Source: an uncultured Aquiluna sp. (GTDB taxonomy: Bacteria; Actinomycetota; Actinomycetes; Actinomycetales; Microbacteriaceae). Taken from it: a stretch of DNA of 38,832 nucleotides. The position numbers were made by a program, and so were the translations under genes. Below are positions 1 to 38,832 of the stretch, in pieces. Location: NCBI GenBank assembly GCA_913057795.1, contig CAJXOD010000011.1, positions 1-38,832 of the forward strand. The letters are read 5' to 3'. Numbering within the stretch: position 1 is the first letter of the stretch; every line of letters starts with the position of its first letter. The notes under the pieces were generated by a model. That model saw only the letters and a program-made list of their open reading frames with translations, made no database searches and was not told where the DNA came from.

Positions 1-211
1 CGTGAATCCAAAGCAGTAGGTCTGCATCACCCCTAAACCCTGTGAGGTCATAGGAGCCGCGCAGCTCAATATCGTCTTTGGCCAGACTCGCCTCAAATTC
101 CGCGACCGGGGTGCCAGCGTTTGTCCTGGGCACGCTCAGTCTTCTTAGTGCGGTCCAGTTGGTATAGCGAACCGTGTTGTTGATTTCTTCTGCTTTAGAT
201 TCCTGTTCCAA
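1..211 (-). CDS. hemQ: HemQ / ChdC coproheme decarboxylase, N-terminal part (cut by window edge)
   Basis: This gene runs off the left edge, so only about the first 70 residues are visible. I translated it from a TTG at 211-209, which is preceded by an AAGGAG Shine-Dalgarno about 7 nt upstream. The N-terminus (NTVRYTNWTALRR) and the later ELRGSYDLTGFRGDADLLLW stretch match the chlorite-dismutase-like HemQ family. HemQ decarboxylates coproheme to heme b, the last step of the coproporphyrin-dependent pathway of Gram-positive bacteria. It overlaps the 3' end of hemY by 17 nt and follows it in the same leftward operon, the order known from Mycobacterium (hemE-hemY-hemQ). Ferrochelatase is not visible here and may lie beyond the edge. 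The family call is secure; the catalytic residues are outside the window. Confidence 0.88.
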   Translation of the reverse strand, partial: MEQESKAEEINNTVRYTNWTALRRLSVPRTNAGTPVAEFEASLAKDDIELRGSYDLTGFRGDADLLLWIH

Positions 212-1553
212 TGAGATCTCCTTCTCTAGTTTCTAGCTCGTGTTTTAAGATTCCCAGCAGGCCATTTCCTGACATGTATGCACCGCGCAGTTCTATGCCC
301 AAAGGTTCAACGAGACTCTTAATCCGCTCTATTCTTCTCAGGTGCCCGGCGGACGCCTTGACCAGAGAGTCTTCCCAAAACACCTCGACTTGACCAAGTA
401 GCTTCGGACTTTTTACTCCGTAGATTAAGTCGAAACTCTCGAGGATGGCAGATTTTTGCTCGATGCCGTCTAACTTCCTTGAATTTCGGAAACTGAATCG
501 GACCAGATGTTGATCTTTTTTAAGCTTGTCGTTTAGCCATTCCCACTTCGCGTTTATGTGGGTGGTCGCCTTCACCGCGAGCCCTAAATCCTCCGCTACA
601 AGCGCGCCGGTGCCAATCGGAAAACTGTTGAGCTCCGGGGACTCAACCAGCACTGTTACCAGAAGCGTTTCTAAGGACTCGATCTCCTGCAAGGCAACCG
701 ACAGCTCATGAAATTCGACCAGCATTCTTGCTGCAGCGTTTGCCGTTGTCGCGATAACTAAGTTTCTTGCGCGAATGGTTTCTCCCGCTTCAATCTCAAA
801 TTGGCCATCGCTCAACCTTGTTATCCGAGAGACGTCGGTGCCTAGACGCAACGTGCCACCGGATTGCACAAACTCATCAACCAGTTTTTCAACGAGCAGG
901 TGCATGCCACCCTCAAAGCTCGCAACCGCTGATCCAGGGGCAGGCTTATCGCCTCGAAGCGTTTTGGCGGCCTCTACTATCGAACCTTTTGACTTGAGCT
1001 CTTTTACAAGACCGCCAAGCACAGATCTGGCCTCGAGATGCTCTGGTAGCGATCCATGTACACCTGAGATCACCGGGCCCACAAGTGAATCTGTAAATGC
1101 CGGCCCGAGTCTCAAGTCGATTAGTTCCCGAACTGAAAGTTCATCGAGATTCTCAGGAAGCGGCTTGGCGTCAAGCTTTCTGGCAAGTGCAAGCGCTGGA
1201 GCACCAAGAAACTCAAGGCCCGAATCATCGAGGCTCACTGGAACGCCAAATACACCTTGGGGTATTGCGTGGACACCTATTTTCGAGAGAATAACTGGAG
1301 ATTTGGTGTTCGGCTTCACAACGAAAGAGCCAAGACTCAGATCTGACAACCAATTTTCAAACTCAGGGGTGACATTGGAGAAAGCTTCCGCTCCCGAATC
1401 GAACTTGATACCGTCAATTTCTTCAGACTGAATCAATCCGCCAGGAGATTGGCTTCTCTCAAGTAGCAGGACTTGTTGTCCTGCTCGAATAGCACTCAGT
1501 CCGTGCAATAGACCTGAAAACCCTGCGCCAATAATTACCTTGTCGATGCTCAT
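195..1553 (-). CDS. hemY: Coproporphyrinogen III oxidase (HemY/CgoX-type, FAD-dependent)
   Basis: The 452-aa product belongs to the protoporphyrinogen/coproporphyrinogen oxidase FAD family. It starts with a dinucleotide-binding GAGFSG motif (residues 8-13) followed by the acidic end of the Rossmann unit (LLLERS). GIKFDSGAEAF is the typical second FAD motif, and the C-terminus (YMSGNGLLGIL) resembles the family's terminal FAD-contacting segment. With HemQ immediately downstream, the likely reaction is oxidation of coproporphyrinogen III to coproporphyrin III at the membrane face or in the cytosol, rather than the protoporphyrin reaction of Gram-negatives. Its ATG overlaps the hemE stop in an ATGA arrangement, so translation is probably coupled. 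Substrate choice is inferred from context. Confidence 0.9.
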   Translation of the reverse strand: MSIDKVIIGAGFSGLLHGLSAIRAGQQVLLLERSQSPGGLIQSEEIDGIKFDSGAEAFSNVTPEFENWLSDLSLGSFVVKPNTKSPVILSKIGVHAIPQGVFGVPVSLDDSGLEFLGAPALALARKLDAKPLPENLDELSVRELIDLRLGPAFTDSLVGPVISGVHGSLPEHLEARSVLGGLVKELKSKGSIVEAAKTLRGDKPAPGSAVASFEGGMHLLVEKLVDEFVQSGGTLRLGTDVSRITRLSDGQFEIEAGETIRARNLVIATTANAAARMLVEFHELSVALQEIESLETLLVTVLVESPELNSFPIGTGALVAEDLGLAVKATTHINAKWEWLNDKLKKDQHLVRFSFRNSRKLDGIEQKSAILESFDLIYGVKSPKLLGQVEVFWEDSLVKASAGHLRRIERIKSLVEPLGIELRGAYMSGNGLLGILKHELETREGDLIGTGI

Positions 1554-2629
1554 TTTGTTAGCTCGTGCACTAGCGAGACAATCTTGGTGAGGACTTCTGG
1601 ATTAGTATCCTTTGGAACCCCATGGCCCAGGTTCACAATGTGTCCCGGTGCTCCCTGGCCAAAAGCAATGACATTTTTGACTTCTTGCTCTATTACTTCC
1701 CAGGGCTCGGTTAGTAGCTCCGGGTTGATATTGCCCTGCAAAGCAACCGATGGCCCCAAGACTTCAGTAGCAAAAGAGAGCGTCGTGAAGTGATCGACTC
1801 CCATTACCGTTGCACCGGTCTGATGCATTTGGGACAACATGTCTTTGGTCCCAAGACCAAAGAGGGTCCTTGGAACTGCAATCCCTGCCTCGTCCTTGAG
1901 GTCTTCAAGAAGAGAAAATAAAGTCTTTGTGTGTGGGGCAGCAAATTGTTCGTACTCGGGGACTGTAAGTTTCCCAGCCCAGCTGTCAAAGACCTGTAAG
2001 GCACTTGCGCCCGCCAAAACCTGGGCCCTGATAAATTCTGCCGTAATTTCCGCGCACCAGCTAAGAACACTGTTCCAAAGCTTGGGATCCCCATGCATTA
2101 TTGCTCTGGATTTTGGGAGATCTTTGGAGGGCCCACCCTCAAATAAGTAAGAAGCAAGCGTAAATGGAGCCCCACCAAATCCAATAAGGGGTGTGCTTCC
2201 AAGTTCTGCAACAAGCTTTTGTACCGCTGATCGGATTGGTTCAAGGCTCTCGGGCGTTATTGGTTTGAGCCTGGCGAGGTCTTGAGTTGTTGAGATTGGA
2301 TCCTTAATTACTGGGCCCACTCCGGCCACAATCTCAACCTCTATGCCCGCAAGTTTGAGCGGAATCACAATGTCCGAAAATAAGATAGCCGCGTCCGTTT
2401 GGTGTCTACGAACCGGCTGCATGGTGATCTCAAAAACCATGTCCGGGTTCAGGCAGCTTTCTAGCATTGTTGTGCCTAGCCGAATCTCACGATACTCAGG
2501 CAACGACCTGCCTGCCTGGCGCATGAACCAAACTGGAAGCGGTGCCGTGCGCTCGCCACGCAGTGACCTGACCAGTGCAGATTTTGCAGTCAGTCCGGTG
2601 TTCAATGGATGGCTCGCGCTTAGGGTCAC
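1550..2629 (-). CDS. hemE: Uroporphyrinogen III decarboxylase
   Basis: The 359-aa protein has full family length. It carries the signature PVWFMRQAGRSLPEYR near residues 33-48, which contributes active-site arginines, and GFGGAPFTLASYL further on. HemE removes four acetate carboxyl groups from uroporphyrinogen III to give coproporphyrinogen III in the cytosol. The start is a GTG at 2629-2627; an upstream ATG in another frame terminates after seven codons. The ribosome-binding site is weak. It is the first gene of the leftward hemE-hemY-hemQ operon and is divergent from hemA, separated by a 73-bp spacer that contains a perfect palindrome. Confidence 0.95.
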   Translation of the reverse strand: MTLSASHPLNTGLTAKSALVRSLRGERTAPLPVWFMRQAGRSLPEYREIRLGTTMLESCLNPDMVFEITMQPVRRHQTDAAILFSDIVIPLKLAGIEVEIVAGVGPVIKDPISTTQDLARLKPITPESLEPIRSAVQKLVAELGSTPLIGFGGAPFTLASYLFEGGPSKDLPKSRAIMHGDPKLWNSVLSWCAEITAEFIRAQVLAGASALQVFDSWAGKLTVPEYEQFAAPHTKTLFSLLEDLKDEAGIAVPRTLFGLGTKDMLSQMHQTGATVMGVDHFTTLSFATEVLGPSVALQGNINPELLTEPWEVIEQEVKNVIAFGQGAPGHIVNLGHGVPKDTNPEVLTKIVSLVHELTK

Positions 2630-2662
2630 ATCAATATCTTCGGGAGCATTTGGTTAGATTCT

Positions 2663-2677
2663 CTGACAAAGTGTCAG
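2663..2677. promoter_or_regulatory. Perfect 6-3-6 palindrome in the hemE/hemA divergent promoter (candidate operator)
   Basis: The sequence CTGACA-AAG-TGTCAG is a perfect inverted repeat lying between the two divergent heme operons, 33 bp upstream of hemE and 25 bp upstream of hemA. It overlaps the region where -35 elements would lie, so a bound dimer could control both directions. A TetR-family gene at the end of the hemA operon is an obvious candidate partner. The repeat is seen; its function is inferred. Confidence 0.5.
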
Positions 2678-2689
2678 TAGGCCTATTGA

Positions 2690-2695
2690 TACCTT
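2690..2695 (+). promoter_or_regulatory. Putative -10 element of hemA (leaderless)
   Basis: TACCTT fits the actinobacterial TAnnnT -10 pattern and ends 7 nt before the GTG start of hemA. Transcription would then begin at or next to the start codon. No Shine-Dalgarno is visible, which agrees with a leaderless mRNA. The -35 is not clear. Confidence 0.4.
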
Positions 2696-2702
2696 CTAAC
2701 TT

Positions 2703-3956
2703 GTGGGACTTGTATTTATTGGTTCAAACTTTAGAGATAGCGAACTGAGCTGGCTTGAGAGGCTTGAGGCTGCCAGCTCGGCTATAAGAGCCAGGCTTGA
2801 CGACTCGTCAAGCCTGATTGACTCCCATGTTTCTCTGGCCACTTGCAACCGTTTTGAGCTTTACTTCGAAACCGATGATTTCCACCGCACTTTAGACAGC
2901 GTGATTGATGCGATTGCTGAAGAGACGAACGAAAATAGGGATTCTGTTTCCCAATCTCTTCAGATCCTCTCCGGCGACAAAGTTGCTCAGCACCTTTTTA
3001 GTGTTACTTCGGGCCTCGAGTCGATGATCGTAGGCGAGAGTGATGTCACCGGACAGGTTCGAAGGGCGCTCACCCGCGCGCAGCTGAGCGGCCCCCTAGC
3101 CCCATCAGTCCAACAGCTATTTCAAACTGCCCTTCGAGTCTCAAAGAAGGTTAGCCAGACAACTGGAATTGGCTTATCTGGCAAGTCCGTTATCACAACG
3201 GCCCTAAAACTTTCTGAGCCTCTGATGCCTCAGGATGTCCCGAAGCAGGTTCTAATTATCGGCACCGGTGCATACGCACGAGTGGTGACCGCCTTCTTCA
3301 AAAAAACTGGGGCGGGCGACATAGCGGTTTACTCGCGCTCGGGCCGTGCGGAGATGTTTGCCGAGACTCATACAGTCAGGGCCGTGACGAATCAAGACCT
3401 GGTGGCAGAGCTGTCCCGAGCGGATATTGTGATCAGTGCAAGTGGCTCAAGGGGCCATCTCCTGGACGAGGCCTTGGTTTCAGAGGCTCTAAGGCTACGA
3501 AGCAAAGAGCATGATTTAGTGGTTGTTGATGTTGCTCTTTCTAGAGACGTAGCTCCCGCGGTGCACGAATTGGCTGGTTGCTTCGTGTTGGATTTGGAGC
3601 AGTTGAAAAAACTCACTCCGCAAGAGCATTCAATCGCGATCGACAGTGCTCGTGAAATGGTGAAGGCAGCGGCTGAGGAGTTTGAGGTAGAGCAGCGCGC
3701 CAAGACCATGGGCCCAATAATCACGGCGCTGCGATCTCACATTGAACTGCGGGTTGATCAAGAGATCGATTCGGTAAAACACAAGCTTGATCCGGCCACG
3801 GTGACTGAGATCCGAAAATCGCTTTCCAGAGTAAAGGACGCGATTTTACACACTCCGAGTCTGAACGCAAAGAGTTTGGCTGGGACGGGAAATCAAGCAG
3901 ATTATGTCAATGCTATAAGAGTGCTGTTTGACATAGAGATCGGCGAAAATGGCTAA
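2703..3956 (+). CDS. hemA: Glutamyl-tRNA reductase
   Basis: The 417-aa enzyme catalyses the NADPH-dependent reduction of glutamyl-tRNA to glutamate-1-semialdehyde, the first committed step of C5-route tetrapyrrole synthesis. The catalytic domain has SLATCNRFELYF with the nucleophilic Cys at position 48, and GLESMIVGESDVTGQVRRA, the conserved GES...GQV block. The nucleotide-binding domain begins at VLIIGTGAYARV, slightly altered from the usual GAGxMG. A helical dimerisation domain follows. The GTG at 2703 is chosen because it gives the canonical N-terminus and sits 7 nt behind a -10-like TACCTT. It is the first gene of hemACDBL-tetR; the hemC start lies inside its last codons (8-nt overlap). 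Confidence 0.95.
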   Translation: MGLVFIGSNFRDSELSWLERLEAASSAIRARLDDSSSLIDSHVSLATCNRFELYFETDDFHRTLDSVIDAIAEETNENRDSVSQSLQILSGDKVAQHLFSVTSGLESMIVGESDVTGQVRRALTRAQLSGPLAPSVQQLFQTALRVSKKVSQTTGIGLSGKSVITTALKLSEPLMPQDVPKQVLIIGTGAYARVVTAFFKKTGAGDIAVYSRSGRAEMFAETHTVRAVTNQDLVAELSRADIVISASGSRGHLLDEALVSEALRLRSKEHDLVVVDVALSRDVAPAVHELAGCFVLDLEQLKKLTPQEHSIAIDSAREMVKAAAEEFEVEQRAKTMGPIITALRSHIELRVDQEIDSVKHKLDPATVTEIRKSLSRVKDAILHTPSLNAKSLAGTGNQADYVNAIRVLFDIEIGENG

Positions 3957-4875
3957 ATTTCGCATTGGCACCAGGGCAAGTTTGCTCGCCCTCACCCAAA
4001 CTAGGTGGGTTGCGTCTCAGCTGCAGCTCCACTTTCCAGGGCTTTCTATTGAAGAGGTGTTGATCACCACCGAGGGAGATCTCAGCACCTCACCTCTCTC
4101 GGAATCTAAAACCCCCGGAGTCTTTGTCTCCGCCCTACGTAATGCACTTTACGATCGGGAAGTGGACTTTGTTGTGCATTCAATGAAGGATTTACCGGCA
4201 AAACTAGAACCAGGAATCAGTGTGGCTGCTGTCCCGAAGCGCGAGGATGTCAGAGATGTCTTGGTATCAAAGGGAAACCTCAAACTTTCCGAGCTAAGAA
4301 GCGGCGCCAGGGTTGGAACTTCCTCACCTAGGCGGGCTGCGACTCTGAGGCAACTGCGACCAGATCTTGAATTGGTATCAATCCGAGGCAATGTAGACAC
4401 CAGAATCGCCAAGGTGCGAGAGGGCGATTATGATGCCACCATTTTGGCTTTGGCAGGACTCAATCGCATTGGTAGATCAGCGGAGCTCAGCGAGGTTTTT
4501 TCGCCAGATCTAATGATTCCCGCTCCTGGTCAAGGTGCTCTGGCAGTGGAACTTAGGACTCAGGACAAGGAATTAGCAGCGGTCTTAGGTGCGATTAATA
4601 GCGCATCGGATCTACTTGTCACCACAGCCGAGAGGGCAGTACTGCGAGGTCTCGGCGCTTCTTGCGCGACCCCCATTGGCGCCAGTGCTCGCTTTGAAAA
4701 GGGTGAGCTGATACTGATTGCCGAACTGGCAATCGAATCAACTGGCCAAGCCATAAGAGTGTCAAGGTCAGTTGAATCTGATCTCCACAACCTTGAGCAG
4801 GCTGAGGAGCTGGGTCTAAGTGTCGCGGCCGAAATGCTGAAGAGTGAAATTGCAGATCGGGCGTCACTCAAGTGA
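3949..4875 (+). CDS. hemC: Porphobilinogen deaminase (hydroxymethylbilane synthase)
   Basis: The 308-aa protein polymerises four porphobilinogens into hydroxymethylbilane. Typical blocks are the N-terminal IGTRASLLALTQ, VVHSMKDLPA, VGTSSPRRAA, IRGNVDTRI and PAPGQGALAVE. The dipyrromethane cofactor cysteine is Cys239 in LGASCATPIGA. The length is normal for the family. The ATG at 3949 lies 8 nt inside hemA, and the stop overlaps the GTG of hemD (GTGA), so the genes are translated as a coupled block. Confidence 0.96.
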   Translation: MAKFRIGTRASLLALTQTRWVASQLQLHFPGLSIEEVLITTEGDLSTSPLSESKTPGVFVSALRNALYDREVDFVVHSMKDLPAKLEPGISVAAVPKREDVRDVLVSKGNLKLSELRSGARVGTSSPRRAATLRQLRPDLELVSIRGNVDTRIAKVREGDYDATILALAGLNRIGRSAELSEVFSPDLMIPAPGQGALAVELRTQDKELAAVLGAINSASDLLVTTAERAVLRGLGASCATPIGASARFEKGELILIAELAIESTGQAIRVSRSVESDLHNLEQAEELGLSVAAEMLKSEIADRASLK

Positions 4876-5618
4876 AGATTTTGCTGATTAGACCGAATCG
4901 TAACGAGGCCGACGCGTCGGCGCTCGCGGAATTTGGCATAGAAACCGAGATTGATCCGTATCTTGAGATTTCTCAGGTGGACAATGTCTTAGGTGCCCAA
5001 AAAATGCTGGATGCGTTGAGGTCTAAGGCCGAAAAGTGGCTCATCTTAACTTCCTCAAACGGCCTGCAGTATTGGCAAAATCTCTTGAGTCCGGGTGAGC
5101 TTGAGAAAGTGGTTTTTGAATCTGAGTCAATTCAATTTGCCGCCATCGGTCAGCAAACCAAGAAGCAGCTTTTCGCACTAGGTGCCAATGAAGTTGTGGT
5201 TGCGGACCGGTTTGATTCTGCATCTTTGGCTAAGACGCTTTCTGGGGGCAAGCCAATACCCGTCGTGATTCCGGCCGGCTCTATCGCGATGCAGACCCTA
5301 GATAATTCGCTGTCGGGACTTGGATTTGATGTCATCTCGGAGGTTGTTTATCAAACCACGCCAGTCGTCGCGGCTCCTAATTCTGTTCGCCAAATTTCGG
5401 CTGGCGTTTTTGATGCGGTGTTGTTGAGATCGCCAAGCGCAGCGAGAACGTTTTTGTCCAAGAACCCAAGCCCTCGATTGAGCATCATCTGCGGCGGTAA
5501 CACCACAGCTAAGGCCGTTCAGGCGCTAGGTGTAAAGCCTGATCTGATTGCGGCTGATCCCAGCCCTGAGTCAATTGCTAAAGCGGTGTCAGAGTACTTT
5601 TCGGACAGGAGAACCTAA
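4872..5618 (+). CDS. hemD: Uroporphyrinogen III synthase
   Basis: The 248-aa protein cyclises hydroxymethylbilane with inversion of ring D. HemD proteins are poorly conserved, but the two-lobed pattern is recognisable: an N-terminal LLIRPNRNEADASAL, WLILTSSNGLQYW near residue 60, FAAIGQQTKKQL, then VLLRSPSAARTFL and IICGGNTTAKAVQALG in the second half. The position between hemC and hemB removes most doubt. GTG start, overlapping the hemC stop by 4 nt; its TAA stop overlaps the hemB ATG by one base (TAATG). Confidence 0.9.
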   Translation: MKILLIRPNRNEADASALAEFGIETEIDPYLEISQVDNVLGAQKMLDALRSKAEKWLILTSSNGLQYWQNLLSPGELEKVVFESESIQFAAIGQQTKKQLFALGANEVVVADRFDSASLAKTLSGGKPIPVVIPAGSIAMQTLDNSLSGLGFDVISEVVYQTTPVVAAPNSVRQISAGVFDAVLLRSPSAARTFLSKNPSPRLSIICGGNTTAKAVQALGVKPDLIAADPSPESIAKAVSEYFSDRRT

Positions 5619-6592
5619 TGCTAAAGCGTCCCAGAAGGTTGCGCTCTAGCGCTGCTATCAGAGAGCTGGTTGCCGAAGTGCGGCTTAGTCCGGAAAATCT
5701 TATGCTTCCACTTTTTTTGCGTGAAGGGTTAGTTCAGCCAAAGCCAATCGAAGGTATGTATTCGGTTTTACAGCACTCGCCAGAGACTTTTCTCCAGGAA
5801 CTTGATCGTGCATTGGCTGTCGGAATCAAGTCAGTCATGGTTTTCGCCGTTCCGGAAAAAAGGGATGGGACGGGATCCGAGGCCTGCAATAGCGAAGGTG
5901 TACTTTCAAGAGCCATCCGAAGCGCGCGAGCGCACGTTGGAGACAAGCTGGTTCTGGTTGCAGACCTCTGCCTAGATGAATTCACTGACCACGGCCACTG
6001 TGGAGTTTTGGATAAAAGGGGCGAGGTCGATAACGACGAGACTGTGAAGCACTATCAGGAGATGGCCATAGTTCTTGCAGATGCCGGCGCTGACCTTTTG
6101 GGCACAAGTGGCATGATGGATGGTCAAGTTCAGGCCATAAGGGAAGCGCTTGATGCGGCAGGTTTTATAAACGTCGGCATTCTTGCCTATGCGGCTAAGT
6201 ACGCCTCTAGTTTCTATGGTCCGTTTAGGAATGCAGTTGAGTCAAAACTTCAAACAGACAGAAAGACCTACCAGCAGGATTGGCGGAACGTCGTTGAGGC
6301 GCTGCGTGAGATTCAGTTGGATCTTGATCAAGGCGCGGACATTGTCATGGTTAAACCGGCCATGAGCTATCTGGATGTAGTGCGAGCCGCCGCTGAGATT
6401 AGCGATGTTCCGGTTGCTGCTTATCAGGTGTCAGGAGAGTACTCCATGATCGAAGCTGCCGCGAGCCTTGGACATTTGGACAGAAAACACGCGATTTTGG
6501 AAACCCTTCACTCCATTAGGCGAGCGGGCGCGACCATTATCTGTAGCTATTTTGCAATTGAGGCCGCCACTTGGCTAGGAGAGAAGAAATGA
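5618..6592 (+). CDS. hemB: Delta-aminolevulinic acid dehydratase (porphobilinogen synthase)
   Basis: The 324-aa enzyme condenses two 5-aminolevulinates to porphobilinogen. The two active-site lysines are present: Lys194 in [14 protein letters not shown] and the Schiff-base Lys246 in [11 protein letters not shown]. The metal-site loop reads [14 protein letters not shown], with Cys118, Asp120 and Cys128. That is a mixed form, between the three-Cys zinc type and the Asp-rich magnesium type, and from memory is common in actinobacteria. Metal preference cannot be read with certainty. The gene overlaps hemL by 4 nt (ATGA). Confidence 0.96.
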
Positions 6593-7914
6593 TCACCACA
6601 GGTTCAAACAGTTGGCACGAGAGAGCAAAGCTCTCAATTCCAGGCGGCGTGAGCAGTCCAGTTCGAGCTTTTCAGTCCGTTGGTTCACATCCGAGGTATT
6701 TTGTACGCGGCAAGGAATCGAAGGTCTTTGACATCGACGGAAACCAGTACGTTGATCTGATTGGCTCTTGGGGTCCCATGATTTTGGGTCACGCGCACCC
6801 GGCAGTGGTCGAGGCTGTAGTAAAGACATCAAGAGATTCCTTCTCGTTTGGTGCCCCTGGGCCTAACGAGGTTTTGCTGGCGGAGGAAATCATCGCCCGC
6901 GTTGAGCCTGCCGAGCAGGTTAGGTTCGTGTCCTCTGGCACCGAGGCCGTAATGACTGCTGTCCGACTGGCAAGAGCGGCTACCGGGCGCGATTTGATTG
7001 TGAAATTTGCTGGCTGCTATCACGGTCACAGCGATGCCCTTTTGGTGGAGGCGGGATCTGCAATTGCCACTCTTGGACTTCCAAACTCTCCAGGTGTGAC
7101 TGTTGGCGCGACAAAGGACACCTTGGTTCTGCCCTACAACGACGAAGCAGCGCTCCGAGAGCTATTTGCAACCCGGGGCCATGAGGTCGCCGCCATCATC
7201 ACTGAAGCTGCTGCGGCGAACATGGGCGCAGTTCCTCCAGAGCCGGGCTTCAACAGGCTGCTGGCTGATTTGACCAAGAGTCACGGCGCGCTTCTAATTC
7301 TTGACGAGGTAATGACCGGTTTTAGAATCTCGGCTGGCGGTTGGTGGCAGGCGTTCGGAAAACCGGAAGGTTGGGAGCCAGACCTATTTACTTTCGGAAA
7401 GGTCATCGGCGGCGGCTTTCCTCTCGCCGCAATTGCGGGTAAAAAAGAGGTAATGCAGCTTCTTGCACCGGTTGGAAGCGTGTATCAGGCTGGAACCTTG
7501 AGTGGAAATCCGGTTGCAACCGCATCCGGTCTTGCGACCCTGGAAAACTGCACACCAGCGGTTTACGAAACCCTAAACCTAAGGGCGACACAAATTGGGG
7601 AGGGCATAAGTCACGCCCTTACTGGTGCCGGGTTAGAACACAGTTATCAAACAGCGGGAAATCTATTTTCTTTCTTTTTTGCGCCCGGTAGGGTTACGAA
7701 TTACGCCGAAGCAAAACTTCAAGACACCGCCCGCTTTGCAAAGTTCTTCCATGGACTTCTAGAAAAGGGAGTATCGGTGCCACCGTCTGCTTTCGAGGCC
7801 TGGTTTGTTTCGGCTGCTATCACTGATGCGGATGTTGACCAGGTGCTTTCCGCAGCCGAATACGCGGCAAGAATTACCCGAGAATTCTCAGGAGTTGACA
7901 AAAAAACTACGTAG
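6589..7914 (+). CDS. hemL: Glutamate-1-semialdehyde 2,1-aminomutase
   Basis: This PLP enzyme moves the amino group of glutamate-1-semialdehyde to form 5-aminolevulinate, so it follows HemA in the pathway. PLP-lysine is Lys271 in [14 protein letters not shown], and [12 protein letters not shown] carries the Asp contacting the pyridine nitrogen. The open frame extends to a TTG at 6571, but I choose the ATG at 6589: AGGAG lies 7 nt upstream, the ATG overlaps the hemB stop as ATGA, and the resulting 441 residues match the family. The pathway from Glu-tRNA to coproheme is complete in this window apart from ferrochelatase. Confidence 0.95.
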
Positions 7915-7925
7915 AATTAAAGCAA

Positions 7926-8489
7926 ATGAGATCTCAAACCCTTGATGCGCGACAAGAGGCGATACTTGGCGCAGCCGCTGAACTTATTGCAGTCGAGGGC
8001 GTGGAGGCCGTAACGATGGCAACGCTGGGAAAAAGAACCGGTCTGTCTCGACCCGCCATTTACCAGTACTTTGCCTCCAGAGATCACGTCTTGGGTGAGC
8101 TGTTGATCAATGAAATGGCTGACCTAAGCAACGAGATAGATCGTTTGATTTCAGAAATCGAAGACCCTCTCGAGCGGGTCCGAGTTTGGATTCACTATTC
8201 CCTGGCTCACTTGGCCAGCGCGGAGCACAGAGTGGTGAGGCAGATCTCTATAGATAACCTTCCGACCGACCAACGGGGCATGCTCAAGGCAATGCACGGC
8301 TACTTCATGATAAGTCTGATCACATCTCTGAAGGACCTCGGGATTGATGAGCCAAGTTCTTTGTCAGGCATGATTTTTGGTTCGATTGCCTCTGCCGCAA
8401 AGCGAATTGATGATGACGGCAATTTTGCCGCCGAGGCCATGGCGGTTGAGAAATTTGTGATGGCCGGAATTCAATCAGTCATTCGCTAA
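7926..8489 (+). CDS. TetR-family transcriptional regulator, last gene of the hemA operon
   Basis: The 187-aa protein has a classic TetR N-terminal helix-turn-helix (about residues 10-58). Features include RQEAILGAAAELIAVEGVEAVTMATLGKR as the first helices (split: RQEAILGAAAELI then VEGVEAVTM), and TGLSRPAIYQYFASRDHVL as the recognition helix region. The C-terminal ligand-binding half is not assignable. It starts 11 nt after the hemL stop; TAGAAT at 7912-7917 may give it an extra promoter of its own. The operon position suggests control of heme synthesis, perhaps through the palindrome between hemE and hemA, but no ligand or target can be read from the sequence. A TTGACAAA segment at 7895-7902 resembles half of that palindrome. 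Confidence 0.88.
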   Translation: MRSQTLDARQEAILGAAAELIAVEGVEAVTMATLGKRTGLSRPAIYQYFASRDHVLGELLINEMADLSNEIDRLISEIEDPLERVRVWIHYSLAHLASAEHRVVRQISIDNLPTDQRGMLKAMHGYFMISLITSLKDLGIDEPSSLSGMIFGSIASAAKRIDDDGNFAAEAMAVEKFVMAGIQSVIR

Positions 8490-8828
8490 CCAGTTTCAGA
8501 TTTACTAGTCTGCGATTCTTCAAACTTAATATTTTTATCTTCACAAAATACTGACCGACACTGGTTTCTATGCCAAGTGACGAGACGCGGTCCAGGAGCA
8601 AGATAGCGGCTTGTGTTTCCAAATTTCCAAGAGGGCGAGCCGTTGCTACTTAGTTTTCACCAGCTCGAACAACAACACGAGTCTCCTCAACGCCAACCAG
8701 GTCTTTATAGTTTTGAGTGCGCCCCTAACCTCAGTCGCATTCATGGCTAAAAATCGGGTGTGTAGAAAAGCCCTTACCTCAGAGAACTCTGGAAATTTCG
8801 CGTCAGCGATCACGGTTACCATCTAGTG
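8490..8828. other. 340-bp gap with no clear gene; possible decayed small minus-strand ORF
   Basis: Neither strand shows a convincing gene. On the minus strand an ATG at 8822 opens a 58-codon frame to 8646 (beginning MVTVIADAKFPEFSEVRAF). In another frame of the same strand the stretch ending at 8650 reads KDLVGVEETRVVVRAGEN, with more gene-like codons, as if one gene had been split by a frameshift. No Shine-Dalgarno or family match is evident. It could equally be noncoding sequence carrying the promoter of the next gene. Confidence 0.3.
8817..8822 (+). promoter_or_regulatory. Putative -10 element, leaderless DUF427 gene
   Basis: TACCAT lies exactly 6 nt before the ATG at 8829 and matches TAnnnT. 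No Shine-Dalgarno is present in between, so the transcript is probably leaderless. Confidence 0.4.
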
Positions 8829-9308
8829 ATGAGCGCAAAGAGTGAGCAAGAGTCAGTCTGGGACTACCCCAGACCTCCAAGAATCGATCCGGTATCACAG
8901 CACATCACTGTCACTCACCTAGGCAAGGAAATTGTTTCAACAAACCAATCGGTAAGGGTGTTGGAGACCTCCCACCCTCCCACCTATTACCTACCCATTA
9001 CCGATTTTGCTGAGGGGGTATTGGTGCCCGTGGATGGACAAACCTATTGCGAGTTCAAGGGAGCCGCCAGCTACTTCGACATTGTTGTTGGCAACAAACG
9101 CTTACCAAGGGCTGCATGGACTTTCGAAAATCCAACCAAAGGCTTTGAAGTCCTCACCCGCAAAGTCGCTCTCTACGCCAGCAAAGTTGATCGTTGCACA
9201 GTGGGTGAAGAAGTGGTTCAGGCCCAAGAGGGTGACTTTTATGGTGGCTGGATAACCAGCAAAATCGTTGGCCCCTTCAAGGGCGCGCCCGGAACCTTGG
9301 GCTGGTAA
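8829..9308 (+). CDS. DUF427 domain protein
   Basis: The 159-aa product matches the DUF427 family, a small beta-rich fold of unknown biochemical role that is widespread in actinobacteria. Recognisable pieces are SVRVLETSHPPTYYLPITD in the first third, YCEFKGAASYFD in the middle, and the aromatic end GGWITSKIVGPFKGAPGT. No signal peptide or membrane segment is present. The ATG at 8829 is preferred to the adjacent GTG at 8826 because it has the TAnnnT-N6 spacing. The gene stands alone, convergent with the flavodoxin-fold gene. Confidence 0.85.
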   Translation: MSAKSEQESVWDYPRPPRIDPVSQHITVTHLGKEIVSTNQSVRVLETSHPPTYYLPITDFAEGVLVPVDGQTYCEFKGAASYFDIVVGNKRLPRAAWTFENPTKGFEVLTRKVALYASKVDRCTVGEEVVQAQEGDFYGGWITSKIVGPFKGAPGTLGW

Positions 9309-9360
9309 TACACCCTTACTTAGGCTCTAGGGATGCATTGCCGAAACAAAGCCGAATCGT

Positions 9361-10068
9361 CTAAAACCACTTATCGATTTGGTCAAATCCAGGCTTGATG
9401 CCATTTTCCCAGTCGCTACGTGAGTTGCCCTCTTGTGGGAAGAAGTGGTTGTCTTTCAATAGCTTCGCGAGGTACATCAGATTCCAAACCATCGTGGTTG
9501 TGTTCCGATTTGTAAAATCGTTCTGCGGGCCTCCGGAGCCTTCGTCTAGATAGCTTTTTCCTGGACCAATAGTCCCAAGCCATCCTGCATCCGCTTGCGG
9601 CGGAATGGTATAGCCGATGTGCTGCAGCGCAAACAAGTTACCCATTGAGGCATGCTTAACTCCGTCTTCATTGCCCGAAACCAGGGTGCCGGCAACCTTG
9701 CCGTACATCTTGAACTGACCCTTTTCGTTGAGTGCAGAAGAAGTTGCATACAGTCGCTCAAGCACAATCCTCATCACCGAAGAGTTTTCCGCAAGCCAGA
9801 TTGGACCACACATGACAAGAATATCCGCTGCTAAAAGCTGCTCGGAGAGCTCTGGCCAAGGGTCACTGTCATAACCTTTACCGCGCATGTCGTGTTGAAT
9901 TCCTGGCGGAATGTCATAGTCAACCGCCCTGAAGCTCGTTGTGTTGACGCCTTGAGTCTGCATAACTTTGCTGGCAAGAGAAATTAGTCCGTCAGTGTGT
10001 GAAAGCTCCGGAGACTTCTTGAGCGTGCAATTGATAAACAGTGCCGAAAGTTCATTAAATTGAGCCAT
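9361..10068 (-). CDS. Flavodoxin-fold NAD(P)H-dependent reductase
   Basis: The 235-aa protein has the FMN-reductase/flavodoxin-like fold. The first beta strand and phosphate-binding loop are ALFINCTLKKSPELSHTDGL, the second loop is LVMCGPIWLAENSSVMR, and the third is VAGTLVSGNEDGVKHASM, all typical of NADPH-dependent FMN reductases and WrbA-like proteins. It is longer than the minimal family, with a C-terminal extension rich in aromatics. Substrate unknown; a quinone or flavin reductase is a reasonable guess. The ATG follows TAGGTT by 6 nt with no Shine-Dalgarno, so it is probably leaderless and monocistronic. Confidence 0.82.
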   Translation of the reverse strand: MAQFNELSALFINCTLKKSPELSHTDGLISLASKVMQTQGVNTTSFRAVDYDIPPGIQHDMRGKGYDSDPWPELSEQLLAADILVMCGPIWLAENSSVMRIVLERLYATSSALNEKGQFKMYGKVAGTLVSGNEDGVKHASMGNLFALQHIGYTIPPQADAGWLGTIGPGKSYLDEGSGGPQNDFTNRNTTTMVWNLMYLAKLLKDNHFFPQEGNSRSDWENGIKPGFDQIDKWF

Positions 10069-10074
10069 GCCCCC

Positions 10075-10080
10075 AACCTA
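10075..10080 (-). promoter_or_regulatory. Putative -10 element, leaderless flavodoxin-fold gene
   Basis: On the minus strand this reads TAGGTT, followed by 6 nt and then the ATG at 10068. It has the same spacing as dnaX and several other first genes in this window. Confidence 0.45.
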
Positions 10081-10166
10081 CTCCCGTTCTGAGGCACGCA
10101 AATTTCACATTATCTAAATGCACCCTTACCGAGGTCTTTATTCTGACTCTAGATTAGGCGAGTTAC

Positions 10167-10254
10167 TGGCGGAGAATGGGGGATTCGAACCCCCGAGGGC
10201 TTGCACCCAACACGCTTTCCAAGCGTGCGCCATAGGCCACTAGGCGAATTCTCC
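10167..10254 (-). tRNA. tRNA-Ser (anticodon GGA)
   Basis: The minus strand folds into a class II tRNA with acceptor GGAGAAT/ATTCTCC, anticodon stem CACGC/GCGTG, loop TTGGAAA (anticodon GGA), a long variable arm and a T arm with GGTTCGAATCC. The discriminator is G and CCA is encoded (10167-10169). The mature 5' end is at 10254. It decodes UCC/UCU serine codons. Confidence 0.96.
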
Positions 10255-10263
10255 AGAACCCCG

Positions 10264-10269
10264 ATTCTA
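10264..10269 (-). promoter_or_regulatory. -10 element of tRNA-Ser
   Basis: TAGAAT on the minus strand lies 9 nt upstream of the tRNA 5' end, leaving a very short leader. The same hexamer occurs in mirror position for ffs at 10311-10316, so the two RNA genes share a compact divergent promoter region. Confidence 0.5.
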
Positions 10270-10310
10270 GCTGTATTTTTTGCGGTCTGGAAATTGACTG
10301 ATTCTGGGTT

Positions 10311-10316
10311 TAGAAT
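10311..10316 (+). promoter_or_regulatory. -10 element of ffs
   Basis: TAGAAT ends 7 nt before the inferred 5' end of the SRP RNA (10324). A TTGACT at 10294-10299 is too close (11-nt spacer) to be a normal -35. Confidence 0.5.
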
Positions 10317-10323
10317 TGAGAAC

Positions 10324-10411
10324 GACTCCTCGTGTGGCGTCACCTTGGCTAAATCCCCCAGGATCGAAAGATAGCAAGGGTAACTGAGCTCTGATGGGTG
10401 CACGGGGGGTC
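10324..10411 (+). ncRNA. ffs: Signal recognition particle RNA (4.5S, small bacterial type)
   Basis: The core CCAGGATCGAAAGATAGCAAGG carries the SRP symmetric and asymmetric loop signature (AGG...AGCA) capped by a GAAA tetraloop. The ends pair: GACTCCTCGTG at 10324-10334 with CACGGGGGGTC at 10401-10411, allowing G-U pairs. The terminal stem is followed by CTTTTT at 10412-10417, which serves as terminator. The RNA binds Ffh and targets nascent membrane proteins to FtsY. A position between tRNA-Ser and dnaX is known for ffs in other bacteria. Ends are accurate to a few nucleotides. Confidence 0.92.
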
Positions 10412-10417
10412 CTTTTT
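10401..10417 (+). terminator. Terminator of ffs
   Basis: The 3' strand of the closing SRP RNA stem (CACGGGGGGTC) runs directly into a run of five T. The mature RNA stem therefore doubles as an intrinsic terminator. Confidence 0.55.
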
Positions 10418-10444
10418 ATCGAAAGAATGCTGGCAGTGCCTTTT

Positions 10445-10472
10445 TTGGCTGCGTACCGCTTCAATCAGCCAA
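10445..10472 (+). repeat. Inverted repeat overlapping the ribosome-binding site of the DUF2231 gene
   Basis: TTGGCTG (10445-10451) and CAGCCAA (10466-10472) form a perfect 7-bp stem with a 14-nt loop. The right arm includes the first bases of AAGGA (10471-10475), the only Shine-Dalgarno-like site before the ATG at 10486. It may modulate translation, or be incidental. Confidence 0.35.
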
Positions 10473-10485
10473 GGATTTTCAAGTA

Positions 10486-10935
10486 ATGGATGAACTGTTT
10501 TTACGATTTGGGGACTTACCGCTTCACCCGCTCGCCGTGCACTTTGCCGTGGTGCTTTTGCCGCTTAGCGCGATTGTTTTTATAGTCACAGTTTGCTGGC
10601 CGAAGTTTAGAGACAAGTTTTTAGTCACTTCGATCGTGGGGCTAGGCGTTTCGGTCCCAGCTGTCTATGTATCTTCCCAATCCGGCAAGGCGTTCCAAGA
10701 GGTTGTTGGTAACCCTGGCGTTCACGCCCAGCTGGGCGATTCGATGATGGTGCTTTCGATAGGCATGTTTGCGGTGGCTTTTGCTTACTGGCTTGCCGTG
10801 AAGAAGAATTTAGCTAAGCCGATTGTCTACGTACTTAGTTTTATCGGCATCTCGGTTGCCATTGCTGTGATTGTAATGATTGTCCTTATTGGCCACTCGG
10901 GCGCTGCAGCTACTTGGTCCTCGGTACTCGGCTAG
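10486..10935 (+). CDS. DUF2231-type integral membrane protein
   Basis: The 149-aa protein has four predicted membrane segments (about residues 17-38, 45-62, 87-106 and 113-138). It carries the family hallmark HPLAVHFAVVLLPLS near the N-terminus, a second His in NPGVHAQLGD and a last one in IGHSGAAATW. DUF2231 proteins are small four-helix membrane proteins with conserved histidines; a heme or metal role has been suggested but is not established. The ATG at 10486 follows AAGGA at a rather long 10-nt spacing. It sits between ffs and dnaX on the same strand. Confidence 0.78.
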   Translation: MDELFLRFGDLPLHPLAVHFAVVLLPLSAIVFIVTVCWPKFRDKFLVTSIVGLGVSVPAVYVSSQSGKAFQEVVGNPGVHAQLGDSMMVLSIGMFAVAFAYWLAVKKNLAKPIVYVLSFIGISVAIAVIVMIVLIGHSGAAATWSSVLG

Positions 10936-10985
10936 TAAATGCTTGCAAGGCTGTGGAATTGTCCTTGCTTGTCTGCTAGCTCGGT

Positions 10986-10991
10986 TAGGCT
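10986..10991 (+). promoter_or_regulatory. Putative -10 element of leaderless dnaX
   Basis: TAGGCT is followed by exactly 6 nt and the GTG start of dnaX. No Shine-Dalgarno is visible. The same TAGGCT-N6-start arrangement precedes three other genes in this window. Confidence 0.5.
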
Positions 10992-10997
10992 TGGCGC

Positions 10998-12788
10998 GTG
11001 ACCACAGCCCTATATCGACGCTATCGACCAGAGAGTTTTGCCGAGCTAATTGGCCAGTCTCAGGTAACCGATCCGTTGCGCTCTGCCCTGAGGGCAGACC
11101 GGGTTAATCACGCTTATTTGTTCTCCGGCCCAAGGGGTTGCGGAAAGACAACAAGCGCCAGAATTTTGGCCAGGTGCCTAAATTGCAAAGAGGGTCCTAC
11201 CGACACACCTTGCGGCAAGTGCGACAGCTGCATCGAGCTTTCGCGCGGCGGACCTGGTTCTCTGGACGTAGTTGAAATTGATGCGGCCAGCCACAACGGT
11301 GTTGATGATGCGCGAGATCTTCGAGAGCGGGCAATTTTTGCTCCGGCGCGGGACCGATACAAGATCTTCATTCTTGACGAGGCACACATGGTCACCCCGC
11401 AGGGCTTCAATGCCCTGCTAAAGATTGTTGAAGAGCCACCAGAGCACGTGAAGTTTATTTTTGCAACCACAGAGCCTGAGAAGGTTATAGGAACCATTCG
11501 CTCCAGAACCCACCACTACCCCTTTCGGTTAGTCCCTCCAGGGGAGCTCCTGGAGTACCTAGGGACTGTTTTGGATGCTGAAGGTTTCAGCGCTGAGGCA
11601 GGCGTGATGGCGCTTGTAGTCAGGGCTTCCGGCGGTAGTGTTCGAGATGCCTTGTCACTGCTTGACCAGCTGATTGCCGGCAGCGACACCAAAGAGGTTG
11701 CCTATCAGCGTGCAGTAAACCTATTGGGCTTTACCCACGACGAACTTATGAGCGAGGTTATAGACGCCTTTGCTGAGATTGATGCGGCCAAGGCTTTTAG
11801 TGCAGTGGACAAGGTAATTCAGTCCGGCCAAGACGCAAGAAGGTTCCTTGAGGACTTACTCGAACGCCTTAGAGATCTAATGCTTGTCAGCTCTCTTGGA
11901 AACGACGCTAAGGCCATATTGCGAGGTATTGGGCCCGAGCAGTTCGACATTCTTACGATCCAGGCCAACCGATTCGGTCTTTCCGATTTGACCGCGGCTG
12001 CGGAGGCCACCTCTAAGGCGCTCTCAGATACCAGTGCGGCCTCAAATCCGAGGCTGCAGCTTGAACTTCTTTGCGCAAGAGTGCTAGCACCGGTGAGCCA
12101 GCGATCCATCGCTGCAATTCATCAGGAGCCGGTTGCAACCGTTTCTGCACCCGCAGCTATGCCAGTAAAGACCCCGGTCACTGGGGCTAAAACCACAACT
12201 GCCGCAGCCGCCACTCCCTTCGCGAAGGAAGCCAAGCCAGAGGCCGTGAAGCCAGCAGCTCCAGTAGAAGAACAGAGCACGGAGCCTGAGGCAAAGTCTG
12301 TTATTACTGCTCCAAAGCAGCCGGTCGTGCTTTCTCAAGACATCACCACCGCTACCGTCAAGTCTGCTTGGCCGATGATTCTAGAAACATTGGCGAAGCA
12401 GTCACGATCTGCCTGGGCTGTTGCTTTCACCACCAAGGTGATTGACTTCAAAGACGAAGTGCTAACCCTCTTGTTTCAGAGCCAGAACGATGTTGATGCG
12501 TTCAAGAGTTCCCAAGGTGCAGCCGAGGTGCTTCGCCAAGTTATTCGCGAGCAATTAGGAGTCGTTGTCAAATATCGGGCCAAGGTTGCTGAGGCGCCAG
12601 TAAAGCCGGAGACAAAAAACACTGTTGAACCGACGGCACCCGAAGAGTTCACTACGGAAGAAGAGCTAGAAGCACAAGACACGCCAGTCGAAGTGATTCA
12701 GGCTTCCGAACCAGAAGCTCAGCAAGCCGGAGAGTTTATTCTGAGAGAAGTCCTTGGAGCCAAGCCGATAAAGGGTGAGCCTAACTAA
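10998..12788 (+). CDS. dnaX: DNA polymerase III subunit gamma/tau
   Basis: The 596-aa clamp-loader ATPase has Walker [10 protein letters not shown] (about residues 44-52), the four-cysteine zinc module [19 protein letters not shown], Walker [10 protein letters not shown], and the sensor-1 region [15 protein letters not shown]. After about residue 370 comes an Ala/Pro/Lys/Glu-rich linker, then a C-terminal tau-like domain (about 450-530) and an acidic tail. The GTG at 10998 gives the canonical [10 protein letters not shown] start. A_AAA_AAC at 12614-12620 lies in frame as a -1 slippery heptamer. The stop overlaps the recR start by one base. The ybaB/ebfC gene that often separates dnaX and recR is absent. 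Confidence 0.96.
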
Positions 12789-13384
12789 TGTATGACGGAG
12801 TGATTCAGGAACTAATTGATCAGCTTGGTCGGCTTCCCGGTGTGGGGCCCAAATCTGCCCAGCGAATTGCCTTCTACCTGATTGAAACCGACAGCGAAGT
12901 TGCTCTTGAGCTTGCGGACGTGCTCCGGGAGGCCAAGGAAAAAGTTCGTTTTTGTGCAACCTGCGGAAATGTTTCGGAGACCGAGCAGTGCTCTATTTGC
13001 TTAGACCCAAAGCGGGAACTGACTTCCATATGCGTAGTTGAGGATTCCAAGGACATCAATTCCATTGAACGAACGAGAGAGTTCAGGGGCAAATACCACG
13101 TCCTCGGAGGGGCAATCTCGCCAATTATTGGTATTGGCCCAGACCAGCTGAGAATCAAGGACTTACTAAAGCGCCTAAGTGACCCGGAAATTACAGAAGT
13201 TATCCTTGCGACCAATCCAAACCTCGAGGGTGAGGCAACCGCCACTTACTTGATTAGGCTCTTGGGATCAATGGAGATCACGGTCTCCAAACTCGCCTCT
13301 GGCTTGCCGGTTGGCGGCGATTTGGAATATGCGGATGACATGACTTTAGGTCGTGCCTTCGAGGGGCGCAAGAGAGTCAACTAG
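12788..13384 (+). CDS. recR: Recombination protein RecR
   Basis: The 198-aa protein has full family length. It shows the N-terminal helix-hairpin-helix ([19 protein letters not shown]), the four-cysteine zinc finger ([16 protein letters not shown]) and the Toprim domain ([10 protein letters not shown] ... GGAISP). RecR works with RecF/RecO to load RecA at gapped DNA. It is translationally coupled to dnaX through TAATG. Its stop is followed within two bases by a perfect palindrome upstream of lysC. Confidence 0.97.
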
Positions 13385-13385
13385 A

Positions 13386-13402
13386 ATTGGCAAGTTGCCA
13401 AT
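13386..13402. promoter_or_regulatory. 17-bp perfect palindrome between recR and lysC (candidate operator)
   Basis: ATTGGCAA-G-TTGCCAAT is a perfect inverted repeat with 8-nt arms and a single central base. It begins two bases after the recR stop and lies over the likely -35 region of lysC (a CATAAT -10-like hexamer follows at 13408-13413). No T-run follows, so a terminator is unlikely. The short central spacer is typical of a protein-binding site. Confidence 0.5.
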
Positions 13403-13407
13403 GAAGG

Positions 13408-13413
13408 CATAAT
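13408..13413 (+). promoter_or_regulatory. Putative -10 element of lysC-asd
   Basis: CATAAT resembles TATAAT. A TTGGCA within the palindrome at 13387-13392 could be the -35, though the 15-nt spacer is short. Transcription would begin near 13420, just before the AGGAG ribosome-binding site at 13423-13427. Confidence 0.35.
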
Positions 13414-13434
13414 TCCTCAATCCAGGAGCCCCAA

Positions 13435-14703
13435 TTGGCAGTTATTGTGCAGAAATATGGAGGATCTTCCGTCCAAGACGCTGAGAAGATCAAGAATATT
13501 GCTGTGCGCGTTTTACAGACCCAAGCCCAGGGAAATCAGGTGTGCGTAGTGGTTTCTGCCATGGGGGACACTACCGATGACCTAATAGATCTTGCAAATT
13601 CGGTTTCGTCTTCGCCGGAAGGCGGACGTGAGATGGATGTTTTACTAACAGCAGGTGAGCGCATATCTATGTCGCTACTGGCAATGGCCATAAAGGAGCA
13701 GGGCGGTCAGGCCAAGTCCTTCACTGGTTACCAGGCTGGTATTTCAACTGATTCGGCTCACGGATCGGCCAGAATATGGAAGCTAGAGCCAACTCGCGTG
13801 CAAGAGTCTTTGGCAAAGGGCGAGGTTGCTATTGTTGCGGGCTTTCAGGGCTTCAGCTTCGAAAATGGTGACACCACAACTTTAGGTAGGGGCGGGTCGG
13901 ACACCACTGCGGTGGCACTGGCTTTCGCGCTCAAGGCAGATGTTTGTGAGATCTACTCGGATGTGGATGGCATCTATACCGCCGACCCAAGAATTGTCCC
14001 CCGGGCTCACAAGCTTGCGCAGATTGATATCGAATCGATGCTGGAGCTTTCATCCTCCGGAGCTAAAATCCTTTACATCCGCGCTGTTGAATTTGCGCGT
14101 CGCCACAAGGTCCCCCTTCGTGTTCGGTCCTCGTTTAGTACTGACCCCGGAACCCTCGTTTACACAGCTAGTGCAGGAGATGACATGGAAGAGCCAATCG
14201 TTTCAGGTGTTGCAACTGATGACACTCAATCAAAGGTGACAGTTATTGGTCTGCCAGACCGACCGGGTAAGGCAGCAGAGGTGTTTCAGATTGTGTCCGA
14301 AGCCGGTGCGAACATCGACATGATCGTGCAGAACGTCTCGACCGATGAAGACAAGCTGAGCGACATTTCAATGACGCTGCCTCACTCCGACCGACACAAG
14401 GTGGTTCAGGCCCTCAAGGACCGTCAGGAAGAGGTCGGCTTCGAGAACATTACCTACGATGACGAAATCGGCAAACTTTCCGTCGTTGGGGCCGGAATGA
14501 AGACCTCATCCGGCGTTTCGGCAAAGCTTTTTGGAGCCTTAGCAAAAGCCGGGATCAACATCGAAATGATCTCCACATCCGAAATCAGAATCTCGGTTGT
14601 TACTCGCGCGGATCAGTTAAAAGAAGCCACCAGAATCGTGCACTCTGCCTTTGAGCTGGACGCCGCCGATACTGCAATCATTTACGCCGGAACCGGGAAG
14701 TAA
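13435..14703 (+). CDS. lysC: Aspartate kinase (alpha subunit frame)
   Basis: The 422-aa enzyme phosphorylates aspartate, the entry to lysine, threonine, methionine and diaminopimelate synthesis. The kinase domain begins with [10 protein letters not shown] and contains [15 protein letters not shown] and [16 protein letters not shown]. Two ACT domains follow from about residue 265 ([38 protein letters not shown]), the usual site of feedback inhibition by lysine plus threonine. The start is the TTG at 13435, with AGGAG 7 nt upstream. An internal ATG at 14185 with its own AGGAG matches the beta-subunit start known from Corynebacterium. asd follows after 2 nt. Confidence 0.96.
14185..14703 (+). 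CDS. Aspartate kinase beta subunit from internal start (in frame within lysC)
   Basis: An ATG at codon 251 of lysC is preceded by GCAGGAG with 5-nt spacing. It opens a 172-aa product beginning [13 protein letters not shown], which comprises both ACT domains. In Corynebacterium glutamicum, lysC is known to encode an alpha and an in-frame beta polypeptide of this size, starting at the equivalent MEEAV sequence. The frame, ribosome-binding site and length are seen; actual use is inferred by analogy. Confidence 0.6.
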
Positions 14704-14705
14704 GA

Positions 14706-15773
14706 ATGTCTAAGCCAAATCTTGCCCTTGTTGGCGCAACCGGTGCGGTTGGCACCGTGATGGTCGAAATCATCAACTCACGAGAGAACATTTGGGGTGA
14801 AATAAGGCTTATTGCATCAGCGAGAAGTGCGGGCAAGCAGATTATTGTCCACGGCCAGCCGCTGACGGTTGTAGAGCTTACCGAAGATGCATTTGATGGC
14901 ATAGACATCGCTTTGTTTGATGTTCCAGATGAGGTATCGGAAGTTTGGGCACCAATCGCTGCTGCCAAGGGTGTTGTTGCGGTTGATAACTCAGCGGCTT
15001 TCCGCATGAACCCTGAGGTTCCTTTGGTGGTTCCTGAAGTGAACCCTCACATGGCTAAATCACGCCCTATCGGGATCATTGCAAACCCAAACTGCACTAC
15101 CTTGACCATGATGGCCGCTCTTGGCGCCCTGCATCACAAGTGGGAGCTTAGAGAGTTAGTCGTTGCTAGTTACCAGGCTGTGTCTGGAGCGGGTACTCCG
15201 GGCATTGACCGTCTGGCGAACGAGATCAAGGCTGCAGCCACGAACCGCGAAGCGGGACTCAGTTCCGACAGTGTTTCAAAGACCTTGGAGGCTCAGTCAG
15301 TGCACCAGGCCGATTCGCCCTGGCCACATCCGATTGCTTTGAACGTCATTCCTGCGGCCGGCGGCTTCAAAGAAGGTGGGCACACCTCCGAAGAGCTGAA
15401 GGTCAGAAATGAGTCACGCAAAATTCTTGGAATTCCTGGCCTCAAGGTTGCTGCAACCTGTGTTCGAGTCCCAGTCCAGGTTGGTCACTCCTTGGCCGTC
15501 CATGCGACTTTCGGATCTTCGGTTTCCGCCGACGAGGTTAGAGAGCTGCTTTCCAAGCAGCCAAGCATCGTTGTCATGGATGATCCAGAAAATAACCTTT
15601 ACCCCACACCTCAGCATGTTGCCGGACAGGACCCGACCTTTGTTGGGCGCATCCGCCAGTCCGAAGATTTTCCAAACACAATCGATCTTTTTGTGGTGGG
15701 GGACAACCTTAGAAAAGGCGCTGCCTTAAACACTTACGAAATAGCGGAGCTAGTAGCGCAAGAGCTCGCTTAG
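14706..15773 (+). CDS. asd: Aspartate-semialdehyde dehydrogenase
   Basis: The 355-aa NADPH enzyme reduces aspartyl phosphate to aspartate semialdehyde, the step after LysC. The nucleotide-binding start is [14 protein letters not shown]. The catalytic cysteine is Cys130 in [10 protein letters not shown], and [12 protein letters not shown] and [12 protein letters not shown] contain the conserved substrate and His motifs. The ATG at 14706 lies 2 nt behind the lysC stop, so the pair is an operon. It ends 6 nt before the convergent metallophosphoesterase stop. Confidence 0.96.
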
Positions 15774-15779
15774 TAAAAG

Positions 15780-16610
15780 CTAACTAAGGGTTATGAGCGT
15801 TGCACTCGGTGGGCAGAAGATTCTAAGAGGCGCATAGATAGAGCAGCCAATGCCGGCTGAAACATGCAGCATTGCCTGGTGGTTGTCATCTGACCAAGCC
15901 GATAATCCGCTTGCGTACTTCCTCGGCAAATCGCAATTAGTAATCAATGCCTTTTGTCCCGGCAAACACAACTGACCACCGTGAGTGTGGCCGGCAAACA
16001 TAATTTCGACTCGCTGCTCCAAGAAGGCGTCTATAACCTCCAAATAGGGTGCGTGAGCCACTCCAATTGTGATGTCTACTTCTTTTAGCGATGCGGTTTG
16101 CTTTGGCAGTCCAGCAAAATCTTCAAGTCCTTCGTGGGCATCATTGAGCCCAAGGAAACCAATTTGGGTGCTATTGATTTCCAATTGACCTGCCTTGTTG
16201 TTGAGGTTTAGCCATCCGGAGCCAATGAGCTCATCTTCAAATCTTTTAGTATCGAGTCGAACTCCCGGTGTCGAGTTTGATGAGGGTCCGATGAAGTAAC
16301 GAAGCGGATTTCTTGGCATCGGTGCTCGGTAGTCATTGCTTCCGTTGACAAAAACGCCCGGAAACTGCCTGAGTGGTTCCAGGGCCAATAGGGCCGGGTT
16401 GATGGCGTCCTTATGTCCCAGGTTGTCGCCGGTGTTGATTACTAAATCCGGTTCCAGTTCAGAAAGTCTGACTAGGAAGTCAGCCTTGGCGGCTTGTCCT
16501 GGAGCGAAGTGCAGGTCAGAAATGTGTAGGATACGTAAGCCATTGCCAGCCGAGCTTGCAATCTCTATTTCATGAAGCTTAAAGGGGCCTGAGTTTCCAG
16601 CTATCCACAT
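15780..16610 (-). CDS. Metallophosphoesterase (calcineurin-like, YkuE-type)
   Basis: The 276-aa protein carries the binuclear metal motifs of the calcineurin-like phosphoesterases: DLHF (about residues 32-35), GDNLGH, NGSND (the GNHE-equivalent), AHAP and GHTHGGQ. An LHISDLHFAP beginning and the GHTHGGQLCLPG end are characteristic of the YkuE/PonA-neighbour group. No signal peptide is evident. The gene overlaps the end of the penicillin-binding protein by 10 nt. This pairing is familiar from actinobacteria (PonA2-metallophosphoesterase in mycobacteria), which suggests an envelope-related substrate. The actual substrate is unknown. Confidence 0.88.
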   Translation of the reverse strand: MWIAGNSGPFKLHEIEIASSAGNGLRILHISDLHFAPGQAAKADFLVRLSELEPDLVINTGDNLGHKDAINPALLALEPLRQFPGVFVNGSNDYRAPMPRNPLRYFIGPSSNSTPGVRLDTKRFEDELIGSGWLNLNNKAGQLEINSTQIGFLGLNDAHEGLEDFAGLPKQTASLKEVDITIGVAHAPYLEVIDAFLEQRVEIMFAGHTHGGQLCLPGQKALITNCDLPRKYASGLSAWSDDNHQAMLHVSAGIGCSIYAPLRIFCPPSATLITLS

Positions 16611-19171
16611 GTGTTGGGCTGCACAATCACTGCGGATGCGACGATCACTGATTCGCCGGCGGCAGGAATGGTTGAATGAGCCGAACCTTCTGGAAGATTC
16701 GGATCACAAAGATTTAGCATCCAGTATTGACTTGGCTGAGGTGGGGTTGGGAAAAAGCCCATCACCTCAAGGGCGGTGTAAGCGTCCTCAAGGGCTAGGC
16801 CTGAAATGTCTGGCACTATAAGCTGACCACCGGCTGAAATAAAGACTTCGATTATGGATCCTCTAGGTATTGATTCTCCTGCGGCAGGGAGCGTGTAGGC
16901 AACGGTGCCCACCTGTTGAGCGGAGGGCACTGGGGTTTCGACGAATTTTATGTTCAGACCGCTGGTGATCAACTGAACCTTTGCGCTATCAATACCGAAC
17001 CCGGTTATCTCCGGAACATTGAGCATCGTGGCATTTACATATCTAGGGTTTGCAGCTGGGAATTGAACTTCCTCGTAGTGCTTATTTACCTCGAGCATTA
17101 CCTCTTTCCAGATGGCATGACGAATGGTTGAAACTGCTCTATTGTTTACCGACTTGCCAGTCTGGGGGGTGAGTCCAACTACGTTTCCAACCCAAGTCGC
17201 GGTCGCTACTTCCGAAGAGAAACCTGCCATCCAGGTGTGGATGCGGTTGTCTGTGGTACCGGTCTTGCCGGCCAAAGGTGTTCCATCATTGGTATTGGCA
17301 GCGGAACCGGTTCCTCCGGAGACAACGCCCTTCATGGCGTAAATCATCGCCGCTGAAACTTCTGGGGAAACCGACTGGTTGCACAAGCTCTTTGGAACGG
17401 CTAGCTCCTCGTTGGTCAACCTAACGAGCACTCTGTCAATGGCAATCGGCGAGCAGTAGACACCGGCATTTGCGATGCCAGCGTAGGCGGCAGCCATTGT
17501 CAGCGGTGCAATTTCGTTCGTTCCTAGAATTGCGGACGGGACATACAAGAGCTCATCGCCATCGGCCCTGTGGACACCAAAATCCTTGGCTGTGTCTCTT
17601 ATGGCGCAAAGGTCCAGTTTGGATGCCATTGCCGCAAATGCGGTGTTTTGAGACGTCACAACCGCCTCTCGAACGCTTAGGTCATCGATGGTTTTGTCTC
17701 CGGAGTTATTTACCTCCCAGAGTCCAACAACACCACCACAACTAGCCCGGAAATCTTTTGAGACATCCCAAATCTTCACCTTGTCAGCTTTCCCGTCAAG
17801 GTCGACATCTTCACCAGTAAAAATTCGGCCATCAACGTGGTCACCGAGGGTGTAGCCACTCTTTAGCCACTCCGCCAAAGTAAAGACCTTGTAGGTCGAG
17901 CCGGGTTGGAAGCCCGAAGATCCGCCGTACGGCTTATCGCTATTGAAGTTCACGCTGGTGCCGCCCAGAACTGGGTTATCGCTCTGATCGAAGTAGCGGT
18001 TTTGCGCCATCGCCACGATTCGGCCAGTTCCAACCTCAACCGAAACCGATGCAGTGCCAAAGCCCCACTCGTTTTCAGGTGGAAGGTTTGTCATAACCGA
18101 ATCCCAGGCTGCCTGCTGAATGTCTAAATCGATTGTGGTGAAGATTTCTAGCCCGCCGCGGCGAAGAAGCATTTCCCGGTCCTCCGGGGTAACTCCAAAT
18201 TCCGGGGAATTTCTTATGGTCCATACGGTGTAGTCGCAGAAGAATGCCGAAACTTGGTTCTCTCCACAGCCCTGCTTATTTTTGGTGATTTTGGTCTGGA
18301 TTGGTGATTCTTTGTAGGCGTCAGCCTGCTCTTGAGTTATGTAACCTTCGCTAGCCATGTTCTGAATGACGTAGTTTCTTCGGTTAAGGCCACGCTCGTG
18401 ATTTTCGGCCTCGTCGGGCTTGTAGTCATTCGGAGACTTCAGCATGCCGGCCAAGTAGGCGGCTTGCGGAACGGTCAGGCGGCTTGCCGAGGTTCCAAAA
18501 TAGTACTGGGAAGCCGTTTCAACACCGTTTATTTGATTGCCCAAGAACACCAAGTTTAGGTAGCCGGCCAGGATCTCCTTTTTTGAAACCTCTTGCTCCA
18601 GAGCGATTGCGAGTCTAATTTCCCTAAGTTTTCTGGCAACGCTGACCTCGGTCGCGGCCTGAATGGCTCCAGCGTCATTCGAAATGCTTGCTGCTTCCAC
18701 CATCGACTGACGGACATACTGCATTGTGATAGTGGACGCACCGGGTCCATCGCCGAAAGTGGCAAGGTTTGTCAGCGTCGCACGGATCAGAGAAATGATG
18801 TCCACCCCGCCGTGCTCATAAAATCTAGGGTCCTCAGTCGCGATAACAGCGTTCACAAGGTTGTCGGACATGTTCTCGAATGGAACCTCGACGCGGTTTT
18901 CGTGAAAGAAGGTCGCAATTTGCTCCGGCTTTCCGTCTCGAAGCGCGTAGATCGATGATGACTGCGATGAGTTCACGGGCTTGATATAAGAAGGTATTCC
19001 TTCAAACATTCCTATCGAAGTGGTCGTAACCACTCCGGCCACCGCGACCGCCGGTGCTAGGAGAGCAACAGACAATAGGCCGGCGACAACGCTGAGTACG
19101 CCAAATTTTAGAAGGCTTACGAACGTAGAGGATTTAGAGCTGCCGGACATAGACTCTAGGATACTCGACAT
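16601..19171 (-). CDS. Class A penicillin-binding protein (bifunctional, PonA-type) with PASTA domains
   Basis: The 856-aa protein has a short cytoplasmic tail and one membrane segment (about 18-50). A family 51 glycosyltransferase domain has catalytic Glu113 in IATEDPRFYEH. The transpeptidase domain has Ser425 in PGSTYKVF, SQN in TSQNTAFA and KTG in LAGKTGTT. Two PASTA repeats end the protein (about 715-785 and 790-856). It polymerises and cross-links peptidoglycan at the outer face. The first ATG (19171) has no ribosome-binding site. The ATG at codon 8 (19150) lies 7 nt after a TATCCT -10-like hexamer and may be the real, leaderless start. Confidence 0.93.
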   Translation of the reverse strand: MSSILESMSGSSKSSTFVSLLKFGVLSVVAGLLSVALLAPAVAVAGVVTTTSIGMFEGIPSYIKPVNSSQSSSIYALRDGKPEQIATFFHENRVEVPFENMSDNLVNAVIATEDPRFYEHGGVDIISLIRATLTNLATFGDGPGASTITMQYVRQSMVEAASISNDAGAIQAATEVSVARKLREIRLAIALEQEVSKKEILAGYLNLVFLGNQINGVETASQYYFGTSASRLTVPQAAYLAGMLKSPNDYKPDEAENHERGLNRRNYVIQNMASEGYITQEQADAYKESPIQTKITKNKQGCGENQVSAFFCDYTVWTIRNSPEFGVTPEDREMLLRRGGLEIFTTIDLDIQQAAWDSVMTNLPPENEWGFGTASVSVEVGTGRIVAMAQNRYFDQSDNPVLGGTSVNFNSDKPYGGSSGFQPGSTYKVFTLAEWLKSGYTLGDHVDGRIFTGEDVDLDGKADKVKIWDVSKDFRASCGGVVGLWEVNNSGDKTIDDLSVREAVVTSQNTAFAAMASKLDLCAIRDTAKDFGVHRADGDELLYVPSAILGTNEIAPLTMAAAYAGIANAGVYCSPIAIDRVLVRLTNEELAVPKSLCNQSVSPEVSAAMIYAMKGVVSGGTGSAANTNDGTPLAGKTGTTDNRIHTWMAGFSSEVATATWVGNVVGLTPQTGKSVNNRAVSTIRHAIWKEVMLEVNKHYEEVQFPAANPRYVNATMLNVPEITGFGIDSAKVQLITSGLNIKFVETPVPSAQQVGTVAYTLPAAGESIPRGSIIEVFISAGGQLIVPDISGLALEDAYTALEVMGFFPTPPQPSQYWMLNLCDPNLPEGSAHSTIPAAGESVIVASAVIVQPNTCG
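19158..19163 (-). promoter_or_regulatory. Putative -10 element of the penicillin-binding protein gene
   Basis: On the minus strand TATCCT precedes the ATG at 19150-19148 by 7 nt. If used, it makes Met8 of the longer frame the true leaderless start. Confidence 0.35.
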
Positions 19172-19192
19172 AGGCTGAAATGGAGCTGTGAA

Positions 19193-19348
19193 ATGACCAA
19201 GTGGGAGTACATAACAACGCCGCTATTGATACACAAGGAAACTCAAATTCTGAACACCTGGGGTAACCAGGGCTGGGAACTGGTTCAGGTGACTACGGGT
19301 CCGCAGGGCGGCCTCATAGCATTCTTCAAAAAAGCTGTTGCTGAGTGA
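19193..19348 (+). CDS. DUF4177-type small protein (51 aa)
   Basis: This short gene encodes a 51-aa protein beginning MTKWEYITTPLLIH, with NTWGNQGWELVQV in the middle and a GGLIAFFKK end. The WEY...GWELV pattern is the hallmark of small DUF4177 proteins, which are found in the same place before a RidA gene in other Microbacteriaceae, as far as I recall. A GGAG lies 7 nt upstream of the ATG. Its stop overlaps the GTG start of the RidA gene (GTGA), so the two are translationally coupled. Function unknown. Confidence 0.85.
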   Translation: MTKWEYITTPLLIHKETQILNTWGNQGWELVQVTTGPQGGLIAFFKKAVAE

Positions 19349-19806
19349 GCAAGGTCGAACAAAGGCTCACCGAACTGGGCTTTACTCTTCCCGAGGTGGC
19401 AGCCCCTGCCGGCTCGTATTTGCCAGCCATGATCTCAGGAAACCTAGTCTTCACGGCCGGCCAAATACCGCTCATTGAGGGCAAGCTCATGGCTACTGGA
19501 AAGCTTGGTGCGGAAATAACCGCTGAGCACGGAGCCGAAATTGCTCAGCGCTGCGCGCTAAATGCCCTTGCTGCTGTGAAGTCGGTTCTTGGGGATTTAG
19601 ATCGAGTGAAGCAGGTAGTCAAGGTCGTTGGTTTTGTGTCATCAGTCCCAGAGTTCTCCAGTCAGCCGGCGGTCATCAATGGCGCCAGCGAGTTCTTGCA
19701 ACAGGTTTTTGGAGACGCAGGCAAGCATGCTAGAAGTGCAGTTGGAGTTTCAGTGTTACCGCTTGATGCCCCAGTTGAAATCGAACTGATCGTGGAGTTT
19801 TCCTAG
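19345..19806 (+). CDS. RidA/YjgF-family protein
   Basis: The 153-aa protein has the RidA fold, slightly longer than classical RidA (about 128 aa) and like the YjgH-type subgroup. Features are the N-terminal YLPAMISGNLVFTAGQIPL, VVKVVGFVSSVPEF in the middle, and the family-defining Arg in KHARSAVGVSVLPLDAPVEIE. RidA proteins hydrolyse reactive enamine/imine intermediates from PLP enzymes; the subgroup's activity is not certain. GTG start, coupled to the DUF4177 gene. Its stop shares CTAG with the convergent GNAT stop. Confidence 0.87.
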   Translation: MSKVEQRLTELGFTLPEVAAPAGSYLPAMISGNLVFTAGQIPLIEGKLMATGKLGAEITAEHGAEIAQRCALNALAAVKSVLGDLDRVKQVVKVVGFVSSVPEFSSQPAVINGASEFLQQVFGDAGKHARSAVGVSVLPLDAPVEIELIVEFS

Positions 19807-20240
19807 AGGGCTTTGCGCATCCAAACCGAGTCCTCGGTTTCGAAACCAAGATTTTCGTAAAGCTTTCTAGAATTGGGGTTTTGGGCTTCGGTTTCGAGAA
19901 ACACGATCTTTGTTTCGTACTTTCCTAGTTCAGCTATTACCGCGGTGATGATTTTTGCGCCGATTCCCTCGTTACGGTGGGCCTCCAAGACGAAAACCTC
20001 ATCTATTAGTGCTTCTCTGCCGCCAGATTCGATTCCCCAGCCCCAGCCGATGACCGCGTAACCAACTAACAAGTTGTCCAATTCGGCTACAAATAGCAGC
20101 CCCAGATCCTGATTATTTAGCATCGGTTGAAGTCCGGTCAGCAAGTGCTCACGACCGAAGTTAGTACCGGCCTCTTCAGAAAAGCCCGTCAAAAGCGACA
20201 GCAGTGCTTCTAAATCATCAGGAACTGCTTGCCTGATCAT
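19803..20240 (-). CDS. GNAT-family N-acetyltransferase, directly downstream of acs
   Basis: The 145-aa protein shows the GNAT fold: an N-terminal IRQAVPDDLEALLSLL, the acetyl-CoA pyrophosphate loop EAHRNEGIGAKII preceded by LIDEVFVL, and NPNSRKLYENLGFE as motif B. Its ATG abuts the acs stop codon (TAAATG), so it is probably translated by reinitiation from the acs message. Substrate is not readable from the sequence. Position suggests possible acetylation of Acs, as known for AcuA and Pat in other bacteria, but the protein could equally act on a small molecule. Confidence 0.85.
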   Translation of the reverse strand: MIRQAVPDDLEALLSLLTGFSEEAGTNFGREHLLTGLQPMLNNQDLGLLFVAELDNLLVGYAVIGWGWGIESGGREALIDEVFVLEAHRNEGIGAKIITAVIAELGKYETKIVFLETEAQNPNSRKLYENLGFETEDSVWMRKAL

Positions 20241-22214
20241 TTAGTCGTTGGCACCAGAGTCGAGCTTTCGGCCAATGATGTCCATGACTGAAGTGTCCGT
20301 AAGGGTACTTATGTCGCCAATTGGTCGATCTTCGGCAACGTCCCTGAGAAGCCTGCGCATAATCTTTCCGGAACGAGTTTTGGGCAGTTCGCTAACCACG
20401 AAGATTGACCTTGGCCGAGCAATCGGGCCTATCTGGCTTGCAACGTGATCGCGCAGAATCTTTGAGGTGTCGGCTTCGCTACCGAGTTTGTCTAGTTCTT
20501 CTCGCATCAGAATCACAAACGCCACAATTGCCTGACCGGTGGTTTCATCGGACGCTCCCACCACTGCAGCTTCTGCCACATACGGGTGAGCTACCAGCGA
20601 TGATTCAATCTCTGTCGTGCTGAGTCGGTGACCAGAGATGTTCATCACGTCGTCCACTCGGCCGAGCAGCCACAGGTCGCCATCAGCATCTAGTTTTGCG
20701 CCGTCACCCGCAAAATAAACGCCTGGAAACCTGGACCAATAAGTTTCTTTAAACCGTTCCGGGTCTCCCCAGATGCCTCGCAGCATTGAGGGCCAAGGCT
20801 CAGTGATTGCTAGGTAACCTGCGTGACCGGGACCAAGTTTTTCGCCGTCCTCACTGATCACCGCAATCTCGATTCCTGGAAGTGGCACTTGCGCACTACC
20901 GGGCTTGGTTTTGGTAATCCCAGGTAGCGGAGAAACCATGATCGCTCCAGTTTCGGTTTGCCACCAAGTGTCGACAATCGGCGCCTTTTCAGAGCCAATC
21001 GCCTTTCGATACCAAAGCCAAGCCGCTGGGTTTATTGGCTCACCCACTGAACCAAGGACCCTTATCGAACTCAGGTCGTAGTGGCTCACGACCGAGTCGC
21101 CTAGTTTCATAAAGCTTCTAATTGCGGTGGGTGCGGTGTAGAAAATGCTGACGTGGTACTTCTGGACAATATCCCACCAGCGACCCCAGTCCGGAGTATC
21201 TGGTGTGCCCTCGTAAATAACCTGCGTGGCACCATTGGCAAGAGGCCCGTAGACAACATAGGTGTGACCGGTTATCCAGCCGACATCGGCCGTGCACCAA
21301 TAAACATCCTGGCCTTCGTGCAGATCAAAAACGTTTTTGTGAGTGAAGCTGGATTGAGTTAGATATCCACCGGTTGTGTGCAGAATCCCCTTGGGCGTTC
21401 CAGTTGTTCCGGAAGTGTACAGAATAAAGAGCGGGTGCTCGGCATTGAATCCCTTGGCAACGTGCTCATAGTCAACGCTTTGCATTTGCTCTTCCCACCA
21501 AACATCGCGGGCTGAATCCCAGTCGACGTCTTGGCCAGTTCGCTTGACCACGAGCACCTGTTCGACGCTCGGGCAGTTTCCATCTTTGAGGGCTTGGTCC
21601 ACCGCCGGCTTCAGCGCGCTGGCTTTACCTTTTCGATAACCACCGTCGGCTGTGATGACGACCTTGGCCCCAGCATCTTGAATTCTGGACGCCAACGACT
21701 CGGCGCTAAAGCCACCGAAGACCACCGAGTGCACAGCGCCGATTCTGACGACTGCCTGCATGGCGATGATCGCTTCCGGAATCATGGGCATATAGATAGC
21801 CACTCGATCACCTGGCTCAACGCCCATTCTTATTAGGACGTTCGCTGCTTTTTTTACAGCCTTGAGCAAATCTAAATAGGTATAAACCTGAGTGTCGCCC
21901 GGTTCTCCTTCAAAAAACAGCGCCACTCGTTTGCCCCAGCCGGCTTCAACGTGACGGTCAAGGCAGTTGTAGCTGACATTTAGCTCGCCGTCGGCAAACC
22001 ATTTTGCAAACGGTGCGTTAGTAAAATCCAGGGTCTCAGTGAAAGGCTTGTGCCAGTGAAGCTCTCTGGCTTTATCAGCCCAGAACTCCAAGCGGTCTAC
22101 CTTGGCCTGGTCGTAAATCCCAGGCTTAGCTATTGCAGCCTCAGCGAATTCTTTAGACGGCGCAAATGAGTCAGTATCGGTCAGCAGGGTCTCTATTTCG
22201 TGCTGTTCAGACAA
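20241..22214 (-). CDS. acs: Acetyl-CoA synthetase (AMP-forming)
   Basis: The 657-aa enzyme activates acetate to acetyl-CoA via acetyl-AMP. Motifs include [17 protein letters not shown] (phosphate loop), [28 protein letters not shown], and the C-terminal [14 protein letters not shown]. The latter contains Lys617, the residue whose acetylation switches the enzyme off in well-studied homologues. The start is a TTG at 22214 with a strong GGAGG 6 nt upstream. A GNAT acetyltransferase gene abuts the stop. The upstream region is divergent from the candidate 6C RNA. Confidence 0.97.
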
Positions 22215-22239
22215 CTTTGCCCTCCAGGTGGTTTCTAGT

Positions 22240-22245
22240 TTTATA
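22240..22245 (-). promoter_or_regulatory. Putative -10 element of acs
   Basis: TATAAA on the minus strand lies about 25 nt upstream of the TTG start, leaving a short leader that includes the GGAGG ribosome-binding site. The -35 is not clear. Confidence 0.35.
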
Positions 22246-22408
22246 CCTAATCTTATTATCGGTTTTCATTGATGTTTCGGCTATCACGCTAGCGCTTTTC
22301 GTCGTCGGTCATGTCGATACCTAACAACGCCAAATGTACCGACAGACAAAAAATGTCCATATTTTGCTCTTCGCACCAAAATGGGGGACAAATCTTCGTA
22401 ATCTTCGA

Positions 22409-22508
22409 TAGGGTTACAGAACTGATTAGTCAGTCGCGGTGCCACATCCCCCATGTCGGCATCGCCGGCAGCAGGTTTCCCCAAACCTGCTGCCACCCTA
22501 ATTTTCCC
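22409..22508 (+). ncRNA. Candidate 6C-type small RNA (two C-loop hairpins)
   Basis: Two adjacent hairpins present cytosine loops. The first (22437-22464) has an 11-bp stem with one bulged C and a CCCCC loop. The second (22467-22494) has a perfect 12-bp stem with a CCCC loop and is followed by ACCCTAATTTT, a likely terminator. A -10-like TAGGGT at 22409-22414 would place the 5' end near 22421, giving an RNA of about 88 nt. This resembles the actinobacterial 6C motif (two hairpins with C-rich loops; B11 in Mycobacterium, near its Tad-like locus). The loops here have five and four C rather than six, so it may be a variant. Confidence 0.6.
22467..22504 (+). terminator. Hairpin terminator of the candidate 6C RNA
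   Basis: GGCAGCAGGTTT-CCCC-AAACCTGCTGCC forms a perfect 12-bp stem. A short T-run (AATTTT) begins about 5 nt after it, weaker than a textbook terminator but on the correct strand. Confidence 0.5.
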
Positions 22509-22560
22509 CAGATTCATTTTTTAGAGACGAAGTTTCCGGTCCGCGAGCGAACATAAGTTT

Positions 22561-23472
22561 GTGGAGATCAATCAACTAAGCATCTGGCAAGTAATCGACA
22601 CCCTTGGGGTTACCGACCTAGTCATCGATGGTGCCAGTTATGCTCGGGCGGATTATGGGTCCGGTCTTCAGGATATTAAATCGCCATTTATTACAGATCA
22701 GGATCTTTCTGAAGTCATTATCCAGCTCGCGCTGGATGCCGGATCAAGAATTGATATCGCAAAGCCGGTCGCCGATTTTGTTTATCGCGGAGCACGGTTT
22801 CACGCCGTCTTGCCATTCGGGTTATCTGATAAGCCGCTACTGAGTATTCGGGTTCACCCCCGTAAGCCTCAAACTCTCGAGTCGCTGCAGTCAGCTGGAA
22901 TGTTCTCCAATCACCGGCTCGATTGGCTTAGGCAGCAAATCTCTCGTAAAAAGAACATAGTTTTTAGTGGTCCGACTGGTGTAGGGAAGACCACCTTGCT
23001 GCGGTCGCTCTTGAGTGAAGTCACTGAGCGCGTGATCTGTATTGAGCAAACACCTGAACTGTTTCTTGCTCCACCCGCAATTGCACTTACAGAACGGGAA
23101 GCAAACCAAGAAGGTGTCGGTCAAATCGAACTGGATGAACTAATAGTTCATGCCCTTCGCATGCGACCAGATCGAATAGTGGTCGGCGAAGTGCGCTCAA
23201 AAGAGTTCAGAGTACTGTTGCAAGCTATCAACAATGGTCACGAGGGCACCCTTACGACTCTGCACGCAAATAATTTGGAAAGTGTCGCGGAGCGACTACT
23301 AGTCCTTGGGCTGCTCGGGAACCTAACTTCCGAGCTCACCTCGAGGCTCGTTTCCCAATCGATCGATTACGTTGTTCAGCTAGGAAAAAAAGGTAACCAA
23401 AGAGTCATTGCGGGGATTGGTCAACCGATCATGACCCCTACTGGGCTAGTGGTTCAGAAGGTGGCAATCTAA
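22561..23472 (+). CDS. TadA/CpaF-family secretion ATPase
   Basis: The 303-aa protein is the ATPase of a Tad-type pilus/type II-like secretion system. Walker A is GPTGVGKT at residues 137-144. The family Asp/His boxes are RMRPDRIVVGEVR and NNGHEGTLTTLHANN. The N-terminal part is shorter than in full CpaF proteins, like the mycobacterial Rv3659c type. It starts at a GTG with no clear ribosome-binding site. No TadZ/CpaE-like gene precedes it; the candidate 6C RNA does. Its stop overlaps the next start by one base. Confidence 0.9.
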   Translation: MEINQLSIWQVIDTLGVTDLVIDGASYARADYGSGLQDIKSPFITDQDLSEVIIQLALDAGSRIDIAKPVADFVYRGARFHAVLPFGLSDKPLLSIRVHPRKPQTLESLQSAGMFSNHRLDWLRQQISRKKNIVFSGPTGVGKTTLLRSLLSEVTERVICIEQTPELFLAPPAIALTEREANQEGVGQIELDELIVHALRMRPDRIVVGEVRSKEFRVLLQAINNGHEGTLTTLHANNLESVAERLLVLGLLGNLTSELTSRLVSQSIDYVVQLGKKGNQRVIAGIGQPIMTPTGLVVQKVAI

Positions 23473-24200
23473 TGCGGCCTGCAATGTTGGCGGGGTTGTT
23501 GTCAGCGGGGGTTCCGTTTCCAAAGGCCATTGAGCTGGCAGACCCCAAGGATTTGCCGAAAAAATTTCGAGATTTTATAGTTCTCGCCTTCGAACTGGGT
23601 GCTCCATTGGTTCCAACCCTGAGTCAACTTGAGGTGCAGATGCGCCACGAGGAGCGCACGAGTCAAGAAATCGATCAGGCACAGGCAGTCCCTCAGGCCA
23701 CTAGAACACTGTTGATTTGGCTGCCATTGGTCAGCTTCGTTTTGGCACAAATAATGGGCCTTGGAACCTTCAGTGGAATATTGCACCCGGTGGGAGCCTT
23801 GGCCGCATTGCTCGCAGGAGCACTGCTGTTCGCTGGCTATAAAATTTCCGGCCGAATGCTCAACAGTTTTCTTGTCCCAAAACCAGACCCAACCCTGTCG
23901 TTGATGGTTTTGCGTATTTGCCTTTCCGCCGGGGAGCCGTTGGAAAAAATTCGTAGAAGGCTTGAAGGTTACCCAGACGGCGGAGCAAGTCAGTTGGTTG
24001 AAATTTCAAAGCGCACTGGAGCAAGGCTCTCCTTTCTTATTGACTCTGAACTCGAGCAACTGAATCAAAAGCTTCTGTCCGCCCGGATTGAGGAGGCCAG
24101 AAAGCTCTCCGTTCGATTGCTTATTCCATTGTCTTTGACAACCCTTCCCGCATTCTTGCTTCTCACCCTGCCGCCGATAATCATCGGCTTCACCCAATAA
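23472..24200 (+). CDS. TadB/TadC-like membrane protein (single T2SSF protein)
   Basis: The 242-aa protein probably forms the inner-membrane platform of the Tad machine. Hydrophobic segments lie at about residues 75-92, 100-123 and 212-240. The second half, from LSLMVLRICLSAGEPLEKIRRRL to RIEEARKLSVRLLIPLSLTTLPAFLLLTLPP, shows the T2SSF helical repeat and the usual C-terminal helix. Most systems have separate TadB and TadC; only one protein is present here. A first repeat-like region (LLSAGVPFPKAIELA) at the N-terminus suggests it may combine both. Confidence 0.78.
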   Translation: MRPAMLAGLLSAGVPFPKAIELADPKDLPKKFRDFIVLAFELGAPLVPTLSQLEVQMRHEERTSQEIDQAQAVPQATRTLLIWLPLVSFVLAQIMGLGTFSGILHPVGALAALLAGALLFAGYKISGRMLNSFLVPKPDPTLSLMVLRICLSAGEPLEKIRRRLEGYPDGGASQLVEISKRTGARLSFLIDSELEQLNQKLLSARIEEARKLSVRLLIPLSLTTLPAFLLLTLPPIIIGFTQ

Positions 24201-24212
24201 GAAAGGAAAAAA

Positions 24213-24374
24213 ATGCAACTACTAAAATCCGAAGACGGTGCCATTACCGCCGAATATGCAATTGCCACACTTGCCGGGGTCGCCTTTGCGGGTCTCATGC
24301 TGCTGGTGCTGAAATCCGAAGAGGTCAGGTCGCTGCTATTCAAGTTGATTGCAGGAGCAATTGGCCTTGGCTAG
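24213..24374 (+). CDS. DUF4244 pilin-like peptide (53 aa)
   Basis: This small gene encodes MQLLKSEDG followed by AITAEYAIAT and a hydrophobic helix. That is a type IV prepilin-like pattern: cleavage after Gly9 would leave Glu at mature position 5. DUF4244 peptides occupy this position in actinobacterial Tad loci (Rv3656c in Mycobacterium). AAAGGA lies 5 nt before the ATG. It is probably the major pilin or pseudopilin. No prepilin peptidase gene is in this window. Confidence 0.82.
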   Translation: MQLLKSEDGAITAEYAIATLAGVAFAGLMLLVLKSEEVRSLLFKLIAGAIGLG

Positions 24375-24672
24375 CAAAAACTTTTCTAGTGATCATGGGG
24401 CGGTAACAGCAGAGTTCATGCTGCTGTTACCGGCTCTCATAATGCTATTTGCCACGGTGCTCGGCTCAGTGGTTTTTGCAACCGATCGAATAGCACTTGA
24501 GGCAAGGGGTTTTGAGGTAGCCAGGACGCTCGCCCTTGGGCTTGATCTTCGAGCCGAAGAGGGAATCGAAATTGAGAAATCCGTAGAAGGGGCTCTAACT
24601 TGCGCAAGAATAACAAAGCAGTCACTCATGCCTATGAGCACCAAGCTCTGCGTGATGCAGGTTGGTCAGTAG
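24367..24672 (+). CDS. TadE-like pseudopilin
   Basis: The roughly 101-aa protein has SSDHG followed by AVTAEFMLLLPALIMLF, again a G|xxxxE prepilin-type junction before a single hydrophobic helix, then a soluble domain with two cysteines (TCARIT, KLCVMQ). This is typical of actinobacterial TadE-like proteins. I start it at the TTG at 24367, with AGGAG (24353-24357) 9 nt upstream; TTG codons at 24349 and 24361 are in-frame alternatives. It overlaps the DUF4244 gene by 8 nt. Confidence 0.75.
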   Translation: MASKNFSSDHGAVTAEFMLLLPALIMLFATVLGSVVFATDRIALEARGFEVARTLALGLDLRAEEGIEIEKSVEGALTCARITKQSLMPMSTKLCVMQVGQ

Positions 24673-24998
24673 ATGCGGGATCCACCGCGATGGTCTCACT
24701 AGCGTTCATGGGAGCGCTCATGCTGTTGTTGTCCGCGGTCTCGATAACGACGTCATTGGCACTCGAGCGCACGAGGTTACAGGTGGTCGCGGATCTTGTT
24801 TCGCTCGCCGCCGCCGACACACTTCGGGGCCTGATTACTGGAATTCCTTGCGAAAATGCGGAACTGATTGCGGTTTCAAATAGTAGTTTCCTAGATTCAT
24901 GTCGTATTGTCGGAAGCGACGCGAGCGTCGAGCTAACCAAGCAGTTCGGATTTGCAGATCTTTTTGCATTTTCGGAAGCGGGTTCGCCAAATGACTAA
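24600..24998 (+). CDS. Second TadE-like protein (Rv3654c-type secretion-neighbourhood protein)
   Basis: The 132-aa frame contains DAGSTAMVSLAFMGALMLLLSAV, the DxGSA-plus-helix start of the TadE-like proteins found beside Tad loci in actinobacteria, followed by a domain with two cysteines (GIPCENAE, LDSCRIVG). Unlike its neighbours it lacks a Glu at position 5 after the glycine. The TTG at 24600 is preceded by AAGGGG at 7 nt and gives an unusually long 73-nt overlap with the previous gene. The next in-frame ATG (24690) would cut into the conserved motif, so the true start is uncertain. Confidence 0.65.
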   Translation: MRKNNKAVTHAYEHQALRDAGWSVDAGSTAMVSLAFMGALMLLLSAVSITTSLALERTRLQVVADLVSLAAADTLRGLITGIPCENAELIAVSNSSFLDSCRIVGSDASVELTKQFGFADLFAFSEAGSPND

Positions 24999-25012
24999 AT
25001 AGGAGTATTTTC

Positions 25013-27589
25013 TTGACTAAGAAACTGGTGATTGTTGAGTCGCCCGCAAAGGCGAAGACGATTTCCAAGTACCTCGGAAATGATTACGAAGTATTGGCAT
25101 CGGTTGGTCACATCCGAGACTTGGCTCAGGCAAAGGAAATTCCAGCAGACAAGAAAAAGGGCTCGCTCGGCAAGTTCTCAATTGATGTAGAAAACGACTT
25201 CGAACCCTTCTATGTCGTTTCACCCGGTAAAGCCAAGACCGTAAGTGATCTAAAAAAAGCGCTAAAAAACGCCGATGAGCTTTACCTTGCTACCGATGAG
25301 GACCGCGAAGGCGAAGCAATCGCGTGGCATCTTTTGGAGGTCCTGAAACCCAAGGTCCCGGTTCACCGAATGGTCTTTAACGAAATTACAAAAGACGCCA
25401 TCACTGCGGCCGCAAACAACACCAGGGAGCTGAACACCAACTTGGTGCAGGCCCAGGAAACTAGGCGCGTAGTTGATCGCTTGGTCGGCTATGAGATTTC
25501 TCCGGTGCTTTGGCGCAAGATAAATCGCGGGCTATCCGCTGGAAGAGTTCAGTCACCTGCAATGCGAATGATTGTGCAGCGCGAGCGCGAGCGGATGGCT
25601 TTTGTCTCCGCTAGCTATTCCTCAATTACTGCAAATCTTGAGGCCGACTCAATTGGCTTCGAGGCGAAACTCACAATCTTGGATGGACAAAAACTTGCCG
25701 GAACCAAGAGTTTTGACTCCAAGGGCGTTCTAGTTCAAGAGGTTTTGGTGCTATCGCCCGAGGAAGCTGCCGGCTATGCGGCAAAACTCAAAGGTAAGAC
25801 TCTTAAGGTTTCAGCGGTTGAAGCGAAGCCGTCGACCAGAAAGCCGTACGCGCCTTTCACCACTTCGACTCTGCAGCAGGAAGCCTCTAAAAAACTTGGC
25901 ATGAGTGCCAAGCAGGCAATGGACACGGCCCAGATGCTTTATCAAGATGGTCACATTACCTACATGCGAACGGATTCGCCTTCGCTGTCTGGGCAGGCAA
26001 GTTCTGCAGCAATTGCTGCCGCCAAAGAGCTCTTTGGGCCGGACTCGGTTGCTTCGGCGCCGCGTATGTATGGGGCTAAGTCAAAAAATGCCCAAGAGGC
26101 CCACGAGGCTATTCGTCCTTCTGGAGAGAAATTCGTTCACCCAGACGACCTCAAGAATGTTTTACAGGGAAAATCACATCTTCTATACGAGTTGATTTGG
26201 AGAAGGACTGTCGCTTCTCAAATGGCGGACGCAAAGCTCTCAACAACGACCGCAAAGTTGCAAACCGAAGTTGATGCGAAGGTCGCTGAATTCTCGGCAT
26301 CCGGAACCGTGGTTTTGTTTAAGGGCTTTATGGCCGTTTATCAAGAAGCTCAAGAAGAAGGCAAAGAACCAGAGAGTGCGAAGCTTCCGGGTCTTGAGGT
26401 CGGCGCAACGATCCAAATTGACGAAATCGCATCGAAGGACCACTCGACTTCGCCACCAGCCAGATACACCGAAGCTTCATTGGTCAAGGCTTTGGAAGAG
26501 CAGGGTATAGGAAGACCTTCAACTTACGCTGCCATTATTTCCACAATCATTACCAAGGGCTACGTTGTTAAGCGCGGCAGCGCACTGGTTCCTGAGTGGA
26601 TCGCGTTTACTGTGACCAGATTCTTGGAAGACAACTTTGGCGACTTGGTTGATTATGCTTTCACGGCGAAGATGGAGTCGGATCTCGACCGAATAGCCCT
26701 TGGCGAACTAGATCGCTCTGGTTGGCTTAAGAATTTCTACTTCGGGGAAACCGGGTTGCAGTCAACCGTTGAGGGTCTTGGCGAAAGCGACCCTCGATCG
26801 ATCAACACATTCGAGATTTCCGAGGACATCAATCTTCGAACCGGTAAATTCGGTCCGTACCTTGAAGTCATGGAGAACGAAGAGCGCAGAATCGTGAACA
26901 TCCCTGCGGACCTGAGCCCCGACGAACTGACTCAAGCTAAGGCTGTTGAACTTGTAAATGCTCCGCCGGCAAGCGACCGAGTCCTGGGCCAAGAGCCGGA
27001 ATCGGGTTTGGACATCATCGTTAAAGATGGTCGCTTTGGTCCTTACCTAACGTTGGTTGATGAGGGCAATCCAAAGCCAAAGACCGCCTCCTTGTTCAAG
27101 ACCATGGCCGTGGACACTGTCACCTATGAAGATGCCCTGAGGCTCATGTCCCTGCCAAGAGTTATCGGCATCGATCCGGAAAATGAAACTGAAATAACTG
27201 CTCAGAACGGGAAGTTCGGTCCTTACTTAAAGCGTGGAACGGATTCTCGCTCCCTTGATACTGAGGAGCAGATTTTCTCACTTGATTTAGATTCGGCGTT
27301 GGAAATCTACAAGCAGCCAAAGTATGGCGGGCGCCGCACGGCAGCCACTCCGCTAAGGGAGTTTGGCGAAGACCCAGCCTCCAAGCTGAACGTTGTGGCC
27401 AAGACCGGACAGTTTGGAACCTATGTGTCTGATGGAATCGTGAACGCGACGGTGCCAACGGATGAGCCCTTGGACGAGCTAGCAAATGACCGCGCCTTCG
27501 AGCTTTTAGCCATTAGGCGTGAAAAGCTAGGGGTAGAACCAGGCGAAACACCAAAGACTCAGAAAAAGACGACCAGAAAAAAGCGGTAG
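25013..27589 (+). CDS. topA: DNA topoisomerase I
   Basis: The 858-aa type IA topoisomerase relaxes negative supercoils. The Toprim domain starts KLVIVESPAKAKTISKYLG and has TDEDREGEAIAWHL (residues 94-107). The catalytic Tyr317 is in ITYMRTDSPSLS. The C-terminal third lacks zinc-finger cysteines. It instead carries repeated FGPYL-type motifs (GKFGPYLEV, GRFGPYLTL, GKFGPYLKR, GQFGTYVSD), the actinobacterial C-terminal repeats, and a basic tail KKTTRKKR. The TTG start has AGGAG at 7 nt. It is downstream of the Tad genes and followed by tmk. Confidence 0.96.
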   Translation: MTKKLVIVESPAKAKTISKYLGNDYEVLASVGHIRDLAQAKEIPADKKKGSLGKFSIDVENDFEPFYVVSPGKAKTVSDLKKALKNADELYLATDEDREGEAIAWHLLEVLKPKVPVHRMVFNEITKDAITAAANNTRELNTNLVQAQETRRVVDRLVGYEISPVLWRKINRGLSAGRVQSPAMRMIVQRERERMAFVSASYSSITANLEADSIGFEAKLTILDGQKLAGTKSFDSKGVLVQEVLVLSPEEAAGYAAKLKGKTLKVSAVEAKPSTRKPYAPFTTSTLQQEASKKLGMSAKQAMDTAQMLYQDGHITYMRTDSPSLSGQASSAAIAAAKELFGPDSVASAPRMYGAKSKNAQEAHEAIRPSGEKFVHPDDLKNVLQGKSHLLYELIWRRTVASQMADAKLSTTTAKLQTEVDAKVAEFSASGTVVLFKGFMAVYQEAQEEGKEPESAKLPGLEVGATIQIDEIASKDHSTSPPARYTEASLVKALEEQGIGRPSTYAAIISTIITKGYVVKRGSALVPEWIAFTVTRFLEDNFGDLVDYAFTAKMESDLDRIALGELDRSGWLKNFYFGETGLQSTVEGLGESDPRSINTFEISEDINLRTGKFGPYLEVMENEERRIVNIPADLSPDELTQAKAVELVNAPPASDRVLGQEPESGLDIIVKDGRFGPYLTLVDEGNPKPKTASLFKTMAVDTVTYEDALRLMSLPRVIGIDPENETEITAQNGKFGPYLKRGTDSRSLDTEEQIFSLDLDSALEIYKQPKYGGRRTAATPLREFGEDPASKLNVVAKTGQFGTYVSDGIVNATVPTDEPLDELANDRAFELLAIRREKLGVEPGETPKTQKKTTRKKR

Positions 27590-27591
27590 CC

Positions 27592-28203
27592 GTGTTTATT
27601 ACTTTTGAGGGAATCGACGGAGTTGGCAAGTCCACTCAGTTGGACCTGCTCGAGACCTGGCTAAAAGCCAGGGGACATGAAGTTCTGCGCACGATGGAGC
27701 CCGGCGGGACCGAACTGGGTCAAGAAATAAGGCACTTACTGCTTCACCGTAAGGGAGATGTCGCCCCAAGGGCAGAGGCACTTTTATATGCCGCGGACAG
27801 AGCGCATCACGTCGCCACCAAGATTAGGCCGGCTCTCGAGCTTGGCACAATAGTGCTCGGGGACCGATATTACGATTCATCAATTGCCTATCAGGGTGCC
27901 GCTCGAGAGCTTTCCGTGAAGGAAGTTCAGGACATTTCGCTCTGGGCCGTTGCAGGCCTCGAGCCTGACTTGACTTTTTTACTGGACATGCCAGCCGAAC
28001 AGGCGCTTATAAGACGCGATGACACTGGAACTGCTCCAGATCGACTCGAAAGTGAGCAGGTTGAGTTTTTTACGAGGGCGAGAGATCAGTTCCTGAAGCT
28101 CGCGACCCAGCCTCGTTTTGAAGTTATTGACGCGTCCATGGCCATTCCCGACATACATTCAGCGGTGATTGCTCGTATTGAAAAAGCGGGGCTTGGCAAA
28201 TGA
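27592..28203 (+). CDS. tmk: Thymidylate kinase
   Basis: The 203-aa enzyme phosphorylates dTMP to dTDP. The P-loop is GIDGVGKS at residues 7-14, the DRY motif is LGDRYYDSSIAYQG, and TMEPGGTELG gives the dTMP-binding region. GTG start two bases after topA; its TGA overlaps the holB ATG (ATGA). The tmk-holB order is standard. Confidence 0.96.
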   Translation: MFITFEGIDGVGKSTQLDLLETWLKARGHEVLRTMEPGGTELGQEIRHLLLHRKGDVAPRAEALLYAADRAHHVATKIRPALELGTIVLGDRYYDSSIAYQGAARELSVKEVQDISLWAVAGLEPDLTFLLDMPAEQALIRRDDTGTAPDRLESEQVEFFTRARDQFLKLATQPRFEVIDASMAIPDIHSAVIARIEKAGLGK

Positions 28204-29357
28204 CCGCCGGGGTCTTTGATCGGCTTCTAGGTCAACCAGAAGCAATTGAGCAACTTCAACGTGCGGTTGCCGGCAAACTAGAAGGCGTCCACCACGCGTG
28301 GCTATTTACTGGCCCCGCAGGTTCCGGCCGGTCCTTGTTGGCCAAGGCTTTTGCCGCTGCGCTTCAGTGTGAAAATAATGGCTGTGGTCGCTGCCAGCAG
28401 TGTTCGTTGACAATTGCCGGAGCTCACCCGGATGTATTGACCCTTGCCACCGAGCGGGTGTTGATCAGCATCGATGAGGTTCGTGAGCTGGTACAAAAAT
28501 CCGGGATGAATAGCACCATTGGTGATTATCGAATCGTGATTATCGAAGACAGCGATCGTATGACCGAGCGCACCTCAAATGTTTTACTAAAAGCCCTTGA
28601 AGAACCTCAAGACAAAACAATTTGGATTCTCTGCGCACCAAGTGTTGCCGACCTTTTGCCAACAATCCGTTCTAGAACTATGAACGTGCTTCTTCGCCTC
28701 CCGAGTGTCGAGGAGGTTGCCGAGCTGCTGGTTCAGCGGGACAAGGTTGATAGGGAGCTTGCCATTAGATCAGCACGCCAGGCCCAGAATCACGTTGGCA
28801 TGGCAAGAAGGCTGGCAATGTCCCAGGACGCAAGATCCAGAAGGGCTGAAACCCTTAGGGAAATTGCGGGAATCACAAACCTTAGCCGGGCCATGCTTGC
28901 TGCTGAAAAGCTACTGGGTGTGGCCAAGCGCGATGCTGAGGCGCTAGCTCAAGAGCGCGATAAATCGGAAAGGGAACACTTGATGCTTGCCTATGGGCTC
29001 GGGATTGACGAGAAAATTCCTCCCAACCTGAGGCCGCAGTTCAAGGGCTTAGAGGAAAATCAGAAGAGAAGAAACACCCGGGCTCTTAGAGACGGGATTG
29101 ACAGAATTTTCACCGATGCCGAGTCGTTTTTTAGGGACGTGCTTGCCCTTCAACTCGGAGCGAATGTCGAAATGACTAATCCTGAGCTTGCCGAAGACCT
29201 TCAGCTAAGGCAACTGGGTACAAACGCGGCCGCAAGCATCGCTGTTTTAGACGCAATCACCGAATCCAGAAAGCGTTTGGCTTCAAATGTTAGAGACCTG
29301 CTGGTGCTCGAATCGCTTTGCACGCTGATGATCCTGAGACGCGACCTTGCGGCTTAG
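28200..29357 (+). CDS. holB: DNA polymerase III subunit delta-prime
   Basis: The 385-aa protein is the clamp-loader delta-prime subunit. It has AAA+ architecture with a degenerate Walker A (GPAGSGRSLLAK, Lys replaced by Arg), a zinc module (CENNGCGRCQQC), VLLKALEEPQ and TIRSRT (SRC-like motif). The changed P-loop fits the non-hydrolysing role of delta-prime. A helical collar domain forms the C-terminal half. It overlaps tmk by 4 nt and the following lipoprotein gene by 11 nt. Confidence 0.94.
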   Translation: MTAGVFDRLLGQPEAIEQLQRAVAGKLEGVHHAWLFTGPAGSGRSLLAKAFAAALQCENNGCGRCQQCSLTIAGAHPDVLTLATERVLISIDEVRELVQKSGMNSTIGDYRIVIIEDSDRMTERTSNVLLKALEEPQDKTIWILCAPSVADLLPTIRSRTMNVLLRLPSVEEVAELLVQRDKVDRELAIRSARQAQNHVGMARRLAMSQDARSRRAETLREIAGITNLSRAMLAAEKLLGVAKRDAEALAQERDKSEREHLMLAYGLGIDEKIPPNLRPQFKGLEENQKRRNTRALRDGIDRIFTDAESFFRDVLALQLGANVEMTNPELAEDLQLRQLGTNAAASIAVLDAITESRKRLASNVRDLLVLESLCTLMILRRDLAA

Positions 29358-30819
29358 GGCAACTGTCATCGCTGGCGTTTTGTTGCTTGCCGGCTGCACC
29401 CCTACTCCAGCCCCGAATCCTGTTGCTGAAATTTCAAGCGGTGCTGTTTCCTTGTATGAGCAGGTAATCATCTGGGAGGACTGTGAAGAGAGTTTCGAGT
29501 GCGCGGTTGTTGCTGCACCGCTTGATTGGCAAGAGCCCAATGAATCGTTCATCACGGTATCCCTTATTCGAAAAGCCGGAACCTCGTCGCTAGAACCACT
29601 GCTTGTAAACCCTGGTGGACCGGGATCCAGCTCGATCGAATGGTTGCTGGCTTCTTACGAGAGCCTCGGAAGCGATTACCTGCGATCAAATTTTCAAATC
29701 ATAGCCTTTGATCCAAGGGGGGTTGGAAAGACTTCACCCGTTGAGTGCAGCAACCTAGGCCTAAAAGACCAACTTCTCTACGGAAGCTCTCCCTACCGAT
29801 TTGGAACCGAAGAGGACATTCAGTATTCGGCCGACTTGTCCTATCGCTTCGCACAGAGTTGCCAGGGGGAAGTGAGCACCGGTTATTACAACACTCAGCA
29901 GACCGCCAAGGACATGGAGCTACTGAGAATTCTTCTTGGCAGCGAGAAGCTAAATTATCTTGGCTACAGCTACGGCACCGAGCTCGGAGCCACCTTCGCG
30001 GTCCTATTCCCGGATCAAGTGGGTCTGTTTGTGCTGGACGGTGCAGTTGACCCAACTATTGACCCTGACCTGGCTCTACTGGGCCAGATAAAAGGCTTTG
30101 ATAAGGCGCTCAGCGCCTATCTAGTCGACTGCTTCACCAGAGCCAGCTGCCCACTACCAAATGACATGGCTGAGGCTAGGGACACTATTGCAGGACTCTT
30201 GAGCTCGCTAGAAAATAGTTCGATGCCAACTGATTTTGATAGGGACCTATCGTTATCGGCAGCGATTGCGGGAATGATTGTGACTCTTTACTCGGAAGAC
30301 AGCTGGGAGTTTCTATCGATTGGGCTTGAAGAGGCTCTTGCAGGAGATGGCACAACCCTGTTGCTACTTGCAGATTTTTATAACGACCGCGATGCCGAAG
30401 GCGGTTATCTAACCAACTTGGTTGAGGCAAATTATGCAATTGCGTGCGCCGATGAAATTACTTATCCTCTTTCGTCCACTGATCTGACCCAAGAAATAAT
30501 GGCTGCGAGCAAGGTTTTCGGAAAGTACTTTGCCTATGGCGAGAATTCTTGCGATGGTTGGGCAGAGGGTATTGGGAACCAAGTGCTTGATTACAGGGTT
30601 GAGTTACCAAATCCAGTCATGATCATTGGCACCACCGGTGACCCGGCCACTCCCTACGAGCAGGCCGTTACCTTGAGTTCGCTTATGAAGGGTTCTTACT
30701 TGCTTACATTCGAGGGTGAGGGCCACACTGCCTATGGCTCCAGTGACTGCGTCGGCAAGGTCGTCGATGACTACCTTGCAGGTGAAGAGATTTCAGAAGA
30801 TTCGCTTTACTGCAGGTAG
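29347..30819 (+). CDS. Lipoprotein alpha/beta-hydrolase (TAP-like, SlpD/E-type peptidase)
   Basis: The 490-aa protein begins MRLRATVIAGVLLLAGC, a short signal peptide with lipobox LLAGC (lipid Cys17). Its alpha/beta-hydrolase fold has the oxyanion region NPGGPGSSS, the nucleophile Ser208 in GYSYGTELG, Asp in IGTTGDPATPYEQA and His in EGEGHTAYG. The C-terminal TAP-like domain is typical of actinobacterial tripeptidyl aminopeptidases and of related esterases. It is probably anchored outside the membrane. The TTG start overlaps the holB end by 11 nt; no good ribosome-binding site is visible. Exact substrate not known. Confidence 0.88.
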   Translation: MRLRATVIAGVLLLAGCTPTPAPNPVAEISSGAVSLYEQVIIWEDCEESFECAVVAAPLDWQEPNESFITVSLIRKAGTSSLEPLLVNPGGPGSSSIEWLLASYESLGSDYLRSNFQIIAFDPRGVGKTSPVECSNLGLKDQLLYGSSPYRFGTEEDIQYSADLSYRFAQSCQGEVSTGYYNTQQTAKDMELLRILLGSEKLNYLGYSYGTELGATFAVLFPDQVGLFVLDGAVDPTIDPDLALLGQIKGFDKALSAYLVDCFTRASCPLPNDMAEARDTIAGLLSSLENSSMPTDFDRDLSLSAAIAGMIVTLYSEDSWEFLSIGLEEALAGDGTTLLLLADFYNDRDAEGGYLTNLVEANYAIACADEITYPLSSTDLTQEIMAASKVFGKYFAYGENSCDGWAEGIGNQVLDYRVELPNPVMIIGTTGDPATPYEQAVTLSSLMKGSYLLTFEGEGHTAYGSSDCVGKVVDDYLAGEEISEDSLYCR

Positions 30820-30853
30820 TGCGCCTAAAGTCCCCAGCCTTTTATCTGGCCTT

Positions 30854-31222
30854 CTATAGATAAAGAGCCGCCATTAATACTGCAAATATCACGATAAAGA
30901 TTGCAGGGGTCACAAACTTCACAACCTCTAGCCATGGGCGAAAGCTAACTACCCTTGATCGAAGAGCCGACTGACCTGGTAGCGCACTTAGGTCATCAAT
31001 GACAGCCTGGGCCTGGGATGCAGCCGAGTATTCCGCCAAAGCGCCGAGAATCCCTGAGGCTAGTAAAATAAGAGCAAACCCATGAACCAAGAACATTTCA
31101 TAGCCGGAGATGGTCGGGGTTGCAAAGGCGGCAAAGGCCAGCAGGGCCGTTGGCGCGAGTTGGGCCAAAATAATGTGGAGTCGGTTTTTTTGAAACTCGC
31201 GGATTAGTTCGGCTTCTGTCAT
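30854..31222 (-). CDS. Small membrane protein of unknown function (3 helices)
   Basis: The 122-aa protein has hydrophobic stretches at about residues 15-35, 45-65 and 100-121, with a polar loop (SAASQAQAVIDDLSALPGQS) between the second and third. I do not recognise the family. AAAGGA is placed 7 nt before the ATG, so it is a real gene. It is divergent from the MpaB-type gene, with starts 42 bp apart, and convergent with the lipoprotein gene; a 7-bp AT-rich inverted repeat (TTTATCT/AGATAAA, 30841-30864) spans the end. Confidence 0.65.
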   Translation of the reverse strand: MTEAELIREFQKNRLHIILAQLAPTALLAFAAFATPTISGYEMFLVHGFALILLASGILGALAEYSAASQAQAVIDDLSALPGQSALRSRVVSFRPWLEVVKFVTPAIFIVIFAVLMAALYL

Positions 31223-31263
31223 GGTTATGTCCTTTGATCGTATCTATAAGGTTAGGCAACACA

Positions 31264-32169
31264 TTGAAAAATAATGCCCTGCAGGAGAGCCTGTCGCGCA
31301 GATTCCGTAAACTCTTGTCTGGTGCACCCGACGGAGTTCCTCCGTGGCTAGAAGTCGTCGCCAAGGGCAATGAGCCAGGTTTTTATTTGCCTACCGATGC
31401 ACCCTGGGTTGTACACGGAAATTTTTCGACATTGGTTGGCGGCGTCAGGGCACTACTTATGCAAGCCCTTCACCCAGGTTCGCTCACCGGGGTGTCAGAA
31501 CACTCTCGCTATGAGCAAGACCCACTGGGCAGACTGTCTGGAACGATTAGGTGGCTAACGGTTACAACCTTTGGTTCAATCGAGGCAATAAACGGTGAGG
31601 CCGGCAGAGTAAACCGTATGCACAAGACCGTCAGCGGCGAATATGAGACTTCCACTGGCGAAATAAAGGGTTACAGGGCGGGAGACAAGGATCTGTTACT
31701 TTGGGTTCACGTTGCTTTTATGGACTCATTCTTGAGGGCCCACCAGAATTACTCAAAGACCCCAATTCCGGGTGGAGCAGATTCTTACGTTGCACTGTGG
31801 TCAAAATCAGTTCAGCCTCTTGGGCTAAAAACTGCCCCGATGAGTGAAGCCGAGCTCCTGGAAACTCTCGAAGATTTCAAGTCGAAGCTCACCGTCACCG
31901 AGGACACTAAAGCAGTTATCAGCTGGATAAGGAAAGCACCGCTACCGCTTGTTGCAAAGCCGGTATACGCTCTGCTGTTTCAGTCGGCGCTCGCCTCAAT
32001 GCCGAAGGAGTACCAGTTGATGATTGGTCTAAAACCTTGGCCACTTTGGTTCTTGAGGCCCGTCACTACATCGTTATTGAGCTTTATGCGTTTCGCTATC
32101 GGGCCGGAGTCTCCGATAGAAGACGCAGCCCTTGCCAGGCTTAGGCGAGCAGGCGCAATTAGCGACTAA
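31264..32169 (+). CDS. MpaB-type oxygenase-like protein (DUF2236)
   Basis: The roughly 301-aa protein matches DUF2236, related to latex-clearing protein and MpaB oxygenases. Characteristic blocks are FYLPTDAPWVVHGNF, LLMQALHPGSLTGVSEHSRY, DPLGRLSGTIRWLTVTTFGS, and WVHVAFMDSFLRAHQNY with histidines suited to heme or metal binding. The substrate is unknown. The open frame reaches a TTG at 31234; I prefer the TTG at 31264, which leaves room for a TATAAG -10-like element (31245-31250). The start is not certain. Confidence 0.82.
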   Translation: MKNNALQESLSRRFRKLLSGAPDGVPPWLEVVAKGNEPGFYLPTDAPWVVHGNFSTLVGGVRALLMQALHPGSLTGVSEHSRYEQDPLGRLSGTIRWLTVTTFGSIEAINGEAGRVNRMHKTVSGEYETSTGEIKGYRAGDKDLLLWVHVAFMDSFLRAHQNYSKTPIPGGADSYVALWSKSVQPLGLKTAPMSEAELLETLEDFKSKLTVTEDTKAVISWIRKAPLPLVAKPVYALLFQSALASMPKEYQLMIGLKPWPLWFLRPVTTSLLSFMRFAIGPESPIEDAALARLRRAGAISD

Positions 32170-32185
32170 ACTTTGGGAGCGACAC

Positions 32186-32258
32186 GCCACCCTAGCTCAG
32201 TTGGTAGAGCAGCTCACTCGTAACGAGCAGGTCAGGAGTTCGATTCTCCTGGGTGGCT
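32186..32258 (+). tRNA. tRNA-Thr (anticodon CGT)
   Basis: A 73-nt cloverleaf: acceptor GCCACCC/GGGTGGC, D arm GCTC/GAGC, anticodon loop CTCGTAA (CGT), T arm AGGAG-TTCGATT-CTCCT, discriminator T, CCA not encoded. The anticodon stem GCTCA/CGAGC has an A-C mismatch at the loop-closing pair 31-39. It decodes ACG. Confidence 0.95.
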
Positions 32259-32288
32259 CTGCGTAAAGTCCCAAAACCCAGTCGCCCA

Positions 32289-32294
32289 TAGACT
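32289..32294 (+). promoter_or_regulatory. Putative -10 element, leaderless racemase gene
   Basis: TAGACT is followed by exactly 6 nt and the ATG at 32301. No Shine-Dalgarno is present. Confidence 0.45.
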
Positions 32295-32300
32295 CGACTT

Positions 32301-33326
32301 ATGAAGAGTCCTTTGGTAAAAATCACTGCTGCGGATTATCACACCGCTGGCGAGCCATTTCGAATCGTGAGTGTTGGGCTTCCTTCCATCACAGGAGCGA
32401 TGGTTCTGGATAAGCGAGCAGGGGCTCCCTCGAACCAGGAACTTGAACAAATTAGAAAGCTTCTTGTCAATGAACCCCGGGGACATGCGGATATGTATGG
32501 CGGGTTTATCGTGGAGCCAAACGATGATGGCGCTGATTTTGGTGTGCTGTTCTGGCACGGCGATGGTTATTCAACTGCTTGTGGGCACGGCACCATTGCG
32601 CTGGGTGCTTGGGCCGTAGACACTGAGTTAGTCGCGGTAGAGCCGAATGGCGAAACGGCAGTCACAATCGATGTTCCGTCTGGCAGGGTGCAGGCTCTGG
32701 TGACCCAAGAAAACGGCATTACAACAAAGATTTCCTTTAAGAACGTGTTTTCCCATGCAATCGCCGAGGCAGTGCCAGTAGCTCTGGATGATGGCAGGAC
32801 CGTCTTGGTGGACATTAGTTACGGGGGTGCCAACTACGCAAGTATTGATGCGAGCAAGCTTGGCCTATCGGTAGAACCCCAGCATTTAGATGAGCTAATT
32901 CGCATCGGCAGACAGATCAAATGGAAGTTGAACGAGGCCCCAGAATCTAATTCGCAGGTCGATGAGCGCCTAAACGGCATTTACGGAACCATTATTTTTG
33001 ATGAGATCAATTCAACTGAGTCCGAGCTTCATCAAAGAAATGTAACCATTTACGCCGATGGCCGGGTTGATAGATCTCCTTGTGGTTCTGGAACCGCAGC
33101 GAGGATTGCTCAGCTGGCTCATTCCGGCAAGCTAACTAAGTCAATGACCCTAATTCACGACTCAATCATCGGAACCAGGTTCTTAGGTCGCATCGAAGAA
33201 ACCCAAACCCACGGCCAAAAATCTGGGGTTATCCCGATGATTACTGGAAACGCCTTCCATGCTGCCAATTCAGAGTTTTTGCTATTTGAAAACGATGAAT
33301 TGGACACAGGGTTCTCACTTCGATGA
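32301..33326 (+). CDS. Proline racemase family enzyme (4-hydroxyproline epimerase-like)
   Basis: The 341-aa protein belongs to the proline racemase superfamily, which includes proline racemase, 4-hydroxyproline 2-epimerase and trans-3-hydroxyproline dehydratase. Both catalytic cysteines are present: Cys94 in YSTACGHGTIALG and Cys261 in DRSPCGSGTAARIA. The dehydratases typically have Thr at the second position, so a racemase/epimerase is favoured. HTAGEPFR at 14-21 is the typical N-terminal substrate loop. Its stop overlaps the ATG of the next gene, an ornithine-cyclodeaminase family reductase, by 4 nt; such pairs handle hydroxyproline or proline via pyrroline-2-carboxylate. Confidence 0.88.
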   Translation: MKSPLVKITAADYHTAGEPFRIVSVGLPSITGAMVLDKRAGAPSNQELEQIRKLLVNEPRGHADMYGGFIVEPNDDGADFGVLFWHGDGYSTACGHGTIALGAWAVDTELVAVEPNGETAVTIDVPSGRVQALVTQENGITTKISFKNVFSHAIAEAVPVALDDGRTVLVDISYGGANYASIDASKLGLSVEPQHLDELIRIGRQIKWKLNEAPESNSQVDERLNGIYGTIIFDEINSTESELHQRNVTIYADGRVDRSPCGSGTAARIAQLAHSGKLTKSMTLIHDSIIGTRFLGRIEETQTHGQKSGVIPMITGNAFHAANSEFLLFENDELDTGFSLR

Positions 33327-34255
33327 GCGCTATAAGCCCAGCTAAGTGGATAAGTGACCAAGAGCTATTCGTAAAGTTCGGCTATCGGAAGGCAATCGAA
33401 GCAATAAGCCATGCTTTGACCGGAGGGTTTGACCCTGCAACTGATAAACCCCGCTCATTTGTCGAATTTGCCTCTGGCCAGGGGCTTGTGATGCCGAGCG
33501 AGAATGCCGAGTTTGTAGGGCTGAAGTTCGTCACCGTGGCACCCAAGAACCCGGCTAAAGACATTCCCAGAATCCAAGGCATCTACACGCTATTTGATGC
33601 CAAAACTCTCACTCCTCTCGCCCAGTGTGATGGCGCCGCCCTAACGCTTCTCAGGACTTCCTGCGTCACAGCCGCCATGGTTCAAAAGCTAGATTTGCCA
33701 GAAAATCCAAAGCTGGTTGTTTTTGGGTCTGGGCCGCAGGCCTTTGCCCACATTCTTGCAATTTCGGCAGTGTCGACGCCGAGTGGAATTCGCATATTAG
33801 CTAGGAACACCTCCGGGGTTGAGAAGCTGATTGTCGAGCTCAGGTCCCATGGCATCGAAGCTGCTGCCGGTTCAACCAAGGACCTTGCGGAGGCGGACCT
33901 TGTCATTACTGCAACCACAGCAAGAGAGCCCCTGTTCGCCGCAGAGCAAGTTCAGAAGACCGCAATCGTTGCGGCGATTGGTTCTCACGAACCAAACGCT
34001 AGAGAACTACCCGGAAACCTCATGGGTATTGGAACGGTTTTCATCGAAGATCAATCAGCTGCTCTTAGAGAAGCGGGTGATGTCATCATGGCAATCAACG
34101 AAGGCTTCGTTGCCGTGGAAGATCTCGTGGAGGTAAAAAAGCTGTTCACCTCTGATCAAAAGATAGACAGTCGATCCCTAAGGATTTACAAATCGTCAGG
34201 AATGCCGTGGCAGGATCTGGCAATCATTGGCGCGGCTTATAAGGCCCTGATCTAA
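33323..34255 (+). CDS. Ornithine cyclodeaminase/mu-crystallin family protein (probable pyrroline-2-carboxylate reductase)
   Basis: The 310-aa protein has the family layout: a substrate domain (FVGLKFVTVAPKNPAKDIPRIQG), then a Rossmann domain beginning LVVFGSGPQAFAHI, and DLVITATTAREPLF. Members include ornithine cyclodeaminase, alanine dehydrogenase and ketimine (pyrroline-2-carboxylate) reductase. Coupling by a 4-nt overlap to a proline-racemase family gene favours reduction of pyrroline-2-carboxylate to L-proline. Convergent with a zinc-ribbon gene 4 bp away. The exact reaction is inferred from context. Confidence 0.83.
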   Translation: MSAISPAKWISDQELFVKFGYRKAIEAISHALTGGFDPATDKPRSFVEFASGQGLVMPSENAEFVGLKFVTVAPKNPAKDIPRIQGIYTLFDAKTLTPLAQCDGAALTLLRTSCVTAAMVQKLDLPENPKLVVFGSGPQAFAHILAISAVSTPSGIRILARNTSGVEKLIVELRSHGIEAAAGSTKDLAEADLVITATTAREPLFAAEQVQKTAIVAAIGSHEPNARELPGNLMGIGTVFIEDQSAALREAGDVIMAINEGFVAVEDLVEVKKLFTSDQKIDSRSLRIYKSSGMPWQDLAIIGAAYKALI

Positions 34256-34259
34256 GCGT

Positions 34260-34538
34260 TTATTTCGTGCGCAACGCGCTTATAAGAGCAAAGCCCCCGG
34301 CAATTATGACCATGGCCGGTGGGATGAAGTTTAGAGGCGAGTACCAATCGGTGGCGCTGTTGGCAATTACGAACGCTACTCCAGCGACACCAAGCGCGAG
34401 CAATAGCCATGCAATTACCTTGGTGGACTGCGGGTCGATTTTCTGAAGGTCTTCCCTCGACTGCGCGGTTGTTTTACCGCAGCTCGGGCAATTGAAATCA
34501 GACTTGGAAATATCGCTCTGGCAATTTTTGCATTTCAT
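34260..34538 (-). CDS. Zinc-ribbon membrane protein
   Basis: The 92-aa protein has an N-terminal zinc ribbon (MKCKNCQSDIS...CPSCGK, four cysteines) followed by two membrane segments (about 41-59 and 69-87). This is a common small architecture with no assigned function. It follows a 49-aa membrane peptide gene by 17 nt, so the two are probably one transcript. No strong ribosome-binding site. Confidence 0.75.
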   Translation of the reverse strand: MKCKNCQSDISKSDFNCPSCGKTTAQSREDLQKIDPQSTKVIAWLLLALGVAGVAFVIANSATDWYSPLNFIPPAMVIIAGGFALISALRTK

Positions 34539-34554
34539 AGCTCTAGGTTATTGC

Positions 34555-34704
34555 CTATCTAAAGTCTGGGTTCACTAAATCAATAACCTGAGGACCTGCC
34601 ACCAGGAAGATTGCCAGCAGAAACAGCGCTAGGCCGATTCGTTTCCAAATCTTTTCTAGTTGCTCGGAATCCTTGGGTTCCTTCGGGCTCTTTTCATTAA
34701 TCAC
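34555..34704 (-). CDS. 49-aa single-pass membrane peptide
   Basis: A short gene reading MINEKSPKEPKDSEQLEKIW, then a hydrophobic helix RIGLALFLLAIFLVAGPQVI and a polar end. The GTG start at 34704 lies exactly 6 nt after TAGGCT (34716-34711 on this strand), the same leaderless spacing as dnaX. Charged N-terminus and one membrane helix suggest a small integral membrane protein. No family recognised. It is the first gene of a unit with the zinc-ribbon protein. Confidence 0.7.
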   Translation of the reverse strand: MINEKSPKEPKDSEQLEKIWKRIGLALFLLAIFLVAGPQVIDLVNPDFR

Positions 34705-34710
34705 TCCCAC

Positions 34711-34716
34711 AGCCTA
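34711..34716 (-). promoter_or_regulatory. Putative -10 element, leaderless 49-aa peptide gene
   Basis: TAGGCT on the minus strand, 6 nt before the GTG start. Confidence 0.45.
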
Positions 34717-34822
34717 CTTCTAGCCTCCGGCAGGGGCGGGCTTTGACTTGCTGGCAGATACAATTGCCCAAACGGGTAGCAGCAGTTCTGCTGGGGTTTC
34801 ATTTAGCGTCGCCGCCCTTTTC

Positions 34823-34828
34823 TAGATT
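34823..34828 (+). promoter_or_regulatory. Putative -10 element of the hydroxyacid dehydrogenase gene
   Basis: TAGATT ends 8 nt before the TTG start at 34837, consistent with a leaderless or nearly leaderless transcript. Confidence 0.35.
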
Positions 34829-34836
34829 GGAAAACC

Positions 34837-35760
34837 TTGAAGAACAATCTCGTGGCACTGGAGCCAAAGCAGTTTCCAGAATACGCCCAGGCAATCACCG
34901 ATGCCGGTGGTGAGGTGACTGCAATCACCCCTTCCACAAAAGCCCTTATCTGGACCGACTACTCGTCCCCGGAGGCCTTGCAGGCGATGCTTACCTCTAA
35001 CCCGCAGCTTGAGTGGGTGCAGCTGCCATTTGCTGGGGTTGATGCTTTTGGGGAGATTTTGAAAAGTCCAATTATTTTTACAAGCGCAAAGCGGTCCTAC
35101 TCTGAACCGGTCGCTGAGCATGCCCTCGCTCTTTGCTTGGCTTTGGCAAGAATCATTCCGGAGCGAGTAAGGACCAAGAGCTGGGGCAGGCAATTTGCCG
35201 ATTCTTTTTATGATGAGGATGTTTTGATTGTTGGTGGCGGCGGTATTGCCGAGGAGCTTGCGTCACTGCTTACCCCTTTTCGATCCAATGTAACCGTTTT
35301 AAGGAACAGGCCCAACGAGCCTTTTCTTGAGGGCTTCACAGGACGAGTTGTTTCGTTTGATCACTTCGATCAGGAGTTAGCGAAAGCAAAGTTTGTGATT
35401 CTGGCCTGCGCTTTGACCGAGACCACGAGGTTCTTGTTTGATGCTCGAGTCTTCGGGCTGATGCGCACGGATTCGTATCTAGTGAACATTGCAAGGGGAG
35501 AGGTTGTGAACCAAGAGGACTTGGTTCACGCTTTGAAATCAGGCAGCATTGCGGCAGCAGCAACTGATGTTACTTACCCAGAGCCACTGCCTGAAGAGCA
35601 TCCAATGTGGGAATTGGATAATTTACTCATCACCCCCCACACAGCAGACACCAAGGAGATTGTGACGAAGTTGTTTTCAGATCGACTCAGGATCAACGTG
35701 GGAGCATGGCTCACCGACAAGCCGCTTGTCGGCGTTGTCGATGCTGACCTGGGCTATTAG
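34837..35760 (+). CDS. D-isomer-specific 2-hydroxyacid dehydrogenase
   Basis: The 307-aa protein has the two-domain fold of NAD-dependent D-2-hydroxyacid dehydrogenases. Features are VQLPFAGVDAF, the nucleotide loop VLIVGGGGIAEELA, LVNIARGEVVNQEDL with the substrate Arg, TDVTYPEPLPEEHPMWELDN with the acid residue, and LLITPHTAD with the catalytic His. Substrate cannot be read. The position beside D-amino-acid and hydroxyproline enzymes suggests a 2-keto/2-hydroxy acid linked to their breakdown. TTG start; convergent with dgcA-like gene. Confidence 0.88.
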   Translation: MKNNLVALEPKQFPEYAQAITDAGGEVTAITPSTKALIWTDYSSPEALQAMLTSNPQLEWVQLPFAGVDAFGEILKSPIIFTSAKRSYSEPVAEHALALCLALARIIPERVRTKSWGRQFADSFYDEDVLIVGGGGIAEELASLLTPFRSNVTVLRNRPNEPFLEGFTGRVVSFDHFDQELAKAKFVILACALTETTRFLFDARVFGLMRTDSYLVNIARGEVVNQEDLVHALKSGSIAAAATDVTYPEPLPEEHPMWELDNLLITPHTADTKEIVTKLFSDRLRINVGAWLTDKPLVGVVDADLGY

Positions 35761-35774
35761 CTCAGTATCTTGCT

Positions 35775-36752
35775 CTAACCCCAAAGCTTCGAGGTAAAGA
35801 CTTCCACTTTTCCACCCGGAAGGTAGCTTAAGCCGTTTGGAATATCTTGAGCTATCAAAAGCGGCCCATCGATATCTACGAAGTCAGAGTGCTGGCCGAT
35901 GACATAGGCCGGAGCCATGGACAGTGAGGTGCCGGTCATGTTGCCCACCATTACCGACTTACCATCTTTTTTGGCAACCTCAACAATTTGCAAGGCTTCG
36001 GTCAGGCCACCGCATTTATCCAGCTTTATGTTTATCACCTGGAAATTCTTTGAATTGGATTCATATTCGCTGAGGTTTAGGACGCTCTCGTCCCCGCCCA
36101 AAGGAATGGGAGAAACAAAGCCGTCAAGTTCAGAGTCGCTACCGCGAGCTAGCGGCTGCTCGATCATCTTTATGCCCAGGTCGCTGAGGGCCGGAATGAA
36201 CTTTGTTAGCTGTTCAAAATGCCAGCCCTGATTTACGTCGACAACTAGATTCGCATCGGGTCTTGCCAGTCGTATCGCGGCCAACTTTTCTACCGGCTCA
36301 TAATCATCGAGCTTGATTTTCAAGTTTAAAAAATCGCTTAGCTCTTTTGCTCTTCTGGCCATCTGCTCTGCTGTGCCGATGCCTATGGTCGCAACGGTAC
36401 TAAGTTGTTTGGGTTTTAGCCCAACCAGCTCCCAGATGCTGGCATCTCTCGTCTTGCATTCCAAATCCCACATCGCAGAGTCAAGCGCGTTTCGGGCCCC
36501 ATTAGGCGGCATAAGTTCGTTGAGGTCTTGACGGGTGGCACCTTGCTCGATCCGGGGTTTTATTTCTTCAAGGTCTCTTAGCATCTTGGCTTGGTCGTCT
36601 CCCAAGTAGTAAGCGCCAACACCTTCGCCTCTGCCAATAAACCCATCTTGTTCAAGGGTCACCCAAACTGCATTTAGCTCAAGAAAGGTGTAGCCGGTGA
36701 TAACAAAGGGTGAGTGCAACGCGAAATCCTTGCGCTCAATTGTCATCCTCAT
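35775..36752 (-). CDS. Enolase-superfamily epimerase, DgcA/dipeptide epimerase type
   Basis: The 325-aa protein is a muconate-lactonising subgroup enolase. The catalytic lysines are Lys145/Lys147 in LKIKLDD and Lys243 in INIKLDKCGG. Metal ligands are Asp172 (VDVNQGW), Glu198 (IEQPL) and Asp221 (GDESV). This set matches L-Ala-D/L-Glu epimerases and the related N-acetyl-D-glutamate racemase DgcA. It overlaps the DUF1611 gene by 4 nt (ATGA), and that partner favours DgcA. A murein-peptide epimerase role remains possible. Confidence 0.82.
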   Translation of the reverse strand: MRMTIERKDFALHSPFVITGYTFLELNAVWVTLEQDGFIGRGEGVGAYYLGDDQAKMLRDLEEIKPRIEQGATRQDLNELMPPNGARNALDSAMWDLECKTRDASIWELVGLKPKQLSTVATIGIGTAEQMARRAKELSDFLNLKIKLDDYEPVEKLAAIRLARPDANLVVDVNQGWHFEQLTKFIPALSDLGIKMIEQPLARGSDSELDGFVSPIPLGGDESVLNLSEYESNSKNFQVINIKLDKCGGLTEALQIVEVAKKDGKSVMVGNMTGTSLSMAPAYVIGQHSDFVDIDGPLLIAQDIPNGLSYLPGGKVEVFTSKLWG

Positions 36753-37765
36753 TTTTGGCCCAGAAGATTATCAATCACATCGTCAAGTCCAGTGATCAAT
36801 GGGTCCATGGTCGGAAGGTCGTAGAGTGCGCTCAAATTAGTAAGGTAGGCGGCTCGCTCATGATCTGGGATTGCGCTCGTGTTTACGCTGATTCCAACGC
36901 ACCTAATTTCGGGGTTCACGCTTCGAGCAATCTCAATGGTTCGATCGATTACTGCTGGAATGCTCGGCAATTCAAAATCGGGCCAGCCCTTGATATGGGT
37001 GCGAAGTGCTTCGGTGCAAACCACAAAGGCATCTGGTTGCGAGCCCACTAGTAGACCGGTGCTTACGGATGAGTAGCCCGGGTGAAACAAGCTTCCCTGA
37101 CCCTCGATTATGTCCCAGTGATCGGGGCGATTGTCCGGAGAAATCATTTCTGCCGCACCCGAAAGAAAGTCGGCAACAACGGCATCAATCGGGATACCGC
37201 TTCCGGCAATCATGATGCCAGTTTGGCCGGAAGCGCGGAAGTCGGCATCGATGCCTCGTTCTTGCAGTCGGTTAGCGATTGCTAAGGCTGTGTACTTCTT
37301 GCCCAGTGCGCAATCGGTACCAACTGTCAGAAGTCTTTTTCCTGTTCGTTTTTTACCGGTTCCAACAGGAATGTCCTTTGGAGGCACCCGAACATCAACC
37401 AGCTTTGCCCCAGACGCGTTAGCTACCGAAACCAGCGCTGGAATATCATTCAACTTCGTGTGAACTCCCGCGACGATGTCCATGCCCGCCTGCAAGGCGG
37501 CAACCAGGGTTGGCATCCAAGCCTCTGGAATTGCACCGCCTACAGCCGATGTTCCAATGACTAGTGATTTAGCTCCGGCTTCGGCCGCACTTTTCACGCT
37601 GTGCTTAGCAAGGCCTAAATCGATCGTGCCGCCCTCGAGGCTCAGCTGGCCCATGCAGCTTTCTGGCCGCCACTTGGCAAGCCCTGCAGCGGTCTTGGCA
37701 TATATTGGCTCAGTCTCGCTGCCAATAAATAAGAGGTAGGGGGTGCGGAGCGTGATTACTGTCAA
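36749..37765 (-). CDS. DUF1611 protein, DgcN-like D-glutamate N-acetyltransferase
   Basis: The 338-aa protein belongs to DUF1611. A P-loop-like segment VGTDCALGKKYTA (residues 148-160) precedes DFRASGQTGIMIAG and EGQGSLFHPGYS, all family hallmarks. DgcN, characterised in marine bacteria and archaea, acetylates D-glutamate with acetyl-CoA, and DgcA then racemises the product to N-acetyl-L-glutamate. The start is a TTG at 37765 with GAGG 5 nt upstream. It is the first gene of the pair, coupled by ATGA to the epimerase. Confidence 0.83.
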   Translation of the reverse strand: MTVITLRTPYLLFIGSETEPIYAKTAAGLAKWRPESCMGQLSLEGGTIDLGLAKHSVKSAAEAGAKSLVIGTSAVGGAIPEAWMPTLVAALQAGMDIVAGVHTKLNDIPALVSVANASGAKLVDVRVPPKDIPVGTGKKRTGKRLLTVGTDCALGKKYTALAIANRLQERGIDADFRASGQTGIMIAGSGIPIDAVVADFLSGAAEMISPDNRPDHWDIIEGQGSLFHPGYSSVSTGLLVGSQPDAFVVCTEALRTHIKGWPDFELPSIPAVIDRTIEIARSVNPEIRCVGISVNTSAIPDHERAAYLTNLSALYDLPTMDPLITGLDDVIDNLLGQK

Positions 37766-37837
37766 TTGGTCCTCGCCGGGCTAGATATCCACATGATTCT
37801 TCACTCTAACTAGGTTTGTGGCTTGAAGTTTCGCTTC

Positions 37838-38212
37838 TTAGCTCTGCGGCAGCTGGCACTCTGGGGTGCCGCCCGGGAGTCGATGCCGATTAGCCGCAAC
37901 CAGGTAGTAAATAGGCTTTGCGATGTTTCTTACGACCGGGAGCTTTAGGAACCAGCCGGCTAGCGCCCAAACGGTTTTGGATTCGATTAGTGCTTGGGCG
38001 ATAGCCGCCGCCGCAACGAACCTGCTGCTGCTAGACACGAAGTAGACCGCCTTGGAGGTTAGCTCAGAGGTCAGACCCAAAGACTCAAGGTCTAATTTTT
38101 GGTACGGTTCGATCGGAATTTTGTTTTTGGTCATTCTGCGCAGCAGCCTGGCACTTGAGCTGCAGAAAGCGCAGTCTCCGTCGAAAATAAGAACTTGTTT
38201 AGTTGCGTCCAT
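37838..38212 (-). CDS. DCC-family thiol-disulfide oxidoreductase-like protein (DUF393)
   Basis: The 124-aa protein starts IFDGDCAFCSSSARLLRR, the DxxCxxC motif of the DUF393/DCC family, and ends with KLPVVRNIAKPIYYLVAANRHRL, the usual tail. The family is thioredoxin-like; a redox function is proposed but not proven. The ATG lies 6 nt after TAGGCT, leaderless. It is divergent from the potassium transporter gene. Confidence 0.85.
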   Translation of the reverse strand: MDATKQVLIFDGDCAFCSSSARLLRRMTKNKIPIEPYQKLDLESLGLTSELTSKAVYFVSSSSRFVAAAAIAQALIESKTVWALAGWFLKLPVVRNIAKPIYYLVAANRHRLPGGTPECQLPQS

Positions 38213-38218
38213 CGGTTA

Positions 38219-38224
38219 AGCCTA
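38219..38224 (-). promoter_or_regulatory. Putative -10 element, leaderless DCC-family gene
   Basis: TAGGCT on the minus strand, 6 nt before the ATG at 38212. Confidence 0.5.
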
Positions 38225-38271
38225 ATGCGGTGTAATGTTCTGGGGTTGTATTGGTTTTACTACAGGAGGCG

Positions 38272-38277
38272 TAGGCT
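38272..38277 (+). promoter_or_regulatory. Putative -10 element, leaderless potassium transporter gene
   Basis: TAGGCT, 6 nt before the GTG at 38284. An AGGAGG lies upstream of it at 38264-38269 but is too far from the GTG to be its ribosome-binding site. Confidence 0.5.
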
Positions 38278-38283
38278 CAAAGC

Positions 38284-38832
38284 GTGAACCAATTAGGTCG
38301 CAAGCGATCCATGCACCCAACACAGATCGTAGTTATTGCGTTCGGTGCGGCGGCAATCGTTGGCACCCTGTTGCTTTTGCTCCCAATTTCAACATCCGCC
38401 GGCAATAACACCACTTTGGTCACCGCATTTTTCACTGCCGTTTCGGCTGTTTGTATTACCGGTTTGACCGTTGTGGACACCGCAACTCACTGGTCCGGTT
38501 TTGGGCACTTCGTGATTTTGATTTTGATTCAACTCGGTGGTCTCGGAATAGTTGCCTTTGCAACTCTGCTTGGATTGCTGATTTCCGGTCGTATAAGCCT
38601 CAGAGACCGAATGAACACTTTGTCCGAGGCCAAGATTGTAGGCGCGGATAACGTTTCTAAATTGCTCGGTCGCATTCTGTTGGTCTACTTTGGTTTTGAA
38701 CTAATCCTGGCTGCTTACCTAAGCATTAGATTGCACTTCAGCTATGGCGAAGAAGTTCTTCATTCAATTTGGTACGGTACTTTTCACTCGATTTCAGCTT
38801 TCAATAACGGTGGTTTTTCGCTCTACACCGAC
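38284..38832 (+). CDS. TrkH/KtrB-family potassium transporter, N-terminal part (cut by window edge)
   Basis: The frame runs open from a GTG at 38284 to the window end (183 codons). Its beginning MNQLGRKRSMHPTQ leads into a first helix, then the selectivity-filter loop FFTAVSAVCITGLTVVDT, a second filter-like HSISAFNNGGFS, and helices between (HFVILILIQLGGLGIVAF). These are the TrkH/KtrB signatures. The protein is the K+-translocating subunit that partners a TrkA/KtrA regulator, which may lie just downstream outside this window. Confidence 0.9.
   Translation, partial: MNQLGRKRSMHPTQIVVIAFGAAAIVGTLLLLLPISTSAGNNTTLVTAFFTAVSAVCITGLTVVDTATHWSGFGHFVILILIQLGGLGIVAFATLLGLLISGRISLRDRMNTLSEAKIVGADNVSKLLGRILLVYFGFELILAAYLSIRLHFSYGEEVLHSIWYGTFHSISAFNNGGFSLYTD

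Follow-up and report, generated by a model that had tools for sequence, protein, structure and literature searches.

The closest described systems to the locus reported here are the DgcN-DgcA pairs of D-glutamate catabolism and, for the second of the two proteins, the dipeptide epimerase YcjG of Escherichia coli. In the ordinary D-glutamate pathway, DgcN converts D-glutamate into N-acetyl-D-glutamate, and DgcA converts this product into N-acetyl-L-glutamate, which is channeled via ArgB into arginine or yields L-glutamate. DgcN-DgcA has been taken as the likely main D-glutamate route in a Shewanella (PMC10845958), and an ocean survey treats dgcN as a key gene of D-glutamate racemization (PMC12363236). 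Because the substrates of the pathway are given in that survey as acidic D-amino acids and their amides (PMC12363236), the known type may be broader than D-glutamate. One protein of this kind has been crystallized, and the respective PDB entry 7xrj is titled 'crystal structure of N-acetyltransferase DgcN-25328'. For the epimerase subgroup, a two-lysine mechanism has been described with K162 and K268 in YkfB, and side-chain preference varies among relatives, a Thermotoga enzyme having high activity on L-Ala-D/L-Phe, -Tyr, and -His (PMC5808125).

A preliminary description of the DNA studied here held that the acetylation-epimerization route is known mainly from marine Proteobacteria and haloarchaea. 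It is not so confined, as dgcN is reported in 32 class-level clades, a bare count that does not imply Actinomycetes (PMC12363236); the presence of dgcN outside the Proteobacteria is already reported and not new. In the literature collection searched, no report was found on dgcN and D-amino acids in actinobacteria or on D-glutamate in Aquiluna.

The window, i.e. the whole stretch of 38,832 nucleotides that was analyzed, is contig C11 of an Aquiluna genome of 1,333,914 bases in 46 contigs, which is 98.77% complete. As the preliminary description had stated, it contains two overlapping genes at 35775-37765, both of which are open reading frames on the minus strand with 4 nt in common. The features of the locus are as follows:

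37838..38212, minus strand: DCC1-like gene, directly upstream of dgcN on the same strand
37771..37774, minus strand: GAGG, possible ribosome-binding site 5 nt before the dgcN TTG (found by eye)
36749..37765, minus strand: dgcN-like gene, DUF1611 protein of 338 aa, TTG start, K-type P-loop (from the ORF list and profile searches)
37295..37321, minus strand: P-loop of the DgcN-like protein, residues 149-157, GTDCALGKK
36749..36752, minus strand: ATGA, 4-nt overlap of the dgcN stop and the dgcA start
35775..36752, minus strand: dgcA-like gene, enolase superfamily epimerase of 325 aa, ATG start, window-type substrate loops
36672..36710, minus strand: 20s loop of the epimerase, residues 15-27, PFVITGYTFLELN
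36597..36626, minus strand: 50s loop of the epimerase, residues 43-52, EGVGAYYLGD
36312..36320, minus strand: KxK acid/base motif of the epimerase, K145-I-K147 (role from family knowledge)
36024..36026, minus strand: K243, second catalytic lysine of the epimerase (role from family knowledge)
35868..35876, minus strand: D293-x-D295 motif of the epimerase, common to YcjG

A promoter/terminator scan of 34200-38700 found no promoter-like site, with 3.0 expected, and six terminator-like sites, with 6.1 expected, and is thus uninformative for this locus. Hydroxyproline-like genes are located at 32301-34255 of the same window.

The dgcN-like gene is present in 11 of the 22 Aquiluna genomes (7/13 among the good genomes), and in the same 11 genomes a strong epimerase match adjoins it. 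Across these pair-bearing genomes, window included, identities amount to 61-100% for dgcN and 54-100% for dgcA, and a survey of Microbacteriaceae loci found the two genes adjacent and in the order dgcN-dgcA at 20 of 20. As the genes lie side by side in half of the genus genomes and their order is kept throughout, the pairing is not due to chance, and the two genes are a real stand-alone operon. The proposal that a small-genome actinobacterium carries an operon of the DgcN-DgcA kind is supported.

Comparison with the neighboring TrkH gene shows that 11 of the 12 genomes with 73-100% TrkH identity to the query carry the pair and that none of the nine genomes with 52-55% identity does; one genome has no TrkH match. 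A DCC1-like match is found in 12 of 14 Aquiluna stretches compared, with the pair present or absent, and lies about 6 kb from TrkH in one of them (L226). At the empty site of genome G003, DCC1 is directly beside a DUF1801-like gene. The order is DCC1, GH13, DUF1801 at the empty site of G010 and DCC1, GH13, dgcN, dgcA, DUF1801 at the occupied locus L066, the names GH13 and DUF1801 having been assigned by eye.

In the family Microbacteriaceae, the DgcN model is matched in 34 of 398 genomes. Thirteen of these matches score 378-471 bits and come from small genomes (0.7-1.8 Mb) of the genera g1, g30, and g81; the remaining 21 score about 143-161 bits. An epimerase gene is located beside dgcN at 12 of the 13 strong loci (L027-L039), the stretch of L038 ending inside dgcN, and at none of 17 low-scoring loci (L040-L056) within the sequence stretch examined. 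The phylum sample yields matches to the model in 61 of 396 genomes, only the window's own exceeding 285 bits. At the best-scoring 29 phylum loci besides the window (L169-L197), the epimerase gene is always directly upstream, i.e. the gene order is reversed. The cut-off of 480 bits is exceeded in none of the 398 family genomes and none of the 396 phylum genomes.

The DgcN-like protein consists of the Pfam domains DUF1611_N and DUF1611_C. In the profile search, its sole match is the DgcN model NF041892, which covers its full length with 465.2 bits and thus falls under the curated cut-off of 480. Kinship with DgcN-25328 is found in both sequence, with a phmmer score of 344.6 bits to 7xrj, and fold, with 7xrj at Foldseek rank 1 for a predicted model of pLDDT only 70.7 (46% identity, TM 0.69-0.70). 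The P-loops differ, as the window protein has GTDCALGKK and the crystallized enzyme GTDCSVGKM.

The epimerase consists of the Pfam domains MR_MLE_N and MR_MLE_C. The best of 12 models is the DgcA model NF042940 with 354.7 bits, under the cut-off of 400, followed by the YcjG model NF011708 with 249.6 bits, below its cut-off of 343. It has also been considered that the protein is a murein dipeptide epimerase acting on L-Ala-D/L-Glu, the DUF1611 protein having another role in the same peptide salvage. The solved structures nearest to the predicted fold (pLDDT 87.5), 4gfi and YcjG (1jpd), are consistent with this reading, as is the DxD motif common to YcjG. The profile scores speak against it, since the window protein prefers the DgcA model over the YcjG model by 105 bits, whereas E. 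coli YcjG reaches 677 bits on its own model and prefers it by 253. This preference is weak and non-diagnostic evidence, however, because it is also seen in L067, an Aquiluna epimerase whose loops are YcjG-like and which lacks a DgcN neighbor (387 vs 257 bits). The cut-off of NF042940 was rejected as a divider between DgcA and YcjG, as E. coli YcjG itself passes it (424.1 vs 400 bits). Since the window epimerase has, in addition, lost the YcjG-like loop residues and falls into a well-supported group without YcjG (see below), a dipeptide epimerase is unlikely.

The catalytic residues are equally undecided between the two families. K145/K147, D172, E198, D221, K243, and D293/D295 are all present, so that the full catalytic set ascribed to DgcA in the preliminary description does exist; it is not diagnostic of DgcA, as E. 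coli YcjG and two extra Aquiluna epimerases have the identical set, and its use as proof was rejected.

Two loops, called 20s and 50s, set substrate specificity in the epimerase subgroup. Annotated DgcA and YcjG have a 20s loop resembling I[SA]RGx[RK] (ISRGx[RK]T), a 50s loop resembling EC[VT]PYxRY, and a barrel motif GCM. The equivalents in the window epimerase are ITGYTF, EGVGAYYLGD, and GNM; it does not have the loops of annotated DgcA, from which it differs at columns 20, 23, 46, 49, and 271, with G and F at columns 20 and 23, where annotated DgcA and YcjG are basic. For classification, 17 of 106 rows (16 second-tier Actinomycetota rows and L087) were dropped first, and window-type loops were defined by a residue other than R at column 20, G at 46, and Y at 49. 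Among the remaining 89 rows, 66 are window-type (window included), 14 are intermediate, and nine have the DgcA/YcjG pattern, namely five DgcN-linked proteins, YcjG, 4gfi, and the two extra Aquiluna epimerases; as the rows were ranked by similarity to the window DgcN, these counts are not rates. Column 23 is basic in all nine DgcA/YcjG-pattern rows and in none of the 66 window-type rows, in which it is F (57), W (8), or T (1). The DgcN partners of window-type epimerases have K157 in 66/66 and A153 in 64/66 cases. The six M-type DgcN rows have M157 and S153, two of them (7xrj and TM1040) being near-copies.

In quick trees, 23 Microbacteriaceae rows come together for both proteins (SH-aLRT 93 for DgcN and 96 for DgcA), near Halieaceae and Kordiimonadaceae. 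A careful DgcA tree of 54 rows unites 12 Microbacteriaceae rows with four Halieaceae/Kordiimonadaceae rows at 100/98 but does not separate the two sets inside this group. The kinship of the window epimerase with these marine Proteobacteria in the sequence tree is accordingly firm, whereas the tree does not decide on a single transfer or on which way it went. The window protein further belongs to a group of 39 window-type and intermediate rows at 99/98, which leaves out YcjG, 4gfi, the two extra Aquiluna epimerases, and the Sphingobium, Ruegeria, Vibrio, and Kiloniella rows. Clustering with dipeptide epimerases, the outcome that the preliminary description had named as speaking against its own proposal, was thus checked, and the protein does not group with YcjG. 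Annotated DgcA proteins do not form one clade, as the Sphingobium DgcA pairs with YcjG at 97/95. The careful DgcN tree unites 10 M-type rows at 93/90 with the window outside, and it places the window DgcN in an 18-row group at 99/98 that is free of M-type rows; the window protein thus does not group with the crystallized and annotated M-type enzymes. The K-type rows are not recovered as one clade, with two changes on the tree.

Both DgcN types can occur together. Sixteen genomes, picked from the list ranked by similarity to the window DgcN, were searched completely and gave 31 DgcN matches, of which 30 were read and 23 placed in the tree. M-type and K-type DgcN coexist in four of the 16 genomes examined, those of Hyphomonas beringensis, Steroidobacter agaridevorans, Rudaea cellulosilytica, and Novosphingobium profundi, and this speaks for separate functions of the two types. 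Five copies are M-type, and the four of these with an epimerase in the stretch examined are all accompanied by basic loops. Of 23 K-type copies, eight have an epimerase in the stretch examined, five with window-type and three with intermediate loops, the latter keeping the basic 20s loop. There is no clean split between M-type and K-type, because two Peristeroidobacter K-type copies branch apart and, with 507.9 and 496.1 bits, exceed the DgcN cut-off, the M-type copy L237 is below the cut-off and has A153, and two copies (L236 and L257) have no match to the motif searched. In the literature searched on dgcN and D-amino acids, no description was found of the loop and P-loop split or of both DgcN types in one genome.

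From the family names and the subgroup mechanism, we infer both an acetylation and an epimerization reaction. The DUF1611 protein of the DgcN kind would use acetyl-CoA to acetylate a D-amino acid at its amino group. The DgcA-kind enzyme would then invert the α-carbon in a Mg-assisted two-lysine proton transfer involving K147 and K243. The predicted product is an N-acetyl-L-amino acid, and the acetylation would render the flow from D to L effectively irreversible. Since neutral or aromatic residues occupy the places of the basic ones that annotated DgcA and YcjG have in both substrate loops, a neutral or aromatic D-amino acid is favored over D-glutamate; the substrate class of the Aquiluna pair is a guess from sequence. 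R203, which is present in 64 of the 66 window-type epimerases, could bind an acidic side chain and leaves room for an acidic substrate. Altogether, we give about an even chance to the reading that the pair is an acetylate-then-epimerize operon for a neutral or aromatic D-amino acid rather than for D-glutamate.

A variant of this scheme is that the pair works via an N-acyl group other than acetyl, with racemization of N-acyl-D-amino acids and a different acyl-CoA as donor. The departure of the window P-loop from DgcN-25328 at A153 and K157 would fit such a donor, and N-acylamino acid and N-succinyl amino acid racemases are among the relatives of the epimerase. Acetyl-CoA is, however, the default donor from the family name, and the variant is considered very improbable.

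The ordinary D-glutamate pathway, which had been proposed for this locus, fares better, and we regard it as less likely than not. The best NCBIfam models are DgcN and DgcA, the pairing is conserved, and the catalytic residues and DxD motif of the epimerase are intact. Moreover, argJ and argB are direct neighbors in the source genome (G000:C2:3840-5773), so that genes to receive N-acetyl-L-glutamate are present and this product would be usable without a deacetylase; if D-glutamate is the substrate, it could enter at ArgB. A deacetylase of the M20 family that tracks the pair was sought and rejected, since 16 of the 22 genomes have three M20 matches and the others one, two, or four without a pattern. 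Against the pathway, both scores are under the curated cut-offs, although several DgcN-linked proteobacterial relatives miss them too. The tree position, the replaced loop residues, and the genomes that contain M-type as well as K-type DgcN point in the same direction. In addition, murI is present in all 22 genus genomes, so exchange between D- and L-glutamate is already available.

The suggested link from D-glutamate to arginine is doubtful. In the genus, argJ is found in 19 of 22 genomes and argB over cut-off likewise in 19 of 22, and none of the 13 good genomes lacks argJ, irrespective of the pair. Neither argJ nor argB over cut-off was found in G004, G008, and G012 (64, 77, and 76% complete), all of which bear the pair and are neighbors on the DgcN tree (L066, L064, and L065). 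The absence may be due to gaps in these genomes, or the lineage may have retained the pair while lacking arginine synthesis; the latter case, if real, would speak against the arginine link. In conclusion, an operon of the DgcN-DgcA kind stands, and D-glutamate specificity is not supported, given sub-cut-off scores, tree position, and replaced loop residues; the D-glutamate reading of the Aquiluna pair is possible but weakened.

The neighborhoods of relatives outside the Actinomycetota were compared in the best 80 places (78 loci) of a contig scan ranked by similarity to the window DgcN, and the results concern near relatives of this protein only. Among the 72 non-Microbacteriaceae loci in the matches listed, 29 have an adjacent epimerase on the same strand (26 downstream, 3 upstream), and 27 more have a non-adjacent one on the same strand within 7 kb (22 upstream, 5 downstream). 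Of the remaining loci, three have an epimerase on the opposite strand within 7 kb, five end less than 1 kb after dgcN, and eight have none. Clusters of neighboring genes within 7 kb were counted over 93 loci from the matches listed, with Microbacteriaceae and the window included and one representative of each cluster scanned. Beta-lactamase-fold hydrolases occur at 35 loci, TonB receptors at 26, a permease-like protein without Pfam match at 22, amidohydrolases at 14, POT transporters at 8, and two sets of M19 dipeptidases at 8 and 7. The POT transporter, M19 dipeptidase, beta-lactamase-fold, and amidohydrolase neighbors would fit D-amino acids freed from peptides. Among the loci compared, no member of any of these clusters was found at Microbacteriaceae loci.

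K-type DgcN modules are seen in Proteobacteria, Bacteroidota, Acidobacteriota, and Microbacteriaceae among the rows examined, and in Proteobacteria they are often near genes for peptide uptake and peptide hydrolysis at the loci in the matches listed. We tentatively suggest, at just under an even chance, that DgcN-DgcA represents a family of acetylate-then-epimerize modules with differing D-amino acid substrates, of which the K-type modules, above all those with window-type loops, handle non-acidic ones. If the relatives with K-type P-loops and window-type loops do use another substrate, surveys with dgcN as a D-glutamate gene would misinterpret some of their data, and such counts need splitting. 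Position 157 of the P-loop (K or M) together with columns 20, 23, 49, and 271 of the epimerase allows a simple preliminary sorting of any genome. In streamlined actinobacteria of aquatic habitats, the pair would suggest the use of D-amino acids released from cell walls or peptides.

Compared with the known DgcN-DgcA pairs of Ruegeria sp. TM1040, Vibrio tritonius, and Sphingobium yanoikuyae, the window has the same two-gene order, folds, and catalytic residues. It differs by scores under both cut-offs, by GKK instead of GKM in the P-loop, by its 20s and 50s loops, and by GNM instead of GCM; it also lacks the downstream D-amino-acid transaminase of Ruegeria and Vibrio and the symporter of S. yanoikuyae. 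YcjG of E. coli (1jpd) resembles the window epimerase in fold, KxK motif, metal ligands, K243, and DxD motif. In contrast to the window enzyme, it has the basic loop residues, and its neighbors are tyrR, tpx, mpaA, and others without a DUF1611 gene. The second-tier Actinomycetota pairs (L169-L197, 29 loci) share with the window a DUF1611 gene adjoining an enolase-superfamily epimerase gene, but their order is reversed, their epimerase identity is 28-37%, and they reach 232-285 bits on the DgcN model. The nearest outside relatives of the window epimerase among the matches listed are encoded by the pairs of Halieaceae and Kordiimonadaceae (Pseudohaliea rubra L081, Parahaliea L084 and L090, and L083), which have window-type loops and 53-64% identity over both proteins. 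These pairs are located near amidohydrolase, permease-like, TonB receptor, or beta-lactamase-fold genes, whereas the Microbacteriaceae loci are without them.

The NCBIfam model for DgcA, NF042940, also recognizes the L-Ala-D/L-Glu epimerase YcjG of E. coli (L198:1931-2896), which reaches 424.1 bits against a cut-off of 400. A name assigned by this threshold alone can therefore be wrong for dipeptide epimerases. Two Aquiluna genomes encode a second epimerase whose loops resemble those of YcjG and DgcA (L067:6157-7119 and L068:6316-7242), and the L067 enzyme scores 386.8 on the DgcA model, higher than the enzyme of the window. No DgcN match was found near either second epimerase within the stretches fetched.

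An epimerase of the enolase superfamily also accompanies second-tier DUF1611 genes in other Actinomycetota. In all of the 29 loci with the best-scoring DgcN-model matches of the phylum sample besides the window (L169-L197), the epimerase gene lies immediately upstream of the DUF1611 gene, which is the reverse of the gene order in the window. The hosts are Actinomycetota outside the class of the window (families f9, f18, f46, and f59), and the scan among these loci covered four epimerases and two DUF1611 proteins.

The surroundings of the dgcN-dgcA-like pair in the window include the following genes:

32301-34255, a proline-racemase-family gene and an ornithine cyclodeaminase/pyrroline-carboxylate-reductase-family gene, overlapping by 4 nt
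34837-35760, a gene of the D-2-hydroxyacid dehydrogenase family that starts with TTG and converges with dgcA

The top model for the proline-racemase-family protein is trans-3-hydroxy-L-proline dehydratase, with a score below the cut-off, and the two overlapping genes possibly form a hydroxyproline catabolic operon. Several Aquiluna genomes have this two-gene set in the vicinity of the pair, and the dehydrogenase gene adjoins the pair in several Aquiluna loci. In two genomes without the pair, its neighbour genes lie side by side at empty sites (L222:8271-8277 and L227:4330-6640). In three genomes of the genus (G004, G008, and G012), neither argJ nor an argB match above the cut-off was found, and all three contain the pair; they are neighbours on the DgcN tree, and each of them is incomplete.

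Beyond the Actinomycetota, genes resembling parts of a branched-chain keto acid dehydrogenase, as read by eye, are located upstream of the pair in six loci (L123, L124, L126, L133, L148, and L152) from metagenome-assembled genomes of Woeseiaceae and other gammaproteobacterial or proteobacterial lineages. Enterobacterial plasmids (matches H8-H25) carry a DgcN relative that matches the crystallised DgcN-25328 (7xrj) at 53%.
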